The notes under the pieces: generated by a model
Database searches by the model: none
What the model saw: the letters and a program-made list of their open reading frames with translations, nothing else
Told to the model about the DNA's origin: nothing
DNA from: Weeksella massiliensis
Lineage (GTDB): Bacteria > Bacteroidota > Bacteroidia > Flavobacteriales > Weeksellaceae
NCBI GenBank assembly: GCA_000751595.1
Contig: CCMH01000037.1
Span: 62,001-126,000, forward strand
Direction of reading: 5' to 3'
Length of the DNA stretch: 64,000 bases
Position numbers and translations under genes: made by a program
Shown: one piece after another, positions 1-64,000 of the stretch
Numbering within the stretch: the stretch's first letter is position 1
Layout: each line of letters starts with the position of its first letter

Positions 1-2
1 AG

Positions 3-2507
3 GAAATTTACGACGAAGGTTACAAAGCAAAACGAATGGAAGTTGGTTTTGTGGCAGGAGCCGTAAAAAAAGAGTATGTTCGTCGAGAAGAACCGGTCGC
101 TGGTGATAAAATTATTTTGTTAGGAGGTGCTACAGGACGTGATGGAGTAGGAGGTGCATCAGGTTCATCGAAAACGCATGATGGTCTCGATTTAGATGAT
201 CTTTCGGCAGAAGTGCAAAAAGGAAATGCAATTGTAGAACGTAAAATTCAACGCTTATTCCGCAATCCAGAAGTCCTAAAATTAATCAAGAAATGTAACG
301 ATTTTGGTGCAGGTGGGGTTTCGGTTGCGATTGGTGAAATTGCCCGTGGTATTTATATCGATTTGGATAAAGTGCCTTTGAAATATGCTGGTCTTAATGG
401 GACCGAATTAGCGATTTCTGAATCACAAGAACGCATGGCAGTTGCCGTAGAAGCGAAAGATGTAGAAACGTTTATTGCTTTGGCCAAAGAAGAAAACTTG
501 GCAGCAACTTGCGTAGCGGATGTTACCGATGACGAAACGATGACCTTGGTTTGGAGAGGAAAGAAAATAGTAGAAATTGATCGAAAATTTCTCGATACCA
601 ATGGGGTTCGTAAACAAGCACAAGTCAAAGTAACGGATGAAGAATATCCGAATCCGTTCGAACAAAAAGAATTTAATAAAGAACAATTTATACAAATGAT
701 GCAAGAGTTGAATCATGCATCACAAAAAGGAATGGTCGAGATGTTCGATAACAATGTCGGACGCTCAACAATTCTTAATGCTTTTGGTGGGAAAACAATG
801 GAAACGCCCGAAGATGTTTCGGTACAAAAATTTCCGACCGATGGTTTTACTACAAGTGTTTCGATGGCGGCTTTTGGGTACAATCCAAAGCTTAGTCGTT
901 GGTCGAATTATCATGGAGCTTATTTTGCGGTGATCGATTCGATTACCAAATTGGTAGCAGCAGGCGCAAATTATACCGATATTCGATTAACGTTCCAAGA
1001 ATATTTCGAGCGTTTACGAGAAGAAGCGACTCGTTGGGGGAAACCGTTTGCTGCATTGTTAGGGACAATCGAAGCCCAAAAACAATTTGGTACGCCTGCA
1101 ATCGGTGGTAAAGATTCGATGTCGGGATCGTATCAAGAAATTGATGTTCCGCCAACCTTAATTTCTTTTGCTGTTGCACCTTCTAAAGTAGAAAAAGTAG
1201 TGCAAGGAACTTTGGCAAAGACCGATTCTTTGTTGTCGGTTTTTATACCAAAACAAACAGAAGATTATTTGTTAGAGGAAGCAAATACGAAAGCAATTTT
1301 CAGTTTTATTCATCAATTAGATCGTGAGAATGTTCGCTCGATGATGACCGTGAAATTTGGTGGAATTGCCGAAACGCTTGCCAATATGGCTTTCGGTAAT
1401 GAGATTGGAGTACAAGTGAATACTTCGCTTGATCTTGTACGTTATTATCCAGGTGCGATTATCATCGAACATGAAAATGAGTTGGAGGTTCCATCAGAAA
1501 TCAACGCTAATTATTTTACAATCGGAAAAACTCAAACCGAAGCAGTTTTAGAATTTAACGAGGATAAAATTGATCTTTTGGACCTGAAATCGAAATGGAA
1601 ATCGACTTTCGAGCCGTTGTTCCCTTCGACCATCGAACCAAAAAATAAAGTAGTCGATCAACCGTTAAAAGCGGAGCAAATTTGTTACGCTTATCCAAAT
1701 CATAAAGTAGAAAAACCAAGAGTTTTTATTCCTATTTTTCCAGGAACCAATTCAGAGTACGATTCGGCAAAGGCATTCGAAAGAGAAGGCGCAAAGGTAG
1801 TTTCTGTTCCTTTCAGAAATCTTAGCAAAGAAGCAATTGCAGAGTCGGTAAAAGTTTATGTAGAAGAAATAAATAAAGCAAATATTTTCTTTATTCCTGG
1901 CGGATTTTCAGCGGCAGATGAGCCTGATGGTTCAGGAAAATTTATCGCTACGGTTCTCCGAAATGAAGAAATAAAAAAAGCTATTCACAACTTACTCGAT
2001 CGGGATGGGTTGATTTTGGGAATCTGTAACGGATTTCAGGCACTCATCAAATCGGGACTTTTACCTTTTGGTCGATTACAAGATTTAGAAGTGGATATGC
2101 CAACATTGACGTTTAATGAAATCGGACGACATGTGACGCAATTGGCAAAAGTAAGGGTCAATAAATCGCATTCTCCATGGTTGAAAGGAATGGGCGGACA
2201 AGAATATTGGGTACCGATTTCGCATGGCGAAGGTCGTTTTGTAGCCAATGAAGAGGCGCTAAATCTATTGATCGAGAAAGGACAAATTGCTACGCAGTAT
2301 GTAGATTTAGATAGTAAATTAGCCAGTAAAATGCCATACAATCCTAACGGATCTACTTTTGCTGTTGAAGGAATTGTTTCGCCTTGCGGAAAAATTTATG
2401 GCCGAATGGGACATCCGGAACGATATGAAGAAGGTTTGTTTAAAAACATTCCCGACACTTCATACATGAATATTTTCAAGAATGCAGTAGATTATTTTAG
2501 AGGATAA
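3..2507 (+). CDS. purL: Phosphoribosylformylglycinamidine synthase, 5'-truncated
   Basis: Converts FGAR, glutamine and ATP to FGAM in purine synthesis. The frame is open to the window edge, so the true start lies upstream; about 834 codons are visible of a large single-chain enzyme that is usually about 1,200-1,300 residues. The visible part starts in the synthetase region (GGATGRDGVGGAS, then GGKDSMSG) and ends with a class I glutaminase domain. That domain has the nucleophile Cys in GICNGFQ (codon at 2025-2027) and the His-Glu pair in GHPER near the end. The N-terminal domain is outside the window. It is the first visible gene of a pur cluster. Confidence 0.97.
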   Translation, partial: EIYDEGYKAKRMEVGFVAGAVKKEYVRREEPVAGDKIILLGGATGRDGVGGASGSSKTHDGLDLDDLSAEVQKGNAIVERKIQRLFRNPEVLKLIKKCNDFGAGGVSVAIGEIARGIYIDLDKVPLKYAGLNGTELAISESQERMAVAVEAKDVETFIALAKEENLAATCVADVTDDETMTLVWRGKKIVEIDRKFLDTNGVRKQAQVKVTDEEYPNPFEQKEFNKEQFIQMMQELNHASQKGMVEMFDNNVGRSTILNAFGGKTMETPEDVSVQKFPTDGFTTSVSMAAFGYNPKLSRWSNYHGAYFAVIDSITKLVAAGANYTDIRLTFQEYFERLREEATRWGKPFAALLGTIEAQKQFGTPAIGGKDSMSGSYQEIDVPPTLISFAVAPSKVEKVVQGTLAKTDSLLSVFIPKQTEDYLLEEANTKAIFSFIHQLDRENVRSMMTVKFGGIAETLANMAFGNEIGVQVNTSLDLVRYYPGAIIIEHENELEVPSEINANYFTIGKTQTEAVLEFNEDKIDLLDLKSKWKSTFEPLFPSTIEPKNKVVDQPLKAEQICYAYPNHKVEKPRVFIPIFPGTNSEYDSAKAFEREGAKVVSVPFRNLSKEAIAESVKVYVEEINKANIFFIPGGFSAADEPDGSGKFIATVLRNEEIKKAIHNLLDRDGLILGICNGFQALIKSGLLPFGRLQDLEVDMPTLTFNEIGRHVTQLAKVRVNKSHSPWLKGMGGQEYWVPISHGEGRFVANEEALNLLIEKGQIATQYVDLDSKLASKMPYNPNGSTFAVEGIVSPCGKIYGRMGHPERYEEGLFKNIPDTSYMNIFKNAVDYFRG

Positions 2508-2570
2508 TATTGGTAGGAGGAGAATCAATCAAAAATGATCGTTTTTCATCCAGAAAATAGTACATTAGAA

Positions 2571-2601
2571 CAAACAACAAACAAACAAACAATAACAAAC
2601 A
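2571..2601. repeat. ACAA-rich simple repeat in the purL-purC gap
   Basis: The 160-base gap between purL and purC holds an imperfect run of ACAA units. A GGTAGGAG near-copy of the recurrent octamer lies at 2512, just after the purL stop, and a small hairpin (GAAATG/CATTTC) follows the repeat near 2607-2626. No terminator is seen, so purC may be co-transcribed with purL. Confidence 0.5.
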
Positions 2602-2667
2602 CCCGAAATGGACATTTTCATTTCAAACAAAACAAAAAAACAAGGTTTTTAATTACAAACAACACCC

Positions 2668-3390
2668 ATGAGCTTAACAAAAAAAGACTTCATTTACGAA
2701 GGAAAAGCCAAACAAGTCTATGCAACAGATGAAGCAGACAAAGTAATTGTTTATTATAAAGACGATGCAACTGCTTTCAATGCACAGAAAAGAGGAACGG
2801 TGAAAGATAAAGGCGAAATGAACAATAAAATTTCGACGCTTATTTTTCATTATTTAATGGATAAAGGAATCCCGACCCATTTTATCGAACAGTTGAATGA
2901 TCGCGAACAATTGGTGAAAAAAGTATCAATCATTCCATTAGAAATGGTTGTGCGTAACTATGTGGCAGGTTCTATGGCGCAGCGACTTGGGTTAGAAGAA
3001 GGAGCGAAATCTCCGATAACCATTTTCGATTTATGTTATAAAAAAGATGAATTAGGAGATCCTTTGATCAACGATCATCATGCAGTTTTATTAGGCGCAG
3101 CAACGTATGACGAATTGAAAGAGCTGTATGCACAAACCGATAAAATAAACGAAGCGCTGAAAGAACTTTTCTTAGAAGCTGGTTTGATTTTGGCAGATTT
3201 CAAAATAGAATTCGGGAAAGATGTAGATGGAAATATTATACTAGCCGATGAAATTTCTCCAGATACTTGTCGTTTATGGGATGTAGAAACCGGGAAGAAA
3301 TTAGACAAAGATCGTTTCCGTAGAGATTTGGGTGACGTTTCAGAAGCGTACCATGAAGTGTATAACCGTTTATCGGCAATAGTAAAATAA
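2668..3390 (+). CDS. purC: SAICAR synthase
   Basis: Joins CAIR and aspartate, using ATP, to give SAICAR in purine synthesis. The 240-residue length fits the short bacterial form. Typical motifs are present: YEGKAKQVY at the N-terminus (nucleotide-binding hairpin), the [13 protein letters not shown] segment and the [11 protein letters not shown] segment that binds substrate. It lies 160 bases after purL and 18 bases before the longest purF reading, in the same direction, so it is part of the pur operon. An overlapping small frame starting at 2535 has no support. Confidence 0.97.
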
Positions 3391-3408
3391 CCTTTCTGTA
3401 ACGAGAGA

Positions 3409-4914
3409 ATGATCGATAAAAATTTTCATAAAAAACAACTAAAAGATTCCTATACTTCCGATTTCTATCAACGTAACCTGCTAAAAAAATATGCGTCGGA
3501 TACGGTGGACAGTATGAATGAAGAGTGTGGAATTTTCGGAGTATATTCTCCAAATCAGATCAATACTTATTCGATCACACAATTCGGATTGTTTGCCTTG
3601 CAACATCGTGGACAAGAAGCGTGTGGGGTATCTTTTCTGAAAGATGGCAACATCAAAACCATCAAAAAAACAGGGTTAGTTTTGGATGTTTTCAAAACTA
3701 TGGAAGCCGATATAGAAGATTATCAAGGGAATGCTGCAATCGGACATACACGGTATACGACTGCTGGTGGTGGAAGTAGACGAAATATTCAACCTTTGTA
3801 CACCTACAATATGTACGGGAAACCTCACTTTTCGATTGCTCATAATGGTAATTTGATTGAAGTAGAAAAGCTACGAGCCGAACTTGAAGCCGAAGGTTTA
3901 CCTTTTCTTGCAACTTCTGATACCGAAGTTCTTTTGCGATCGATCCAGAAATATTCTCATCTCGATTTGGTAGAAGCCATCCAAAAAGGAACCGAAAAAG
4001 TAAAAGGTGCATATTCGGTTTTGTTATTGACAAATAACCAAATGGCAGCTTTTCGTGACCCAAATGGGATTCGACCTTTATCGATGGGGAAACTGAACGA
4101 TGCGTATATTTTCTGTTCAGAAACGTGTGCTTTGGATGCGGTAGGAGCCGAATTTATTCGTTCTGTAGAACCTGGTGAAATCGTGATTGTAAACGAAGAA
4201 GGCGTACATTCTTATTGGCTCAAACAGAAAAAAGAACACCGCGTTTGTGCTTTCGAATATATCTATTTTGCTCGTCCGGATTCGAATATAGAAGGCAAGG
4301 AAATCTATGATTTACGTGTAGATTCTGGATGGAAATTATTCGAACAATCGCCCGTAGATGCAGATTTGGTAATTGGTGTTCCCGATTCGGGAATTCCGTC
4401 TGCAATTGGATATTCTGAAGCATCAGGAATTCCGTACGAACCAATTTTGGTAAAAAATAGATATATGTCGCGCTCATTTATCGTGCCGACGCAAGAAATG
4501 CGCGAACGGATTGTGAACCTGAAATTAAATCCTATCAAAAATAAAATCAAAGGTAAACGGTTGGTTGTCCTCGATGATTCGATTGTTCGTGGAACAACGT
4601 CTAAACTTTTGATAAAAATCCTAAAAGAAGCCGGTGCCAAAGAAATTCATTTCCGTTCGGCTTCACCGCCGATTATTGCGCCTTGTTATCTCGGGATTGA
4701 TATGCCATCTAAGGCCGATCTGATTTCTGGTAATAAGACCATCAAAGAAGTGGAAGAATATTTACAAGTAGATTCGCTCGATTTTCTTACCGTGAAAAAC
4801 TTGATGGAATTGTTAGGAAGTGATGAACATTGTTTTGGATGTTTTACCGAAAAATATCCAGTGAATTATTCGAAACAAGAAGAAACTGAAGAAAAATCGT
4901 TGCATATCGATTAG
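3409..4914 (+). CDS. purF: Amidophosphoribosyltransferase
   Basis: Makes phosphoribosylamine from PRPP and glutamine, the first committed purine step. The N-terminal Ntn-glutaminase starts at the Cys of EECGIFG; the PRPP loop is VVLDDSIVRGTTSK. Four cysteines match the [4Fe-4S] ligands of the Bacillus subtilis type: one in HRVCAFEY, one in APCYLG and a CxxC in HCFGCF. The longest reading gives about 38 residues before the catalytic Cys, long for a propeptide (11 in B. subtilis). An internal ATG at 3514 would leave only three residues, so the start is uncertain. Either way, processing must expose the Cys. Confidence 0.96.
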   Translation: MIDKNFHKKQLKDSYTSDFYQRNLLKKYASDTVDSMNEECGIFGVYSPNQINTYSITQFGLFALQHRGQEACGVSFLKDGNIKTIKKTGLVLDVFKTMEADIEDYQGNAAIGHTRYTTAGGGSRRNIQPLYTYNMYGKPHFSIAHNGNLIEVEKLRAELEAEGLPFLATSDTEVLLRSIQKYSHLDLVEAIQKGTEKVKGAYSVLLLTNNQMAAFRDPNGIRPLSMGKLNDAYIFCSETCALDAVGAEFIRSVEPGEIVIVNEEGVHSYWLKQKKEHRVCAFEYIYFARPDSNIEGKEIYDLRVDSGWKLFEQSPVDADLVIGVPDSGIPSAIGYSEASGIPYEPILVKNRYMSRSFIVPTQEMRERIVNLKLNPIKNKIKGKRLVVLDDSIVRGTTSKLLIKILKEAGAKEIHFRSASPPIIAPCYLGIDMPSKADLISGNKTIKEVEEYLQVDSLDFLTVKNLMELLGSDEHCFGCFTEKYPVNYSKQEETEEKSLHID

Positions 4915-4943
4915 TGTGCATCATCAAATCAAAAATTAAAAAA

Positions 4944-5936
4944 ATGAGTAATACCTATAAACAAGCTGGTGTCGATAAGGAAGAAGGCTACCAAACGGTC
5001 TCGAAAATAAAAGATGCCGTTGCTGCAACCCACAACAAAAATGTCTTGAATGGCTTGGGAAGTTTTGGCGCTTTTTATCAATTAAGCGGTTATAAAAATC
5101 CTGTTTTGGTTTCGGGAACCGATGGAGTCGGGACCAAATTGCGTGTCGCTTTGGACTCGAAAGTCTATGATACCGTTGGGATTGATTGTTTTGCGATGTG
5201 CGCAAATGATATATTGTGTCATGGTGCGAAGCCTTTGTTCTTTTTGGATTATTTAGCTTGCGGAAAATTAGATTCGGATATCGCTGCAGAAATTGTTGGT
5301 GGAATTGCCTATGCTTGTAAAGAAACCGGAACTGCACTTATCGGTGGCGAAACTGCAGAAATGCCGGGCATGTACCAAGTTGGTGATTATGATGTGGCTG
5401 GTTTTTGTGTAGGAGTTGTCGAACGGGACGAAATTATTGATGGTTCGAAAATAAAAGTCGGACAGAAAATTGTAGCCTTACCTTCGAGTGGTTTTCATTC
5501 GAATGGTTTTTCTTTGGTTCGAAAAATATTTCCGGACTTCAACGAAGAGTTCGAAGGCAAACCATTGTACGAAACTTTGTTAGTACCAACAAAATTATAC
5601 CAAAACGATATCTTCAAAATTAAAGATGCTGGCATCGAAATGACCGGAATTGCTCATATTACCGGTGGAGGATTGATCGAAAATGTTCCTAGAATTTTGA
5701 GTAAAGGATTGACTGCTGTGATCGAAAAGTCGAAAATAAACGTGCCAACGGTCATGCAAGAATTAGCAAAACGTGGAAACATTGCAGAAGATGAAATGTT
5801 CGGAACGTTTAATATGGGAGTTGGAATGGTTGTGATTGTGGAAGAAAATCAGGCAGAGAAAATTACAGAACTGATTGAAAATAGTTCAATTATTGGTGAG
5901 ATTACCGAAGGAAACGAAGGAATTATTTTGAAATAA
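4944..5936 (+). CDS. purM: Phosphoribosylformylglycinamidine cyclo-ligase (AIR synthase)
   Basis: Closes FGAM to aminoimidazole ribotide using ATP. Motifs include SGTDGVGTKL, GIDCFAMCANDILCHGA, IGGETAEMPGMY and GFHSNGFSLVRK, all typical of the PurM/PurL ATP-binding superfamily. I chose ATG 4944 (330 residues, the family's usual length) over a GTG at 4914 that overlaps the purF stop and would add ten unrelated residues. It sits 29 bases after purF and is closed by a strong terminator, so it is the last gene of the operon. Confidence 0.96.
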   Translation: MSNTYKQAGVDKEEGYQTVSKIKDAVAATHNKNVLNGLGSFGAFYQLSGYKNPVLVSGTDGVGTKLRVALDSKVYDTVGIDCFAMCANDILCHGAKPLFFLDYLACGKLDSDIAAEIVGGIAYACKETGTALIGGETAEMPGMYQVGDYDVAGFCVGVVERDEIIDGSKIKVGQKIVALPSSGFHSNGFSLVRKIFPDFNEEFEGKPLYETLLVPTKLYQNDIFKIKDAGIEMTGIAHITGGGLIENVPRILSKGLTAVIEKSKINVPTVMQELAKRGNIAEDEMFGTFNMGVGMVVIVEENQAEKITELIENSSIIGEITEGNEGIILK

Positions 5937-5965
5937 GAAATTCATCAAACCATAAAAAACAAAAC

Positions 5966-6003
5966 AAAAACCGAAAAAGTATATCTCTTTTTCGGTTTTT
6001 TTT
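5966..6003 (+). terminator. Terminator of the pur operon
   Basis: An A-rich stem built on CCGAAAAAG and CTTTTTCGG with a short loop is followed by a long T run. It lies 30 bases after the purM stop. Confidence 0.9.
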
Positions 6004-6086
6004 ATTTCATGCTTTTTAAAGTGATAAAAGTAATAAAGAAAATATTTAAATAATTTTTGAGATTCAGCACTTCCTACTTTTCTTCT

Positions 6087-6094
6087 TATCTTTG
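6087..6094 (+). promoter_or_regulatory. -7 element (TATCTTTG) of the PIF1-like helicase
   Basis: An exact TAnnTTTG lies 35 bases before the start codon. I see no TTG at the ideal 19-base spacing. Confidence 0.6.
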
Positions 6095-6129
6095 TATTTC
6101 ATCCCAAAAAATCCTAAATCCCAAAAATT

Positions 6130-7809
6130 ATGCAGCAATCGAAGGCTTTGGCAATCCTAAAATCTGGTAGAAATGTTTTCTTAACAGGTTCTGCAGGAGC
6201 CGGAAAAACATATGTCCTTAATCAATACATCGATTATCTAAAAAAACATGGTGTTGGAGTGGCGGTTACCGCATCTACGGGGATTGCTGCAACGCACATG
6301 AACGGGCAAACGATCCATTCTTGGGCCGGAATCGGCATTCGAGATCATGTGAGTGATCGGTATTTGGTTTCGTTGCGAGACAAAAAATATTTCAGAGATA
6401 AAATGGAGAAAGTAAAAGTTCTTATTATTGATGAGATTTCGATGTTGCATAGAAATCAGCTCGATGCTGTGGATTATGTTTTGAAGTTTTTCAAACAAAA
6501 TGATGAACCTTTTGGTGGAATACAAGTTGTTTTTTCAGGTGATTTTTTTCAATTACCGCCAATAGGTGAAGAATGGGAAGAGTCACGAGATAAATTCTGT
6601 TTCATGTCGGATGCTTGGGTAAATTCTAAAGTTCATATTTGTTATCTTACCGAACAATATCGTCAGACCAATAACGAGTTGAATGATGTTTTGAATGAAA
6701 TCCGTTCTGGGATTATTACGCAAAATACTTATGATTTACTCGAATCTAGAATTTCTTATTTTGCTGATGAAATCGAATCTCAAACGCGTTTGTATACGCA
6801 CAATATGGATGTTGATCGTCTGAATAAAGGACAATTAACAAGCATTGATTCATCTTCTAGAATTTTCGAGGCGAAAGTTTCAGGTAATAAAGCTTTGATC
6901 GAAGTTCTCAAAAAATCGGTGCTGGCAGATGAAATCCTCGAACTGAAAATCGGTGCAAAAGTTATGTTCGTTAGAAATAATTTCGATGTTGGTTTTGTAA
7001 ACGGAACTTTGGGCTATGTAAGTGGTTATACCGAAAAAAATGATCCAATCGTCAAAACCTTAGACAACGAATTTCTGATTGCGAAACCCGAAACTTGGGC
7101 AATCGAAGATGAACATGGGAAAGCTTTGGCGTCGTTTACGCAAGTTCCGCTGCGTTTGGCTTGGGCTATTACCATTCATAAATCACAAGGTATGACGCTC
7201 GATTCTGCTTTTATAGATCTTTCGAAAGCATTCGAAAAAGGACAAGGCTATGTGGCGCTTTCGCGTTTACGCGATTTACAATCTTTGCATTTGCATGGAC
7301 TCAACGAAACGGCTTTGCAAATCGACTCGTTGGCGATGAAAGCCGATAAGCGATTTCAGGAACTTTCCGAGCATATCGATCAACATTTAGACGAAGAATC
7401 TTTGCAAGAAACGTGGGCTAGATGCATTCGGAATTTTGGTGGAACTTTTGATAAAAAACAAATCAGTAAAAATTTAGAAAAACTCAATAAAACCAAAAAA
7501 GAACCTAAAAAATCTACAATTCTTATTACGCTAGATTTGGTGAATGAAGGTTTGAGTATTGATGAAATTGCCGATAAAAGAGGACTTTCTAGTTCGTCGA
7601 TCGTCGATCATCTTACCAAACTAAAAGAAGCAGGAACGGAGTTTGATTTGAAACGTTTTCGACCCGAACAATCGATCATCGAAAAAGTGCGGTATGCATA
7701 TAGTGAAATTGAGTTTGAAGAAAACAAAATTCTGAAACCTATTTACGATTATTTCGAGGGCGATCTTACGTATGAAGACATAAAAAAAGCGCTGTTGTTT
7801 ATAGTGTAA
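6130..7809 (+). CDS. PIF1-like SF1B DNA helicase with C-terminal helix-turn-helix
   Basis: An ATP-dependent 5'-3' DNA helicase by family, expected to act on replication intermediates or structured DNA. Walker A is GSAGAGKT at residues 20-27, Walker B is LIIDEISM near residue 100, followed by VFSGDFFQLPP (motif III) and TEQYRQ. The C-terminal half has ITIHKSQGMTLD and YVALSRLRDL, as in PIF1/RecD proteins. Residues about 460-559 form a separate module with GLSIDEIADKRGLSSSSIVD, which resembles the helix-turn-helix tail on some Bacteroidota helicases. It is a single gene with its own promoter. The exact substrate cannot be told from sequence. Confidence 0.9.
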   Translation: MQQSKALAILKSGRNVFLTGSAGAGKTYVLNQYIDYLKKHGVGVAVTASTGIAATHMNGQTIHSWAGIGIRDHVSDRYLVSLRDKKYFRDKMEKVKVLIIDEISMLHRNQLDAVDYVLKFFKQNDEPFGGIQVVFSGDFFQLPPIGEEWEESRDKFCFMSDAWVNSKVHICYLTEQYRQTNNELNDVLNEIRSGIITQNTYDLLESRISYFADEIESQTRLYTHNMDVDRLNKGQLTSIDSSSRIFEAKVSGNKALIEVLKKSVLADEILELKIGAKVMFVRNNFDVGFVNGTLGYVSGYTEKNDPIVKTLDNEFLIAKPETWAIEDEHGKALASFTQVPLRLAWAITIHKSQGMTLDSAFIDLSKAFEKGQGYVALSRLRDLQSLHLHGLNETALQIDSLAMKADKRFQELSEHIDQHLDEESLQETWARCIRNFGGTFDKKQISKNLEKLNKTKKEPKKSTILITLDLVNEGLSIDEIADKRGLSSSSIVDHLTKLKEAGTEFDLKRFRPEQSIIEKVRYAYSEIEFEENKILKPIYDYFEGDLTYEDIKKALLFIV

Positions 7810-7895
7810 TTCAAGTTGGGCTTAAGCTTTTTAAAAGCGAATATCCTACCAAAATATTGCGCGAAATATCTGTGAAAAAAGACCGTTTTGTAAAG

Positions 7896-7928
7896 TTGAA
7901 TTTTATCCAAAGATTCTCATTATCTTTG
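7896..7928 (+). promoter_or_regulatory. Promoter of the TsaC/YciO-family gene
   Basis: TTG at 7896-7898 and TATCTTTG at 7921-7928 are separated by 22 bases, close to the Bacteroidota consensus. The start codon follows 16 bases later. Confidence 0.6.
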
Positions 7929-7944
7929 TGTAAAACCTTTTGCT

Positions 7945-8568
7945 ATGGCCAAAATAATCCGAATTCATCCAGATAATCCACAAGAAAAAGCAATCGATCA
8001 AGTGGTCGAAGTCCTCAAAAAAGGTGGATTAATTATCTATCCTTCCGACACTGTTTATGGTTTGGGATGTGATATTACAAACTACAAAGCCATGGAAAAC
8101 TTGGCGCGACTGAAAGGGGTAAAACTCGATAAATCTCAGTTTTCGATTGTTTGTAATGATTTGAGTCATCTTTCGAATTTTACTCGTCCTATTTCAAACT
8201 CGACTTTCAAAGTTCTAAAAAGAGCTTTGCCAGGTCCGTTTACGTTTGTTTTGCAAGCATCGGGAAATCTGCCTTTGGCTTATAAAGGCAAAAAAACTGT
8301 TGGGATTCGTGTGCCCGATCATTTGGTGCCCAGAAGAATTGTCGAAAAATTAGGAAATCCGATAGCGTCTACCTCGATTTATGATGAAGACGAAATTGTA
8401 GAATATACCACAGATCCAGAGCTTATTGCAGAGAAATGGGACAAATTGGTCGATGTCGTTATTGATAGTGGATATGGCGATAATGTGGCTTCGAGTATTA
8501 TTGATGCTACCGAAAATGAAATGGTTATTTTGCGTGAAGGCAAAGGCGATATTAATGATTATTTATAA
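7945..8568 (+). CDS. Sua5/YciO/YrdC-family protein (threonylcarbamoyl-AMP synthase-like)
   Basis: The family makes threonylcarbamoyl-AMP from threonine, bicarbonate and ATP for the t6A modification of tRNA. The N-terminal motif GGLIIYPSDTVYGLGCD and the later GPFTFVL and KKTVGIRVPDH segments are characteristic. At 207 residues it matches the YciO branch, whose activity is weaker or different from that of TsaC, so the exact role is open. It is followed 12 bases later by yaaA and probably co-transcribed with it. Confidence 0.88.
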   Translation: MAKIIRIHPDNPQEKAIDQVVEVLKKGGLIIYPSDTVYGLGCDITNYKAMENLARLKGVKLDKSQFSIVCNDLSHLSNFTRPISNSTFKVLKRALPGPFTFVLQASGNLPLAYKGKKTVGIRVPDHLVPRRIVEKLGNPIASTSIYDEDEIVEYTTDPELIAEKWDKLVDVVIDSGYGDNVASSIIDATENEMVILREGKGDINDYL

Positions 8569-8580
8569 GAAAATTAAAGC

Positions 8581-9339
8581 ATGAAAATACTGATTTCACC
8601 TGCGAAATTGATGAATATTGATACAAAATCTGTTTGGAAAAAATCTACACAACCTCAGTTTTTAGAAACTTCTGAAAAAATTATGGAGGAATTGCGCGAT
8701 AAAAACGAACAAGATTTACAAAATTTGATGAAAATTTCGAGCAATTTAGCAGAGATCAATGTAGAACGTAATCAGGTTTGGACAGCTCAGCCGAATAAAA
8801 AACAAACAACACAAGCGATAACTGCATTTGCGGGAGAAGTTTATCGTGGAATCAATCCCGAAGAATTGTCAGAAGAAGCACAGAAATATTTAGATAAAAA
8901 CTTATTTATTTTATCGGGTTTGTATGGATTGTTGCGACCATCGGATCAGATTATGTTGTATCGATTAGAGATGGGGACCAAATTACCGGTTGAAAATTCT
9001 AAAGATTTGTACGGAATTTGGCGAGAACAACTAACAGAATACGTAAATCATCAGACCAAAAAAAACGAAGTCATTATCAATTTGGCAAGTAATGAATATG
9101 TGAAAGCATTGGACAAGAAAAAGTTAAACTCACCATTGATAGAGGTTGAGTTTATGGATTTCAAAGATGGAAAATTGAAAAAAATTATGATGTATTTCAA
9201 GCATGCACGTGGAGAAATGGCGCGTTGGTGTGCAGAACATCAATGCAAAGAAGTAGAAGAGCTGAAAACTTTTGATGGAATGGGCTATCAGTTTGATGCC
9301 AATCTTTCGACCGATAAACGATTGGTTTATACCCGATAA
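8581..9339 (+). CDS. yaaA: Peroxide stress protein YaaA (UPF0246)
   Basis: YaaA is a cytosolic DNA-binding protein of the helix-hairpin-helix type that lowers free iron and oxidative damage in E. coli. Matching signatures are MKILISPAKLM at the start, FAGEVYRGI, LFILSGLYGLLRPSD in the middle and FKHARGEMARW near the end. The 252-residue length is typical. It lies 12 bases after the TsaC/YciO-like gene. Its function in this organism is inferred from the family. Confidence 0.93.
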   Translation: MKILISPAKLMNIDTKSVWKKSTQPQFLETSEKIMEELRDKNEQDLQNLMKISSNLAEINVERNQVWTAQPNKKQTTQAITAFAGEVYRGINPEELSEEAQKYLDKNLFILSGLYGLLRPSDQIMLYRLEMGTKLPVENSKDLYGIWREQLTEYVNHQTKKNEVIINLASNEYVKALDKKKLNSPLIEVEFMDFKDGKLKKIMMYFKHARGEMARWCAEHQCKEVEELKTFDGMGYQFDANLSTDKRLVYTR

Positions 9340-9389
9340 TCAAAGAATCCTACCAGAAAAAAATAAATAAAATATCCATACTTTCCTAC

Positions 9390-9397
9390 TATCTTTG
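9390..9397 (+). promoter_or_regulatory. -7 element (TATCTTTG) of the large outer-membrane lipoprotein
   Basis: An exact TAnnTTTG lies 20 bases before the start codon. A GGTAGGAT octamer (reverse orientation) lies at 9347-9354, between the yaaA stop and this element. Confidence 0.6.
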
Positions 9398-9417
9398 TGT
9401 AGATAAACAACAAAGGA

Positions 9418-12400
9418 ATGGGAAAGAAAAATCGCTCACGTAAGCGAGTTTCACATACAAGTATGCTCGCTTTGCTTGCAACAGTTGTTTTCTCTTCTTG
9501 CGCTACACATACCGTGCAAAGAGGGAAAGATGTAACTACCGATGCAACCAATATAAACTCGAAAATAATTCACTCTTTTTATTTGTTTGGTGATACCAAT
9601 GGACTCGAAAAAAATTCTATACAGTATCAAGCAATAGAAAATGAACTGAAAAAAGCCAAAAAAAATAGTAGTGTTTTTTGGTTAGGAAACAATGCCAAGG
9701 CAGAAGTTTTAGGAAGTCTAAAAGAAGCAACTTCTGCTAAAAATTATGTTTTTAATGGTGAAAATGAATGGAAAGCTGGTTTCGATTCGTTGATTATTAG
9801 AGATTCTGATTATAAAAAACAAGCAATTCAAGTTCTTCCTTCTGGAATTTGCGGAATAGAAACGGTAGAAATCAACGATTCGTTGGCTGTTTTGGCAATT
9901 GATAGCGAGTGGTTTCTGGAAGATTGGAGCGATCATCCGAAAGCTACCGAAAATTGTCCGATCCAAACACGCGAATTGTTTTTCACCGAACTACAAAATA
10001 AACTAAACGATTTTCAGAATAGAACAACAATCATTGCGATGCATCATCCGGTGATTTCTAATGGAAAACATGGTGGTAAATTTTCGATAGAAGATCAATT
10101 ATTTCCTACCAAAAACAGAATTCCGATGCCGGTTGTCGGGACTTTTGTTAATTTGGTTCGAGCAACTTCTGGGCTTACCAATCAAGATTTGCAAAACCAT
10201 CGATACCGAGATTTTGCCCAACGTGTTTCTACGATAATTGGTAAGCGCGACAATGTACTTATTTTTTCTGCACATGATCGTAATTTACAATACCTCCAAA
10301 ACGGAAATGTTCGGCAAGTAATTAGTGGAGCATCGGTAAAAGCGGACGCTGCAAAAGCTGCTGGTAGAAATGATTATTCGAATGGTCAACAAGGTTTTGC
10401 CAAAGTGAATGTGTATGCGAACGGAGCTTCTGAAGTGGAGTTTTTCAATTGGGAAAACGGACAAACGACTTGGGCACATACCCAAGAAATGACTGCGCCA
10501 CGAAAAGAATATTTGGCTGAAGTGTACGATAAAAACATTCCGAAAGAAAAAGTTGTGAGTGTAGTTGATCCGAAAGAATTGAAGAGATCACAAGCATACG
10601 AAACTATTTTCGGGAAACATTATCGGTCGGTGTTTGGAATAGAATTTCCGGTTGAGGCGCTCGATTTGCAGAAAAGAAACATCAAGCCTATTCGAGAAAA
10701 TGTCGATTTGCAAACCGTGAATTTGCGTTTGCAAAACAAGGATAATGCTTTTGTGATGATTCCGGTGCGTAAAAGTGCAACGCAATTAATCCAATCAATT
10801 GCTTACAAAAACGAATATGTCGCGAATGATTTCGAGAATACTTTTACCCAAAAGTTTATCAATGATTTTCAGACTACGCAACATCCTTTTTATCCTTTAA
10901 TTGTTCCAAACATTGCACAGTTGGCCAACGTAAATCAATTGAAATCTTCTCTATATTATGTTCCAAAACAAGAACTTCTGAAAGAATATAATGAGAATTT
11001 TGGGGATGAAATCTATTTGCTCGAGCAATATCCTATCGTAAAAGATACGTTATTAGATTTTACGACAACTGAAGAAGTGTTGAGAAAAATTGTCGTAAAC
11101 AAACATCATAAAATAGATCGAGAACAATACATACGAGCTCGTTTACTCGATATGTTGATTGGCGATTGGAACCGAAATGAAGCGCAATGGAGTTGGAAAA
11201 AATCGATTGAAGGTCAGGATACAATTTATACGCCTTACAGTAAAACGCGCGAATTTATTTTCCCGAAATACGATGGGTTATTTTTTAATTTGTTGATGCG
11301 TTTGGCGCCTTTCCGTCACATGGAAAATTATAAAGATCAGATGAGAAGTGCAAAATGGTTCAATAAAATTGCGTATCCGATCGACATGGCATTGTTGCAA
11401 AATACAACCGAAGAAGAATGGCAAGCTCAAGCAAACTATTTGCAAAACGCCATAAACAAAGAGAGTTTAGAGAAAGCTTTTGCACAGTTGCCAAAAGAAG
11501 TTCAATCGAAAATAGATCATCAAGTCATCGAAATTATGTTAGAACGCAAAAATAAATTGCCTCAATTTGCGTCCGAATATCAAAAAGTGCTCGATAAGTT
11601 AGTCATCCTAAAAGGAACAAATGACGATGAAAAGTTTTTGGTAGAACGCCTTCCGAAAGGTGAAACAAAAGTTTCGATCATTGATAAACAAAGTAATGAA
11701 ACGCTGTTCGAACGAGTTTTTGATCGAAAAAACACCAAAGAAATTCGTCTGTACGGAATGAATGGAAATGATGAATTTGTGCAAAATGGCAAAGGAAATA
11801 ATTTGATAAAAGTTCGAATGATCGGAGGTTTGGACAATGATACCTATCAATTAGACGCTCGTAAAAAAGTAAATGTGTACGATGATAAAAACAATAAAGG
11901 TTTGTCTGATTGGTATGTGTATGATGATTACGAAATCAATACTTATGATTATAAAAATCCGAAATACAATACCTTTACTGTCATTCCTAATGCAGGATAT
12001 AACCCCGATGATGGCGTAAAATTAGGTTTGATTGGTAATTATACTGTGAATGGTTTAGACCGAAAACCGTACTCGCAAAAACATCAAATGCAATTCAATT
12101 ATTTCTTTGCAACGGATGCCTTTGAAGCCAAATATAAAGGGACTTTTATGAAGGCGATTGGCAAATGGAATTTCGATCTCAATGCGTCGTATACTTCGCC
12201 AAGTTTTGCAAATAATTATTTTGGAATGGGAAATGAAACCCTTAATTATCAAAAAGAACGCGATATGGATTACAATCGAGTTCGGATGCAAACTTATAAA
12301 TTAGGACCTTCATTTTTCAAGATTTTTAACAATACCGGTCGATTAGATTTTTTTGCTAATTATCAATTTGCACAAGTCGAAAGAAACTTAGATCGCATCG

Positions 12401-13008
12401 TGAACGATGATCCTTCGATTCATCACAATGTGTTCAATGGACAGAGTTTTGGGGAGGTAGGAGCAAGTTATCTCTTCAGAAACTACGACAATCTTTCTTT
12501 GCCAACGATGGGATTCACGCTTTCTATTTTGGCAAAATGGGTAAATAATTTAGATTATTTCGAACGCAATTTTCAATACGTAGAGGCCAATATTGGTTTC
12601 ACGCACAAACTCACTAATAATGGGCGATTTACCCTTGCGTCTATGGTAAAAGGAAAAGCACTTTTTGGTGATGGGTACGAGTTTTATCAAGCGACGTATA
12701 TCGGTGGCGATCAGGATTTGCGAGGATATCGAGCCGGACGTTTTACGGGCGAGCAAGCCTTTATTCATTCGACAGATCTTCGGTATAATGTTACCAAAAT
12801 CAAAACATTTATTCCTTTGCGATTGGGTGTTTTTACTGGTTTCGATTACGGAAGAATTTGGATGAAAGATGAAAAATCTACCAAATGGCACAACGCTGTT
12901 GGTGGAGGAATTTGGGTAAATGGCGCCCGCTCGATCACAGGAACTTTATCTTTTTTCAAAGGAGAAGATCCTGGGCGTGTCGTTTTCGGACTCAATTTCG
13001 GATTCTAA
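9418..13008 (+). CDS. Outer-membrane lipoprotein: degenerate metallophosphoesterase joined to Omp85-like barrel
   Basis: The 1,196-residue protein has a basic N-terminus, a hydrophobic stretch and a lipobox VFSSC with Cys28. Residues about 52-350 resemble calcineurin-like phosphoesterases of flavobacteria (FYLFGDTNG, IDSEWFLEDW, MHHPVISNGKHGG). Residues about 900-1196 form a beta-barrel with the Omp85-type features IGGDQDLRGYRAGRF and a C-terminal aromatic strand ending in Phe. Several metal-ligand motifs look lost: LGDN is LGNN (89-92), GNHDW is GENEW (114-118) and GHDH is AHDR (285-288). It has its own promoter and terminator. It may be a surface or assembly factor; the function is unknown. 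Confidence 0.82.
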   Translation: MGKKNRSRKRVSHTSMLALLATVVFSSCATHTVQRGKDVTTDATNINSKIIHSFYLFGDTNGLEKNSIQYQAIENELKKAKKNSSVFWLGNNAKAEVLGSLKEATSAKNYVFNGENEWKAGFDSLIIRDSDYKKQAIQVLPSGICGIETVEINDSLAVLAIDSEWFLEDWSDHPKATENCPIQTRELFFTELQNKLNDFQNRTTIIAMHHPVISNGKHGGKFSIEDQLFPTKNRIPMPVVGTFVNLVRATSGLTNQDLQNHRYRDFAQRVSTIIGKRDNVLIFSAHDRNLQYLQNGNVRQVISGASVKADAAKAAGRNDYSNGQQGFAKVNVYANGASEVEFFNWENGQTTWAHTQEMTAPRKEYLAEVYDKNIPKEKVVSVVDPKELKRSQAYETIFGKHYRSVFGIEFPVEALDLQKRNIKPIRENVDLQTVNLRLQNKDNAFVMIPVRKSATQLIQSIAYKNEYVANDFENTFTQKFINDFQTTQHPFYPLIVPNIAQLANVNQLKSSLYYVPKQELLKEYNENFGDEIYLLEQYPIVKDTLLDFTTTEEVLRKIVVNKHHKIDREQYIRARLLDMLIGDWNRNEAQWSWKKSIEGQDTIYTPYSKTREFIFPKYDGLFFNLLMRLAPFRHMENYKDQMRSAKWFNKIAYPIDMALLQNTTEEEWQAQANYLQNAINKESLEKAFAQLPKEVQSKIDHQVIEIMLERKNKLPQFASEYQKVLDKLVILKGTNDDEKFLVERLPKGETKVSIIDKQSNETLFERVFDRKNTKEIRLYGMNGNDEFVQNGKGNNLIKVRMIGGLDNDTYQLDARKKVNVYDDKNNKGLSDWYVYDDYEINTYDYKNPKYNTFTVIPNAGYNPDDGVKLGLIGNYTVNGLDRKPYSQKHQMQFNYFFATDAFEAKYKGTFMKAIGKWNFDLNASYTSPSFANNYFGMGNETLNYQKERDMDYNRVRMQTYKLGPSFFKIFNNTGRLDFFANYQFAQVERNLDRIVNDDPSIHHNVFNGQSFGEVGASYLFRNYDNLSLPTMGFTLSILAKWVNNLDYFERNFQYVEANIGFTHKLTNNGRFTLASMVKGKALFGDGYEFYQATYIGGDQDLRGYRAGRFTGEQAFIHSTDLRYNVTKIKTFIPLRLGVFTGFDYGRIWMKDEKSTKWHNAVGGGIWVNGARSITGTLSFFKGEDPGRVVFGLNFGF

Positions 13009-13026
13009 TTTTTAAGTAATTAATAC

Positions 13027-13060
13027 AAAAAAGGAGCACAATTTGTTGGCTCCTTTTTTT
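13027..13060 (+). terminator. Terminator after the outer-membrane lipoprotein gene
   Basis: The stem AAGGAGC/GCTCCTT is followed by a run of Ts, 18 bases after the stop. A GGTAGGAT octamer follows at 13067. Confidence 0.9.
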
Positions 13061-13093
13061 GTTTTCGGTAGGATGAAATACTTTCGCCTAAAA

Positions 13094-15223
13094 TCAATCA
13101 ATCAAAGAAAGTTGAAATTTCCTGTTTTCTAAATCGATTCCGACCACGGTAACAACCAATTCTTGATGCATGTGAATTTTGCTATTTACATCAGAAATAA
13201 ATTCTTTTGCAATTTTAGACACATGAAGCAAACCATTTTCTTTGATTCCGACATCTACAAAACATCCAAAATGAGTAATGTTTTGCACGATTCCAGGAAC
13301 TTTCGAACCAACTTTCAGATCTTCTAACTTCTTAATTTTTGGGTCGAATGAAAAAACTTTTCCTTGTTTTCTTGGGTCAAGACCTGGTTTTTCTAATTCT
13401 TTGAGCAAATCTTTCAGGTACAATTCACCCATTTCTTTTTGGGTATATTTTTCTATTTCGATGGAAGAAAGAACTTCTTTATTTCCTATCAAATCTTCAC
13501 TTTTCATACCCAAATCCTTCGCCATTTTTTCTACAATAGCATAACTTTCAGGATGAACAGCCGAATTGTCTAGTTTATTTTTTCCGTTTGCAATGCGTAG
13601 AAAAGCCGAAGCCTGTAAAAAGGCTTTTTCGCCAAAACGTGGAACTTTCAATAAGTCTTTTCGACTATTAAAAGGGCCATTTTCGGTACGATATTGAACA
13701 ATATTCTCAGCAAGTTTTTTCCCGATTCCCGAAACATATTGCAGCAAATGAGCGCTCGCCGTATTGAGATTTACCCCAACTTGGTTTACACAAAACATCA
13801 CCATTTGGTCGAGTTCTTCTTTGAGCAAAGTTTGGTTAACATCGTGTTGATATTGTCCAACACCGATAGCTTTGGGTTCTATTTTTACCAATTCGGCCAA
13901 CGGATCAGAAAGGCGACGACCAATAGAAACTGCGCCACGAACCGTAATATCTTTATCCGGAAATTCTTCGCGGGCAATTGCAGAAGCCGAATAAACAGAC
14001 GCACCAGCCTCGCTAACCACAAAAACATGAAGCGGTTTATCGAAAGCAATTTTCTGGATAAAATGTTCTGTTTCTCTCGAAGCGGTTCCGTTACCAATCG
14101 CAATTGCTTCTATTTGGTAAGCATTGACCAACGAACGGATTTTCTTTTGTGAGGGAATCGATTCGTTTTTCGGCGCATGCGGATAAATATTTTCGTTGTG
14201 CAATAATCCTCCATTTTCATCCAAACAAACCACTTTACATCCCGACTTGAAACCTGGATCTATCGCCAAAATTCTTTTCTCTCCATACGGGGATGCAAGC
14301 AATAATTGTTGCAAGTTTTTAGAGAAGATAGAAATAGATTGAGCATCTGCTTCTGCTTTGGCTTGTTGCATGAGTTCGGTTGTCAGCGAAGGTTCTAAGT
14401 ATTTTGTGTACGCATCTTTGCAAGCTGTTTCGAGATATTTTTGTACTTCTTTTTGTTGCGTTTTGATGACTCTTTGTTCGATGATTTCTAAAGCTTGTTG
14501 TTGGTCGAATGCTAATTTCACACGTAACAAACCTTCGCTTTCACCTCTTAGAACTGCCAATAACCGATGGGCAGGAATTCTTTTTAGCGGCTCTTCAAAA
14601 TCGAAATAATTAGAAAATTTACTTGCATTTTCTTCCGATTCTTTGCCTTTGATCAAGTGACTTGTTATTGATCCTTCATGGAACATTGCTTTACGCAATT
14701 GTTTTCGTACGCCTTCATGTTCATTAATCCATTGAGCAATAATATGTTTCACACCATCCAAAGCATCTTTTGTTGTTGTTATTTCTCGATTTAGATATTT
14801 TTTTGGTAAATTCTCCCAATCCAATTGTGTGTTTTGCTTCATGATAATCTTAGCCAAAGGCATCAAACCATTATCAATCGCAGTATTAGCCAGCGTTTTT
14901 CTTTTCTTTTTATAGGGCAAATACCAATCTTCTAATTGAGTTGCATCATAGCAATTTTCTATTTTGACCCGTAATTCATCGGTTAATTTATCTTGTTCTT
15001 GAATACTTTCGAGGATACTTTGCTTGCGTTTTTCTAAGGTTTCAAAATTATTTTTCTTCTTTAGAATTGTCGATAATGCAACCTCGTCCAAGTTGCCTGT
15101 TTGGTCTTTTCGGTATCTTGCAATAAAAGGAATTGTAGCATCTTGCTCGAAAAGCGACAAAACATTGCTAAGAATTTTTATCGGAATTTGGGTTTCTTTT
15201 TCTAAATACGTTTCTATCGTCAT
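13094..15223 (-). CDS. tex: Tex-family S1 RNA-binding protein
   Basis: Tex/YhgF is a conserved bacterial protein related to eukaryotic Spt6 that binds nucleic acid and affects transcription. The order fits the family: an N-terminal helical region (FIARYRKDQTGNLDE, LEDWYLPYKKKRKT), a YqgF/RNase-H-like domain (ILAIDPGFKSGCKV), helix-hairpin-helix repeats (VGVNLNTASAHLLQYVSGIG) and a C-terminal S1 domain (GSKVPGIVQNITHFGCFVDV). The 709 residues are close to the usual length. It converges on the preceding + strand gene and diverges from the thioesterase locus. Confidence 0.96.
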   Translation of the reverse strand: MTIETYLEKETQIPIKILSNVLSLFEQDATIPFIARYRKDQTGNLDEVALSTILKKKNNFETLEKRKQSILESIQEQDKLTDELRVKIENCYDATQLEDWYLPYKKKRKTLANTAIDNGLMPLAKIIMKQNTQLDWENLPKKYLNREITTTKDALDGVKHIIAQWINEHEGVRKQLRKAMFHEGSITSHLIKGKESEENASKFSNYFDFEEPLKRIPAHRLLAVLRGESEGLLRVKLAFDQQQALEIIEQRVIKTQQKEVQKYLETACKDAYTKYLEPSLTTELMQQAKAEADAQSISIFSKNLQQLLLASPYGEKRILAIDPGFKSGCKVVCLDENGGLLHNENIYPHAPKNESIPSQKKIRSLVNAYQIEAIAIGNGTASRETEHFIQKIAFDKPLHVFVVSEAGASVYSASAIAREEFPDKDITVRGAVSIGRRLSDPLAELVKIEPKAIGVGQYQHDVNQTLLKEELDQMVMFCVNQVGVNLNTASAHLLQYVSGIGKKLAENIVQYRTENGPFNSRKDLLKVPRFGEKAFLQASAFLRIANGKNKLDNSAVHPESYAIVEKMAKDLGMKSEDLIGNKEVLSSIEIEKYTQKEMGELYLKDLLKELEKPGLDPRKQGKVFSFDPKIKKLEDLKVGSKVPGIVQNITHFGCFVDVGIKENGLLHVSKIAKEFISDVNSKIHMHQELVVTVVGIDLENRKFQLSLID

Positions 15224-15338
15224 GGTATTGATAATCGTTTAATGAAAATTACTAAAAGTTGCGGATTGTTTAGTATGATAAAGATTTTTATTTAATAATA
15301 ATGATAAAAAGCATTAATAAATTAATAATCCTTAAAAA

Positions 15339-15463
15339 TAAATTTGTAAAATTAAAAACCTTGTTCTATATTCGTAACAGAGAACTAAGATGAGTTTTTA
15401 GTGTTAATTGAACAAAAAACAATCAGAAGGGGTTTTGGCATTTTGCCGAACCTCTTTTTTTTA
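15339..15463 (+). ncRNA. Candidate structured leader or small RNA ending in a terminator
   Basis: A TAAATTTG -7 element (15339-15346) is followed by about 110 bases without a gene, ending in a strong intrinsic terminator. The segment folds as nested arms: TTGTTC (15361-15366) with GAACAA (15410-15415), TAAC (15375-15378) with GTTA (15403-15406), and ACTAA (15384-15388) with TTAGT (15398-15402). The only ATG inside opens a three-codon frame. No -33 box is seen. It could be an independent small RNA or a transcription-attenuated leader of the thioesterase gene that starts 28 bases later. I cannot match it to a named RNA family. Confidence 0.42.
15427..15462 (+). terminator. Terminator upstream of the thioesterase gene
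   Basis: The stem AAGGGGTT-GGC pairs with GCC-GAACCTCTT with one bulged T and two G-T pairs, and ends in eight Ts. No protein gene precedes it on this strand: tex is divergent. Confidence 0.8.
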
Positions 15464-15490
15464 TGAACTTGTCTACAAAATTACAGTATT

Positions 15491-15919
15491 ATGGCAAGAA
15501 TAAAAGTAGAGGTCGCTGAAAACTCTATTTTTCAAACAATGATTCCGGTTCGCATTACCGATCTCAATTACGGAAATCATTTGGCAAACGATGCTTTGTT
15601 ATCGATTATTCATGAAGCGCGTGTGCAGTTTCTTCAATCTCTTGGTTATTCTGAACAAGATTTAGCAGGAGTTGGTTTGATAATGGCCGATGTTGCAATA
15701 GAGTATAAAGCACAAGGTTTTTATGGTGATCAATTGAAGATTGATGTAGGGGTAAAAGATGTCAGTCGAGTTAGTTTTGATGTCACCTATCGCATAACAA
15801 AAATAGATAACGATCAAGAAATCATTGTAGCAAAAGCCAAAACAGGAATGGTTACTTTTGATTATTCGCAAAACAAAGTGGTCGAAATTCCAACTACATT
15901 TTTAGAAAAACTACCATAA
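15491..15919 (+). CDS. Hotdog-fold acyl-CoA thioesterase
   Basis: The 142-residue protein has the 4-hydroxybenzoyl-CoA thioesterase-like hotdog pattern: RITDLNYGNHLANDALLSII (the helix-preceding motif with Asp and His), then HEARVQFLQSLGY. Family members hydrolyse acyl-CoA thioesters in the cytosol; the chain preference cannot be read from sequence. The gene lies just downstream of an intrinsic terminator that may attenuate it. It is followed 33 bases later by a methyltransferase gene with its own -7 element. Confidence 0.85.
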   Translation: MARIKVEVAENSIFQTMIPVRITDLNYGNHLANDALLSIIHEARVQFLQSLGYSEQDLAGVGLIMADVAIEYKAQGFYGDQLKIDVGVKDVSRVSFDVTYRITKIDNDQEIIVAKAKTGMVTFDYSQNKVVEIPTTFLEKLP

Positions 15920-15937
15920 TTATCAACTCTCAATGCT

Positions 15938-15945
15938 TATCTTTG
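15938..15945 (+). promoter_or_regulatory. -7 element (TATCTTTG), nearly leaderless
   Basis: An exact TAnnTTTG ends seven bases before the ATG at 15953. The expected transcription start is at or next to the start codon, so the mRNA may be leaderless. Confidence 0.6.
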
Positions 15946-15952
15946 CAATCTT

Positions 15953-17164
15953 ATGAAGATATTACCATTTAGAAACTTATTTGTAGGAATAATCGATACA
16001 CTGAGTCAGGTTTTTTTTGAGGGCAAATATGCCGATAAAGAATTAGAACGCGTACTAAAATCTAACCGAGCTTGGGGTGCGAGAGATCGTGCATTTATTG
16101 CCGAAACGGTTTATGATTTAGTTCGTTGGAAACGTTTGGTAGAAGGATCTATGAGTAAACCTTTGACCAAAGATACGCTTTGGGAATTTGTGGGTACTTG
16201 GTTTATCATGAATATGGCAGAGGAACAACATTTGCCAAATTGGGACGAATTTCGTCATCTCAATCCAAAAGAAATTATCAAACGTCATCATCAATCGGCA
16301 AAGAATCTTGCAGTAGCACAATCTTTTCCGGATTGGTTGTATGCTTTGGGTGAAAAAGAATTGGGTGCACAATGGGTGAAAGAGGTAGAAGCTCTCAATC
16401 AACAAGCGCCAACCGTTATTCGGGTAAATACCTTGAAGATCGATAGAAAATCTCTGCAAAAAGAATTGAAAGAGAATCGTATCAAAACACATGTTTTATC
16501 CAAATTTCAAGATGCTTTAGAGTTGGATGAAAAAATGAATATCTTCCGTACGGATGCTTTCCAAAATGGATATTTCGAGATTCAAGATGCTGGATCGCAA
16601 CTCATAGCTCCTTTTTTGCGTGTAGAAGCAGGTCAGCGTGTTGTTGATGCTTGCGCAGGGGCTGGAGGAAAAACTTTACATTTGGCTTCGTTGATGAAAA
16701 ATAAAGGCCAAATCATTGCGATGGATGTTCATGAATGGAAACTGAAAGAACTAAAAAAACGCGCTAAACGTAACAATGTGCAGAATGTGCAAACGAAAGT
16801 AATCGAAGCTAAAACCATCAAAAGAATGGAGGAGTCTTGCGATCGTTTATTGATTGATGCACCTTGTAGTGGTTTGGGAGTTCTCAAAAGAAATCCTGAT
16901 GCGAAATGGAAATTGCAACCTGAATTTATCGAAAATATCAAAAACGAACAAGCTAAAATATTGGATAGCTACTCGAAAATGGTTAAAAAAGGAGGGATGA
17001 TGGTTTATGCAACCTGTTCTATTTTACCATCTGAAAATCAAGAACAAGTAGAAAAGTTTTTGGCGAATCATCCAGAATATACATTGATTCAGGATAAACA
17101 ATATTTACCATCAGAATATGGTTATGATGGATTTTATATGGCTTTGATGGAAAGAATCTCATAA
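15953..17164 (+). CDS. RsmB/NOP-family rRNA (cytosine-C5) methyltransferase
   Basis: A SAM-dependent m5C RNA methyltransferase of 403 residues. The SAM-binding motif is VVDACAGAGGKTLHLASLM (near residues 228-246). The two family cysteines are both present, one in LIDAPCSGLG and one in VYATCSILPSENQEQV. The N-terminal 150 residues are helical and related to the NusB-like part of RsmB. The target is probably 16S rRNA, but RsmB and other NOP-type enzymes cannot be separated here. It ends with a strong terminator. Confidence 0.9.
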   Translation: MKILPFRNLFVGIIDTLSQVFFEGKYADKELERVLKSNRAWGARDRAFIAETVYDLVRWKRLVEGSMSKPLTKDTLWEFVGTWFIMNMAEEQHLPNWDEFRHLNPKEIIKRHHQSAKNLAVAQSFPDWLYALGEKELGAQWVKEVEALNQQAPTVIRVNTLKIDRKSLQKELKENRIKTHVLSKFQDALELDEKMNIFRTDAFQNGYFEIQDAGSQLIAPFLRVEAGQRVVDACAGAGGKTLHLASLMKNKGQIIAMDVHEWKLKELKKRAKRNNVQNVQTKVIEAKTIKRMEESCDRLLIDAPCSGLGVLKRNPDAKWKLQPEFIENIKNEQAKILDSYSKMVKKGGMMVYATCSILPSENQEQVEKFLANHPEYTLIQDKQYLPSEYGYDGFYMALMERIS

Positions 17165-17189
17165 TACGTGATCCTACCAAAAATAAATA

Positions 17190-17221
17190 AAAAAACTCCT
17201 CAGTTATGAGGAGTTTTTTTG
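17190..17221 (+). terminator. Terminator after the RNA methyltransferase gene
   Basis: The stem ACTCCTCA/TGAGGAGT with loop GTTA is flanked by A and T runs. A reverse GGTAGGAT octamer (17171-17178) sits between the stop codon and this hairpin. Confidence 0.92.
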
Positions 17222-17268
17222 TGAATAGAATTTAGTTTTATGCTTGTACTTTTTGTAATAAAAACTTA

Positions 17269-17441
17269 TTAATTAATCCGCCTTACAACATAAGCCATCG
17301 TGAAAACGGTTAGTCCGAAAGCCAAAGCAACGCCTGCATAACCTATTCCCAACTCTGGAATTCATGCTGCAAATAAGGGGCTTCCACACCTCCGAAGACC
17401 AACTAAAATGTGCCGAAAAATTCGGCTGCATAGTTTTTCAT
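17269..17441 (-). pseudogene. aqpZ: Remnant of an aquaporin Z gene
   Basis: This otherwise gene-free stretch (17165-17576) reads on the minus strand as the N-terminus of an AqpZ-type channel. It starts MKNYAAEFFGTF at 17441 and is broken by TAG where Trp is expected. A frameshift follows, and then the frame reads GCGSPLFAA, a [22 protein letters not shown] and TMAYVV before stopping at TAA. Only about 57 of about 230 codons remain, before the HFNPAV pore motif. Two stops, a frameshift and 3' truncation make it non-functional. The rest of the stretch holds the flanking terminators and AT-rich sequence. Confidence 0.85.
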
Positions 17442-17522
17442 AGATATATTTTTTTAATTATCAAAAAAGGAGTAAAATAAAAGGAAGTATTTCATCCCAA
17501 CGAAAAAAAAAAAACGGAATAA

Positions 17523-17558
17523 AAAAACCGTTTCTTAAATTCTAAGAAACGGTTTTAA
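17523..17558 (-). terminator. Terminator of gcvP
   Basis: A perfect stem (AAACCGTTTCTTA with TAAGAAACGGTTT, five-base loop) lies about 20 bases beyond the gcvP stop. The T run is longer on the minus strand, so it mainly serves gcvP. Confidence 0.9.
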
Positions 17559-17576
17559 ATGGTTATTTGATTGGAA

Positions 17577-20432
17577 TTAATCCATATATGCTTCGATTGG
17601 AGCACACGTACAAATCAGGTTACGGTCACCGTAAGCATCATCGATACGAGAAACAGAAGCGAAGAATTTACGCTCTCTTACCCATTCTAGAGGATAAGCA
17701 GCTTTCGAGCGTGTGTAAGGATAATCCCACTCGTCTGCTGTTAGCAAATGTTGCGGATGAGGTGCGTTGTGCAATACGTTGTTATCGGTAGGATAATCTC
17801 CGTTCGCAACTTCGTCGATCTCGGCACGAATAGCGATAAGTGCTTCGCAAAAACGATCCAATTCTGCTTTGTTTTCTGACTCTGTTGGTTCTACCATCAA
17901 GGTTCCGGCAACTGGGAAAGATACGGTTGGCGCATGGAAACCATAATCAATTAAACGTTTTGCAATATCGGTTACTTCTATTCCAGCTTTTTTAAATGGA
18001 CGACAATCTAAAATAAATTCGTGTGCCACTACTTGGTTGGCATTGGTGTAGAGAATATCGTAATATTTCTCTAAACGTGCTTTCATATAATTGGCATTGA
18101 TAATTGCTCCTTGAGTCGCTTTAAGTAATCCTTCTGCACCGAGCATCAAAATGTAGGTGTACGAAATTGGGAGAATAAAAGCTGAACCGTAAGGTGCTGC
18201 AGCAAAAGTATTGTTGGCTTCTTTACCACCTGTTTCGATGAGCGGAGAAGAGCCTAAGAAAGGAGCTAAGTGCGCTTTCACACAAATAGGTCCAACCCCT
18301 GGTCCACCACCTCCGTGAGGAATAGCGAAAGTTTTGTGTAAATTTAGGTGACAAACATCTGCCCCGATATTCCCTGGAGAAGTAAGTCCGACTTGGGCAT
18401 TCATATTCGCTCCATCCATATAAACTTGTCCACCATAGGCATGAATCATTTCGGTTACTGCTTCGATATTGCTATCAAAAGCTCCGTATGTTGACGGATA
18501 AGTAATCATGAGGGCAGCTAAATTATCTTTATGCTTTTCGCATTTTTCTTTCAGATCTTCTAAATCTGTTTCACCAGATTCTAGGTTTTTAACAACGACA
18601 ACTTGCATGCCGGCCATTGCAGCAGAAGCTGGGTTGGTACCGTGTGCAGATTGTGGGATAAGGGCAACGTTACGGTGTCCTTCACCTTTCGATTCGAAAT
18701 ATGATCGGATAACCATTAAACCTGCATATTCACCTTGTGCACCAGAATTTGGTTGAAGAGAGGTAGCATCGAAACCGGTAATTTCGGCTAGATATTCTTC
18801 TAAATTTTTAATCAAAGTTTGGTACCCTTGTACTTGATCTTTTGGGGCAAAAGGGTGAATATTTCCCATTCTTTCCCAAGATAAATGAAGCAATTCTGTT
18901 GCGGCATTCAATTTCATTGTACAAGAACCCAAAGCAATCATCGACTGGTTTAATGCTAAATCTTTGCGTTCTAATCGCTTGATATAACGCATTAATTCTG
19001 TTTCGGTATGATATAATTTGAAGTTGTCGTGGGTAAGGAAATCAGAAGTTCTTAACAAATCTGCTGGTAAGTACGAGTCTTCAACTTCGAATTCGAATCC
19101 ATCTTCGGTGTTTTTCAATGAAGCAAAAATACTGATGATCTCGAATACATCTTCTTCCGATGTCATTTCATCAATCGTGATAGAAACTTTTCCATCCTCA
19201 AAACCATTGATATTGATATCGTCTTCTCTAAACTTTGCAACCAAATCTTGGGTGTTATCTGTTTTGATTTGTACCGTATCAAAGAAATGAGTGTTGATAG
19301 TTTCATACCCTAAATGTTGAAGAGCAGCTTGTAAAATTCCTGCTTTGGTATGAATTTGATTGGCGATAAAAGTTAAACCTTCTTTTCCGTGGTAAACGGC
19401 ATAAAAAGATGCCATCACAGCCAAAAGAACTTGTGCTGTACAGATATTAGAAGTTGCTTTTTCGCGTTTGATATGTTGTTCACGAGTTTGTAACGCCATA
19501 CGAAGGGCAGGATTCCCTAAACGGTCTTGCGACATTCCGATAATTCTACCAGGAATCACACGTTTGTAATCTTCTGTACATGCCATGAAAGCAGCATGGG
19601 GTCCGCCATATCCCATCGGAACACCAAAACGTTGAGAAGTACCAACAGCGATTTCTGCACCCCATTCACCCGGAGGTGTTAAGAGAGTCAAAGCTAATAA
19701 ATCGGTTGCAACGGCAACTTTTACTGCTGCTGCTTTTGCTTTCTTTACAAATGTTTGGTATTGATTGATTTGTCCTCCTTTGCCAATGTATTGAACAATA
19801 GCTCCGAAGAAAGTATCATCGAGTTCGGTGGTTTCGTAATTGCCAATTACCAATTCTATTCCCAAACCATGAGCTTTGGTTTGTAGGACAGCAATCGATT
19901 GTGGAAATAAATTATCGGCTACGAAAAATTTAAGAACATTATTTTTTTTCTGATCACGAGAACGAGATTCCAAAAGCATGTGCATAGCTTCTCCACAAGC
20001 GGTTCCTTCATCCAACAAAGAGGCGTTGGCAATAGGTAAACCAGTAAGGTCAGAAATTACCGTCTGGAAATTCAGTAATGCTTCTAATCTTCCTTGTGCT
20101 ATCTCTGCTTGGTAAGGCGTGTAGGCAGTGTACCATCCTGGGTTCTCTAATACGTTTCGTTGTATAGGAGCAGGTAAAATGGTCCCGTAATATCCGTAAC
20201 CCAAGTAGTTTTTTACTTTGGTGTTTTGGGCAGCTAATTCGGCCAAATGATTGGTTGCTTCAAACTCAGAAAGAGCTTCAGGGAGATCCAATGATTTGCC
20301 AAGTCGAATCGTATTGGGTAAAGTTGCTTCGATAAGTTCTTCTACCGAATTCTTCCCAATAACCGACAGCATTTCGGTAATAGTTTCGTCATGATTTCCG
20401 ATATGACGTAACGAGAAATTGTTTGTGTTCAT
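17577..20432 (-). CDS. gcvP: Glycine dehydrogenase (decarboxylating), P-protein
   Basis: The PLP-dependent P-protein of the glycine cleavage system decarboxylates glycine and passes the aminomethyl group to the lipoyl H-protein. At 951 residues it is the single-chain (fused alpha-beta) form. The N-terminal half has LGYGYYGTILPAPIQRN and GVPMGYGGPHAAF; the C-terminal half has ALGSCTMKLNAATE, the PLP-lysine motif HLNLHKTFAIPHGGGGPG and TYPSTYGAF. The other gcv genes are not nearby, but an L-protein-type dihydrolipoyl dehydrogenase is encoded twice in this window. Confidence 0.98.
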   Translation of the reverse strand: MNTNNFSLRHIGNHDETITEMLSVIGKNSVEELIEATLPNTIRLGKSLDLPEALSEFEATNHLAELAAQNTKVKNYLGYGYYGTILPAPIQRNVLENPGWYTAYTPYQAEIAQGRLEALLNFQTVISDLTGLPIANASLLDEGTACGEAMHMLLESRSRDQKKNNVLKFFVADNLFPQSIAVLQTKAHGLGIELVIGNYETTELDDTFFGAIVQYIGKGGQINQYQTFVKKAKAAAVKVAVATDLLALTLLTPPGEWGAEIAVGTSQRFGVPMGYGGPHAAFMACTEDYKRVIPGRIIGMSQDRLGNPALRMALQTREQHIKREKATSNICTAQVLLAVMASFYAVYHGKEGLTFIANQIHTKAGILQAALQHLGYETINTHFFDTVQIKTDNTQDLVAKFREDDININGFEDGKVSITIDEMTSEEDVFEIISIFASLKNTEDGFEFEVEDSYLPADLLRTSDFLTHDNFKLYHTETELMRYIKRLERKDLALNQSMIALGSCTMKLNAATELLHLSWERMGNIHPFAPKDQVQGYQTLIKNLEEYLAEITGFDATSLQPNSGAQGEYAGLMVIRSYFESKGEGHRNVALIPQSAHGTNPASAAMAGMQVVVVKNLESGETDLEDLKEKCEKHKDNLAALMITYPSTYGAFDSNIEAVTEMIHAYGGQVYMDGANMNAQVGLTSPGNIGADVCHLNLHKTFAIPHGGGGPGVGPICVKAHLAPFLGSSPLIETGGKEANNTFAAAPYGSAFILPISYTYILMLGAEGLLKATQGAIINANYMKARLEKYYDILYTNANQVVAHEFILDCRPFKKAGIEVTDIAKRLIDYGFHAPTVSFPVAGTLMVEPTESENKAELDRFCEALIAIRAEIDEVANGDYPTDNNVLHNAPHPQHLLTADEWDYPYTRSKAAYPLEWVRERKFFASVSRIDDAYGDRNLICTCAPIEAYMD

Positions 20433-20610
20433 TATTTTGTTTGCGTGAGTTTAATTTGCGCGTAAAAATACGAATTTTTATTCGGATTTTGGTTATTGGT
20501 TCGATTAATGTAGAGAAAAACAAAAGAGTTTTTCCTACCAAAAAAAATAGCTAAAATTGTAGTAGAAATTTTTAGAAAAATGTAATTTTATCGTAAGTTT
20601 ATTTTTTGAT

Positions 20611-20943
20611 ATGAATATTGATAGCCTAAAAGAAGTGGAAAAAGAAAAAGACTATCCGTTTCTGAAAAAATTAGAAACAAAAATAGAAGCTGCGAAATTA
20701 GAAGACGCTAAGAAGTCGAAAATGAAACGAGTTCATAAAAAAGGCTCTTCTCAGATTGCTAAAAAAATGGGTGAAGAAGCCGTAGAAATGGTCATCGCCT
20801 CTGGACAAGAGAACGACGATGATTTCCTCGAAGAATCGGCCGATGTGTTGTTTTATTATCTGATGGCACTGCACGATCGTGGTTTTCAACTCAAAGATGT
20901 TTTGCAAATCTTGAAGAATAGACACAGTAAGCAGAAATCGTAA
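20611..20943 (+). CDS. hisE: Phosphoribosyl-ATP pyrophosphatase-like protein, stand-alone HisE
   Basis: HisE removes pyrophosphate from phosphoribosyl-ATP in histidine synthesis. The 110-residue protein carries the MazG-like core KKMGEEAVEMVIAS followed by DFLEESADVLFYYLMAL, with the acidic residues that bind Mg2+. In many Bacteroidota the activity is fused to HisI; here it stands alone with no his genes around. It is divergent from gcvP and 12 bases ahead of an M48 protease gene. A house-cleaning nucleotide pyrophosphatase role is an alternative. Confidence 0.78.
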   Translation: MNIDSLKEVEKEKDYPFLKKLETKIEAAKLEDAKKSKMKRVHKKGSSQIAKKMGEEAVEMVIASGQENDDDFLEESADVLFYYLMALHDRGFQLKDVLQILKNRHSKQKS

Positions 20944-20955
20944 ATTTACTTTAGC

Positions 20956-21732
20956 ATGCAAAAAGGAGGTAGCGTAACTCTGAAAATTTTGGTCGCATTG
21001 GTCATTGTTATTTTTTCTGTTGTCAAGTATTTTGCCTCTTCGGATGTGAACGAAATAACAGGTGAAAAACAATATATTTCTCTCTCCAAAGAAGATGAAA
21101 TCGCTTTAGGTATTAACTCTGCTCCGCAAATGGCACAAGAGTTTGGAGGACTTTCGACCAATAAAGAAATGCAAAATCTAGTGCAAAAAGTAGGCAACCG
21201 ATTGGTGCAAAATAGCGATGCTGCCAAAACGTCTTATCCATTTCATTTTTTTGTGTTGGCCGATCCGCAAACGGTCAATGCTTTTGCTTTACCTGGCGGA
21301 CCAATTTTTATTACAGAAGGCTTGCTTAGAAGATTGAAAAATGAAGACCAATTAGGAGGAGTTCTTGGGCACGAAATCGGGCATGTTATTGCGCGACATA
21401 GTGCAGAACAAATGTCGAAACAAGCACTTACTCAAGGTTTGGTAGGAGCAGCTGGTGTGGCAAGTGGTGATGCAAATACAGCACAATATGCACAATTTGT
21501 TGCCAATATGGTGAACCTGAAATATGGGAGAAGTGATGAGTTAGAAGCTGATGATTTGGGAGTTCGGTTTATGATTCAGGCAGGTTATAATCCAGAAGCG
21601 TTGATTGGCGTTATGGATATTCTAGAAGAAGCTTCGGGTGGTGCATCGGTGCCCGAATGGCAAAGTTCTCATCCATCGCCCACTAATCGTCGGACCAAAA
21701 TAAAAGAAGCCATCGAAAAATATCGTCAGTAA
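20956..21732 (+). CDS. M48-family membrane-anchored metalloprotease
   Basis: The zinc motif HEIGH lies at residues 139-143, and the third ligand is likely the Glu in DELEADDLG. One hydrophobic segment (about residues 9-27) should anchor or export the protein; I see no lipobox Cys. The 258-residue form resembles the small periplasmic M48 proteases (BepA/LoiP type) that handle outer-membrane protein quality control. It sits 12 bases after hisE, so the two are probably co-transcribed. Confidence 0.88.
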   Translation: MQKGGSVTLKILVALVIVIFSVVKYFASSDVNEITGEKQYISLSKEDEIALGINSAPQMAQEFGGLSTNKEMQNLVQKVGNRLVQNSDAAKTSYPFHFFVLADPQTVNAFALPGGPIFITEGLLRRLKNEDQLGGVLGHEIGHVIARHSAEQMSKQALTQGLVGAAGVASGDANTAQYAQFVANMVNLKYGRSDELEADDLGVRFMIQAGYNPEALIGVMDILEEASGGASVPEWQSSHPSPTNRRTKIKEAIEKYRQ

Positions 21733-21762
21733 AGATAAATTGTTAAATAGTAATTTATCAAG

Positions 21763-21796
21763 TTCTAAATAAAGAAAAATTCTAAATAAAGAAAAA
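21763..21796. repeat. Perfect tandem duplication, two 17-base units
   Basis: The unit TTCTAAATAAAGAAAAA occurs twice head to tail (21763-21779 and 21780-21796) between the convergent M48 and DCC genes. No function is apparent; it looks like a replication-slippage product. Confidence 0.85.
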
Positions 21797-21803
21797 GTTG
21801 AGG

Positions 21804-22205
21804 TTAGTCTAAAAATCGACTTTTCAATTCGGGGGTTGGCAACCAGCAACTTTCTTTTTTACCAAAAAAACGATATCTATTTTTCGCAATCAGGGAATAG
21901 AAAAAATCACGGATAAATTTTGGTAGGATAATCCAATGACTTAATAGTTTGGTCGGATGATCCAATTCTTTCGCAATACGCAAGGCAGCATCCGATTTAG
22001 AATAATATTTATATCCATCGAGCAAGATAATCGAATCGAAATTCTTCGTATCCAACCCATTTTTTTTTAGAAAACTTTGTCCAAATTCCGATTGCAAAGA
22101 AGCAAAACGAAATTGTTTTTCCTTATCATGTTCGAGCACAAATTGAACCGATTGATTGCATAAATTGCAAATTCCATCGAACAAAATAATTTTCTCAGTT
22201 TTCAT
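21804..22205 (-). CDS. DCC-family (DUF393) thiol-disulfide oxidoreductase-like protein
   Basis: The 133-residue protein begins with the family signature FDGICNLCNQSV, in which Cys13 and Cys16 form a CxxC. The fold is thioredoxin-like, but the biochemical role is not established. Its start faces the HTTM gene across a 61-base divergent gap, and a minus-strand TAAATTTG lies immediately upstream of the ATG. DUF393 proteins are, as I recall, often adjacent or fused to HTTM proteins, which suggests a shared pathway. Confidence 0.85.
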   Translation of the reverse strand: MKTEKIILFDGICNLCNQSVQFVLEHDKEKQFRFASLQSEFGQSFLKKNGLDTKNFDSIILLDGYKYYSKSDAALRIAKELDHPTKLLSHWIILPKFIRDFFYSLIAKNRYRFFGKKESCWLPTPELKSRFLD

Positions 22206-22266
22206 CTTTCAAATTTACACAAAAAATAAATAAGTCTTTTTACCTTAGCCTTTCTAAAACCGAAGA

Positions 22267-23634
22267 ATGTATAATGATTTTCTGTACCGCAAAGTCGATA
22301 ATTCTGGCTTAGTCCTATTTAGGATCTTTTTTGGACTCTTTATTATGCTCGAATGTTGGGGAGCGATTTTTACGGGTTGGGTGGCAACCAATTTTGTAGA
22401 ACCAACAATGACTTTTAGTTTTATTGGCTTCGAATGGACCAACATTTTCTTGGGCCAAAATATGCTATATCTCTATGGCGGAATGGGTTTTTTGGGCTTG
22501 ATGATTGCGCTTGGATTTTTGTATCGATTCTCAACTTTCTTATTCGCTTTGTTGTGGACGTTGACGTATCTGATGCAAAAAACCAGTTACAACAATCATT
22601 ATTATTTATTCTTGTTGGTTTCTTGGGTCATGGTTTTTGCGCCTGCACATCGGTTTTTCTCTTTAGACTGCATCATTTTTTCTAAAATAAAAAGTAACAA
22701 ATGCAGTATGTGGGTGTATTATTTTTTTATAGGGCAAATGGCTATTATGTATTTTTTTGCAGCTATCAACAAAATATATCCCGATTGGTTCAACGGTGAA
22801 TTTCTTTTGCCAAGCTTCGAAAAAGTAGGAAATTATCTGAAATATGATTTGAGTTTTGATATTTTAGGAGATTTTGTAGGAAGTTTAGCTTTTACAAAAG
22901 CCATTGCAATTGCCGGATTTTTATTCGATTTGCTCATTGTACCGATTATGTTGATTCCTAAACTTAGGCGTTTCGGATTGGTGATGGCTTTGTTTTTTCA
23001 TCTCTTTAATTCAGCGGTTTTTCAGATCGGAATTTTCCCGTACTTTTCTTTAGCGATGATGATTTTCTTCTTTCCGGTCGGATGGTTTCAAGAACAAATT
23101 TTTCCTAAAAAATCATATTTACTCGAAAGAATCGAACCCAAAGACGGACAAGCAACCCGCAAAATGGTTTTTCGTTATGCGTTTGTTTTGTACTTTTTGT
23201 GGCAAATATATTTACCGATTCGGCACCATTTCATACCCGGAAATGTCCTTTGGACAGAAGAAGGTCATCGTATGGCTTGGCGAATGATGTTGCGATCGAA
23301 ATCAGGAGATATTACTTTCTATGTCGAAAACAAAAAAGGTGAACGAAAAATCATTCCGATTGGGCAATATCTCACTGCAAAACAAATTGGGAAAATGGCG
23401 GTAAGTCCCGACATGATTTGGCAGTTTGCACACATCCTAAAAGATAAATTAGACCCAGAAAGGAAAGAAGAACTAAAGATTTTTGCACAGTCTTTTGTGT
23501 CGGTTAATCGTAGCGATTATTATCCGTTTATTGATGAAAAAGTTGATTTGGCCAATGAAAAATGGAGTTATTTCGGACATCAATCTTGGATTCTTCCACA
23601 ACCAAAAGAATTGCATTTATCTTATTTCGAATGA
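22267..23634 (+). CDS. HTTM-domain integral membrane protein (vitamin K gamma-carboxylase-like)
   Basis: The 455-residue protein has at least seven hydrophobic helices in the first 300 residues and a soluble C-terminal part. Residues such as YNNHYYLF and LPIRHHFIPGNVLWTEEGHR followed by AWRMMLRSKSG match the horizontally transferred transmembrane (HTTM) relatives of vitamin K-dependent gamma-glutamyl carboxylase. Bacterial substrates are mostly unknown. It is divergent from the DCC protein and 38 bases upstream of a DUF2314 lipoprotein gene in the same direction. Confidence 0.88.
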   Translation: MYNDFLYRKVDNSGLVLFRIFFGLFIMLECWGAIFTGWVATNFVEPTMTFSFIGFEWTNIFLGQNMLYLYGGMGFLGLMIALGFLYRFSTFLFALLWTLTYLMQKTSYNNHYYLFLLVSWVMVFAPAHRFFSLDCIIFSKIKSNKCSMWVYYFFIGQMAIMYFFAAINKIYPDWFNGEFLLPSFEKVGNYLKYDLSFDILGDFVGSLAFTKAIAIAGFLFDLLIVPIMLIPKLRRFGLVMALFFHLFNSAVFQIGIFPYFSLAMMIFFFPVGWFQEQIFPKKSYLLERIEPKDGQATRKMVFRYAFVLYFLWQIYLPIRHHFIPGNVLWTEEGHRMAWRMMLRSKSGDITFYVENKKGERKIIPIGQYLTAKQIGKMAVSPDMIWQFAHILKDKLDPERKEELKIFAQSFVSVNRSDYYPFIDEKVDLANEKWSYFGHQSWILPQPKELHLSYFE

Positions 23635-23672
23635 TAAATTTTTCGTAAATTAGAACTAAATTTAGAAGTACT

Positions 23673-24173
23673 ATGAAAAAATTAATGATGTTCGCTTTTC
23701 TTGGTTTAATCGGTTTCAGTTCGTGTAAAGATTCGCGCGAAAATGCAGTTGATGCCTACAAAGCGGTAGATAAACAGAAACAAGAAGAAGTTACTCTAGA
23801 CTCTTTGGGGCAAGTTGCTAACGCGAATTTTGCTGATTTTAGAAAAGCATTTGCCGAACAAAAAGCAGGAACAAGCAATTTCTTTGTGAAAGAAAAATAT
23901 GTGAACGATGTTAATCGAGAAGAACATTTATGGATCAGAGATATAACTGCAAAAGGAGATACTTTGTTCGGAATTGTAGATTCTGAGCCGCGAGTAACAA
24001 GAGAAGTAAAACACAATGACACCATCGTTATCGATCCTGCTCGTATTTCTGATTGGATGTATTACGACAATGGGAAATTGGTAGGAGGTTATACTTTGCG
24101 TTACGAACGCTCTAAACTTTCGGCAGAAGAGCAAAAAGAATTCGATAAAAAATACAACGTTTCTTTCGAGTAG
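23673..24173 (+). CDS. DUF2314-domain lipoprotein
   Basis: A lipobox GFSSC with Cys18 predicts a lipid-anchored protein of 166 residues. The body matches DUF2314: FFVKEKYVND, EEHLWIRDI, GIVDSEP, then ISDWMYYDNGKLVGGYTLRY. The function of this domain is not known. It lies 38 bases after the HTTM gene and ends with its own strong terminator, so both could be one transcript. Confidence 0.85.
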   Translation: MKKLMMFAFLGLIGFSSCKDSRENAVDAYKAVDKQKQEEVTLDSLGQVANANFADFRKAFAEQKAGTSNFFVKEKYVNDVNREEHLWIRDITAKGDTLFGIVDSEPRVTREVKHNDTIVIDPARISDWMYYDNGKLVGGYTLRYERSKLSAEEQKEFDKKYNVSFE

Positions 24174-24213
24174 TTTTTGATTGAATACAAAATAGAACTC
24201 AATAAAAATGTAT

Positions 24214-24248
24214 AAAAAAAGTCTTTCGATTTCCGAAAGACTTTTTTA
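24214..24248 (+). terminator. Terminator after the DUF2314 lipoprotein gene
   Basis: The stem AAAGTCTTTCG/CGAAAGACTTT ends in a T run, about 40 bases after the stop. Confidence 0.92.
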
Positions 24249-24285
24249 TTTGAGTAAGAAAACAAATTTAGATTTCTAATATTTC

Positions 24286-24741
24286 TTATCCTTTACTTCT
24301 TGCTTTTATACTCCAAGTAAAATGAAATTTCGCAACCACATCTCCCTCTTCATCAGTTGCGATAGAAGAAACTTGGAAAGCAACTCCTTCGTTGGTTTCG
24401 ATTGCTTCTTTTATTTTTTCGTCCATCAATTCACCATCCGAACAAGTGAAAATTATTTTCCCAACTGCTTTTTTGGTGAAAGTTGATTCTTGGTGCACAA
24501 CCAAAGTAGAAATATTTGCGCCACTTTCTTGTACTTTGTTCAACAACATCATTCCACCAGAAAACTCTGCTGCCATCCCTTGTACAGCCCAAAACATACT
24601 CTGAAAAGGATTTTGATTAAGAAAGTCGAATTCTACATACGTTTGAACTTGGTTTTTGTCGAAACTTTCTAAGCGTACTCCTGCAATCCAAGCGATTGGA
24701 ATTTGCGAAGTAAGTATTTGTTTAAAAAGTGCTTGTGTCAT
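24286..24741 (-). CDS. DUF4442 hotdog-fold protein
   Basis: The 151-residue protein has the DUF4442 pattern: PIAWIAGVRLESFD near the N-terminus and LNQNPFQSMFWAVQGMAAEF in the centre, where the helix of the hotdog fold lies. Members are thioesterase-like, but few have been assayed. It is divergent from the fatty acid desaturase gene, so a role in acyl-CoA metabolism is plausible but unproven. Confidence 0.8.
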   Translation of the reverse strand: MTQALFKQILTSQIPIAWIAGVRLESFDKNQVQTYVEFDFLNQNPFQSMFWAVQGMAAEFSGGMMLLNKVQESGANISTLVVHQESTFTKKAVGKIIFTCSDGELMDEKIKEAIETNEGVAFQVSSIATDEEGDVVAKFHFTWSIKARSKG

Positions 24742-24802
24742 TATTATTGTTATTTTTTTAAGATATATGATTTAAGTTAGGCAATATAGAATAAATTACC
24801 AT

Positions 24803-24810
24803 TATTTTTG
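24803..24810 (+). promoter_or_regulatory. -7 element (TATTTTTG) of the desaturase gene
   Basis: An exact TAnnTTTG lies 33 bases before the start codon in the divergent gap. No clear -33 box is seen. Confidence 0.5.
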
Positions 24811-24843
24811 TAAGAAATAATCGTAAATATAATAATAGAATAT

Positions 24844-25599
24844 ATGATCTGGGTTCTTGTTTTGTTCATTTTCCATTGGTATGCCTCACTTTTCTTTCAA
24901 ACTTTTTTTCATCATCGCTACGCAGCGCATGCTATGTTTCAGATGAGTCCTTTTATGGAGAAAGTTTTTCATGTTTTGTCGTTCATTTTTCAAGGTTCAT
25001 CCTACCTAAGTCCTTATGCGTATGGCGTTATGCATCGTATGCATCATGCGTATGCGGATACCGAAAAAGATCCTCATTCGCCAATTTTCGACAAAGATAT
25101 TTTTAATATGATGTGGAGAACGCGGTTGGTGTACAATGAAATTGATCGCAATGAAGTGGAGGTGCAACAAAAATTTAAGAAAGGCGTTCCGGCTTGGCGT
25201 TCGTTCGATAGAATTGCAGAAAATAATTGGGTGAGAGCTGCTTGGGCAATCATTTATATTTTAATTTATATCGCGATTGATGCACCTTTATGGACCTTTT
25301 TCGTGTTCATTCCTTTGCATATTTTGATGAGTCCTGTGCATGGAGTGGTGGTGAATTGGTTCTCTCATAAATACGGTTATCGTAATTTCGAGGTGAATGA
25401 TACATCGACCAATTTCATGGCGAAAGATTTTCTTATGTGGGGAGAATGTTTGCACAATAATCACCATAAATACGGTGGAAGACCAAACTTCGCTGTGAAA
25501 AAAGGAGAAATCGATCCGATGTTTCCAATCATAAAATTAATGGCGAAAGCCAATATCATACAATTCAAACCAGGCCGTCTGGATACAGAATATATGTAA
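24844..25599 (+). CDS. Membrane acyl-CoA/fatty acid desaturase
   Basis: A di-iron membrane desaturase that puts a double bond into acyl chains. The three histidine boxes are visible: HHRYAAH (residues 23-29), HRMHH (64-68) and HNNHH (near 207). Hydrophobic helices flank them. At 251 residues it is shorter than many delta-9 enzymes but complete: an in-frame stop lies upstream of the ATG. The exact position of desaturation cannot be told. It is divergent from the DUF4442 gene. Confidence 0.9.
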   Translation: MIWVLVLFIFHWYASLFFQTFFHHRYAAHAMFQMSPFMEKVFHVLSFIFQGSSYLSPYAYGVMHRMHHAYADTEKDPHSPIFDKDIFNMMWRTRLVYNEIDRNEVEVQQKFKKGVPAWRSFDRIAENNWVRAAWAIIYILIYIAIDAPLWTFFVFIPLHILMSPVHGVVVNWFSHKYGYRNFEVNDTSTNFMAKDFLMWGECLHNNHHKYGGRPNFAVKKGEIDPMFPIIKLMAKANIIQFKPGRLDTEYM

Positions 25600-25679
25600 A
25601 GAATTGGAAGAATATTTGTCGAGGATTTAATATTAATTAGACTATTTTGTAAATTAGCGAAAATTAATATTAAATTCTC

Positions 25680-27890
25680 ATGAAAAAATTTACTACTTTA
25701 GTGAGTATGTTTTTTTTGGTAGGATCTTTTGCCACGGCGCAAACGCGTACAGTCGCCAAAGAAATTGCCACAATTACTGCTCAGAAAAAGACTTTTCAGT
25801 CGTATTCTCTTTTTTCTAAATCCACATCAGCAAAAAAAAATGTAGAGGTCGAAAAGGTAGAATATCTTACATTAGACGCTTCATTACTCAAAGGTTTAGC
25901 ACAAAAATCTCCTACCAATATTGCAATAAATTTACCCTATGACGGGAAGGAAATTACATTAGAATTAACTAAAAACACCACACTTTTTGATGATTCTTTT
26001 TATGTAACCGATGAGAAAAATAATCCTATAAAATATACTCCAGGAGTTTATTATCGTGGCGTTATCAAAGGAGAAAGCAATTCTTTGGTCGCTTTAAGTG
26101 TTTTCGATAATGAAGTGATTGCTGTGATTAGTTCGGATGATTTTGGGAATCTTAACCTTGGTGCATTGAACAATGACGAAGGAAAGATGATCAAAGGAAA
26201 CAAAAATTATGTTTTGTATTCTGATAAATATCTAAGACCAGAACATGATGGTAGTTTTTGTGCGGCGGATCAATTGCCGAATGAAGGAAGAGCTTTTGAT
26301 CACAATCAATTCGCAGGGGAAAACCAAGGGAAATTTGAAACAACAAAAATTCCTACAGTTTATTACGAAGTAGATTATGATATTTACATGGCCAAAGGTA
26401 AAGATACCACGGCGGTGATGAACTGGTTAACAGCTTTGGTAAACAATGTCCACACAATTTATAATAATGATGATATAGATATTGCGATGCGAAGTACATT
26501 GATTTGGACGGTGAAAGATCCATACCAAGGAGCGGGAAGTACTTCTGTAAAATATTTAGAAAAATTTAGAAAAAATCGTCCAACATTTGATGCACATTTA
26601 GCACAGTTGGTTGGGATTGATCCAGGAGGATTAGGCGGTGTTGCTTACCTTAACGGCCTTTGTTCACAAGCCAATTATTCGTATTGTGATATGGATAATA
26701 CACCAGTAGTAAACTTCCCAAGCTATTCGTGGAATGTGATGGTTATGACGCACGAATTAGGTCATAACTTAGGATCGCAACACACGCATGCTTGTGTATG
26801 GAATGGGAACGATACTGCGATTGACGGTTGTTATACTCTAGAAGGGAACTGTGCAAATCCCGGTATCCCAGCTAGTGGAGGAACGATCATGAGTTATTGC
26901 CACTTACAATCGGTAGGGACCAACTTCAATAATGGTTTCGGGCCTCAACCAAAACAAAGAATTATTGATTTTATCAATTCTAGCACGTGTACCACCGAGT
27001 CGTTAGACGATATTTGTATTACTTATCATCCAGTGTACGAAGCGGTAAATATCACACCAACCTCAGCTCAAATCAATGTAGTATTAAATAATAACGAGGT
27101 AACAAATTGGGAATATAAACTGTCGAAATTCAGTAGAGCAATCCCTAATACTTGGTCATCGAATGAAAATAATACCTTCAATTTTTCAGATTTAGAAGCA
27201 AATACCTATTACCGTTTACGTATTCGTAAAGCTTGTGATGTAAATAATTTTACTGGAGTAGATTTGGTTTTTGCTACAAGTGCAGAAGATTTTTGTTCTG
27301 GTACTGAGAAATTTGTAGATTTCGGAGGGGTAAATTCTCGCTATATTTCAAGTGAAAATTGGACCCGTACTTTGATGCCATCTCAAGAAGGTTCTAAAAT
27401 TAAGGTTGATTTCGTCGCCTTCAATACCGAAGCAAAATCAGACTTTTTATATGTGTTTGATGGAGTAAATGAAGACGCTCCTTCGTTAACGCCGAATGGT
27501 CTAACGGGTGATCTTTCTAACAAGTTACCAAATTTCGAAGCAAGTAATGAAGCAGGTGCATTAACCTTCAAATTTACCTCAGATGGTTCGGTAGAAAACG
27601 CAGGTTGGGAAGCCAATGTGAGCTGTTCTGTTTTAGGAACAGATGATCAAAACGCGTTGGTAGATTATTCATACTATCCAAATCCGGTTAGCCATGAAAT
27701 GAGTTTTGTTGCTAAAAATCCTTTCCAAAAAATAGAAATTTATTCTATGGATGGTAGAAAAGTTTATAGCAAAAACTACAAAAACGTATTTGCAACCCAA
27801 GTAGATATGAAGTCTTTAGCGAAAGGAACTTACCTTGTTCAGGTAGATTTCAACGGAAAAACAACAACTTTCAAAATCGTTAAAAAATAA
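25680..27890 (+). CDS. Secreted reprolysin-like (M12B) metalloprotease with T9SS sorting domain
   Basis: The 736-residue protein has a signal peptide ending near ATAQ. A propeptide-like region (to about 200) is followed by the metalloprotease domain with HELGHNLGSQHTH (extended zinc site HExxHxxGxxH). A fibronectin-III-like segment follows, then a CUB-like region (FCSGTEKFVDFGG onward), then a type A T9SS domain starting YYPNPVSHE and ending FKIVKK. It should be exported by the Sec and Por systems and act outside the cell on proteins. A GGTAGGAT octamer is embedded in the signal-peptide codons (25718). Confidence 0.92.
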   Translation: MKKFTTLVSMFFLVGSFATAQTRTVAKEIATITAQKKTFQSYSLFSKSTSAKKNVEVEKVEYLTLDASLLKGLAQKSPTNIAINLPYDGKEITLELTKNTTLFDDSFYVTDEKNNPIKYTPGVYYRGVIKGESNSLVALSVFDNEVIAVISSDDFGNLNLGALNNDEGKMIKGNKNYVLYSDKYLRPEHDGSFCAADQLPNEGRAFDHNQFAGENQGKFETTKIPTVYYEVDYDIYMAKGKDTTAVMNWLTALVNNVHTIYNNDDIDIAMRSTLIWTVKDPYQGAGSTSVKYLEKFRKNRPTFDAHLAQLVGIDPGGLGGVAYLNGLCSQANYSYCDMDNTPVVNFPSYSWNVMVMTHELGHNLGSQHTHACVWNGNDTAIDGCYTLEGNCANPGIPASGGTIMSYCHLQSVGTNFNNGFGPQPKQRIIDFINSSTCTTESLDDICITYHPVYEAVNITPTSAQINVVLNNNEVTNWEYKLSKFSRAIPNTWSSNENNTFNFSDLEANTYYRLRIRKACDVNNFTGVDLVFATSAEDFCSGTEKFVDFGGVNSRYISSENWTRTLMPSQEGSKIKVDFVAFNTEAKSDFLYVFDGVNEDAPSLTPNGLTGDLSNKLPNFEASNEAGALTFKFTSDGSVENAGWEANVSCSVLGTDDQNALVDYSYYPNPVSHEMSFVAKNPFQKIEIYSMDGRKVYSKNYKNVFATQVDMKSLAKGTYLVQVDFNGKTTTFKIVKK

Positions 27891-27917
27891 CGGTAGGATG
27901 AATTAGTTGTCCTATAT

Positions 27918-27954
27918 AAAAAAGGGTTTCAGAAAATTTTGAAACCCTTTTTTT
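27918..27954 (+). terminator. Terminator after the metalloprotease gene
   Basis: The stem AAAGGGTTTC/GAAACCCTTT is flanked by A and T runs. It separates two convergent genes and could act on both strands. A GGTAGGAT octamer (27892-27899) lies between the stop and the hairpin. Confidence 0.9.
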
Positions 27955-27956
27955 AT

Positions 27957-28283
27957 TTACCATTTTCTGAGTTCTAGATTGGATAAACTATACGGATCAA
28001 AACCCTCAAACAAATCTTCTATCAATTGATAAACCTGCTGATAATGCATCAAGGTTTCGTGCGATTGATGTTTTTCAAAATCCATAATATCAATCAAAAA
28101 AAGAAAACGATCGTATTTCGTTACTTGTAAGTAAATATCCCTTTCGGTTACAAAACCAATATGGCTTCCATCGTAATCGGGCATATCATGAAAAATATCT
28201 ATCGCTTGACTAAAACTGCAAGGCAAAGGCGATTCTAACGGAATTTCTAATTCATCTGCTATGTTCTGGAAAAACACTTTCAT
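27957..28283 (-). CDS. Conserved-looking small acidic protein, function unknown
   Basis: The 108-residue product has no signal peptide, no membrane segment and no motif I recognise. It is rich in Asp, Glu and aromatic residues (for example FHDMPDYDGSHIGFV and YLQVTKYDRFLFLID), consistent with a folded cytosolic protein. A minus-strand TATCTTTG (28288-28295) lies directly before the ATG, suggesting a nearly leaderless mRNA. It is divergent from lpd. Confidence 0.65.
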   Translation of the reverse strand: MKVFFQNIADELEIPLESPLPCSFSQAIDIFHDMPDYDGSHIGFVTERDIYLQVTKYDRFLFLIDIMDFEKHQSHETLMHYQQVYQLIEDLFEGFDPYSLSNLELRKW

Positions 28284-28287
28284 CGGA

Positions 28288-28295
28288 CAAAGATA
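28288..28295 (-). promoter_or_regulatory. -7 element (TATCTTTG, minus strand)
   Basis: An exact TAnnTTTG lies four bases from the start codon of the small acidic protein gene. The transcript would begin at about the ATG. Confidence 0.5.
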
Positions 28296-28372
28296 CTCAA
28301 ACTCTTGTTCAACTTTCTATCAACAATTTTCATATTAATAGATATATTTCTAAATTAGCACAAATTTCGAAA

Positions 28373-29761
28373 ATGAACTACGATATTATAATTATAGGTA
28401 GCGGACCAGGCGGGTACGTAGCTGCCATTAGAGGGTCTCAATTAGGGAAAAAAGTGGCCATAGTAGAAAAAGCAGAATTGGGTGGAATTTGCCTCAATTG
28501 GGGATGTATTCCGACCAAAGCGCTACTAAAAAGTGCACAAGTATATAAATATTTAAACAATGCCCAAGATTTTGGGATCAATGTGCCAGAAAACATCGGA
28601 TTCGAGTTTCCGAACGTGGTACAAAGAAGTAGAGGAGTTGCCGACCGCATGAGTAAAGGGGTGCAATTCTTGATGAAAAAAAATAAAATTGATATCATCC
28701 AAGGAGAAGCGAAAGTTTTAGCCGGTAAAAAAGTATTGGTTACCAACGAAAACGAAACCAAAGAATATCAAGCAGAAAATATTATTATTGCTACCGGAGC
28801 TCGTTCTCGCGAGTTGCCTGCATTGCCACAAGATGGTAAAAAGGTAATCGGTTATCGTGGTGCTTTAGCATTAGAGAAACTTCCGAAATCGATGATCGTT
28901 GTCGGTTCTGGTGCTATTGGTGTTGAGTTTGCTCATTTCTATCATTCCTTAGGGACAGAAGTAACTATTGTAGAATTTTTACCAAGAATTGTTCCGGTAG
29001 AAGATGAAGATGTATCAAAGCAATTGCAATTATCTTTCAAAAAATCTGGAATTAAAATTCTGACCAATGCAGAAGTTACCCAAGTAGATACTACAGGTGA
29101 TTTGGTAAAAGCAACGGTGAAAACAGCGAAAGGAGAAGAAGTTCTCGAAGCAGAAGTTGTACTTTCTGCGGTAGGAATTGTTCCAAATACAGAAAATATT
29201 GGGTTAGAAGAAGTAGGAATTGCAACCGAACGTGGTAAAATTGTCATCAATGATTATTGCCAAACTTCAGTGCCTGGCTATTATGCAATTGGCGATGTAG
29301 TAAAAGGAGCTGATCTTGCTCACTTAGCATCTGCGCAAGGAATTTTAGCTGCAGAAAAAATTGCTGGTTTAGAAGTTGAGCCAATCGATTATGGCAATAT
29401 ACCAGGGTGTACATATTGTTCTCCAGAGATTGCCTCTGTTGGTCTTACCGAAGCAAAAGCAAAAGAAGCTGGTTATGAAGTGAAAGTAGGAAAATTCCCT
29501 TTCTCTGCTAACGGAAAAGCTGTAGCAAATGGTGCTACCGATGGTTTTGTGAAAGTTGTTTTTGATGCAAAATATGGTGAATGGTTGGGTTGTCACATGA
29601 TTGGTGATGGCGTTACCGAAATGATTGCCGAAGCTGTTGTGGCTCGTAAATTAGAAACAACCGGACAAGAAATTATGAAATCTGTTCACGCGCATCCTAC
29701 CATGGCAGAAGCGATTATGGAAGCTGTAGAAGATGCTTACGGACATGCAATTCATATCTAA
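28373..29761 (+). CDS. lpdA: Dihydrolipoyl dehydrogenase (first copy)
   Basis: The E3 flavoenzyme reoxidises dihydrolipoyl groups of 2-oxoacid dehydrogenases or the glycine cleavage H-protein, using NAD+. FAD binding is at GSGPGGYVAAIR (9-20). The redox-active disulfide is in GGICLNWGCIPTK (Cys40 and Cys45). The NAD site is VVGSGAIGVEFAHF, and the His-Glu dyad lies in HAHPTMAEA near the C-terminus. The 462 residues are full length. It differs clearly from the second copy at 50790, so the two probably serve different complexes. Confidence 0.96.
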   Translation: MNYDIIIIGSGPGGYVAAIRGSQLGKKVAIVEKAELGGICLNWGCIPTKALLKSAQVYKYLNNAQDFGINVPENIGFEFPNVVQRSRGVADRMSKGVQFLMKKNKIDIIQGEAKVLAGKKVLVTNENETKEYQAENIIIATGARSRELPALPQDGKKVIGYRGALALEKLPKSMIVVGSGAIGVEFAHFYHSLGTEVTIVEFLPRIVPVEDEDVSKQLQLSFKKSGIKILTNAEVTQVDTTGDLVKATVKTAKGEEVLEAEVVLSAVGIVPNTENIGLEEVGIATERGKIVINDYCQTSVPGYYAIGDVVKGADLAHLASAQGILAAEKIAGLEVEPIDYGNIPGCTYCSPEIASVGLTEAKAKEAGYEVKVGKFPFSANGKAVANGATDGFVKVVFDAKYGEWLGCHMIGDGVTEMIAEAVVARKLETTGQEIMKSVHAHPTMAEAIMEAVEDAYGHAIHI

Positions 29762-29795
29762 TCGAAATCGAAAATATTCGAAATTACAATAGTGT

Positions 29796-29827
29796 AAAAA
29801 GGGTGGGAATTTTTCCTACCTTTTTTT
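29796..29827 (+). terminator. Terminator after the first lpd
   Basis: AAAAAGGGTGGGAA pairs with TTCCTACCTTTTT, with one G-T pair, and ends in Ts. The 3' arm contains TCCTACC, seven of eight bases of the recurrent octamer. Confidence 0.88.
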
Positions 29828-29882
29828 GTGTTAAATTATTGTAATCAATTTTCGTTAGTGTAAAACATATACCGAATAGTTG

Positions 29883-29890
29883 TAACTTTG
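29883..29890 (+). promoter_or_regulatory. -7 element (TAACTTTG) of the small T9SS protein gene
   Basis: An exact TAnnTTTG gives a leader of about 40 A-rich bases, as in highly translated Bacteroidota genes. A TTG is not seen at -33. Confidence 0.6.
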
Positions 29891-29935
29891 TATCCCAAAT
29901 AAACGGGATAATATTAATTAAAAAAATAAAAAATT

Positions 29936-30688
29936 ATGAAAAAAATCTATTCTTTAGCAGTTGCTGTAGCATTAGCTTTTACAGTTCAAGCTCAACAATC
30001 TCACAATTATGTATTTGCTGACCAGGGGTTTGCAAATGCAGAAGACATTACTACAGGTGATATTTTATCAGGAAAATTGACGTATGAAGCTTTAGCAAAT
30101 GGGTCTAAAAATCCTCCAAAATATTATGATACAGGTAAAAATATGAGATTATATTCAAGTAATGAAGACGGTAATGGTAACTCATATGAAATTAAAGCTG
30201 TAGGTGATGTGAAAATCAACTCTGTAAGATTTGTAACAGATGATTATTCTGATTATGCTCCAATGACTGCAAAATTATTTGTAGATGGTAATGTTGTACC
30301 AACAGTAAAAGATCCTGCTGATGCAAGTATTTATGTTGTAGAAGCTTCTACACCAGCATCTTCAATCAAGATTCAAAATGGTCAAACAGGAACTTCTGCT
30401 CAAATCCGTATCCAAGTTTTAGAAATTACGTATTCTGATAATTTATCAACAATTGATTATGAGACTGCAGCTAAAGCAGTAAAAACAACAGTTTGGACAG
30501 ACACGGCATCTTTCGACGCAAATGGAGTTACAAATGTTGAAGTGTATAATGTAAACGGACAAGTTGTAAAAGCTTTCGAAGTAAACGGAAATCAATCTGT
30601 TAATGTTTCTTCATTAGCAAACGGAATTTACTTTGTAAAAACAACAACCAACGGTGTTTCTTCAACTACAAAAGTTGTAAAAAAATAA
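29936..30688 (+). CDS. Secreted protein with T9SS sorting domain, function unknown
   Basis: The 250-residue product has a signal peptide ending FTVQAQQ. The mature part (about 20-170) has beta-rich sequence with no catalytic motif I recognise. The C-terminal 75 residues form a type A T9SS domain (NVEVYNVNGQVVKAFEVNG, then ending STTKVVKK). Codon choice is unusually uniform (mostly A/T-ending and repeated codons), and the leader is A-rich; both suggest high expression. It is monocistronic, with its own promoter and terminator. Confidence 0.82.
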   Translation: MKKIYSLAVAVALAFTVQAQQSHNYVFADQGFANAEDITTGDILSGKLTYEALANGSKNPPKYYDTGKNMRLYSSNEDGNGNSYEIKAVGDVKINSVRFVTDDYSDYAPMTAKLFVDGNVVPTVKDPADASIYVVEASTPASSIKIQNGQTGTSAQIRIQVLEITYSDNLSTIDYETAAKAVKTTVWTDTASFDANGVTNVEVYNVNGQVVKAFEVNGNQSVNVSSLANGIYFVKTTTNGVSSTTKVVKK

Positions 30689-30710
30689 GCTTATTTAGTT
30701 AAGTTTCATT

Positions 30711-30738
30711 AAAGCCTCATATTTTATGAGGCTTTTTT
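30711..30738 (+). terminator. Terminator after the small T9SS protein gene
   Basis: AAAGCCTCAT pairs with ATGAGGCTTT around an ATTTT loop and ends in Ts, 22 bases after the stop. Confidence 0.93.
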
Positions 30739-30785
30739 GTGTTTTAGCAGTATGTTGATTAAATTCATACTCAAACCACAAAAAA

Positions 30786-32426
30786 ATGATAAGAGAATTT
30801 TCGTATGCAAGCGGACCATCGAACGTACCGCTTTTAGGGGAAACTATTGGCGATAACCTAAAAAGAATTGTAGCCAAGTATCCAACGCAAGATGCTTTGG
30901 TCAGTGTCGATCAAGATATTCGATATACTTATTCGCAATTTTATTATCAAACCGAAATTATTGCGAAAGCCCTTTTAGCCAAAGGAATTCAATCCGGTGA
31001 TCGGGTAGGAATTTGGTCGGCCAATAGAGCAGAATGGGTGCTGTTGCAATTTGCAACTGCAAGAATTGGTGTGATTCTCGTAACTATCAACCCGGCTTAT
31101 CGTATTAGCGAATTGGCTTATGTTGTGAATCAATCCGAAATCAAAGCCCTTTTTGCATCCAAACAATACAAATCGAGTCAATACCAAGATATGATCGAAA
31201 AAGTAAGCCCCGAATGTCCTACTTTGGAGCAAGTATATATTTTCGAGAATGATTGGAAAGATTTTTTAGCATATTCGGATAATATCAATACCTCAAAACT
31301 CAATTTTATCGAACAAAGTGTTCAGTTCGATGATCCGGTGAACATCCAATATACTTCGGGGACAACCGGTTTCCCGAAAGGGGTAACGCTTACTCATCAT
31401 AATATTTTGAACAATGGCTATTTTATAGGTATCCGATTAAATTATACTTCTCTGGATCGTGTGTGTATTCCTGTTCCTTTTTATCATTGTTTCGGGATGG
31501 TAATTGGGAATTTAGCTTGCGTTACGCACGGCGCGTGCATGGTTCTTCCGTCGGATAATTTCGATGCAGCCAAAACGCTCAAAGCTGTACAAGAAGAGAA
31601 ATGTACTTCGCTCTATGGCGTGCCGACGATGTTTATTGCCGAATTAGATTTGCCGAATTTCGAGGATTATGATTTGTCTACATTGCGTACCGGTGTGATG
31701 GCAGGTTCTCCTTGTCCGATCGAAATCATGAAAAAAGTACAATCCTTGATGAATATGCAAGAAGTGTCTATTTGTTACGGAATGACAGAAACTTCTCCTG
31801 TATCGATACAGACCAAGATAGGAACTCCACTCGAAAAACAAGTGAGCACTGTTGGGACGGTGATGGATCATTTAGAAATAAAAATTGTCGATCCCGAAAC
31901 CGGCGAAATATTACCGCGAGGAGTGCAAGGAGAATTGTGTACAAGAGGCTATTCGGTGATGATGAAATATTGGAATATGCCCGAAGCTACTGCACAAGTA
32001 AAAGATAAACATAATTGGCTGCATTCGGGTGATTTAGCTACAATGGATGATGAAGGGTATGTGAATATAACAGGTAGGATAAAGGATTTGATAATTCGTG
32101 GAGGTGAAAATATTTCTCCAAAAGAAATCGAAGATTACCTTTATACGCATCCTAAAATTTCTGATGTACAAATCATTGGGGTACCAAGTGAAAAGTATGG
32201 TGAAGAAGTGATGGCTTGGGTAAAATTAAAAGAAAATGAAGTCTGTTCGGAAGATGAATTACAAGAATTCTGTATGTCAATTGCACATTATAAACGTCCG
32301 AAATATTGGAAGTTTGTAACTGAATTTCCAATGACCGTTTCAGGGAAAATAAGAAAAATAGAGATGCGAGAAATTGCTATCGAAGAGTTGGGTTTACAAA
32401 ACGTAGAACGTATTAAAACTTCGTAA
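30786..32426 (+). CDS. AMP-binding fatty acyl-CoA ligase
   Basis: The ANL-family enzyme activates a carboxylic acid to acyl-CoA through an acyl-AMP. The P-loop-like motif is [18 protein letters not shown], the adenine motif is CYGMTETSP, and the hinge is [20 protein letters not shown]. The C-terminal catalytic Lys is in [12 protein letters not shown]. The 546 residues and the N-terminus resemble medium- to long-chain fatty acyl-CoA synthetases. It is a cytosolic enzyme, probably for fatty acid use. A response regulator gene with its own -7 element follows 48 bases later. Confidence 0.9.
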
Positions 32427-32443
32427 GCTCATAGAAATTTACG

Positions 32444-32451
32444 TATATTTG
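32444..32451 (+). promoter_or_regulatory. -7 element (TATATTTG) of the sigma-54 response regulator
   Basis: An exact TAnnTTTG lies 23 bases before the start codon. No TTG is seen at the ideal spacing. Confidence 0.5.
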
Positions 32452-32474
32452 GAAGGCAAAATTAAAAATAAAAC

Positions 32475-33659
32475 ATGCCAAAAATATTAATCATCGAAGA
32501 TGAAAAAGCCATCCGTAACGTACTGAAAAGTATTTTACTCGATGAGGATTCTTCTTTCGAAGTTGATGAAGCGGAGAACGGTGAAATTGCTCTTCAGAAA
32601 ATTAATGAAGTAGAATATGATTTAATCATTTCCGATATCAAAATGCCCAAAAAAGATGGAGTAGAAGTGTTAACAGAAGCGCTCGAACAACATCCCGATC
32701 TTACTTTTGTAATGATTTCTGGACACGGAGATATCGAAACTGCCGTTGATTGTATCAAGAAGGGTGCGTACGATTATATCTCAAAACCACCTGATCTCAA
32801 TCGATTACTCAACACGGTTCGCAATGCACTCAACCATAAAACTTTGGTGAAAACCAATACTGCGCTCAAAACAGAGAATAAAGCACTCAAACGTAAAGTG
32901 AGTAAGCAATATACGATGATTGGAAGCTCGAGTAGGTTAGATGAAATTCGCGACATAATCGATAAAGTAGCTTCAACCGAAGCACGAGTTCTGATTACCG
33001 GACCCAACGGAACAGGAAAAGAGTTGGTTGCTCATCAATTGCACGAAAAAAGTGATCGTAACAAAAAAACACTTATCGAAGTTAACTGTGCTGCGATTCC
33101 TGCAGAACTTATTGAGAGTGAGTTGTTTGGGCATGTGAAAGGTTCTTTTACCGGAGCCGTAAAAGATAAACAAGGTAAGTTTGAGTTGGCCAATCAAGGA
33201 ACAATTTTCTTAGATGAAATTGGTGATATGAGTCTTTCTGCGCAAGCTAAAGTGTTGAGAGCGTTGCAGGAAGGGAAAATTTCTCCGGTAGGAAGCGAGA
33301 AAGAAATCGATGTGAATGTTCGTGTGATTGCGGCAACCAACAAAGACCTACGAAAAGAGATTGACGAAGGTCGTTTCCGCGAAGATTTATACCATCGTTT
33401 GGCGGTGATTATTATAGAAGTGCCTGCCCTCAACGATCGGAAAGAAGATATCCCCGAATTGGTCGAACATTTTGTGGCTTCGTTGACCGAAAGTCAAGGT
33501 TTGCCCAATAAAACGTTTGATGCCTCCGCATACGAAGCGCTGAAAGAAATCGATTGGACAGGAAATATTCGCGAGCTGCGAAATGTTGTAGAACGTTTGT
33601 TGATCTTGTCGAATAATCCTGTGAAAAAGGAAGATGTAGAAGCTTTTGTTCGTAAATAA
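32475..33659 (+). CDS. NtrC-type sigma-54 response regulator lacking a DNA-binding tail
   Basis: A receiver domain (1-120) carries the phospho-acceptor Asp54 in ISDIKMPKKDG. A sigma-54 AAA+ domain (about 145-385) follows, with Walker A GPNGTGKE, Walker B FLDEIGDM, the sigma-54 contact loop GSFTGA instead of GAFTGA, and the arginine-finger region FREDLYHRL. The protein ends at residue 394, after WTGNIRELRNVVERL, with no Fis-type helix-turn-helix. It could therefore work from solution or through a partner. No histidine kinase gene is adjacent. The next gene starts at the base after its stop. Confidence 0.92.
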   Translation: MPKILIIEDEKAIRNVLKSILLDEDSSFEVDEAENGEIALQKINEVEYDLIISDIKMPKKDGVEVLTEALEQHPDLTFVMISGHGDIETAVDCIKKGAYDYISKPPDLNRLLNTVRNALNHKTLVKTNTALKTENKALKRKVSKQYTMIGSSSRLDEIRDIIDKVASTEARVLITGPNGTGKELVAHQLHEKSDRNKKTLIEVNCAAIPAELIESELFGHVKGSFTGAVKDKQGKFELANQGTIFLDEIGDMSLSAQAKVLRALQEGKISPVGSEKEIDVNVRVIAATNKDLRKEIDEGRFREDLYHRLAVIIIEVPALNDRKEDIPELVEHFVASLTESQGLPNKTFDASAYEALKEIDWTGNIRELRNVVERLLILSNNPVKKEDVEAFVRK

Positions 33660-34169
33660 ATGAAAAATTTAGGTCTAATAAGTTTTCTTTCGGTAGGATT
33701 ATTTTTTTCGTGTGAGTCCTCTGATCAATCTCAAGTTGGGAAAGATTTTTTTGAAACGTATGCACTCCGAAAAGATGAAAAATTATTGCAATCATTCTAT
33801 AATGATACCATAGAATACGAAAATGTAGTTTTGCAAAGTGGTTCACATCCAATCTCGAGTTTAGAATTAATTCGGACCAATTTCAGTTTCAATGATGCGC
33901 AAATGGTGTATCAGAACGATACGATTTTGCGGGTAGAACAACTGTTGAGCAATGACACCATGATTGTTGCGCAAGGTCATTTTCTATCCTACCAATATCA
34001 AGGATTAACGATTCCAGAAATGAAGTTTACGACTTGGCTATTTCTCGACAAAAACAAGAAAATAAAAAAACAAGTCGATTGGTTTAATTATCCGATAGAA
34101 GATATTATTCAGGCTTATCAGATGAAGCAGTCGATGAATTTTTCGACCACGCCCCAAGCGCAAGAATAA
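33660..34169 (+). CDS. Lipoprotein with NTF2/SnoaL-like appearance, function unknown
   Basis: A lipobox LFFSC with Cys18 predicts a lipoprotein of 169 residues. The body (KDFFETYALRKDEKLLQSFY, later TTWLFLDKNKKIKKQVDWF) looks like an NTF2-like fold, but this is only a resemblance. The ATG directly follows the TAA of the sigma-54 regulator gene, so the two are co-transcribed and perhaps translationally coupled. A GGTAGGAT octamer lies in the signal-peptide codons and another, reversed, near 33986. Confidence 0.72.
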   Translation: MKNLGLISFLSVGLFFSCESSDQSQVGKDFFETYALRKDEKLLQSFYNDTIEYENVVLQSGSHPISSLELIRTNFSFNDAQMVYQNDTILRVEQLLSNDTMIVAQGHFLSYQYQGLTIPEMKFTTWLFLDKNKKIKKQVDWFNYPIEDIIQAYQMKQSMNFSTTPQAQE

Positions 34170-34172
34170 AAG

Positions 34173-34205
34173 AAAAAGAGTAGTTGAAAAACTACTCTTT
34201 TTTTA
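34173..34205. terminator. Bidirectional terminator between convergent genes
   Basis: AAAAAGAGTAGTT pairs with AACTACTCTTTTT around a GAAA loop. A and T runs on both sides allow it to end transcription from either gene. It overlaps the stop codon of the minus-strand gene. Confidence 0.9.
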
Positions 34206-35252
34206 TTGTTCTGTGTTGAAATATACTTTGTAATAAAACATTTTTTTGTCCTCATCATACCCTTTTTCTAGATAATCTTCTGCAGCATCTGCCGCCATCA
34301 AATCTATTTTTAGGATGATGTTGGTATCGAGTTTTATTTCACTTTTTATTTTTTTAGACTCTTTGATGAGCGAAGGTTTATTGACTTCAAAAGCCGTATC
34401 AAATTCTATTTTGAAATCTTCTGCATATTGGGTTTTGAATTTTTTATAATCATCCACCAACTCAAATTGATCAACAACTTGATCTTGAATCATTTCGTCG
34501 GTAACCATTTCATTCATCGTTAATAAATGCAACGTTTGCGACAGAAAATTGGCTTGTGTTTGCTTGTCATTTCGTTCTAAAACAACCTCCTCGGCAAACT
34601 GATTCATCAGGTGTAAATATTGTTTGGTCTGATAACGATCATCGTTAACTGCTGTAATTTCTAAGAAACTTTTCTTCCAATATTCGGATTCGTTTTGCAA
34701 ATCATCAACCGAAAAAACAATATATCCGTCGTCTTTTTGCGTGTTGACAACAAAAGCCGCTTTGTCTATTTTTTCTAATTTATATCCTTTTTGAATTGTA
34801 TAATCGATGTTTTTGGATTCATCGAAACGAATATATTTCTTTTTATTTTCGAGTTTGAAAATTCCAATTCCTTGCGTAGTAATATCTCCATACCGGATAT
34901 TATCAAAATAAGCGATGAAAACTTCACCCGATTTTATTTGTGGATGCAAAGATTTCTCGAATAAATGAGCTAAAATTTCATGCGAAAAATCCAAAAAATC
35001 GATCTTCTCTTCGAACATTTCTTGCATCAAATTATACACTACATTAAACTCTAATTTTTCGGTATAATGAGAAAAATGATAAGCGTCCATGTTGCGTTTG
35101 AAAGCTTGTGTAAGAAACGGAAATAAATCTTCTTCCTTTTTTTCGTCCATTTCCAAAGCTGCTTCCGCAAAAATATTGCGTTCTTCGCGCACTTTGTGCC
35201 CAACTTTCTGTAGGGATAAATAAGAAATATAAGCACTCTTAAAATCGATCAT
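34203..35252 (-). CDS. NA37-family (YejK-like) nucleoid-associated protein
   Basis: The 349-residue cytosolic protein matches the 37-kDa nucleoid-associated protein family, found on bacterial nucleoids but of unclear function. Supporting segments include SGEVFIAYFDNIRYGD, GIGIFKLENKKKYI and the C-terminal LDTNIILKIDLMAADAAEDY. It is highly acidic and rich in Lys and Glu. There is no signal peptide or membrane segment. It is convergent with the preceding lipoprotein gene. Confidence 0.85.
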   Translation of the reverse strand: MIDFKSAYISYLSLQKVGHKVREERNIFAEAALEMDEKKEEDLFPFLTQAFKRNMDAYHFSHYTEKLEFNVVYNLMQEMFEEKIDFLDFSHEILAHLFEKSLHPQIKSGEVFIAYFDNIRYGDITTQGIGIFKLENKKKYIRFDESKNIDYTIQKGYKLEKIDKAAFVVNTQKDDGYIVFSVDDLQNESEYWKKSFLEITAVNDDRYQTKQYLHLMNQFAEEVVLERNDKQTQANFLSQTLHLLTMNEMVTDEMIQDQVVDQFELVDDYKKFKTQYAEDFKIEFDTAFEVNKPSLIKESKKIKSEIKLDTNIILKIDLMAADAAEDYLEKGYDEDKKMFYYKVYFNTEQ

Positions 35253-35444
35253 CGTACATAAAATATCCTACAAAGATACATTAACTGCCTTGCTGTGCAA
35301 ATAGATTTCGGTAGGATTTGTTGCAGGAAATAAGGTAGATTCTTCGGTTTATTCATTGAGAATTGGACATTTTTTTTGATTAAAATATTTTTTGGCACAC
35401 TTATGGAATTTAACAAAATTGTAAAAATCTAAATTTGTAAGGAA

Positions 35445-36344
35445 ATGAAAAATATACGTATACTTTTAGTTGGATTAGCCTTGGGTTCGAGCACATTGAT
35501 TTTTGCTCAATCGGCTAGAAATGGTGAACGATCATCGAACGGTAGAGGAAATTCTACGGTGACCGATCGGGCGAGCAATAACAGCAATCCGAGAGCGAAT
35601 GCAAATGCTTCTTTTGGATCGAGTAGACACGAAAGTATGAGCAATCCGCGCGGAAGTAATCCGAGAACAAATCAAGGAAATACGACCAATAATGAGAGAA
35701 CAGGCTCTTCGACAACGGTAAGGACTTCTGCTAGTCCGAATTCGCGTTCGGGTGTGCGTGCAACAAATCCTACCGAAACCCAAAGAAATAGTGCATCGAC
35801 TGCAAGAACTGTTGAGAGAGGAAATACGGGAAGAAATGGCGTTGAGGTGAATTTTAGAAACAATCAACGCGAGATTAAGTCACAAGACAATGGAAGAAAT
35901 GTAATTCGTTTTCAGAATGATAAACGTTATGAGGATCGTCGATACAATTCGTATGTAAACAACGTGAACAATTATCATAATTACACGTATAACAATTATC
36001 AATTCTATGGAAATAATGGAGTGTATTATCGTCCGTACAATAAAGGATATATCCGTTTTATGCCACCGGTTGGTTTTCGGGTAGATTATTTACCGATGGG
36101 CTATTCGAGTTTTTATTACAACAGTAGACCTTATTATTTCTATGAAGGAATTTATTATACCAAAAAAAGAAATAGATTCTATGTTGCAGAACCACCTTAC
36201 GGAGCAATCGTAGAAGCTTTGCCTGCCGGTTATGAAACCGTTAATTACAATGGCGAAATTTTGTATGAGTTTGGAGGTGTTTTGTACCAAAAATATTACG
36301 ACGAATACGGATTTGCTTATCAAGTTGTCGGCTTCCTCGATTAG
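35445..36344 (+). CDS. Secreted DUF6515-like protein with Ser/Asn/Arg-rich region
   Basis: The 299-residue protein has a signal peptide ending TLIFAQ. Residues about 22-140 are low complexity, dominated by Ser, Asn, Arg, Gly and Thr (for example SNPRGSNPRTNQGNTTNNER). After a Tyr/Asn-rich spacer, residues about 200-299 resemble DUF6515: FMPPVGFRVDYLPMGYSSFY, YYFYEGIYY, PPYGAIVEALPAGYETV. The role is unknown, perhaps envelope or surface. A TAAATTTG -7 element (35430-35437) lies just before the ATG. It ends with its own terminator. Confidence 0.75.
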   Translation: MKNIRILLVGLALGSSTLIFAQSARNGERSSNGRGNSTVTDRASNNSNPRANANASFGSSRHESMSNPRGSNPRTNQGNTTNNERTGSSTTVRTSASPNSRSGVRATNPTETQRNSASTARTVERGNTGRNGVEVNFRNNQREIKSQDNGRNVIRFQNDKRYEDRRYNSYVNNVNNYHNYTYNNYQFYGNNGVYYRPYNKGYIRFMPPVGFRVDYLPMGYSSFYYNSRPYYFYEGIYYTKKRNRFYVAEPPYGAIVEALPAGYETVNYNGEILYEFGGVLYQKYYDEYGFAYQVVGFLD

Positions 36345-36356
36345 GGAAAACAGTAG

Positions 36357-36389
36357 AAAAAAGAGTATCGTGCGATGCTCTTTTTTTTA
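36357..36389 (+). terminator. Terminator after the DUF6515-like gene
   Basis: The stem GAGTATCG/CGATGCTC (one G-T pair, two-base loop) is flanked by A and T runs. Confidence 0.9.
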
Positions 36390-36433
36390 TTAAGTACAAT
36401 TTAGGTAAGAAGTGATAAAATATGACTATTTTT

Positions 36434-36464
36434 TTTGGTTAATTGGATTCATTTAATATCTTGC
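36434..36464 (+). promoter_or_regulatory. Promoter of the START-like/aminotransferase-like pair
   Basis: TTTG (36434-36437), 19 bases, then TATCTTGC (36457-36464). Spacing is ideal and the -7 box differs from TAnnTTTG in one base. Confidence 0.6.
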
Positions 36465-36482
36465 GGACACAAAAAATAAAGT

Positions 36483-36866
36483 ATGCCAAAAAAGAAATAT
36501 CATATAGAATTTGCGATAAAATCGTCGCCTTCGCTACTTTACAATTATTTATCGAACCCTTCGGGCTTGTCAGAATGGTTTGCAGATAATGTAAACTCTC
36601 GTGGAGAAAAATACACCTTTATTTGGGATGACCACGAGGAAAGTGCCTTTTTAATGAAATCGAAAGTGGATTCTTATGTTCGTTTCCAATGGGAAGATGA
36701 CGAAGATACTAAGTACTTTTTCGAGTTAACCATTGTGGTTGATGAACTTACAAATGATGTTTCTGTTGTGATTACCGATTTTGCAGAAGAAGATGAAATC
36801 GAACAATCAAAACAATTATGGGAAAGTCAAATAGAAGATCTAAAGAAAATTTTGGGATCATTATAA
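36483..36866 (+). CDS. START-like (SRPBCC) domain protein
   Basis: The 127-residue cytosolic protein has the short START/AHSA1-like fold signature: an N-terminal strand (YHIEFAIKSSPSLLYNYL), then LSEWFADNVNSRGEKYTFIW and a long C-terminal helix. The family binds hydrophobic ligands; no ligand is known here. It is 22 bases ahead of the aminotransferase-IV-like gene, an arrangement I recall from other flavobacteria. Confidence 0.82.
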   Translation: MPKKKYHIEFAIKSSPSLLYNYLSNPSGLSEWFADNVNSRGEKYTFIWDDHEESAFLMKSKVDSYVRFQWEDDEDTKYFFELTIVVDELTNDVSVVITDFAEEDEIEQSKQLWESQIEDLKKILGSL

Positions 36867-36888
36867 TATAAAAAAAGAAGTTTAAGTT

Positions 36889-37701
36889 TTGATGATTAAT
36901 TTTAATGGAAGCCTTCTTCCGCAAGAGCAATTGGTGTTTTCTATAAACGAACGCATCATTTCGTATGCAGATTCAGTGAAAGAGGTTATCCGAATTGTTG
37001 ACGGAGAAATATTTTTGTGGGAAGAACATTATTTTAGTCTAATGGCTTCTATGCGGATAATGCGTATGCAAATTCCGTTGAATTTTACTCCAGAATTTTT
37101 TCAGAATCAAATCAAAACTTTACTTCAAAACAAGCAAAACGGTTGCATAACTTTTACATGTTATCGTACCGCGTCCAACGATATCCTAGAAAGTAGTATT
37201 GGTTATTTTATCGTTTTCGATCAGCAAGAAGAAGCTTGGTATCATGAGGTAGAAGAAGCCGAAATTGATGTTTACAAAGACTTTGTTGTCAATGATTCGT
37301 TTTTCTCCCAAAATAATATTGTGCATCCCGAAGAAAATATTGCAAGAGTGTATGCGCACGAAAATGATATGCGCGATTTAGTTTTGCTCAATGCCCATAA
37401 GCGAATGGCGAAAAGTTTGTATGGTTCGATATTTCTTGTCAATGATCAGAAAATAAGAACTCCTAAACAAGCAGAAGGTGTACAGAAAAGTGTTCTGAGA
37501 AATCATTTTATTACTACACTCAACAAAGAAAAAGTATTCGAGGTAGAAGAAACCGAAATTTTTCCGTTTGAGATGCAGCGTGCCGAAGAAATTTTTGTTT
37601 TGATGGATGGTTACGGGATGAAATCGTTTACGCAGAATCGTAAAAAAACATTCAAAACCGAAAAAACACATGAGATTTTTTCGCTTTTTACTCAATCCTA
37701 A
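36889..37701 (+). CDS. Aminotransferase class IV-fold protein lacking the catalytic lysine
   Basis: The 270-residue protein matches flavobacterial class IV PLP proteins (BCAT/ADC lyase fold): WEEHYFSLMASMRIMRMQIP, VYAHENDMRDLVLLN, IFLVNDQKIRTP. The region that should hold the PLP lysine (FFSQNNIVHPEENIAR) contains no Lys between residues 130 and 171. The usual V-x-E...N pattern that follows reads MAKSLYGS, replacing Glu with Lys175 and Asn with Ser180. It is therefore probably a pseudoenzyme or has a changed cofactor site. It is co-transcribed with the START-like gene. Confidence 0.82.
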   Translation: MMINFNGSLLPQEQLVFSINERIISYADSVKEVIRIVDGEIFLWEEHYFSLMASMRIMRMQIPLNFTPEFFQNQIKTLLQNKQNGCITFTCYRTASNDILESSIGYFIVFDQQEEAWYHEVEEAEIDVYKDFVVNDSFFSQNNIVHPEENIARVYAHENDMRDLVLLNAHKRMAKSLYGSIFLVNDQKIRTPKQAEGVQKSVLRNHFITTLNKEKVFEVEETEIFPFEMQRAEEIFVLMDGYGMKSFTQNRKKTFKTEKTHEIFSLFTQS

Positions 37702-37719
37702 TTTATTGTTTTCTATGGA

Positions 37720-38271
37720 TTAATTCATAGAAGGGTCTGCAGGCGTATTGATCCAAATAAGGTTTTCACCACCGAGTTTGGTCAATTGTTTTTTCCATAA
37801 ATCTACTTCCCAATTACGGAAAATATCAATGCGTTCGCGGACCAATATCCATGCATTCATTTCGAGTTCACTTTCTAATTGTTTACTCGACCAGCCAGAA
37901 TATCCTAAATAAAAACGGATTTCATCATCACCAATTTTACCCATATTGATCGCCTCTCGGACATCTTCGTAATTGCCAGACCAATAAATATTTTCGGCAA
38001 TTCGTTCACTTTCTCGGATGAGATCTGGACGCGAATGAAGATAATATATATTTTCTTTATCCACTGGGCCACCTTCGTACACAATGGAGTCAGAATTCAT
38101 TTGCGATACAAAAATATGCAATGGAATATTCGATGATTTGTTTAAGATGAACCCAACAGAACCATTTTCGCTATGTTCGGTGATGATGACTACACTTCTA
38201 TTGAAGATATCGTTATTCAGGGTTGGTTTTGCAATGAGAATGTCACCTTTATTTATACGTTTATTTTCCAC
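37720..38271 (-). CDS. YqgE/AlgH family protein (UPF0301)
   Basis: The 183-residue protein shows the family pattern: an N-terminal KGDILIAKPTLNNDIFNRSV, then GFILNKSSN, then YEGGPVDKENIYYLH and RFYLGYSGWSSKQLE. It is cytosolic. Its biochemical role is unknown, although AlgH affects alginate regulation in Pseudomonas. It is convergent with the aminotransferase-like gene and divergent from pdxH. Confidence 0.92.
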   Translation of the reverse strand: MENKRINKGDILIAKPTLNNDIFNRSVVIITEHSENGSVGFILNKSSNIPLHIFVSQMNSDSIVYEGGPVDKENIYYLHSRPDLIRESERIAENIYWSGNYEDVREAINMGKIGDDEIRFYLGYSGWSSKQLESELEMNAWILVRERIDIFRNWEVDLWKKQLTKLGGENLIWINTPADPSMN

Positions 38272-38357
38272 AACTTTTATTTTTTTTATTAATAACTTAG
38301 TGTGCTAAATGGTATTCATAAGTTAGTTCGTCTTTACTAATTTAAAAAAAATAATTC

Positions 38358-39002
38358 ATGAAACAAGATTTATCTGATAAAAGAAAAAACTATTCTAAAA
38401 ATTTTATTGACTTCGAGCATTTGGCAGAAGATGGCATAGAGCAATTTAAAAATTGGTTCGAGATTGCAGAAAAAAATCCATCGGTTGATGAGGCCAATGC
38501 AATGACAATTGCCACGGTAGAAAACAACAACCAACCGAGAAGTCGAGTGGTTTTGCTGAAAGAATATAACCAAGATGGTTTTGTTTTTTATACCAATTAT
38601 CATAGTCAGAAAGGGAAAGCGCTTGAGAAGAATCCTCAAGTTTGTTTGAGTTTTTTTTGGCCTGCATTACAACAACAAATAATTATTACCGGGAAAGCAG
38701 AAAAAGTAAGCGAGGAGATGTCTGACGCGTATTTTGCCAAACGACCAAGAGAAAGCCAGCTCGGAGCTTGGGTTTCACCTCAAAGTTCGGTTATGGACGA
38801 ATTTCATGATTTTGTCGCCGATGAAGAATCGATTGCCGAAAAATATAAAAACCAAGAAGTACCGCGTCCGCCACATTGGGGAGGTTATTTGGTAAGGCCA
38901 GAAGAAATCGAGTTTTGGCAAGGTCGCCCAAGTCGATTGCACGATCGTGTGCTCTATAAAAAGGAAAATAAAGGTTGGAAAAAATATCGCTTAGCTCCCT
39001 AA
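38358..39002 (+). CDS. pdxH: Pyridoxamine/pyridoxine 5'-phosphate oxidase
   Basis: The FMN-dependent enzyme oxidises PNP or PMP to pyridoxal 5'-phosphate. Its 214 residues and motifs fit well: NAMTIATVENNNQPRSRVVL, FYTNYHSQKGKALEKNP, SFFWPALQQQI, and the C-terminal EFWQGRPSRLHDRV with the substrate-binding Arg and His. It supplies cofactor for PLP enzymes such as GcvP. The upstream gap with yqgE is 86 bases and divergent. Confidence 0.95.
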   Translation: MKQDLSDKRKNYSKNFIDFEHLAEDGIEQFKNWFEIAEKNPSVDEANAMTIATVENNNQPRSRVVLLKEYNQDGFVFYTNYHSQKGKALEKNPQVCLSFFWPALQQQIIITGKAEKVSEEMSDAYFAKRPRESQLGAWVSPQSSVMDEFHDFVADEESIAEKYKNQEVPRPPHWGGYLVRPEEIEFWQGRPSRLHDRVLYKKENKGWKKYRLAP

Positions 39003-39076
39003 ATTTTCTATTCTATTGGTAAGAAGTTTTTTGGTAGGATGAATTACTTGCGTAGAATGACCAGAAACACAGAAAT

Positions 39077-39105
39077 AAAAAAAACTCCTAACAATTAGGA
39101 GTTTT
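39077..39105 (-). terminator. Terminator of the HU gene
   Basis: The stem AAACTCCTA/TAGGAGTTT is followed on the minus strand by a long T run. It lies about 28 bases beyond the HU stop. Confidence 0.88.
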
Positions 39106-39132
39106 ATGCTTTCTTAAGAATAAAGTAATTTC

Positions 39133-39411
39133 TTATTTGTTGTCTACTGCAGCAGATAATTCTGATCCAGCTTTGAATTTAGCTACTGTTTTAGCAGCGA
39201 TTTGAATTTCTTTTTTAGTTTGTGGATTAATTCCAGTTCTTGCAGCTCTCTCAGATGTAGAGAAAGTTCCGAATCCTACTAAAGCAACTTTATCTCCTTT
39301 TGCCAAAGCGTTCGTTACATTGGTTGTGAATGAGTTTAAAGCTTTTTTTGCAGCTTCTTTAGAAATTCCTGCGTCTGCAGCAATTGCGTCAATTAATTCA
39401 GATTTGTTCAT
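39133..39411 (-). CDS. HU-family DNA-binding protein
   Basis: The 92-residue histone-like protein bends and compacts DNA as a dimer. Characteristic segments are [45 protein letters not shown] and the DNA-contacting arm [23 protein letters not shown]. Codon choice is strongly biased, as for an abundant protein, and it has a near-perfect promoter and its own terminator. It is transcribed alone, convergent with pdxH. Confidence 0.97.
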
Positions 39412-39441
39412 AGCTTTTATAAATTAAATTTAAATGATACA

Positions 39442-39471
39442 CAAATATAGTCTTTCCCTTTGTTTATGCAA
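39442..39471 (-). promoter_or_regulatory. Promoter of the HU gene, consensus match
   Basis: On the minus strand TTG (39471-39469), exactly 19 bases, then TATATTTG (39449-39442). This is one of the two best matches in the window to the Bacteroidota primary sigma consensus, fitting a highly expressed gene. Confidence 0.8.
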
Positions 39472-39561
39472 GTTTTAGAAGAAAAAAAATCCTTTATTTT
39501 CGTTAAAATGTGATGTTTTTCTCCTTTTTTAACGCTTTTTTATCAAATTCTAATAAAATCA

Positions 39562-40497
39562 CTAATTGTCTAAGGCTAACTCACTTACATTTTGAGAGCC
39601 GTTGATAAAATCTTTTGCACTCATCTTACGCTTTCCTTCGGGTTGGATCTCTAAAATTTCGTACACTCCATTTTCTACTCGAACAAATAAATTGTTTTTG
39701 GTAAGATGAAGCACTTTTTTATCTAAATCTTCTGGAAAATCTTCGGCAATTCTACCTGCTAAAATTTTGGCCGATTTGCCATTTATCATTGTCCAAGCTG
39801 CCGGATAAGGACTTAATCCTCTTACATGATTATGAATTTTTTCTACCGTCCAATTCCAATCGATTTTACAATCTTCTTTATAAAGTTTCGGTGCGTGATG
39901 CAATTCTTCATTCATCGGTTGTGGCACCGAAGAAATAGCACCATTTTTTAGCGCATCGAGTGTTTTTACAACTAACTTTTTACCAAGATTCATCAATTCA
40001 TCATGGATTTTTCCTACATTATCATCCGGACCAATGGTTACTTTATCAGCCAAAAGAATCTTACCAGTATCAATTTTTTCATCAATCAAAAAAGTTGTTA
40101 CTCCAGTCTCTTTTTCGCCATTCATGATTGCCCAGTTTATCGGCGCAGCACCGCGATATTTCGGGAGTAGAGAGCCGTGTAAATTGAAAGTTCCTTTTGC
40201 CGGAATCGACCAAACTATTTGGGGCAACATGCGAAACGCGACAACTACAAAAACATCGGCTTGTAGATTTTTCAGCGCTTCTATAAAGTTTTCGTCGCGT
40301 AGTTTTTCTGGTTGCAAAAGAGGCAATTGTTTTTCTTCTGCATATTGTTTCACAGCCGATTGGTGGATTTTTTGTCCTCGACCTGCCGGTTTGTCGGGAA
40401 CGGTAACAACCCCAACAATTTCGTGCTGACTGTTTTCGTGGATTTCTTGGAGAGACGCTTTCGCAAAATCTGGCGTCCCCATAAAGACAACTCGCAT
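39562..40497 (-). CDS. fmt: Methionyl-tRNA formyltransferase
   Basis: It formylates initiator Met-tRNA using 10-formyl-tetrahydrofolate. The 311-residue protein has the start MRVVFMGTPDFA, the catalytic loop FNLHGSLLPKYRGAAPINWA with Asn, His and (later) Asp in FLIDEKIDTGKIL, and the C-terminal OB-like tRNA-binding domain with GLSPYPAAW. It lies 13 bases downstream of recQ on the same strand, so the two form an operon. Confidence 0.97.
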   Translation of the reverse strand: MRVVFMGTPDFAKASLQEIHENSQHEIVGVVTVPDKPAGRGQKIHQSAVKQYAEEKQLPLLQPEKLRDENFIEALKNLQADVFVVVAFRMLPQIVWSIPAKGTFNLHGSLLPKYRGAAPINWAIMNGEKETGVTTFLIDEKIDTGKILLADKVTIGPDDNVGKIHDELMNLGKKLVVKTLDALKNGAISSVPQPMNEELHHAPKLYKEDCKIDWNWTVEKIHNHVRGLSPYPAAWTMINGKSAKILAGRIAEDFPEDLDKKVLHLTKNNLFVRVENGVYEILEIQPEGKRKMSAKDFINGSQNVSELALDN

Positions 40498-40510
40498 ATT
40501 TTTGTTTTTT

Positions 40511-42376
40511 TTATATTTTCTTAAAGGTATCTAAACCTTCTATTTTCAATTTCATTTCATCAACCAAATATTGCAATTCGGCAATAATTTTTTCTTTTGG
40601 CGAATGTAGGAAATGCATCACAATTTCATTTAAATTTTTCCCATCTTCTCCGATAAAATCAATCAAAGCTTGAGAATCTATTTTTTCTGATTTTTGTTCG
40701 CGTAAACACACATCGCATTTACCACAATTTTCTAAGGTTTTTTCTCCAAAATAAGAAAGCAACAAACGCTCTCTACAATATTCGTGTTGCGCGGCATAAA
40801 AAGCCATTGCTTGTAGTTTTTTCCAATGATTAATCTGGATTTCCTCGTACATTTTCCACCATCTTCCTTTCAACATATTCGAGTCGCGAGGCTCAAGAAA
40901 CTGAATTCGCGTGAGGAATCGATCAGAATAATGAATAATATCTTGTTTGTGCATTTGATGCAATTGAGTGCGCACATCTCCTAAACTTCGATGCGTATCA
41001 AAAGCAATTTTCAGCTCGTAAACACTTTTGGGCAACGTATAAATTCCTGGATAATTTCTTTCTAAATATTCTAATAAATCTTTATGCTCGTAATGATGCA
41101 CCACCGTATTGGGTAAAATATTGATATAAATCGTACTATTCTGAGAATAATCTTTGAGATAAATAATTGCTTTATTCTGTAAAAATTGAATGAAATTAAA
41201 AACCTTGCGAACATCCAAACTAAATTTTTCTGAAAATAAAGGCACATCAAGGGATTGAATTTGTTCTGGTTTTTCACCCTCGCCAATTTGTAAATAACTG
41301 AACAAAAGATTGCCAATCTCGATGAATTCTTTTTTGGTAGGAAGTTTTGATTTGAAGGTGTTTTCTGCAATCAAAATATCCTCCGAATTAGTTAAATAAA
41401 TTCCGATAGAAGGCAAACCATCTCTTCCGGCGCGGCCAACTTCTTGGTAATAAGCTTCGATAGAAGGAGGTAAATCGAGATGAAAAACCGTTCGCACATT
41501 TGGTTTGTCAATTCCCATCCCAAAAGCATTGGTCGCCACCATGATTTGGTTAGGATGCGAAGTCCAAAAAACTTGTTTTTCTTTTTTTTGTTGTGGATCT
41601 AATTTGGCATGATAAAAATCGGCGTCAAAACCATTTGCCTGTAAAAAAGATGCAATTTCGTACGATTGTTTTCTTGTTTTGACAAACACAATGCTGCTGC
41701 CAGGATATTTTTTGAGGTAATAAATTAAATCTTGTTTTTTGTTTTCAGAATATAGTACCTGATAAGTGAGATTCGCTCTACGAAGCGATGTTTTGAATAT
41801 TTTAGGATTTTTCAGATCGAGAAAATTAACCATATCCTCTTGTATTTTCTCGGTTGCAGTTGCCGTAAGGGCCAAAACTGGAGTGTCGGGAAAATGAGCT
41901 CTGATACTGGCTATATTCAAAAAAGATGGTCGGAAATCATGTCCCCATTGAGAAATACAGTGCGCTTCATCGACCGCAATAAGTTTTAGTTGGAAGGTGC
42001 TTAATCGTTCGATAAAAATTTTACTTTGCAATCGCTCGGGCGAAACAAAAAGTAATTTTATTTTTCCGCTTTGGCAATGATCCAAAATTAATGTAATCTG
42101 ATTGAAATCGAGTTGACTGTTGATAAACTCTGCCGGAATGTTTTTGGCTTTCAGGTTTTGGACCTGATCTTCCATCAAGGCAATCAATGGCGTAATTACC
42201 AAAGTAAGTCCGTCCAAAAGCAAAGCAGGAAGTTGATAACAAATCGATTTACCAGCACCTGTGGGTAAAATTGCTAAAACATCTTGTTGTGCTAATAGCT
42301 GTTGAATGATTTCTTCTTGTGGATAACGAAACTTTTCGTATCCCCAATATTGCTGTAAAACTTCTTTTATTTTCAA
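40511..42376 (-). CDS. recQ: ATP-dependent DNA helicase RecQ
   Basis: A 3'-5' DNA helicase for recombination and fork repair. Walker A is TGAGKS (39-44), the DEAH box appears in DEAHCISQWGHDFRPSF, and motif VI is QEVGRAGRDG. The Zn-binding RQC part has Cys in EYCRERLLLSYFGE and CGKCDVC. A winged-helix portion follows, but I see no HRDC domain; at 621 residues this shorter form is common in flavobacteria. It is upstream of and co-transcribed with fmt. Confidence 0.95.
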   Translation of the reverse strand: MKIKEVLQQYWGYEKFRYPQEEIIQQLLAQQDVLAILPTGAGKSICYQLPALLLDGLTLVITPLIALMEDQVQNLKAKNIPAEFINSQLDFNQITLILDHCQSGKIKLLFVSPERLQSKIFIERLSTFQLKLIAVDEAHCISQWGHDFRPSFLNIASIRAHFPDTPVLALTATATEKIQEDMVNFLDLKNPKIFKTSLRRANLTYQVLYSENKKQDLIYYLKKYPGSSIVFVKTRKQSYEIASFLQANGFDADFYHAKLDPQQKKEKQVFWTSHPNQIMVATNAFGMGIDKPNVRTVFHLDLPPSIEAYYQEVGRAGRDGLPSIGIYLTNSEDILIAENTFKSKLPTKKEFIEIGNLLFSYLQIGEGEKPEQIQSLDVPLFSEKFSLDVRKVFNFIQFLQNKAIIYLKDYSQNSTIYINILPNTVVHHYEHKDLLEYLERNYPGIYTLPKSVYELKIAFDTHRSLGDVRTQLHQMHKQDIIHYSDRFLTRIQFLEPRDSNMLKGRWWKMYEEIQINHWKKLQAMAFYAAQHEYCRERLLLSYFGEKTLENCGKCDVCLREQKSEKIDSQALIDFIGEDGKNLNEIVMHFLHSPKEKIIAELQYLVDEMKLKIEGLDTFKKI

Positions 42377-42437
42377 ACAGAATACGACTTTGGTTGATTA
42401 AATATACCTATTTTTCTCATGTTTCGCAATCGATCAT

Positions 42438-42465
42438 GGTAGGATAGGAAAAATTTTATCCTACC
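42438..42465. repeat. Inverted pair of the recurrent octamer forming a hairpin
   Basis: GGTAGGATA (42438-42446) and TATCCTACC (42457-42465) form a perfect 9-bp stem with a 10-base loop, in the gap between the divergently placed start of recQ and the terminator of the oligopeptidase gene. There is no T run, so it is not a typical terminator. Confidence 0.85.
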
Positions 42466-42470
42466 GAAAT

Positions 42471-42499
42471 AAAAAACCCCAAATTTTACTTCGGGGTTT
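42471..42499 (-). terminator. Terminator of the oligopeptidase B gene
   Basis: On the minus strand AAACCCC pairs with GGGGTTT across a 12-base loop and is followed by Ts. It lies just after the gene's stop. Confidence 0.75.
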
Positions 42500-42505
42500 G
42501 TAGGG

Positions 42506-44617
42506 TTATTTCAATTTATTTTCGAGCATCAATAAAAACGCATATTCGAAAGCAACTTCTTTTAGGCTTTCAAATCGGCCAGAAGCACCTCCATGTCCCG
42601 TATCCATATTGGTTTCTAACAATAATAAATTATTATCAGTTTTGTATTCTCGTAATTTGGCAACCCATTTTGCTGGCTCCCAATATTGTACTTGCGAATC
42701 GTGTAAACCTGTCGTAACCAAAAGGTGAGGATAGTTTTTCTTTTCTATATTGTCATAAGGTGAATAACTTTTGATGTATCGATAATAGGTTTCATCGTTC
42801 GGATTTCCCCATTCGTCGTATTCGCCGGTGGTTAACGGAATTGTGTTGTCTAACATGGTCGTTACCACATCTACAAACGGAACTTGGGCAACTGCACCAT
42901 GAAAAAGAGTAGGTTCTAAATTGATTACTGCGCCCATTAACAAGCCTCCTGCAGAACCGCCCATCGCATAGAGATGCTGAGAAGAAGTGTAGTTTTTGGC
43001 TACCAAATCTTTGGCGACATCAATAAAATCATAAAAGGTATTTTTTTTGTTGAGGAGTTTTCCGTCCTCATACCAAGCACGTCCCATTTCTTCACCACCG
43101 CGAATATGTGCGATTGCATATATAAAACCTCGGTCGAGCAAGCTCAATCGTGTAGTGCTGAAGTAAGGCTCCATCGAATATCCATACGAACCATAAGCAT
43201 AGAGCAACAAAGGTGTTTCGGCAGAAAGTGGTGTGTCTTTTCGTCGAACAATAGAAACAGGCACCATTTTTCCGTCGCGCGCTTTGGTCCAAATTCTTTC
43301 GGATACATAATTCGATTTATCAAAATCTCCGAGTACTACTTGTTCTTTTTTTACTTCGGCCGTTTTGTTTTTCATATCATAATCAATAATCGAACTTGGC
43401 GTAGTAAGTGACGTATAATTGTACCGAAGTATATTGGTGTCAAAATCTGGATTGATCGATGTACTTGCCGTGTAGGTAGTTTCATCGAACGGTAAATAGT
43501 AATTGGTTTTTCCGTCCCACGAACGAATGTTGAGATTTAATAATCCGTTTTTTCGTTCTTCGATAACCAAATAATCACGGAAGATTTCGAAACCTTCTAC
43601 CAAAACATCTTCGCGGTGTGGAATAAATTCTTTCCAATTTTCTTGCGTTGTCGATTGAGTTGGAGTTTTCATGATCTTGAAATTCTGAGCTCCATCTTTA
43701 TTGGTTTGCACGTAGAAATCTTTCCCGAAATGTTCGATAGAATATTCTAAACCTCTTTCTCTAGGTTGGAAAATTTTGAACTCGGCATTCGGTTCATCTG
43801 CCTTTATGTAGCGATATTCATCAGCCATAGTGCTCGACGATCCGATGATGATATACTCTCTCGATTTCGACTTATAAACGTAGGTGTCAAACGTGTCATC
43901 TTTTTCTTCGTACACTAAAACATCGTCTTTAGAAGAAGTGCCTAAAACGTGTTTCCAAATCTGGTAAGCACGTAGAGATTTATCTTTTCGGGTATAGAAA
44001 AGGGTTTTGTTATCTGCTGCCCAAACAGAACCTCCGGTGGTATTTTCTATTTTATCACTTAGAATCTTACCAGTCGATAAATCTTTTATTTGGATCGTAT
44101 AAATCCTTCTACTTACCTGATCTACCCCAAAAGCAACAAGCTTATTGTTTGGGGAAACATTGAGACCGCCTAATTGGTAATAAGCATGTTTTTTCGCCAT
44201 TTCATTCACATCGAATAACAATTCGGGTTGTGCTTTTAGGCTTTCTTTGTATCGGTAGAATAGGGGATATTCTTTGTTTTTTTCGAATTTCGTTTCGTAC
44301 CAATAACCGTTCAATTTATACGGAACCGAACTATCATCTTCTTTTATTCGCGCTCGCATTTCGGTAAAAAGTTGCTTTTGCAACTCTTCTGTCGGTTTCA
44401 TGACTTCTTTGGTATACGCGTTTTCTTCTTCGAGATAAGCAATTACCTCTTTGTTTTCGCGATCATTTAACCAAAAATATGAATCGATACGTGTATCGTT
44501 ATGGACGGTTAATTTTTTATCTATTTTTTTAGCGCTTGGTGCTTGCATAGTTGTTTGTGCATTTAGGGTTGCAAAGGTAAAGCAAATTGTAGAGGCAAGT
44601 AAAAGTGTTTTTCTCAT
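42506..44617 (-). CDS. Exported oligopeptidase B (S9A family)
   Basis: A serine peptidase that cleaves short peptides after basic residues. A signal peptide (ending TLNAQ) indicates export, unlike cytosolic E. coli PtrB. A beta-propeller (about 70-420) precedes the alpha/beta hydrolase domain. The catalytic Ser is in GGSAGG, Asp in GLHDSQVQYWEP and His in DTGHGG; the VPFVDVVTTMLDNTIPLTTG segment closely matches PtrB. It lies 13 bases downstream of a secreted protein gene on the same strand and shares its transcript. Confidence 0.93.
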   Translation of the reverse strand: MRKTLLLASTICFTFATLNAQTTMQAPSAKKIDKKLTVHNDTRIDSYFWLNDRENKEVIAYLEEENAYTKEVMKPTEELQKQLFTEMRARIKEDDSSVPYKLNGYWYETKFEKNKEYPLFYRYKESLKAQPELLFDVNEMAKKHAYYQLGGLNVSPNNKLVAFGVDQVSRRIYTIQIKDLSTGKILSDKIENTTGGSVWAADNKTLFYTRKDKSLRAYQIWKHVLGTSSKDDVLVYEEKDDTFDTYVYKSKSREYIIIGSSSTMADEYRYIKADEPNAEFKIFQPRERGLEYSIEHFGKDFYVQTNKDGAQNFKIMKTPTQSTTQENWKEFIPHREDVLVEGFEIFRDYLVIEERKNGLLNLNIRSWDGKTNYYLPFDETTYTASTSINPDFDTNILRYNYTSLTTPSSIIDYDMKNKTAEVKKEQVVLGDFDKSNYVSERIWTKARDGKMVPVSIVRRKDTPLSAETPLLLYAYGSYGYSMEPYFSTTRLSLLDRGFIYAIAHIRGGEEMGRAWYEDGKLLNKKNTFYDFIDVAKDLVAKNYTSSQHLYAMGGSAGGLLMGAVINLEPTLFHGAVAQVPFVDVVTTMLDNTIPLTTGEYDEWGNPNDETYYRYIKSYSPYDNIEKKNYPHLLVTTGLHDSQVQYWEPAKWVAKLREYKTDNNLLLLETNMDTGHGGASGRFESLKEVAFEYAFLLMLENKLK

Positions 44618-44630
44618 GTGTGTTTGGGGA

Positions 44631-45431
44631 TTATGGTTGAACGAATTTTATCAGTTTTGTTTGGTTATCGATAAGATATTCTATACTCAACTCATTTCCA
44701 TTTTTATATCCAATGGTTTGATATTCTCCTTTATCGCTGATAACGGTTACCTTATAAATACCAGGTTTTGTAGAAGGCGAAAGACGCGCCACGATATTCG
44801 ATGTCGCTTCTTCTACCAATAAATAATTATCCGCAGTTACAGTTTCTAAATGATATTTTTTTCCGCCAGAAACATAAAGGTTATTTTCTTTATTAGGCGT
44901 TTCTTTTACTGGGTTTTCTTTTTGGATTTGCACAGGTTTTTCAGCCGTTTTATCTTTCTCTAAAGTAGGCGTGAGTTTGTTTTGATTAACCACTACATTT
45001 TTGGCCGAAGTACTTTTTCCACTCTGCGGAGACATTTTGTCGGTGGCATTTTTCAGTGCTTCTCGATAACCTTTTTCATAATCTTTTGTTTTCGATTTTC
45101 CTTCAAACTTCGCCAATTCAGTTTGGGCACAGTTGTAAAAATAAACTTCTAACTCATTCGATAAAAAACTGCGTACCTTTTTCACATTCGTGGTCACAGC
45201 CAAACAAGGATCCGCTTTTAGCTCTGCATCCCAAGAATCCACATCTTCCGACACCAAAGTATACGATTTATCCCGCAACAATATTTTTAGGTATTGATTG
45301 AGTTTGAATTGATTTTCTTTGAAATCAGTAAACTTTGCTGGTACAATGACATATTTATAATCGGAAACATTTTGTTGCGCTTGCACTTGCAATCCTGCAA
45401 AAAGCAATGCGAGAAGGATATTTTTCTTCAT
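44631..45431 (-). CDS. Secreted protein of unknown function
   Basis: The 266-residue product has a signal peptide ending QVQAQQ. The first part (YKYVIVPAKFTDFKENQFKL, then a strand-rich stretch with two cysteines) resembles a conserved flavobacterial exported family that I cannot name. A Lys/Thr/Pro-rich linker (about 135-185) leads to a C-terminal beta-rich domain (SGGKKYHLETVTADNYLLVE). It is transcribed just ahead of oligopeptidase B. Confidence 0.7.
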   Translation of the reverse strand: MKKNILLALLFAGLQVQAQQNVSDYKYVIVPAKFTDFKENQFKLNQYLKILLRDKSYTLVSEDVDSWDAELKADPCLAVTTNVKKVRSFLSNELEVYFYNCAQTELAKFEGKSKTKDYEKGYREALKNATDKMSPQSGKSTSAKNVVVNQNKLTPTLEKDKTAEKPVQIQKENPVKETPNKENNLYVSGGKKYHLETVTADNYLLVEEATSNIVARLSPSTKPGIYKVTVISDKGEYQTIGYKNGNELSIEYLIDNQTKLIKFVQP

Positions 45432-45616
45432 TTTTTTATGAACTATATTTCAATCAAAACTACAAAAATAATATGGATGCTTCCGAAAAAAAACTTCTCT
45501 TAGGTTTCACTTTAGATAATTTCGGTAGGATGAGCAACTTGCAGATAATTCTCTGCAGTTTCGATAAATTCTCATCATAATCCTATCAAAATAGAGATGT
45601 TTCCGAACAAAGGATG

Positions 45617-45624
45617 TACTTTTG
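45617..45624 (+). promoter_or_regulatory. -7 element (TACTTTTG) of the transaldolase-like gene
   Basis: An exact TAnnTTTG lies 24 bases before the ATG at 45649. A GGTAGGAT octamer lies about 80 bases upstream (45534). Confidence 0.55.
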
Positions 45625-45648
45625 TGCAACAATTCAACAAACAATAAC

Positions 45649-46305
45649 ATGAAATTTTTTATCGACACAGCTAATTTAGCAGAAATCAAAGAAGCACAAG
45701 ACCTTGGCGTATTAGATGGCGTAACGACCAATCCATCGTTAATGGCAAAAGAAGGAATTACAGGTGCAGAAAACATTCTTAACCATTACAAAGCAATTTG
45801 TGAGTTGGTGACCGGAGATGTTTCGGCTGAGGTTATCGCAACCGATTTCGAAGGGATGGTGAAAGAAGGAGAAGCTTTGGCTGCTCTTAATCCTCAAATC
45901 GTAGTGAAAATTCCGATGACCAAAGATGGTGTAAAAGCATGTAAATATTTCTCAGAAAAAGGAATCAAAACCAATGTTACTTTGGTCTTTTCAGTTGGGC
46001 AAGCGCTTTTGGCTGCAAAAGCTGGTGCTACTTATGTTTCTCCATTTATCGGGCGCTTAGACGATATCTCTACAGATGGATTAAATCTGATCGAAGAAAT
46101 TCGTTTGGTGTACGATAATTATCTTTTCGAAACGCAAATTTTGGCCGCTTCTGTCCGCAATACAATGCATATTGTGAACTGTGCAAAAATTGGTGCAGAT
46201 GTAATGACTGGTCCTTTATCGTCTATGTTAGGATTGTTAAAACATCCTCTTACCGACTCTGGATTGGCTCAGTTTTTAGCTGATTACGCAAAAGGAAATC
46301 AATAA
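45649..46305 (+). CDS. Fructose-6-phosphate aldolase/transaldolase (TalC-type)
   Basis: The 218-residue enzyme belongs to the small transaldolase group. It starts [16 protein letters not shown]; the Schiff-base Lys is in [10 protein letters not shown] and is followed by [32 protein letters not shown] and [11 protein letters not shown]. It acts in the non-oxidative pentose phosphate pathway or as an aldolase; the two activities cannot be separated confidently from sequence. I chose ATG 45649 because a GTG at 45622 adds nine unrelated residues that overlap the promoter. Confidence 0.93.
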
Positions 46306-46341
46306 AAAAGTTTACATTTTTTTGATGTAATAGAATAGGAG

Positions 46342-46377
46342 TCTGACTTTCTCTTGCTGAGAGAGTCAGATTTTTTT
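46342..46377 (+). terminator. Terminator after the transaldolase-like gene
   Basis: A 12-bp stem, TCTGACTTTCTC with GAGAGAGTCAGA (one G-T pair), is followed by seven Ts. Confidence 0.95.
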
Positions 46378-46404
46378 AGTAATTTACTTCCTGAAAAGAA
46401 CAAC

Positions 46405-46812
46405 ATGTTATCTAAAAAAACAAAATATGGATTGAAGGCTTTGGCCTACCTTGCGAGAAATGCGAATCGTGGTCCAATCATGATTGGACAAATTGCTGAA
46501 GAAGAAAAAATTCCTAAAAAATTTTTAGAATCGATCTTGTTAGAATTAAAACCTCATGGATTTTTAGGTTCAAAACCCGGAAAAGGTGGTGGTTACTTCC
46601 TACAAAAAGACCCGAAAGAAATTACCTTGGCTTGGCTTTTTCGTCAACTCGATGGACCCATTGCGCTTTTGCCTTGCGTTAGCCTCAATTATTATCAGAA
46701 ATGCGACGATTGTGTTAGCGAAGAAATTTGCACTTTGAACCGAGAAATGATCAAAGTGCGCGACAAAACCGTTGCCTATTTAGAGAGTAGAACTCTTGCC
46801 GATCTTATCTGA
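46405..46812 (+). CDS. Rrf2-family transcriptional regulator with four cysteines
   Basis: The 135-residue protein has an N-terminal winged helix (SKKTKYGLKALAYLARNA, IPKKFLESILLELKPHGFL, GKGGGYFL). Four cysteines (91, 100, 103, 109) may bind an Fe-S cluster, as in IscR or NsrR. It could sense iron, redox or nitric oxide; the spacing does not decide. I start at ATG 46405: an upstream GTG at 46354 lies inside the preceding terminator hairpin. It converges on a HAD phosphatase gene only five bases away. Confidence 0.9.
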   Translation: MLSKKTKYGLKALAYLARNANRGPIMIGQIAEEEKIPKKFLESILLELKPHGFLGSKPGKGGGYFLQKDPKEITLAWLFRQLDGPIALLPCVSLNYYQKCDDCVSEEICTLNREMIKVRDKTVAYLESRTLADLI

Positions 46813-46817
46813 TTTTA

Positions 46818-47618
46818 TTAATCCAATAAAGATTTCAACACTTCGACAACAGCAAAATCGTTGTTATTTCCGGTTTGGAAACGAGCAACTTCTTTTACCT
46901 GCGGATGCGCATTTGCCATTGCATAACTATAATAGGCCTCTTGCAACATTTCTACATCATTCAGATAATCGCCAAAAACAATGGTTTCTTCAGGCGAAAT
47001 TCCTAATTTTTGTTGCAGATTTCTCAACGCTTTTCCTTTATTGGTATGTTCGTTCATTACATCTACCCAATATTTTCCGGAAACTACCACCTTCAGACCT
47101 TCGTGGTCAAGGTGCTTCAGTGCCGGGTACAAATGTTTTTCTGCATTTTTCGGATGATGAACCGCAACCTTGATAATTTGATCTTCGGTAAGATGATCCA
47201 ACACATCGTCCACCAAAAGGTTTTGATAATAAAAATTCTGAAACAAATCGGTAAATGCAGTGTCTTTGCTTTCTACAAAGGCATGTTGCGTACCACAAAT
47301 TACTGCGTTTGCTTGCGGAATTTCTCGGGTTAGTTGTACAATTTCTTTTACCCTTTCGATAGGCATTGCATCGATAAAAAGAACTTTGTTTTGATAGGTT
47401 ACATAACTTCCGTTTTCGGCAATGAAACCAATTTCTTCTTGGATCGGACGGAAATAATGCAACAAGCTGTAATATTGACGCCCACTTGCAGGAACGAATA
47501 AAATACCTTGATCACGCAATTTCCGATAAACCTCGAAAAACTCTGGATGCAATTGGTGTTGATCATTCAACAATGTTCCATCCATATCGCTAACAACTAA
47601 TTTTATTTTCCCTTTCAT
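46818..47618 (-). CDS. Cof-type HAD-IIB phosphatase
   Basis: A cytosolic HAD-superfamily hydrolase of 266 residues. The nucleophile motif is SDMDGTLL (Asp11), motif II is PASGRQY, and the C-terminal acidic motif is VFGDYLNDVEML. The large type IIB cap lies between about 80 and 190. Family members dephosphorylate sugar phosphates or flavin and PLP phosphates; the substrate here is unknown. It lies downstream of the terC gene but is separated by a terminator. Confidence 0.92.
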   Translation of the reverse strand: MKGKIKLVVSDMDGTLLNDQHQLHPEFFEVYRKLRDQGILFVPASGRQYYSLLHYFRPIQEEIGFIAENGSYVTYQNKVLFIDAMPIERVKEIVQLTREIPQANAVICGTQHAFVESKDTAFTDLFQNFYYQNLLVDDVLDHLTEDQIIKVAVHHPKNAEKHLYPALKHLDHEGLKVVVSGKYWVDVMNEHTNKGKALRNLQQKLGISPEETIVFGDYLNDVEMLQEAYYSYAMANAHPQVKEVARFQTGNNNDFAVVEVLKSLLD

Positions 47619-47632
47619 AATTTTTTTGGTAT

Positions 47633-47661
47633 AAAAAAAGACCTCGTTTCAGAGGTCTTTC
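47633..47661 (-). terminator. Terminator of the terC-like gene
   Basis: The stem AAAGACCTC/GAGGTCTTT carries a T run on the minus strand. It separates the terC-like gene from the HAD phosphatase gene. Confidence 0.88.
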
Positions 47662-47663
47662 GG

Positions 47664-48464
47664 TTATGATTTTGTATTGTCTTCTGGCGTATTGATATTG
47701 CGTAATTCGACCGGATTTCGGTTGTTTTTCTTCATACGTAAATTCAAAAACTCCACTAACATAGAAAAGCCCATTGCAAAATATATATATCCTTTCGAAA
47801 TGTGCTGATCGAAGCCTTCTGCAAGCAAAGATACACCAATTAGCAATAAGAAAGATAGAGCAAGCATTTTTACGGTAGGATGATTGTTAACAAAGTTGCT
47901 AATTCCGGTTGCAGAAACCATCATCACCAAAACAGCAATAATTACTGCAGCAATCATGACCTCGATATGTTCGGCCATACCAACTGCTGTTATCACCGAA
48001 TCGAGTGAAAAGACAAGATCGAGAATAAGGATTTGTACAATTGTACCGGCAAAAGAATGCACTTTGATATTGGTTGCTTCTTCGACATCGCCCTCTAATT
48101 TGTGGTGAATTTCTACGGTCGATTTGTAAATCAAGAATAATCCTCCTATCAATAAAATTAAATCTCTTCCCGAAATCGATAAGTTATCCAAAATATCAGG
48201 ATTATCGATGCCAATCATCGTTCCTAAATTGAACAAAGGCGCAGTAAGAGTCATTACCCAAGAAAGAGAAAATAAGAGTAAAACCCGTGTTATCATCGCA
48301 AGGGCAAGTCCTAATTGTTGTGCTTTTTTCTGTTGATGTTCGGGTAATTTGCCAGACAAGATCGAGATAAAAACGATATTGTCTATTCCTAAGACAATCT
48401 CTAAAAGTGTTAAGGTTCCGAGCGCTATTAGTCCGTCGGCGGTTAAAAAAACGGTTAAATCCAT
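47664..48464 (-). CDS. TerC-family integral membrane protein
   Basis: The 266-residue protein has about seven membrane helices. The TerC signature is visible in LLEIVLGIDNIVFISILS and in the later LILDLVFSLDSVITAVGMA, whose acidic residues are thought to bind metal. TerC relatives (MeeF/Alx type) export Mn2+ or support metal loading of exported proteins; tellurite resistance itself is not implied. A GGTAGGAT octamer lies in the coding sequence (47874). Confidence 0.92.
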   Translation of the reverse strand: MDLTVFLTADGLIALGTLTLLEIVLGIDNIVFISILSGKLPEHQQKKAQQLGLALAMITRVLLLFSLSWVMTLTAPLFNLGTMIGIDNPDILDNLSISGRDLILLIGGLFLIYKSTVEIHHKLEGDVEEATNIKVHSFAGTIVQILILDLVFSLDSVITAVGMAEHIEVMIAAVIIAVLVMMVSATGISNFVNNHPTVKMLALSFLLLIGVSLLAEGFDQHISKGYIYFAMGFSMLVEFLNLRMKKNNRNPVELRNINTPEDNTKS

Positions 48465-48572
48465 GAATGTTTATCTAGAAAGCGAAAATATTAAAAATAT
48501 CAAACCAATATTTTTTTTAAAGTTAATTTTTTTTAAAATTTTTATTCGAATCCAAACCTCAAAAAAACCTCT

Positions 48573-48580
48573 TACTTTTG
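48573..48580 (+). promoter_or_regulatory. -7 element (TACTTTTG) of the EamA transporter gene
   Basis: An exact TAnnTTTG lies 14 bases before the start codon, so the mRNA leader would be very short. Confidence 0.55.
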
Positions 48581-48594
48581 CACAAAAATAAAGC

Positions 48595-49500
48595 ATGTTT
48601 TCTAATGTACAATTGCGGTTGCAATTCTTGATTTTGCTGTGGGGTTTTACCGGAATTTTCGGGAAACTAATAACTCTTTCTGCTTTGCCAATCGTGTGGT
48701 ACAGAACCGGAGTTGCTGCTTTGGCTATTTTTCTTTATCTGCGATTGAAAGGTGTGAAAATCAATGTTTCTAAACCTCAACTGTTTCAGTTTTTAGGCAT
48801 CGGTTTTATCATCGCTTTGCATTGGTTTACCTTTTATTGGTCGATAAAAGTGTCCAATGTTTCGGTTGCCCTAAGTACTTTGTCGATGGGTGCTTTGTTT
48901 ACATCTTTTCTCGAACCTCTTTTTTTTAGACGAAAAATAGATCTCCAAGAAGTGATTATCGCTGTTGTGGTAAGTGCTTGCGTAATGATGATTTTTCGTG
49001 CAAGTCCGCAATATGCTTTAGGAATTGGACTTGGGATTCTGTGTAGTTTTTTGTCGGCTCTGTTTTCGGTGCTCAATGCGAAAGTGCAAAAAGGGAGCAA
49101 TCCGATGAATATTACATTGGTCGAAATGTTTGGAGGTTTTATTTGTATAAATTTATTGATGCTGTTTGTTCAGCCCGAAGGCTTTGCAGAAGTATTTACG
49201 GTCGATTGGATAAATTTTGGATGGTTGATTTTATTAGGCGTAGTTTTTACGGCTTTTGCACAAATAGAAATGGTTGCATTACTAAAACATGTTAGTCCTT
49301 ATACGATGTTGTTGAATGTGAATCTAGAACCGGTTTACGGAATAATTTTAGCGTATTTGATTTTCGGACAATCCGAACAAATGTCGAGTACATTTTATAT
49401 TGCAACAGGTGTAATGATCGTAGCAATTATTGTCAACGGATTGGTGAAACAACGAAGAATAAGAAAGTTAAAAACTGCTGCAAAGAATTCGTTAAAATAA
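48595..49500 (+). CDS. EamA/DMT-family transporter
   Basis: The 301-residue protein has ten predicted membrane helices in two EamA repeats, starting with LQFLILLWGFTGIFGKLI and with a second repeat from about residue 140. The conserved ALHWFTFYWSIKVSNVSVA and LNVNLEPVYGIILAYLIFG segments fit drug/metabolite transporters. The substrate is unknown. A basic C-terminal tail is probably cytosolic. It is transcribed alone. Confidence 0.9.
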   Translation: MFSNVQLRLQFLILLWGFTGIFGKLITLSALPIVWYRTGVAALAIFLYLRLKGVKINVSKPQLFQFLGIGFIIALHWFTFYWSIKVSNVSVALSTLSMGALFTSFLEPLFFRRKIDLQEVIIAVVVSACVMMIFRASPQYALGIGLGILCSFLSALFSVLNAKVQKGSNPMNITLVEMFGGFICINLLMLFVQPEGFAEVFTVDWINFGWLILLGVVFTAFAQIEMVALLKHVSPYTMLLNVNLEPVYGIILAYLIFGQSEQMSSTFYIATGVMIVAIIVNGLVKQRRIRKLKTAAKNSLK

Positions 49501-49608
49501 ACAATCAAATTTTCGGATCGATTTTATCCTACCAAAATCTAAAAGAATCAAAACATGAAACTGTTTTATGATTTTGATTAAAATAAGTGTTAAAATTTAT
49601 CGATTAGA

Positions 49609-49642
49609 TTGCTTTCTGCCCCGATAAAATCTCTTAACTTTG
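49609..49642 (+). promoter_or_regulatory. Promoter of the fabH gene
   Basis: TTG (49609-49611) and TAACTTTG (49635-49642) with 23 bases between. The start codon follows 28 bases later. A reversed GGTAGGAT octamer lies about 80 bases upstream (49526). Confidence 0.6.
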
Positions 49643-49670
49643 TCGCGTAGTAACGCATTAGCATTAGGAA

Positions 49671-50684
49671 ATGATCAAATCAAGAATAACAGGAGTTGGC
49701 CATTACGTGCCAGAAAGAGTCGTAACCAACGACGATTTAGCTCAACTTATGACCACCAATGACGAGTGGATTACCGAACGTACCGGAATTAGAGAACGCC
49801 GTCATGTGGAACCTAACAAAGGAATTTCTTCGACAGATTTAGGAGTTGTCGCCGCTAAAAATGCTTTGGCCGACGCAAATCTGACTTCGAAAGATATCGA
49901 TTTTATAATTTTTGCTACCCTTTCGCCCGATTATTATTTCCCAGGAAATGGTGTTTTGGTGCAAAGAGAATTAGGGTGCGACACAATAGGCGCTATGGAT
50001 ATCCGTAACCAATGTTCAGGATTTATTTATGCCCTTGCAACAGCCAACGCTTTTGTACAGACAGGTCAGTATAAAAATATTTTGGTGATAGGAGCCGAAG
50101 TTCATTCGTTTGGTTTGGATTTTTCTGACGACGGAAGAAATGTTTCGGTGATTTTTGGGGATGGAGCAGGAGCTGTTATTTTATCAGCTAGTGATGATCC
50201 GAACCGAGGAATTCTCAATACCAATATGCATTCTGAAGGTGAATTTGCAGAAGAATTAGCTGTGCTTTTTCCAGGAACTAAATTCGGATGGAGTGATGTT
50301 TTGTTGGATGAAAATCATCCCTTGACCAAAAAAGAAATTTATCCGTACATGAATGGGAATTATGTTTTCAAACATGCGGTTACTCGTTTTCCAGAGTCGA
50401 TAGAAGAAGCACTAAAAGCCGCCCATAAAACCCCAGAAGAATTAGATCTTTTTATTCCACATCAAGCCAATTTGCGAATTGCACAATTCGTGCAAAAACA
50501 GTTGAATCTCCCAGATGAAAAAGTCTTCAACAATATCCAGAAATACGGAAATACAACTGCCGCCTCTATTCCGATTGCCCTAAGCGAAGCCAAGCAAGCT
50601 GGCAAGATAAAAGAAGGAGATTTGGTCTTGTTAACTGCTTTCGGGAGTGGATTCACGTGGGGTTCTGTGTTAATGAATTGGTAA
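49671..50684 (+). CDS. fabH: 3-oxoacyl-ACP synthase III
   Basis: The condensing enzyme that starts fatty acid synthesis from acyl-CoA and malonyl-ACP. The thiolase-fold triad is present: Cys115 in IRNQCSGF, His in PHQANLRI and Asn in YGNTTAAS. The 337 residues and the start RITGVGHYVPERVVTN are typical. It is preceded by its own promoter. Flavobacteria often carry several FabH paralogs, so this may be one of a set; the acyl preference is not readable. Confidence 0.94.
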   Translation: MIKSRITGVGHYVPERVVTNDDLAQLMTTNDEWITERTGIRERRHVEPNKGISSTDLGVVAAKNALADANLTSKDIDFIIFATLSPDYYFPGNGVLVQRELGCDTIGAMDIRNQCSGFIYALATANAFVQTGQYKNILVIGAEVHSFGLDFSDDGRNVSVIFGDGAGAVILSASDDPNRGILNTNMHSEGEFAEELAVLFPGTKFGWSDVLLDENHPLTKKEIYPYMNGNYVFKHAVTRFPESIEEALKAAHKTPEELDLFIPHQANLRIAQFVQKQLNLPDEKVFNNIQKYGNTTAASIPIALSEAKQAGKIKEGDLVLLTAFGSGFTWGSVLMNW

Positions 50685-50789
50685 ATCTTTATCAATTCGA
50701 TCAATTAATTTAGGTAGGATAGGATAAAAATCTATCTAAAAACGATATATTTGTTTGATAATCATTAAATCGAAAAAAAATAATTAGAT

Positions 50790-52190
50790 ATGAGTTCGTA
50801 TGATATTGCCGTTATCGGTGCCGGACCTGGAGGATATGTAGCAGCGATTCGTGCTGCGCAACTGGGTTTCAAAACTGCAATCGTAGAAAAAGAAAGTTTA
50901 GGAGGTACCTGTCTCAACGTTGGCTGTATTCCATCTAAAGCATTGTTAGATTCTTCGCATCATTTTTACGATGCGAAAACCCATTTCAAAGAACATGGAA
51001 TCGATATCAATGCTCCGAAAGTAAACATGAAACAAATGATCGCGCGTAAAGCAGACGTTGTGAATGTGAATGTTTCGGGGATCAAATACCTCATGGATAA
51101 AAATAAAATCGATGTCTATTATGGTACAGGTGCATTTAAAGATGCTACCCATATTACCGTAACCGATGCAGAAGGAAAGACTCAAGAAATCGAAGCGAAA
51201 AATACCATTATCGCAACGGGATCTGTACCTTCAGAATTACCATTTGCCAAAACAGATGGGAAAAGAATTATTACTTCTACCGAAGCTTTAGAATTAACTG
51301 CTGTACCAAAACATTTAATCGTTATTGGAGGTGGAGTAATCGGTCTAGAATTAGGTTCAGTTTACTTACGTTTAGGAGCTGAGGTTTCTGTGGTAGAATA
51401 TGCAGACCGTATTATCCCAGGAATGGATGGCGCTTTATCGAAAGAGTTGACCAAAGTTCTCAAAAAACAAGGAATGAAGTTTTATACCTCAACCAAAGTC
51501 ACTTCTGTCGAAGCTAAAGGAACGAAAGTTACCTTGAAAGCAGAAGACAAAAAAGGACAAGAAGTTGTGCTAGAAGGAGATTATGCATTGGTTGCTGTAG
51601 GTCGTAGAGCTTTCACAGGATCGTTAGGATTAGAAAATGTAGGTGTTGAAGTAGATGAGCGTGGACGTGTAAAAACCAACGAACATTTGCAAACCAACAT
51701 CCCGAACATTTATGCAATTGGTGACGTTGTTGCCGGTGCAATGTTAGCGCACAAAGCAGAAGAAGAGGGAGTTTTGGTAGTAGAACAATTGGCTGGTCAG
51801 AAACCACACATCAATTATAACCTTATTCCTGGTGTAGTTTACACATGGCCAGAAGTAGCAGGTGTTGGTAAAACTGAAGAGCAATTAAAAGAAGAGGGAG
51901 TAGAATACAAAGTTGGTTCTTTCCCATTCAAAGCTTTAGGGCGTGCTCGTGCCTCAATGGATACCGATGGTTTTGCGAAAATTTTAGCCGATAAAAATAC
52001 AGACGAAATTTTAGGAATGCACATTATTGGTGCCCGTGCTGCTGACCTTATTGCAGAAGGTGTTGTAGCCATGGAATACCGTGCATCGGCTGAAGATGTA
52101 GCGCGTATGTCGCATGCTCACCCGACTTTTGCAGAAGCGATTAAAGAAGCTGCATTAGCCGCAACCGATAACCGAGCAATCCATTCTTAA
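50790..52190 (+). CDS. Dihydrolipoyl dehydrogenase (second copy)
   Basis: FAD binding is at GAGPGGYVAAIRAAQ, the redox disulfide at GGTCLNVGCIPSK (Cys41 and Cys46), the NAD site at VIGGGVIGLELGSVY and the C-terminal His-Glu in SHAHPTFAEA. The 466-residue form resembles E3 of 2-oxoglutarate dehydrogenase or glycine cleavage. It differs from the first copy at 28373 in its disulfide motif (LNVGCIPS against LNWGCIPT). It is monocistronic with a strong terminator. Confidence 0.96.
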   Translation: MSSYDIAVIGAGPGGYVAAIRAAQLGFKTAIVEKESLGGTCLNVGCIPSKALLDSSHHFYDAKTHFKEHGIDINAPKVNMKQMIARKADVVNVNVSGIKYLMDKNKIDVYYGTGAFKDATHITVTDAEGKTQEIEAKNTIIATGSVPSELPFAKTDGKRIITSTEALELTAVPKHLIVIGGGVIGLELGSVYLRLGAEVSVVEYADRIIPGMDGALSKELTKVLKKQGMKFYTSTKVTSVEAKGTKVTLKAEDKKGQEVVLEGDYALVAVGRRAFTGSLGLENVGVEVDERGRVKTNEHLQTNIPNIYAIGDVVAGAMLAHKAEEEGVLVVEQLAGQKPHINYNLIPGVVYTWPEVAGVGKTEEQLKEEGVEYKVGSFPFKALGRARASMDTDGFAKILADKNTDEILGMHIIGARAADLIAEGVVAMEYRASAEDVARMSHAHPTFAEAIKEAALAATDNRAIHS

Positions 52191-52227
52191 TAAAAAATCC
52201 GAAAAGAATATTTTTCAGTTATAGAAT

Positions 52228-52260
52228 AAAAACCGTCCTATTATTTAGGACGGTTTTTTT
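52228..52260 (+). terminator. Terminator after the second lpd
   Basis: AAAACCGTCCTA pairs with TAGGACGGTTTT, followed by Ts. Confidence 0.93.
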
Positions 52261-52302
52261 GGTTTAAATGTTTCGGTAGGATAAAATATAGAAATCTTCA
52301 AT

Positions 52303-52310
52303 TATCTTTG
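52303..52310 (+). promoter_or_regulatory. -7 element (TATCTTTG) with an octamer in the -33 region
   Basis: An exact TAnnTTTG lies 16 bases before the lipoprotein start. GGTAGGAT (52275-52282) ends 20 bases upstream, where a -33 box would sit, and a near-copy (TGTAGGAT) overlaps the end of the -7 box. Confidence 0.55.
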
Positions 52311-52326
52311 TAGGATAAAATGCAAA

Positions 52327-52764
52327 ATGAAGAAGATGAAAAAAATAACATTGCTAAGTTTGATGACTATCGGAGCGCTTTTTTCTTACAGCTGTTCCCT
52401 TGATGATGTAGAAAATGAAAAAGTAGAATTGGTTTATTTAGCAACCGATGCTGTAGAAGTAGATACTATTCTTCCGGTAAATAAAAACACCAAACTCAAA
52501 ACTCATTTTACCCTTCGAAACGAAGATTATCGCTTTTTCGGTTACCGTGAACTAAGCAATAGAAATGATACCATCGATATTGTTCTCATTGCTCAACATC
52601 GTTACATCAATCCAACAAAACCCGATAATCCGAAAACCCAAGTAGAAACAATGAACTTTATTGCTCCGCATTCTGGGAAATTTGTTCTTCGTTTTTGGCA
52701 AAATACCGATGAAAATAATCAGATGTATTTCATCGAAAAAGTAATCGATATCCCACAAAATTAA
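52327..52764 (+). CDS. Small lipoprotein, function unknown
   Basis: The 145-residue product has a basic start (MKKMKKITLL) and a lipobox SYSC with Cys23. The mature part is beta-rich, with no known catalytic motif (for example KLKTHFTLRNEDYRFFGY and NFIAPHSGKFVLRFW). An ATG at 52336 is an alternative start that keeps the lipobox. It is a lone gene with a nearby promoter and no terminator seen before truC. Confidence 0.72.
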   Translation: MKKMKKITLLSLMTIGALFSYSCSLDDVENEKVELVYLATDAVEVDTILPVNKNTKLKTHFTLRNEDYRFFGYRELSNRNDTIDIVLIAQHRYINPTKPDNPKTQVETMNFIAPHSGKFVLRFWQNTDENNQMYFIEKVIDIPQN

Positions 52765-52845
52765 GAATCACAATTCTATAAAATCTAAAAATGGCTAAAC
52801 GGGGACAAATAAAAAAATGATAATCAATTTCTTTATTTTAGCGGT

Positions 52846-53544
52846 ATGATAGAGATTTTATACCAAGATTCACGTTTAGTCGCCATCCACAAGCCACCCG
52901 GTTTGTTGGTTCATCGCTCGTATTATGCACGCGATGTGAAACAATTTGCGGTTCAAGAGTTGAGAAATTTTTTAGGCGGACAGCATGTTTATCCTATCCA
53001 TCGATTAGATAGAAAAACTGCCGGCGTTCTTTTGTTCGCTTTAGACAAAGAAATGCTAAGTCTGATGAATGAAGTTTTCAACTCTCGTGCCGTAACCAAA
53101 GAATATTGGGCAATTGTAAGAGGCTATACAGAACAAGAAAATCTCATCGATTATCCACTGACCAACGATGATGGCGTGAAACAAGAGGCCAAAACTTTTT
53201 ACCAAACTCTACAACATGCCGAGATTGATTTGCCTTTTGGTAAACACACTACTTCGCGTTATTCCTTGGTGAAAGCTTTGCCAGAAACCGGTAGAATGCA
53301 TCAATTACGGAAACATTTACGGCATATTGCACATCCTATTCTCGGGAGTCGTCCGCACGGATGCAACAAGCAAAACAAATTATGGTTAGAGACTTTTCAG
53401 CTCGAGCAGATGATGCTTTTGGCAAGAAGTTTAACGTTTGTTCATCCCGAAACTCAAGAAAATATTTGTATCAAAGCGAATCCAACCGCAGAATTTTTAC
53501 GCGTTTGCGAAATCTTGAAAATAAACTTGACCAATTTTTTATAA
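52846..53544 (+). CDS. truC: tRNA pseudouridine synthase C
   Basis: The RluA-family enzyme converts U65 in the acceptor arm of some tRNAs to pseudouridine. The catalytic Asp55 is in HRLDRKTAGVLL; the start EILYQDSRLVAIHKPPGLLV and PLTNDDG closely match E. coli TruC, as do GRMHQLRKHLRHIAHPI and the spacing. The 232 residues are a family-typical length. It is followed ten bases later by tilS, another tRNA modification gene. Confidence 0.92.
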   Translation: MIEILYQDSRLVAIHKPPGLLVHRSYYARDVKQFAVQELRNFLGGQHVYPIHRLDRKTAGVLLFALDKEMLSLMNEVFNSRAVTKEYWAIVRGYTEQENLIDYPLTNDDGVKQEAKTFYQTLQHAEIDLPFGKHTTSRYSLVKALPETGRMHQLRKHLRHIAHPILGSRPHGCNKQNKLWLETFQLEQMMLLARSLTFVHPETQENICIKANPTAEFLRVCEILKINLTNFL

Positions 53545-53549
53545 CTTTG
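53542..53549 (+). promoter_or_regulatory. -7 element (TAACTTTG) overlapping the truC end and an octamer
   Basis: An exact TAnnTTTG spans the truC stop and ends five bases before the tilS ATG at 53555. Its last G is the first base of GGTAGGAT (53549-53556), and the octamer's AT begins the start codon. A tilS mRNA from here would be leaderless. Confidence 0.5.
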
Positions 53550-53554
53550 GTAGG

Positions 53555-54850
53555 ATGAACCTGAAGACGGAAATCCAAAATCGAATAGAAAAAAATCAAC
53601 TCAACAAAGCTAAATTTCTTCTAACCATTAGCGGTGGAGTTGATAGCATGGTTTTGCTCGATATTTTCAGACAATTACCTTATGCTTTTTCGGTTGCACA
53701 TTGCAATTTTCAGTTAAGAGGAAACGATTCTGATTTGGATGAAAAACTGGTGGTTGACACTTGCCGAAAATATAATATTCCTTTTTTTGTCGAAAAATTC
53801 GATGTCGAGAAATATCAATCGACGGGGAATTATTCTACAGAAATGGCGTGTCGTAATCTTCGGTACGATTGGTTTTATGATCTTCTGACAACCCATAAAT
53901 TCGATTATTTGGTGATGGCACATCATCTCAATGATCAATTAGAAACCTTGTTGATAAATTTATCGCGTGGTTCTGGTAGCAAAGGTTTGATGGCGATGGA
54001 AGAAATTTCTAATAAAATTTTTCGTCCAATGCTCACTTTTTCTAAAAAAGAAATCGTGGATTACGCAAAACAAGAAAAAATCACTTGGCGAGAAGACATA
54101 ACAAACCAAGAAAATGATTTTATTCGGAACCAAATTCGGAATCAAATAGCGCCTTTGTTGGAAGAAATTCATCCTCAATTTCTAAAAAATGTTAACAAAT
54201 CATTGACGTTCCTAGCAGAAGAAAATCAACTTGTAGAAAATTATCTTCAAACCAAAAAAAAAGAACTTTTCAAACAAGAGAATGATTGTGAGGTGGTAGA
54301 AATCAGTTCGTTAGAAAAATTGAATCCTATCAATACTCATCTTCATCATTTTTTTTCGCCTTTTGGCTTTTCGGTAGAGGAAATTCGTAAGTTGCTGATT
54401 GCTAGTACGGGAGCCGAAATGCAATCGGCAACCCATCGGGCGTTGAAAAATCGTAAATTTTTGTTAATCAAAAAGAAAGAAGATAAAAAAACTGATATAT
54501 ATGTAATCGATTCGATAGAAAATTCCTATTATTGTTCAGATTTATTTTTTCAGAAAACCGCCCATCATCCTACCTATACGGATGAAACGTTGGATTTTGA
54601 TAAAATCGACTTTCCACTTGTTTTTCGGCCAATAGAAGCAGGAGATTCATTTTTTCCGCTCGGGATGAAAGGGAGAAAAAAGGTGAGTAAATTTCTGAAA
54701 GATGAAAAGCTCTCTAAATTCGACAAAGAAAAAGTACGAGTTTTGGTAGACAATCAACAACAAATTCTTTGGGTTTATCCGTTGCGAATTGATGAGCGAT
54801 ACAAAACAACACAGGAAACTATTAATTTCTTAAATATCAAAATATGCTGA
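53555..54850 (+). CDS. tilS: tRNA(Ile)-lysidine synthase
   Basis: The enzyme converts C34 of tRNA-Ile(CAU) to lysidine, allowing AUA decoding. The PP-loop SGGVDS lies at residues 26-31, followed by AHCNFQLRGNDSD, the LLINLSRGSGSKGL motif and the C-terminal TilS substrate-binding domain (RPIEAGDSFFPLGMKGRKKV). The 431 residues are full length. Its end overlaps the dsbD start by seven bases, implying translational coupling. Confidence 0.95.
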   Translation: MNLKTEIQNRIEKNQLNKAKFLLTISGGVDSMVLLDIFRQLPYAFSVAHCNFQLRGNDSDLDEKLVVDTCRKYNIPFFVEKFDVEKYQSTGNYSTEMACRNLRYDWFYDLLTTHKFDYLVMAHHLNDQLETLLINLSRGSGSKGLMAMEEISNKIFRPMLTFSKKEIVDYAKQEKITWREDITNQENDFIRNQIRNQIAPLLEEIHPQFLKNVNKSLTFLAEENQLVENYLQTKKKELFKQENDCEVVEISSLEKLNPINTHLHHFFSPFGFSVEEIRKLLIASTGAEMQSATHRALKNRKFLLIKKKEDKKTDIYVIDSIENSYYCSDLFFQKTAHHPTYTDETLDFDKIDFPLVFRPIEAGDSFFPLGMKGRKKVSKFLKDEKLSKFDKEKVRVLVDNQQQILWVYPLRIDERYKTTQETINFLNIKIC

Positions 54851-56934
54851 AATATTTATGGCTTTTCTTCTTGATGCCACTGAGCTTATTTGCACAATTT
54901 GAAACGCCCGCAAAATGGTCTACAACGGTAAAAGAATTACCGAATAATGAGTTTGAAATTGTTGTCTCCGGAAAAATTGATAATGGATGGCATATTTATT
55001 CTATTAAGCATCCTGATGGAGGAATCGGAATTCCGGCTACGTTTTCGGTAACGCCGTCTGCGAATGTAAAATTGGTAGGAAAATCGAGAGAAGCTGGAAA
55101 ATTAATCGAGAAATATAGTCAAGTATTTGAGCAGGATGAAAAGTATTATGAGAAAAATGTACAGTTCATTCAGAAAGTAAAAGTAACCGATGAAAAACCA
55201 GTTGAGGTTGCGTATATGCTCGAATTTCAGATGTGTGATGCAGAGAAATGTTTACCTCCAGATGAATATACAGGCAAAGTAAAACTGAGTCCGAAAGCGG
55301 TAACAGCCGATACGGCAGCAGAAGAGCAAGCGACGACTGCGGAAGCTTCGGCAATATTGGCTGCGACAACAGATTCCATTGCTGCAACGGCGCAAGATTC
55401 TGCACAAACAGTTGTAGATTCTGCACAATTATCTAAAAATACGTCGGCAAAAGAAGAGATCGACGAATCTTTATTGGCAGAGAATGAGAAGAAAAATAAC
55501 GGTTTATTTCGCATTTTTGTTTTAGGATTCTTAGGAGGATTGGCAGCTTTATTGATGCCATGTATTTTCCCTATGATTCCGTTAACAGTGAGCTTATTTA
55601 CCAAGCAAAGCAAGAGCAAAGGTGAGGGAATTCGTAAAGCAATGGTGTACGGTTTGTCTATTATTGTTATTTACGTTTTACTCGGACTGGTTGTAACATG
55701 GTTGCTTGGTCCATCTGCACTCAATGAGATGTCCACCAACCCTTGGGTAAATCTAGCTTTCTTCATTGTATTCTTGATTTTTGCGCTATCTTTTTTCGGA
55801 GCGTTCGAAATTACTCTTCCATCAAAATGGGTGAATTTTGCTGATAAAGGTGCGGACAAAGGAGGATTGATCGGAATCTTTTTCATGGCCTTTACGTTGG
55901 CTTTGGTTTCGTTCTCGTGTACAGGACCGATCATCGGATCGTTGCTTGTGCAAGCGACTCAAGAATCTAATTACTTCGCATTGATTGTGGGAATGTTCGG
56001 ATTCTCTTTTGCTTTGGCAATTCCGTTTACACTTTTCGCTATGTTCCCTGGTTGGCTAAATTCTATGCCAAAATCAGGAGGATGGTTAAATACAATCAAG
56101 GTTTCTTTAGGATTTTTAGAATTAGCATTAGCCCTAAAATTCTTATCAAATGCAGATTTAGTTTGGCAATTGCACTGGTTAGAGCGTGAAGCATTTATTG
56201 CAGCTTGGTTAGGAATTTTTATTTTGTTAGGAGCTTATTTATTAGGGATGTTCAAATTAGAATTGGACGGACCCGATCAGAAAATTGGTGTAACACGATT
56301 GATGTTTGCAACCTTAATTTTTTCTTTCGTATTTTATATCCTACCAGGAATGTGGGGAGCTCCATTGAAGATTCTTAGTGGATTATTACCTCCGATGCAT
56401 TATGCAGAATCGCCCAACGGATTAGCCGGTGAAACAGCAATGAGTTCTGAAGGCGTTGCTAAATTCGATGATCCAAAGATGGTCGCAGGGCCACACGGAA
56501 TTCCTTCATTCAAAGATTTTGAAGATGCAAAAGCGTATAGTCTGAAAGTGAAAAAACCTATTTTCATCGATTTTACAGGTCATGCATGTGCCAATTGTAG
56601 AAAAGTAGAAGACCGTGTTTGGATCGATCCTCGCGTAAAGAAAGTCTTATCAGAAGATGTCGTTGTAGCTTCTCTTTATGTAGATGAAAGACAAGAATTA
56701 CCAGAAGACGAAAAAGTGTATTCGGATGCTTTAAAACGAAATCTACGCACCATCGGAAATAAATGGACCGCATTCGAAATGGAACATTTCAATGCCAATG
56801 CACAGCCTTATTATATTATTGTTGATGAAAATCTAAAACGCTATTCAAAACCAATGAAAGCAGAATATGATATTGATGTTTACCTGAAATGGCTGCAGGA
56901 TGGAATTGATAAATACAAAGAAAGTCATCCATAA
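54844..56934 (+). CDS. dsbD: Thiol:disulfide interchange protein DsbD
   Basis: It carries reducing power from cytosolic thioredoxin across the inner membrane. Order: signal peptide (SLFAQFETP), N-terminal periplasmic domain with Cys in FQMCDAEKCLPP, an Ala/Thr/Asp-rich linker (about 150-205), then a membrane domain of about eight helices with Cys in MPCIFPMIPLT and SCTGPI, and a C-terminal thioredoxin domain with CANC in TGHACANCRKVE. The 696 residues are long because of the linker. The ATG overlaps the tilS stop. Confidence 0.93.
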   Translation: MLKYLWLFFLMPLSLFAQFETPAKWSTTVKELPNNEFEIVVSGKIDNGWHIYSIKHPDGGIGIPATFSVTPSANVKLVGKSREAGKLIEKYSQVFEQDEKYYEKNVQFIQKVKVTDEKPVEVAYMLEFQMCDAEKCLPPDEYTGKVKLSPKAVTADTAAEEQATTAEASAILAATTDSIAATAQDSAQTVVDSAQLSKNTSAKEEIDESLLAENEKKNNGLFRIFVLGFLGGLAALLMPCIFPMIPLTVSLFTKQSKSKGEGIRKAMVYGLSIIVIYVLLGLVVTWLLGPSALNEMSTNPWVNLAFFIVFLIFALSFFGAFEITLPSKWVNFADKGADKGGLIGIFFMAFTLALVSFSCTGPIIGSLLVQATQESNYFALIVGMFGFSFALAIPFTLFAMFPGWLNSMPKSGGWLNTIKVSLGFLELALALKFLSNADLVWQLHWLEREAFIAAWLGIFILLGAYLLGMFKLELDGPDQKIGVTRLMFATLIFSFVFYILPGMWGAPLKILSGLLPPMHYAESPNGLAGETAMSSEGVAKFDDPKMVAGPHGIPSFKDFEDAKAYSLKVKKPIFIDFTGHACANCRKVEDRVWIDPRVKKVLSEDVVVASLYVDERQELPEDEKVYSDALKRNLRTIGNKWTAFEMEHFNANAQPYYIIVDENLKRYSKPMKAEYDIDVYLKWLQDGIDKYKESHP

Positions 56935-56952
56935 ACTATAAATGTAGAAGAC

Positions 56953-56985
56953 AAAAAACTCCCACAAAATGTGGGAGTTTTTTTT
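56953..56985 (+). terminator. Terminator of the truC-tilS-dsbD cluster
   Basis: AAACTCCCAC pairs with GTGGGAGTTT around an AAAAT loop, followed by Ts, 18 bases after the dsbD stop. Confidence 0.93.
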
Positions 56986-57024
56986 GGAGAGAAAGTCTAT
57001 AAGTAGGATAAAATCCTATTTATT

Positions 57025-57468
57025 TTATTTTTTGATGATTTTATGCGTGAATTGTTGTCCGTTTTCTGTTTCTACGCGTAACAAATACATGCTTTTTGTC
57101 TGGTCTTGTAACGAAAGTGAAGTGCCTTTTTCGGTTTTCAAGATTCTTCCGTCTAAGTTGTACAATGAGAGTTGAGTAACTTTTTTACTTCCTTCTACTG
57201 TAACACGATCGGTAGTTGGATTAGGGAAAATACGAAAAGTCGAATCCTTAACTTGAGAAATAGAAAGTTCTTTATCTCTTCCCTGAAAATAAAAAAAACA
57301 TAAATATTCCCTTGTTGTTGGTAAAACAGAGCATCTGGCACATCGATTTTGAAGGTGTATTAGACAGTATCTTGTTGATTTTTTTTGGGGGTATAAGTTA
57401 TTGATATAGAAAATGTTTTTGAGAAAGTTGTCTTTTTTAGATTTTTCTACATCCAACAAGAAAAACAA
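57025..57468 (-). pseudogene. Decayed gene for a T9SS-secreted protein, C-terminal part
   Basis: The last 75 codons encode a good type A T9SS domain (FRIFPNPTTDRVTVEG to THKIIKK). Just upstream the open frame is not protein-like, while the next frame reads TFKIDVPDALFYQQQGNIYV, which looks real. The two join at an A8 run (57291-57298), indicating a slippage frameshift, and the upstream frame has a TAA stop (57360-57362). No start or signal peptide is found before guaA. It is the remnant of a larger secreted protein whose identity is lost. Confidence 0.75.
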
Positions 57469-57509
57469 AGAAACTTACCTAATAATTAGTTTTATTTTTT
57501 GATGTTGAC

Positions 57510-57517
57510 TAATTTTG
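57510..57517 (+). promoter_or_regulatory. -7 element (TAATTTTG) of guaA
   Basis: An exact TAnnTTTG lies 16 bases before the guaA ATG. No TTG at 19 bases. Confidence 0.55.
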
Positions 57518-57533
57518 CGCAAACAAACAAATC

Positions 57534-59066
57534 ATGACACACGGTATTATTATCCTCGATTTCGGGTCGCAATATAATCAATTGATTGCCAGACGAATTC
57601 GAGAATTTGGCGTTTATGCAGAAATCGTTCCTTACACAACTCCACTCGAAGAAATAAAAAAACTTCAACCCAAAGGAATTATTCTTTCAGGAGGGCCTTC
57701 TTCTGTTTTTGGAGAAGAAGCAGCACTGATCGATCCCAAAATCCTAGAAATGAATGTGCCTGTTTTGGGTATTTGCTACGGCATGCAGCTTATTGCACAT
57801 CTTTTGGGCGGTGAGGTAAAAAAAGGAGAAAAAGGAGAATATGGTAAAGCAACTTTTAAGTTGTTAAATTCTAATCAACTTTTCGATAATGTACCAAGCG
57901 AATCGACCATTTGGATGAGTCATTTCGATGAGGTTATTCAAGCTCCAAAGGGTTTTCAGGTTACGGGCAAATCGAGTGTAGAGATTGCAGCTTTGGCCAA
58001 TGAAGATCAACAAATCTATGCCGTACAATTTCATCCAGAAGTTACCCATACCGAGTTTGGTGCAACCATTTTATCGAATTTCGTATTTAAAATTTGTCAA
58101 GCAGAAAAAAACTGGGAATTAGAAGATTTCATCGAAACCGAAATCAAACGAATAAAAGAAGTCGTTGGCGATAAAAAAGTAATTTTAGGTTTGTCTGGCG
58201 GAGTAGATTCCTCGGTGGCAGCCGTGCTTATTCATCGTGCAATTGGCGATCAGTTGACCTGTATCTTTGTCGATACCGGACTTTTGAGAAAAGATGAAGG
58301 TAAAAAAGTAATGGAGAATTATGGGAAACATTTCCATATGAATATTAAAATGGTCGATGCTTCCGAACGTTTTTTATCCAACCTAAAAGGAATCGATGAT
58401 CCCGAAGCTAAAAGAAAATCTATCGGACATGATTTTATTGCCGTTTTCGACGAAGAATCTAAAAAATTCGGCGATGCTTCTTTCTTAGCCCAAGGAACAA
58501 TTTATCCAGATGTCATCGAATCGCAATCGGTAAAAGGACCGTCAGCAACCATAAAATCTCATCATAATGTAGGAGGTTTGCCAGAAGAAATGAAACTTAC
58601 ATTGCTCGAACCTTTGCGCGAACTTTTCAAAGATGAAGTGCGTAAAGTTGGAGTTGCCTTAGGTATTCCGCGCGAGTTGGTTTATCGTCATCCTTTTCCA
58701 GGACCCGGTTTAGGAATTCGTGTTTTAGGTGAAGTAGATGCCGAAAAAGTAAGAATTCTGCAAGAAGCAGATGATATTTTTATCGAAGAATTATACAAAA
58801 ATAATTTGTACGATGAAGTCTCTCAAGCCTTTGTGGTTCTATTGCCAGTGAAATCGGTTGGGGTTATGGGCGATGAACGTACCTACGAATATACCGCTGT
58901 AGTCCGGTCGGCCAATACCATCGATTTTATGACGGCAACTTGGTCGAAATTACCATACGAATTTTTAGAAACAGTTTCGAATCGTATCATCAATGAAGTG
59001 CGCGGAATCAACCGTGTGGCTTATGATATCAGTTCAAAACCACCTGCAACAATCGAGTGGGAGTAA
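57534..59066 (+). CDS. guaA: GMP synthase (glutamine-hydrolysing)
   Basis: It aminates XMP to GMP using glutamine and ATP. The class I glutaminase has Cys81 in GICYGMQL and the His-Glu pair in FHPEVTHTE. The ATP pyrophosphatase PP-loop is GLSGGVDSSVAA, and the C-terminal dimerisation domain ends in KPPATIEWE. All 510 residues are present. It is 35 bases ahead of xpt, so GMP synthesis and xanthine salvage are co-expressed; a GGTAGGAT octamer lies in that gap (59079). Confidence 0.98.
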   Translation: MTHGIIILDFGSQYNQLIARRIREFGVYAEIVPYTTPLEEIKKLQPKGIILSGGPSSVFGEEAALIDPKILEMNVPVLGICYGMQLIAHLLGGEVKKGEKGEYGKATFKLLNSNQLFDNVPSESTIWMSHFDEVIQAPKGFQVTGKSSVEIAALANEDQQIYAVQFHPEVTHTEFGATILSNFVFKICQAEKNWELEDFIETEIKRIKEVVGDKKVILGLSGGVDSSVAAVLIHRAIGDQLTCIFVDTGLLRKDEGKKVMENYGKHFHMNIKMVDASERFLSNLKGIDDPEAKRKSIGHDFIAVFDEESKKFGDASFLAQGTIYPDVIESQSVKGPSATIKSHHNVGGLPEEMKLTLLEPLRELFKDEVRKVGVALGIPRELVYRHPFPGPGLGIRVLGEVDAEKVRILQEADDIFIEELYKNNLYDEVSQAFVVLLPVKSVGVMGDERTYEYTAVVRSANTIDFMTATWSKLPYEFLETVSNRIINEVRGINRVAYDISSKPPATIEWE

Positions 59067-59101
59067 TAAAGGAATATTGGTAGGATAAAATCAAGAATAT
59101 T

Positions 59102-59674
59102 ATGCAAGAACTGAAAGAACGAATATTGATCGATGGTAAAAGTTTTGATGGAGGAATCCTCAAAGTTGATAGTTTTATCAATCATCAAATCGATCCATTA
59201 TTGATGCAATCGATTGCCGAAGAGTTTTCTAATCGCTTTGCGCATCAACCAATCAATAAAATTTTCACCATAGAAGCAAGCGGAATTGCCCCCGCAATCA
59301 TGTTGGGTGCATTGCTCAGAGTGCCAGTGGTTTTCGTAAAAAAAGCACAACCCAAAACCATGAGCGCTTTTTATTCTACAGAGGTTTATTCTTATACAAA
59401 AGATCGTACGTACACCGTTTGTGTTAGCAAATCTTTTCTTACAAAAGAAGACAAAGTAGTATTTATTGACGATTTTTTAGCCAACGGAAATGCCGCTTTG
59501 GGTGTGAAGAATCTGATCGAACAAGCAGGAGCAAAATTGTTGGGAATGGGATTCGTCATCGAAAAATCATTCCAAAACGGTAGAACTCGTTTACTCGAAG
59601 AAGGTGTTTTGGTAGAATCTTTGGTGAGAATAAAAGAGCTTTCTGATCATGAAATCCTCTTCGAGGAGGAATAA
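59102..59674 (+). CDS. xpt: Xanthine phosphoribosyltransferase
   Basis: It salvages xanthine to XMP with PRPP, feeding GuaA directly upstream. The Gram-positive-type Xpt sequence is clear: [31 protein letters not shown] and the PRPP motif [16 protein letters not shown], then [12 protein letters not shown]. The 190 residues are full length. No purine riboswitch is visible before guaA or xpt, in contrast to Bacillus xpt. Confidence 0.96.
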
Positions 59675-59825
59675 ATCAATACAAAAAGTAGAAAATGATT
59701 CTTTGATTAATGATGAAAAATGTTAAAATATTCTTAAAATAAAAAAGTTCAACCTTTATTTAAAATTCATTATCAATGAATTAAAGAAGAAGAAGAAGGC
59801 AAGACTAAAAATGTTTTCATTTTAG

Positions 59826-59857
59826 TTTTGGTGAATAGAAAAACCTTTCTATATTTG
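59826..59857 (+). promoter_or_regulatory. Promoter of the tRNA-Gln pair, consensus match
   Basis: TTTTG (59826-59830), exactly 19 bases, then TATATTTG (59850-59857), with the first tRNA starting 17 bases later. This is a textbook Bacteroidota promoter. Confidence 0.85.
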
Positions 59858-59873
59858 CACTGCAAAAAGACAA

Positions 59874-59944
59874 AGACCCATGGTGTAACGGTAGCACACC
59901 GGTTTTTGGTGCCGTTTGTCGGGGTTCGAATCCCTGTGGGTCTA
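59874..59944 (+). tRNA. tRNA-Gln (anticodon TTG), first copy
   Basis: A 71-base cloverleaf: acceptor AGACCCA/TGGGTCT, D arm with TGTAACGGTAGCAC, anticodon loop TTTTGGT with TTG at 34-36, and T arm GGGTTCGAATCCC. The 3' CCA is not encoded. The anticodon stem is weak at its base. It shares a promoter and terminator with the second copy. Confidence 0.9.
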
Positions 59945-59976
59945 CAAATTGTCTTTCTTGCATTACCAAAAAAAAC

Positions 59977-60047
59977 AGACTCATGGTGTAACGGTAGCAC
60001 ACCGGTTTTTGGTGCCGTTTGTCGGGGTTCGAATCCCTGTGGGTCTA
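59977..60047 (+). tRNA. tRNA-Gln (anticodon TTG), second copy
   Basis: It is identical to the first copy except for the fifth base (T for C), which turns an acceptor-stem C-G pair into U-G. CCA is not encoded. It lies 32 bases after the first copy, in the same transcript. Confidence 0.9.
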
Positions 60048-60049
60048 CA

Positions 60050-60084
60050 AAAATCCTTTCCATCTCTTTTGGAAAGGATTTTTT
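60050..60084 (+). terminator. Terminator of the tRNA-Gln pair
   Basis: AATCCTTTCC pairs with GGAAAGGATT around a nine-base loop, followed by Ts, five bases after the second tRNA. Confidence 0.95.
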
Positions 60085-60112
60085 GTTTCCAAAACTTTCA
60101 TATATTTAGCCC

Positions 60113-60652
60113 ATGAATTTGATAGAGCTGATCGCAGAAGCAAAAAAGGGCAAAAATACTGCTCAAAATTCTCTTATGGATACTTTTTGGCTTCCTGTAT
60201 ATCGCTATGTAGAAGGAAAAATCAGAAATGGAGAAGAAGCAGAAGACATCACAATCGAGACATTTACCAAAGCTTTTAATAAATTAAAACTTTATAATCC
60301 AGATTTTGATTTCCTGACGTGGTTGATTTCTATTGCACACAATACGATGATCGATCATATTCGTCGTTCTCCGAAACTGAATATTTCGCTCGATGATGAG
60401 GCTTTTTCTCAACATCAATACATTGTAGAAGAAAATCCTACTCCCGAAGAATATTTGATTCTTCAGCAAAAGAATGACGAATTGCTAGCGGAAATAGAAA
60501 AATTGCCAATTCATTATCAAAAAGTCATTCAACTAAGATATTTAGAAGATAAAACTTATAAAGAAATTGCAGAAGAATTGCAGTTGACGCTGGCCAATGT
60601 AAAAGTTAGAATTTTACGTGCAAAGCAATTATTGTCGGATCAACTACGATAA
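60113..60652 (+). CDS. ECF-type RNA polymerase sigma factor
   Basis: The 179-residue protein has sigma region 2 (AQNSLMDTFWLPVYRYVEGK, AEDITIETFTKAFNKL, FLTWLISIAHNTMIDHIRR) and region 4 (LPIHYQKVIQLRYLEDKTYKEI with the helix-turn-helix). There is no region 1.1 or 3. No anti-sigma gene is adjacent; the next gene, 63 bases downstream, encodes an NlpC/P60 lipoprotein. The target regulon is unknown. Confidence 0.92.
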   Translation: MNLIELIAEAKKGKNTAQNSLMDTFWLPVYRYVEGKIRNGEEAEDITIETFTKAFNKLKLYNPDFDFLTWLISIAHNTMIDHIRRSPKLNISLDDEAFSQHQYIVEENPTPEEYLILQQKNDELLAEIEKLPIHYQKVIQLRYLEDKTYKEIAEELQLTLANVKVRILRAKQLLSDQLR

Positions 60653-60715
60653 AATGGTACACAATTGGCATACGAAATTGAGAGAAGAATCGTTTATAAT
60701 AGAAAAGTAGTCAGT

Positions 60716-61315
60716 ATGAAATGGTTTTTATGGCGTTTTTTAGGAGTTTGTTTATTGAGCAGTTTCTTGGTTTCGTGTAGTACGAATCGAGTAACGAATG
60801 TGCGAAAATCTCCTTCCAAAATAAAAACAGTTTATGATTCTAAAAAAGCAAATGATGAGTACAGAACAAAGGCTTCGGTTAATTCAGAATCTATCGTTTT
60901 GTATGAAGTTCCGGATCAGAATCTCGATCGTTCCACTGCAGAAATACAATCGTTGGTTATCGCAGCAAGTCAATACCTTGGTACGCCGTATAAATATGGC
61001 GGAGTAGACGTGACAGGTATGGATTGTTCGGGTTTGGTGTTACGATCATTCGAAGCGATAGAACAAAAAATGCCACGCATTTCTCGTGAACAAGCCAATC
61101 AAGGAAAAGAAATTCTACTGACTGAAATAAAAATAGGAGATTTATTATTTTTCAATACATCGGGTTCCTCGATAACCCACGTCGGAATTGTCGAAAGTGT
61201 AAAAGATGGAATTGTATATTTTATTCATGCCTCTACATCCAAAGGCGTTATGGTCTCTTCTTTAGCCGAAAATTATTGGAGCCGTAGATTTGTAAAAGCA
61301 ACCCGTATGTTGTAA
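60716..61315 (+). CDS. NlpC/P60-family lipoprotein endopeptidase
   Basis: The 199-residue protein has a lipobox FLVSC with Cys21 and an NlpC/P60 domain that cleaves peptide cross-links in peptidoglycan. The catalytic Cys104 is in GMDCSGLVLRSF, His155 in ITHVGIVES, and the third polar residue is likely His171 in YFIHAST. I start at ATG 60716; upstream in-frame sequence from 60665 has no ATG start and would bury the signal peptide. It is ten bases ahead of a POTRA/barrel gene. Confidence 0.93.
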   Translation: MKWFLWRFLGVCLLSSFLVSCSTNRVTNVRKSPSKIKTVYDSKKANDEYRTKASVNSESIVLYEVPDQNLDRSTAEIQSLVIAASQYLGTPYKYGGVDVTGMDCSGLVLRSFEAIEQKMPRISREQANQGKEILLTEIKIGDLLFFNTSGSSITHVGIVESVKDGIVYFIHASTSKGVMVSSLAENYWSRRFVKATRML

Positions 61316-61324
61316 TTTCAGTCA

Positions 61325-63166
61325 ATGAAATATTTTAGGTGCCTCATAGTATTAGTTTTATATTTATTTTCTATACCTTTTTTTGGACAGGATAATATCT
61401 TGCTTCAGAAAGATACTTTGGTTCAACCTCAAAATATAGATGAGCTTAAAAAAAATAAAACATTAAGGAGTTTAACCAAATGGCTAATAAAAAAAGATGC
61501 CCCTAATGCGAGCGACAATAGAGAAAAGAATATTCATTTCATTAAATATAAAAATGCTCAAAATAAAATTATCCGGAATATATTTATTCAATCAAATGAT
61601 CCTTTTGGATATGATGTGAATGATTCTTTGGCAAGACCAGAGAAGAAAATAGAACGAATAGGCAATTCCTTGCATGGGAAAACCAAAATTTCGATCATTA
61701 ATGATTATCTTTTGTTCAAGGAAGGTGAAGTTTTCGATTCCCTAAAAGTGAAAGAATCTGAACGCCTTTTGCGTGAAACAAATGTGATTCGTCGAATTAA
61801 TATTACTGCACATGTTGTGAATGAAGAGTTTGTAGATGTGTATGTGCGAACTGTAGATTCTTGGAGCATGATTGTTACAGGTTCTATATCGACTTCTAAA
61901 GTTGGGGTGAGATTACGCGAACGAAATTTTTTAGGTGTAGGTCATTATTTCGATAATCGTATAAAATATGATTTTGAGGATAAAAAATATCGATATACTG
62001 GGCGATATCATATCCCGAATATCTATAAAACTTATATTAGTTTCGATGGAATTTATCATAAAGATTATGAAGAGTATTACACAAAAGGTATTTCTTTTCA
62101 ACGAAAATTCTTTTCACCACTTACTCGTTGGGCGGGTGGAATATCATTGAGTACACAATACTTTAGAGAAAATCTAGATTTTTCTGAAATTTTAGACGAT
62201 AAAAAACAATCATTTGATTTTAATAATTTTGATTATTGGGCTGGGTATGCTTTCCAGATAGAATCTGAACATGGTAATTATAATAAAATAACTAACTTAA
62301 TTATATCTGGTCGCTACAATGTGAGAAGATATAAAGATTCCCCAGATGAAAACTATGATCCGGATGATTTTTTTGCTAGTCATAATCTTTTATTAGCTGG
62401 TGTTGGAATTACTTCGCGTGGATATTATAAAGATCAATTTATTTTTAAAGTTGCTCAGGATGAGGATATTCCAATCGGGAGATCGTTTATGGTGAATGTC
62501 GGAAATGAACATAAAAATGATCGAAATAGACTCTATTTAGGAGCTAAATATACTTCCGGCAACAAATACTCTTTCGGATATCTAGGTGCAACGGCCGAAT
62601 ACGGAACTTTTCTTAGTGATGGAAAATTAGAGCAATCTGTCTTGTCGTTACAATCACTTTTTTATACCAATCTTTTTCATGTTGGAAGTTGGCATTTTCG
62701 ACATTTTTTAAATACTGTTTTCATGTATGGATATAATCGATTCGATACGCAAGGTGATATGCTTTCATTGCACAATGATGATTATTTAGGTATAGTAGGA
62801 TTCAATTCAGAAAATTTATTTGGCACCCAAAAACTTATTTTTTCGATTCAATCGCAAGCTTATTCGCCTTGGAGTGTTTTAGGATTTCGTATGTCGCCTT
62901 TTGCCAATATTACAGTTGGGATGTTGGGCGATAACAGTAAATTTGTGCTTCAAAATAAAGTATATCCAAGTTTTAGTTTAGGCGTTTTATTAACCAATGA
63001 TTTCTTGGTTTTTAGTAATATTCAATTATCGTTTACCTATTTTCCGAGAACACCAGGGAAAGATGCCAATCGAATTTTATTCAATACCTTACAAAATTAT
63101 GATTTACGTCAGTTAAACTATGAAATTGGCCGTCCTGAGACCGTGAAGTGGAATAAGTGGTATTAA
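61325..63166 (+). CDS. Outer-membrane POTRA/beta-barrel-like protein
   Basis: The 613-residue protein has a signal peptide ending FFGQDN. Residues about 115-195 (KISIINDYLLFKEGEVFDS, ESERLLRETNVIRRINITA) look like a POTRA domain. The remainder has alternating aromatic strands (RERNFLGVGHYFDNRI, YHIPNIYKTYISFDGIYH) typical of an Omp85-like barrel. It is smaller than BamA and probably a relative of unknown role in the outer membrane. It follows the NlpC/P60 gene by ten bases. Confidence 0.75.
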   Translation: MKYFRCLIVLVLYLFSIPFFGQDNILLQKDTLVQPQNIDELKKNKTLRSLTKWLIKKDAPNASDNREKNIHFIKYKNAQNKIIRNIFIQSNDPFGYDVNDSLARPEKKIERIGNSLHGKTKISIINDYLLFKEGEVFDSLKVKESERLLRETNVIRRINITAHVVNEEFVDVYVRTVDSWSMIVTGSISTSKVGVRLRERNFLGVGHYFDNRIKYDFEDKKYRYTGRYHIPNIYKTYISFDGIYHKDYEEYYTKGISFQRKFFSPLTRWAGGISLSTQYFRENLDFSEILDDKKQSFDFNNFDYWAGYAFQIESEHGNYNKITNLIISGRYNVRRYKDSPDENYDPDDFFASHNLLLAGVGITSRGYYKDQFIFKVAQDEDIPIGRSFMVNVGNEHKNDRNRLYLGAKYTSGNKYSFGYLGATAEYGTFLSDGKLEQSVLSLQSLFYTNLFHVGSWHFRHFLNTVFMYGYNRFDTQGDMLSLHNDDYLGIVGFNSENLFGTQKLIFSIQSQAYSPWSVLGFRMSPFANITVGMLGDNSKFVLQNKVYPSFSLGVLLTNDFLVFSNIQLSFTYFPRTPGKDANRILFNTLQNYDLRQLNYEIGRPETVKWNKWY

Positions 63167-63205
63167 ATTTGTTAAGAGGTTCGTTAGATAACTAACAACC
63201 TAAAA

Positions 63206-63673
63206 ATGAAATTGCTTTTTGTACAATTATTGATGTTTACAACACTTGTTGTATCCGCACAAGATAATCCTCAAACCATACAAAATTATCAAACAATTGT
63301 TGCGTCTAAGGATTCTATACATTCTCATCAACCAACTTTGGCTCATCATTGGCAAAGTTTGGTAGGAAAAAAAATGTCTTTTGCAGTAGAAAAACTTCCC
63401 GAAAATTTTCCTGGTTTTGATAATTTATATGTTCGCAAAGATTTGAAAAATACCTATGCACCAAACCAGTTGAATAAAACTTCACCAAGCGAATTGATGA
63501 ATAAAACCTTTAAAGTTTTGAAGGTTGAAGAGAATTTCCGTAATAAAAATAGTGAAATTAGCGTTTTGCTTTTTATCGAAAATTTATCACCTTCTAATTA
63601 TCTTCTCAAACAATTTTACTATATCTATAATCCGAACGACGAACAGCCTTTCTTGTTTACAATCGATCAATAA
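63206..63673 (+). CDS. Small secreted protein, function unknown
   Basis: The 155-residue product has a signal peptide ending VVSAQDN and no motif I recognise. The mature part is polar with several aromatic strands (MSFAVEKLPENFPGFDNLYV, LKQFYYIYNPNDEQPF). It lies 39 bases after the barrel gene in the same direction and may belong to the same transcript. Confidence 0.68.
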   Translation: MKLLFVQLLMFTTLVVSAQDNPQTIQNYQTIVASKDSIHSHQPTLAHHWQSLVGKKMSFAVEKLPENFPGFDNLYVRKDLKNTYAPNQLNKTSPSELMNKTFKVLKVEENFRNKNSEISVLLFIENLSPSNYLLKQFYYIYNPNDEQPFLFTIDQ

Positions 63674-63757
63674 TTATTTATATCAGATATAAATAAAATG
63701 TTTGCTTTCGGATGAGTTGATTTTTATCGTACCTTCAAAGTACTAAAGACAAATCCC

Positions 63758-64000
63758 ATGAAAAACAAAAAAATAGAAATGCTTTTCAGCTTTCTTTTGG
63801 TCTTAATATTTATTGTTTCGTGTAGTTCGAATACATTGGTCAATGTAGATAAAGGAAGAGAATTAGCAAGCAATGATCCAGGTTGGAAAAATTTAAAAGT
63901 TTTACCCAAAACAATTTCTGAAGAAGAATTAAAAGGTATGATGAAAAACTTCAATACTTCTTTAGGTGTTAAATGTAATTTTTGTCATGCATCTAATGCA
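63758..64000 (+). CDS. Lipoprotein c-type cytochrome, 3'-truncated by the window
   Basis: The start ATG 63758 gives a lipobox FIVSC with Cys22. The conserved stretch NLKVLPKTISEEELKGMMKN leads to LGVKCNFCHA, a single CxxCH haem site, just before the window ends. The pattern resembles short flavobacterial c-type cytochromes annotated as related to photosynthetic reaction-centre cytochromes. It is probably a periplasmic electron carrier. The C-terminus and total length are not visible. Confidence 0.82.
   Translation, partial: MKNKKIEMLFSFLLVLIFIVSCSSNTLVNVDKGRELASNDPGWKNLKVLPKTISEEELKGMMKNFNTSLGVKCNFCHASNA

Follow-up and report, generated by a model that had tools for sequence, protein, structure and literature searches.

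The small RNA described here has several known counterparts among the Bacteroidetes. One is GibS of Bacteroides thetaiotaomicron, whose conserved single-stranded 5′ seed pairs with translation starts in a genus without obvious Hfq, according to the portion of the GibS report used here (PMC7366714). A second is Rfp18 of Flavobacterium psychrophilum, presented in the consulted text of PMC9723704 as an independent, structured flavobacterial small RNA conserved beyond its species; in these respects it resembles the RNA described below. A third, 6S-flavo, is listed for Bacteroidetes in the section of PMC2864571 that we draw on. No paper on small RNAs of Weeksella or Empedobacter was evident in one open-access library, searched through titles and abstract openings.

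Here we analyse a locus of Weeksella massiliensis (contig C37:62001-126000 of genome G000), a stretch of 64,000 nucleotides that we refer to as the window. Judging from sequence comparison, we are fairly confident that positions 15379-15461 of the plus strand encode an independent small RNA, served by a promoter and a terminator of its own.

Results

Gene neighbourhood

The candidate RNA is surrounded by three genes: tex, a thioesterase gene and rsmB. The features of the locus are as follows.

13094-15223, minus strand: tex, with Pfam Tex domains and its ATG at 15223; divergent neighbour and syntenic anchor
15343-15346, plus strand: TTTG, the -33 element of the small RNA promoter, as read from the sequence
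15367-15374, plus strand: -7 element TATATTCG, with 5 of 6 letters of the consensus TAnnTTTG
15379-15461, plus strand: predicted small RNA of about 83 nt, its start taken from the -7 box and its end placed within the T run
15379-15388, plus strand: conserved 5′ tail AGAGAACUAA, the proposed pairing region; AGAGA is invariant in 16 of 16 aligned sequences
15389-15424, plus strand: stem P1 with its loop (pairs 15389-15391/15422-15424 and 15394-15399/15415-15420), from the minimum-energy fold starting at A15379
15425-15462, plus strand: intrinsic terminator, a 15-pair hairpin (15425-15458) with a run of eight T (15455-15462)
15464-15471, plus strand: degenerate -7-like box TGAACTTG ahead of the thioesterase gene, with 4 of 6 letters, about where relatives have an exact box
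15491-15919, plus strand: thioesterase gene, Pfam 4HBT_2 (PF13279, E 3.3e-23), ATG at 15491
15953-17164, plus strand: RsmB/F-type 16S rRNA methyltransferase gene (rsmB; PF01189, E 1.9e-49), downstream of the thioesterase gene

The first-pass annotation of this DNA had seen no plus-strand protein gene directly before the element, and this holds because tex is divergent. It had also put the thioesterase gene 28 bases downstream, which matches the distance from its end of the element, 15463, to the ATG. Across the 17 homologous loci described below, tblastn located divergent tex upstream and rsmB downstream of the RNA in every case and an adjoining thioesterase gene in 16, the exception being genome G076.

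Two further observations concern the surroundings. An exact -7 box, TATCTTTG, at 15938-15945 of the window ends 7 nt ahead of the rsmB ATG, which suggests that rsmB has its own promoter and a very short leader. On the far side of tex, positions 9418-13008 hold a 1196-residue frame without a Pfam match at E up to 0.001.

Promoter, start and end of the RNA

The promoter is of the Bacteroidetes (sigma-A) type. The -7 element reported at first pass is present, together with a -33 partner that it had not named, and a 20-nt spacer separates the two in the window. Judged from sequence only, all 17 homologues have a -33/-7 pair at 19-20 nt spacing ahead of the RNA. The TTTG is exact in 15 of them (TTTT in G002 and G113), and the -7 box has 5 or 6 of 6 consensus letters in all 17, a score taken as the best of 21 positions without a shuffle control.

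In the part of PMC9723704 consulted, the -7 box occupies -12 to -5 relative to the transcription start. Applied to the window, this spacing gives a predicted start at A15379 and an RNA of about 83 nt, and the predicted start falls on the conserved AGAGA. The covariance-model match in the window spans 15372-15463 (59.8 bits); the aligned element measures 104-115 nt in the other genus that carries the RNA (Empedobacter, Chishuiella, Algoriella and Faecalibacter). The strong intrinsic terminator claimed earlier was confirmed by the 15-pair hairpin and its eight T. RNA polymerase would start at about A15379, stop in the T run at about 15461 and release an RNA of 83 nt.

Homologues in two genera

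With the DNA of the element as query, only G001 (taken to be W. virosa) matched besides the genome itself among 39 relatives. Using the thioesterase as query led to loci whose upstream DNA carries the same element. Alignment A1 comprises 16 of the 17 homologues, G076 being left out. What all 16 have in common is the 5′ AGAGA and a U tract with a UUAAUGUUAA-like stretch after it; the sequence of the terminator varies between groups of homologues. G002 and the other genus have a longer conserved 5′ tail, which reads AGGUAGUAGAGAG.

From the aligned loci we built a covariance model, R1, and searched genomes irrespective of the neighbouring gene. R1 found the RNA in 3 of 3 genomes examined of the window's Weeksella-type genus and in 14 of 14 examined of the Empedobacter/Chishuiella/Algoriella/Faecalibacter genus. 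At the family level (296 genomes, 33 genera), 22 genomes matched at E up to 0.01 and 17 were convincing. The matches in G049, G218, G222, G259 and G278 were set aside, as they have in common a terminator-like hairpin and lack the 5′ motif; the weak match in G259 also shares an AT-rich run. Apart from the window's genome, none of 296 genomes sampled from the order had a convincing match to R1, and a 40.6-bit match in G527 was rejected for want of a shared motif. The class search (395 genomes) returned the window's genome and one weak match only; G870, at 40.3 bits, was discarded as being without the 5′ motif. A pattern search of the class with the Empedobacter form matched 1 of 395 genomes, with three mismatches, and this pattern also missed the window's own diverged copy. 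Because these large searches scored 9 or 13 candidates in each genome, they may have overlooked diverged homologues. A deeper search of 40 genomes, with 96 candidates scored in each, yielded a match at E up to 1 in 23; outside the two genera no match was better than 0.005, and five such matches were read as sequence. At some homologous loci, weak opposite-strand matches overlap the RNA.

A second copy of the RNA is not evident from the sequence of the W. massiliensis genome. The 5′ motif has its best match there at this locus (one mismatch), followed by a single place with two mismatches and by others with three; the totals are 9 forward and 2 reverse matches against 7 and 4 for the control. 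Separately, weak model matches at G000 C37:180333-180439 and G001 C1:1825732-1825838 are by sequence a lysine tRNA, whose GUAGAG and UUUUAAUGUU recur in the Empedobacter form of the RNA, a likeness probably due to chance.

Predicted fold

None of 200 dinucleotide shuffles folds as well as the element in either of the two versions that we folded, with z -3.3 for the version from 15373 and z -3.0 for the longer version from 15340. The minimum-energy fold from 15373 consists of one 5′ hairpin and the terminator, and the fold from 15340 adds one pairing that draws on promoter DNA upstream of the likely start. Three nested helices had been proposed for the element; the fold backed by homologues instead has one stem (15389-15424) and then the terminator. 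Starting at A15379, the minimum-energy fold of the window RNA (-21.9 kcal/mol) contains P1, and with starts upstream of 15379 a competing 5′ hairpin beats P1. For W. virosa, the P1 form and an alternative form are equal at -20.4. A second hairpin, P2, lies inside P1 in 5 of 5 sequences folded from the other genus, with the terminator, P3, downstream of the stem. P2 is absent from the window's genus, and G002 has P1 and P3.

The state of the 5′ tail depends on the fold considered. It is unpaired in the window fold from 15379 and paired in the fold from 15373. Of seven homologues folded, two from the other genus (L011, L093) have a minimum-energy fold in which part of the tail pairs with the terminator U run, as does G076; in the centroid folds of the first two the tail is unpaired. 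RNAalifold recovered the terminator from A1, with another short 5′ hairpin in place of P1.

Covariation and conservation

The covariance search in relatives that had been put forward as a check found homologues in 17 of 17 genomes and base pairs changed on both sides at a level above shuffles. For this comparison we used a model-fitted alignment, A2, in which merging identical rows left 14 of 17 sequences. The model structure derives from one folded Empedobacter sequence, and fitting A2 to this structure makes its pair counts lean towards it. With this leaning, 94.4% of cells in A2 (14 distinct sequences) are paired, and both partners have changed in 12 of 27 pairs; shuffles give 3.8 such pairs (sd 1.3), and none of 500 reaches 12. 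When the structure is slid along the alignment, no more than 57.4% of cells are paired and no more than 3 pairs are doubly changed. Further pair types number 18 against 17.6 in shuffles, a value reached by 253 of 500. By helix, both partners have changed in 5 of 11 consensus pairs of the P3 terminator (96.1% of cells paired), in 5 pairs of P2 (other genus) and in 2 of 11 pairs of P1 (91.9% paired). Support for the predicted structure, as read from these changes, is strongest for P3 and P2 and weaker for P1.

Conservation at the primary level was also compared. Between the window and W. virosa, identity is 92.9% over the RNA, 78.0% over the tex-side spacer, 86.0% over the first 50 thioesterase codons and 96.6% over the gap from terminator to ATG; because the gap exceeds the RNA, leader control or read-through would also fit this pair. 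E. tilapiae, compared with 7 of the 13 other genomes of its genus, has RNA identities of 77.1 to 98.1%, above spacer, gap and thioesterase codons in 7 of 7. The RNA is more conserved than the tex-side spacer in all 8 pairs compared. Within A1, the U tracts differ by single-nucleotide length changes, on which account we set aside a protein-coding role.

These data bear on the reading that a chance terminator beside an AT-rich spacer accounts for the locus and has no function. The element is short and AT-rich, and terminators are common. Against this stand its occurrence in 17 of 17 genomes, the compensating changes and a conservation above that of the tex-side spacer, and we regard such an origin as very improbable. 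The earlier proposal of an independent small RNA of about 110 bases fares better: its independence is supported by the 17 genomes, the promoter and terminator of its own and the compensating changes, although the size has to be reduced to about 83 nt here.

Relation to the thioesterase gene

The RNA could alternatively be an attenuating 5′ leader, as was also proposed at first pass. Transcription from the promoter at 15343-15374 would then usually stop at the terminator and, depending on a signal, read through into the thioesterase gene. Consistent with a leader, that gene has the same orientation, lies across a 28-nt gap and is adjacent in 16 of 17 genomes. A classic attenuator requires an upstream segment that pairs with the first arm of the terminator. 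We sought such an antiterminator upstream of that arm and found no good pairing in 17 of 17 sequences, a test that covers alternative base pairing only and not protein- or ribosome-driven attenuators. The best upstream duplexes have energies of -2.8 to -5.5 kcal/mol, which 30 to 96% of shuffles match, depending on the sequence; the terminator hairpins have -10.1 to -17.7 kcal/mol. In A1, moreover, the terminator stem varies next to an almost invariant 5′ part, a combination that a pairing antiterminator would not permit.

The thioesterase gene also appears to have a promoter of its own in most relatives. An exact TAnnTTTG lies between terminator and thioesterase at 14 of the 16 loci having that gene, a match that single-base shuffles reach in 1.6 to 6.6% per locus. 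This second box has 4 of 6 letters in the window and 5 of 6 in W. virosa, no better than shuffles in either (0.974 and 0.35), so it is degenerate in 2 of 3 genomes of the window's genus, and read-through into the thioesterase gene is possible in these species. In G076, ahead of an unrelated frame, it is likewise no better than shuffles (0.808).

G076 is informative in another way. It keeps the RNA between tex and rsmB with the thioesterase missing; tblastn found no trace of that gene at the locus, and the nearest thioesterase relatives elsewhere in the genome are 24 and 27% identical. Of all the evidence, this single case speaks most clearly against the RNA being there to serve the thioesterase. 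Control by the RNA of whatever gene stands downstream may be compatible with G076, and with tex and rsmB flanking the RNA at 17 of 17 loci, the claim of independence is limited to the thioesterase. In place of that gene, G076 has an 89-residue frame without a Pfam match (L151 8557-8826).

Taken with the lack of an antiterminator, the exact box at 14 loci and G076, the leader is disfavoured and we think it quite unlikely, even with the weak -7 box and the highly conserved terminator-to-ATG gap of the window's species and W. virosa on its side. A literature search on thioesterase and transcription attenuation turned up a single paper, which by its title concerns Chlamydia and tryptophan.

A mixed arrangement overlaps with our main reading: the small RNA would be independent, and leakage through its terminator would in addition feed the thioesterase gene in Weeksella, where the second promoter has decayed. 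The degenerate second box in 2 of 3 genomes of the genus and the conserved gap between the window and W. virosa would agree with it, whereas eight T behind a 15-pair hairpin suggest efficient termination. We consider this arrangement rather unlikely, and favour an independent small RNA to which the thioesterase gene is probably a neighbour and not the gene under control. That neighbour would have its own promoter in most species examined.

Comparison with known RNA families

Searched with Rfam 15 at gathering score, the whole window yielded two tRNAs only, and five homologous loci searched at E up to 1 gave one match, off the RNA. The two best sub-threshold scores come from a hairpin followed by a U run: the patAB leader (RF02907; 21.9 bits against a gathering score of 92, E 0.34) and rli61 (RF01485; 17.4 bits against 50, E 1.3). 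Both are at chance level and were rejected.

A 6S RNA, which would bind RNA polymerase, has a similar size and independent transcription, and 6S-Flavo (RF01685) is also a small independent Bacteroidetes RNA. No RF01685 match occurs at the locus at E up to 10, and the one 6S-Flavo-like match of the genome sits at a separate locus on another contig; we judge this identity extremely improbable. The match in question (G000 C5:56869-56995, L083 1501-1627) scores 45.5 bits with E 6.2e-6, below the gathering score of 85, so the 6S RNA of the genus may be too diverged for the Rfam cut-off.

Hfq and candidate targets

An Hfq search (PF17209) matched 0 of 40 relatives, the window's genome included, and 5 of 14 control genomes. 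By analogy with GibS, we infer that the conserved 5′ part is the pairing region. Provided that the RNA is independent, the same analogy makes action in trans by base-pairing with mRNAs the probable mode. The conserved 5′ part and the conserved stretch inside P1 would pair with mRNAs encoded elsewhere, and this pairing would alter their translation or stability without Hfq.

At 10 loci, neither the thioesterase start nor that of rsmB showed consistent pairing with the RNA, and at one of them this test left rsmB unlocated; shuffles were as strong in fractions of 0.06 to 0.99. A whole-genome search with a complement pattern gave totals below the reversed-pattern control in 5 of 5 genomes, with one of ten strand counts above it (G001 forward, 75 vs 67). 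The pattern suits only the Weeksella form, and the counts therefore say little on targets.

Discussion

Our analysis points to a small RNA gene that recurs in every genome examined of two genera and has boundaries defined at the sequence level, which makes the family an object for testing how small RNAs work where Hfq has not been detected. More tentatively, as a possibility that we would not yet rank as probable, the RNA may be a lineage-wide post-transcriptional regulator of Weeksella and Empedobacter that reaches several mRNAs through its long conserved 5′ pairing region, with no detectable Hfq. If this is true, the RNA would mark out a network of small RNAs that operates in Flavobacteriales without Hfq.

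We read the RNA as a new family of a known kind, the intergenic bacterial small RNAs, with no matching Rfam family; Rfp18 and GibS were compared by description. Rfp18 differs in that the consulted text of PMC9723704 places its predicted pairing region in the third stem-loop, whereas here the 5′ part is proposed. GibS comes from another species and another locus, and its likeness, again taken from the portion of PMC7366714 used, is one of description. It has a non-canonical PM2 promoter and is largely unstructured, whereas the RNA described here has a sigma-A-type promoter and a long stem. Common to both is an intergenic Bacteroidetes small RNA with a conserved 5′ part, encoded in a genus without obvious Hfq.
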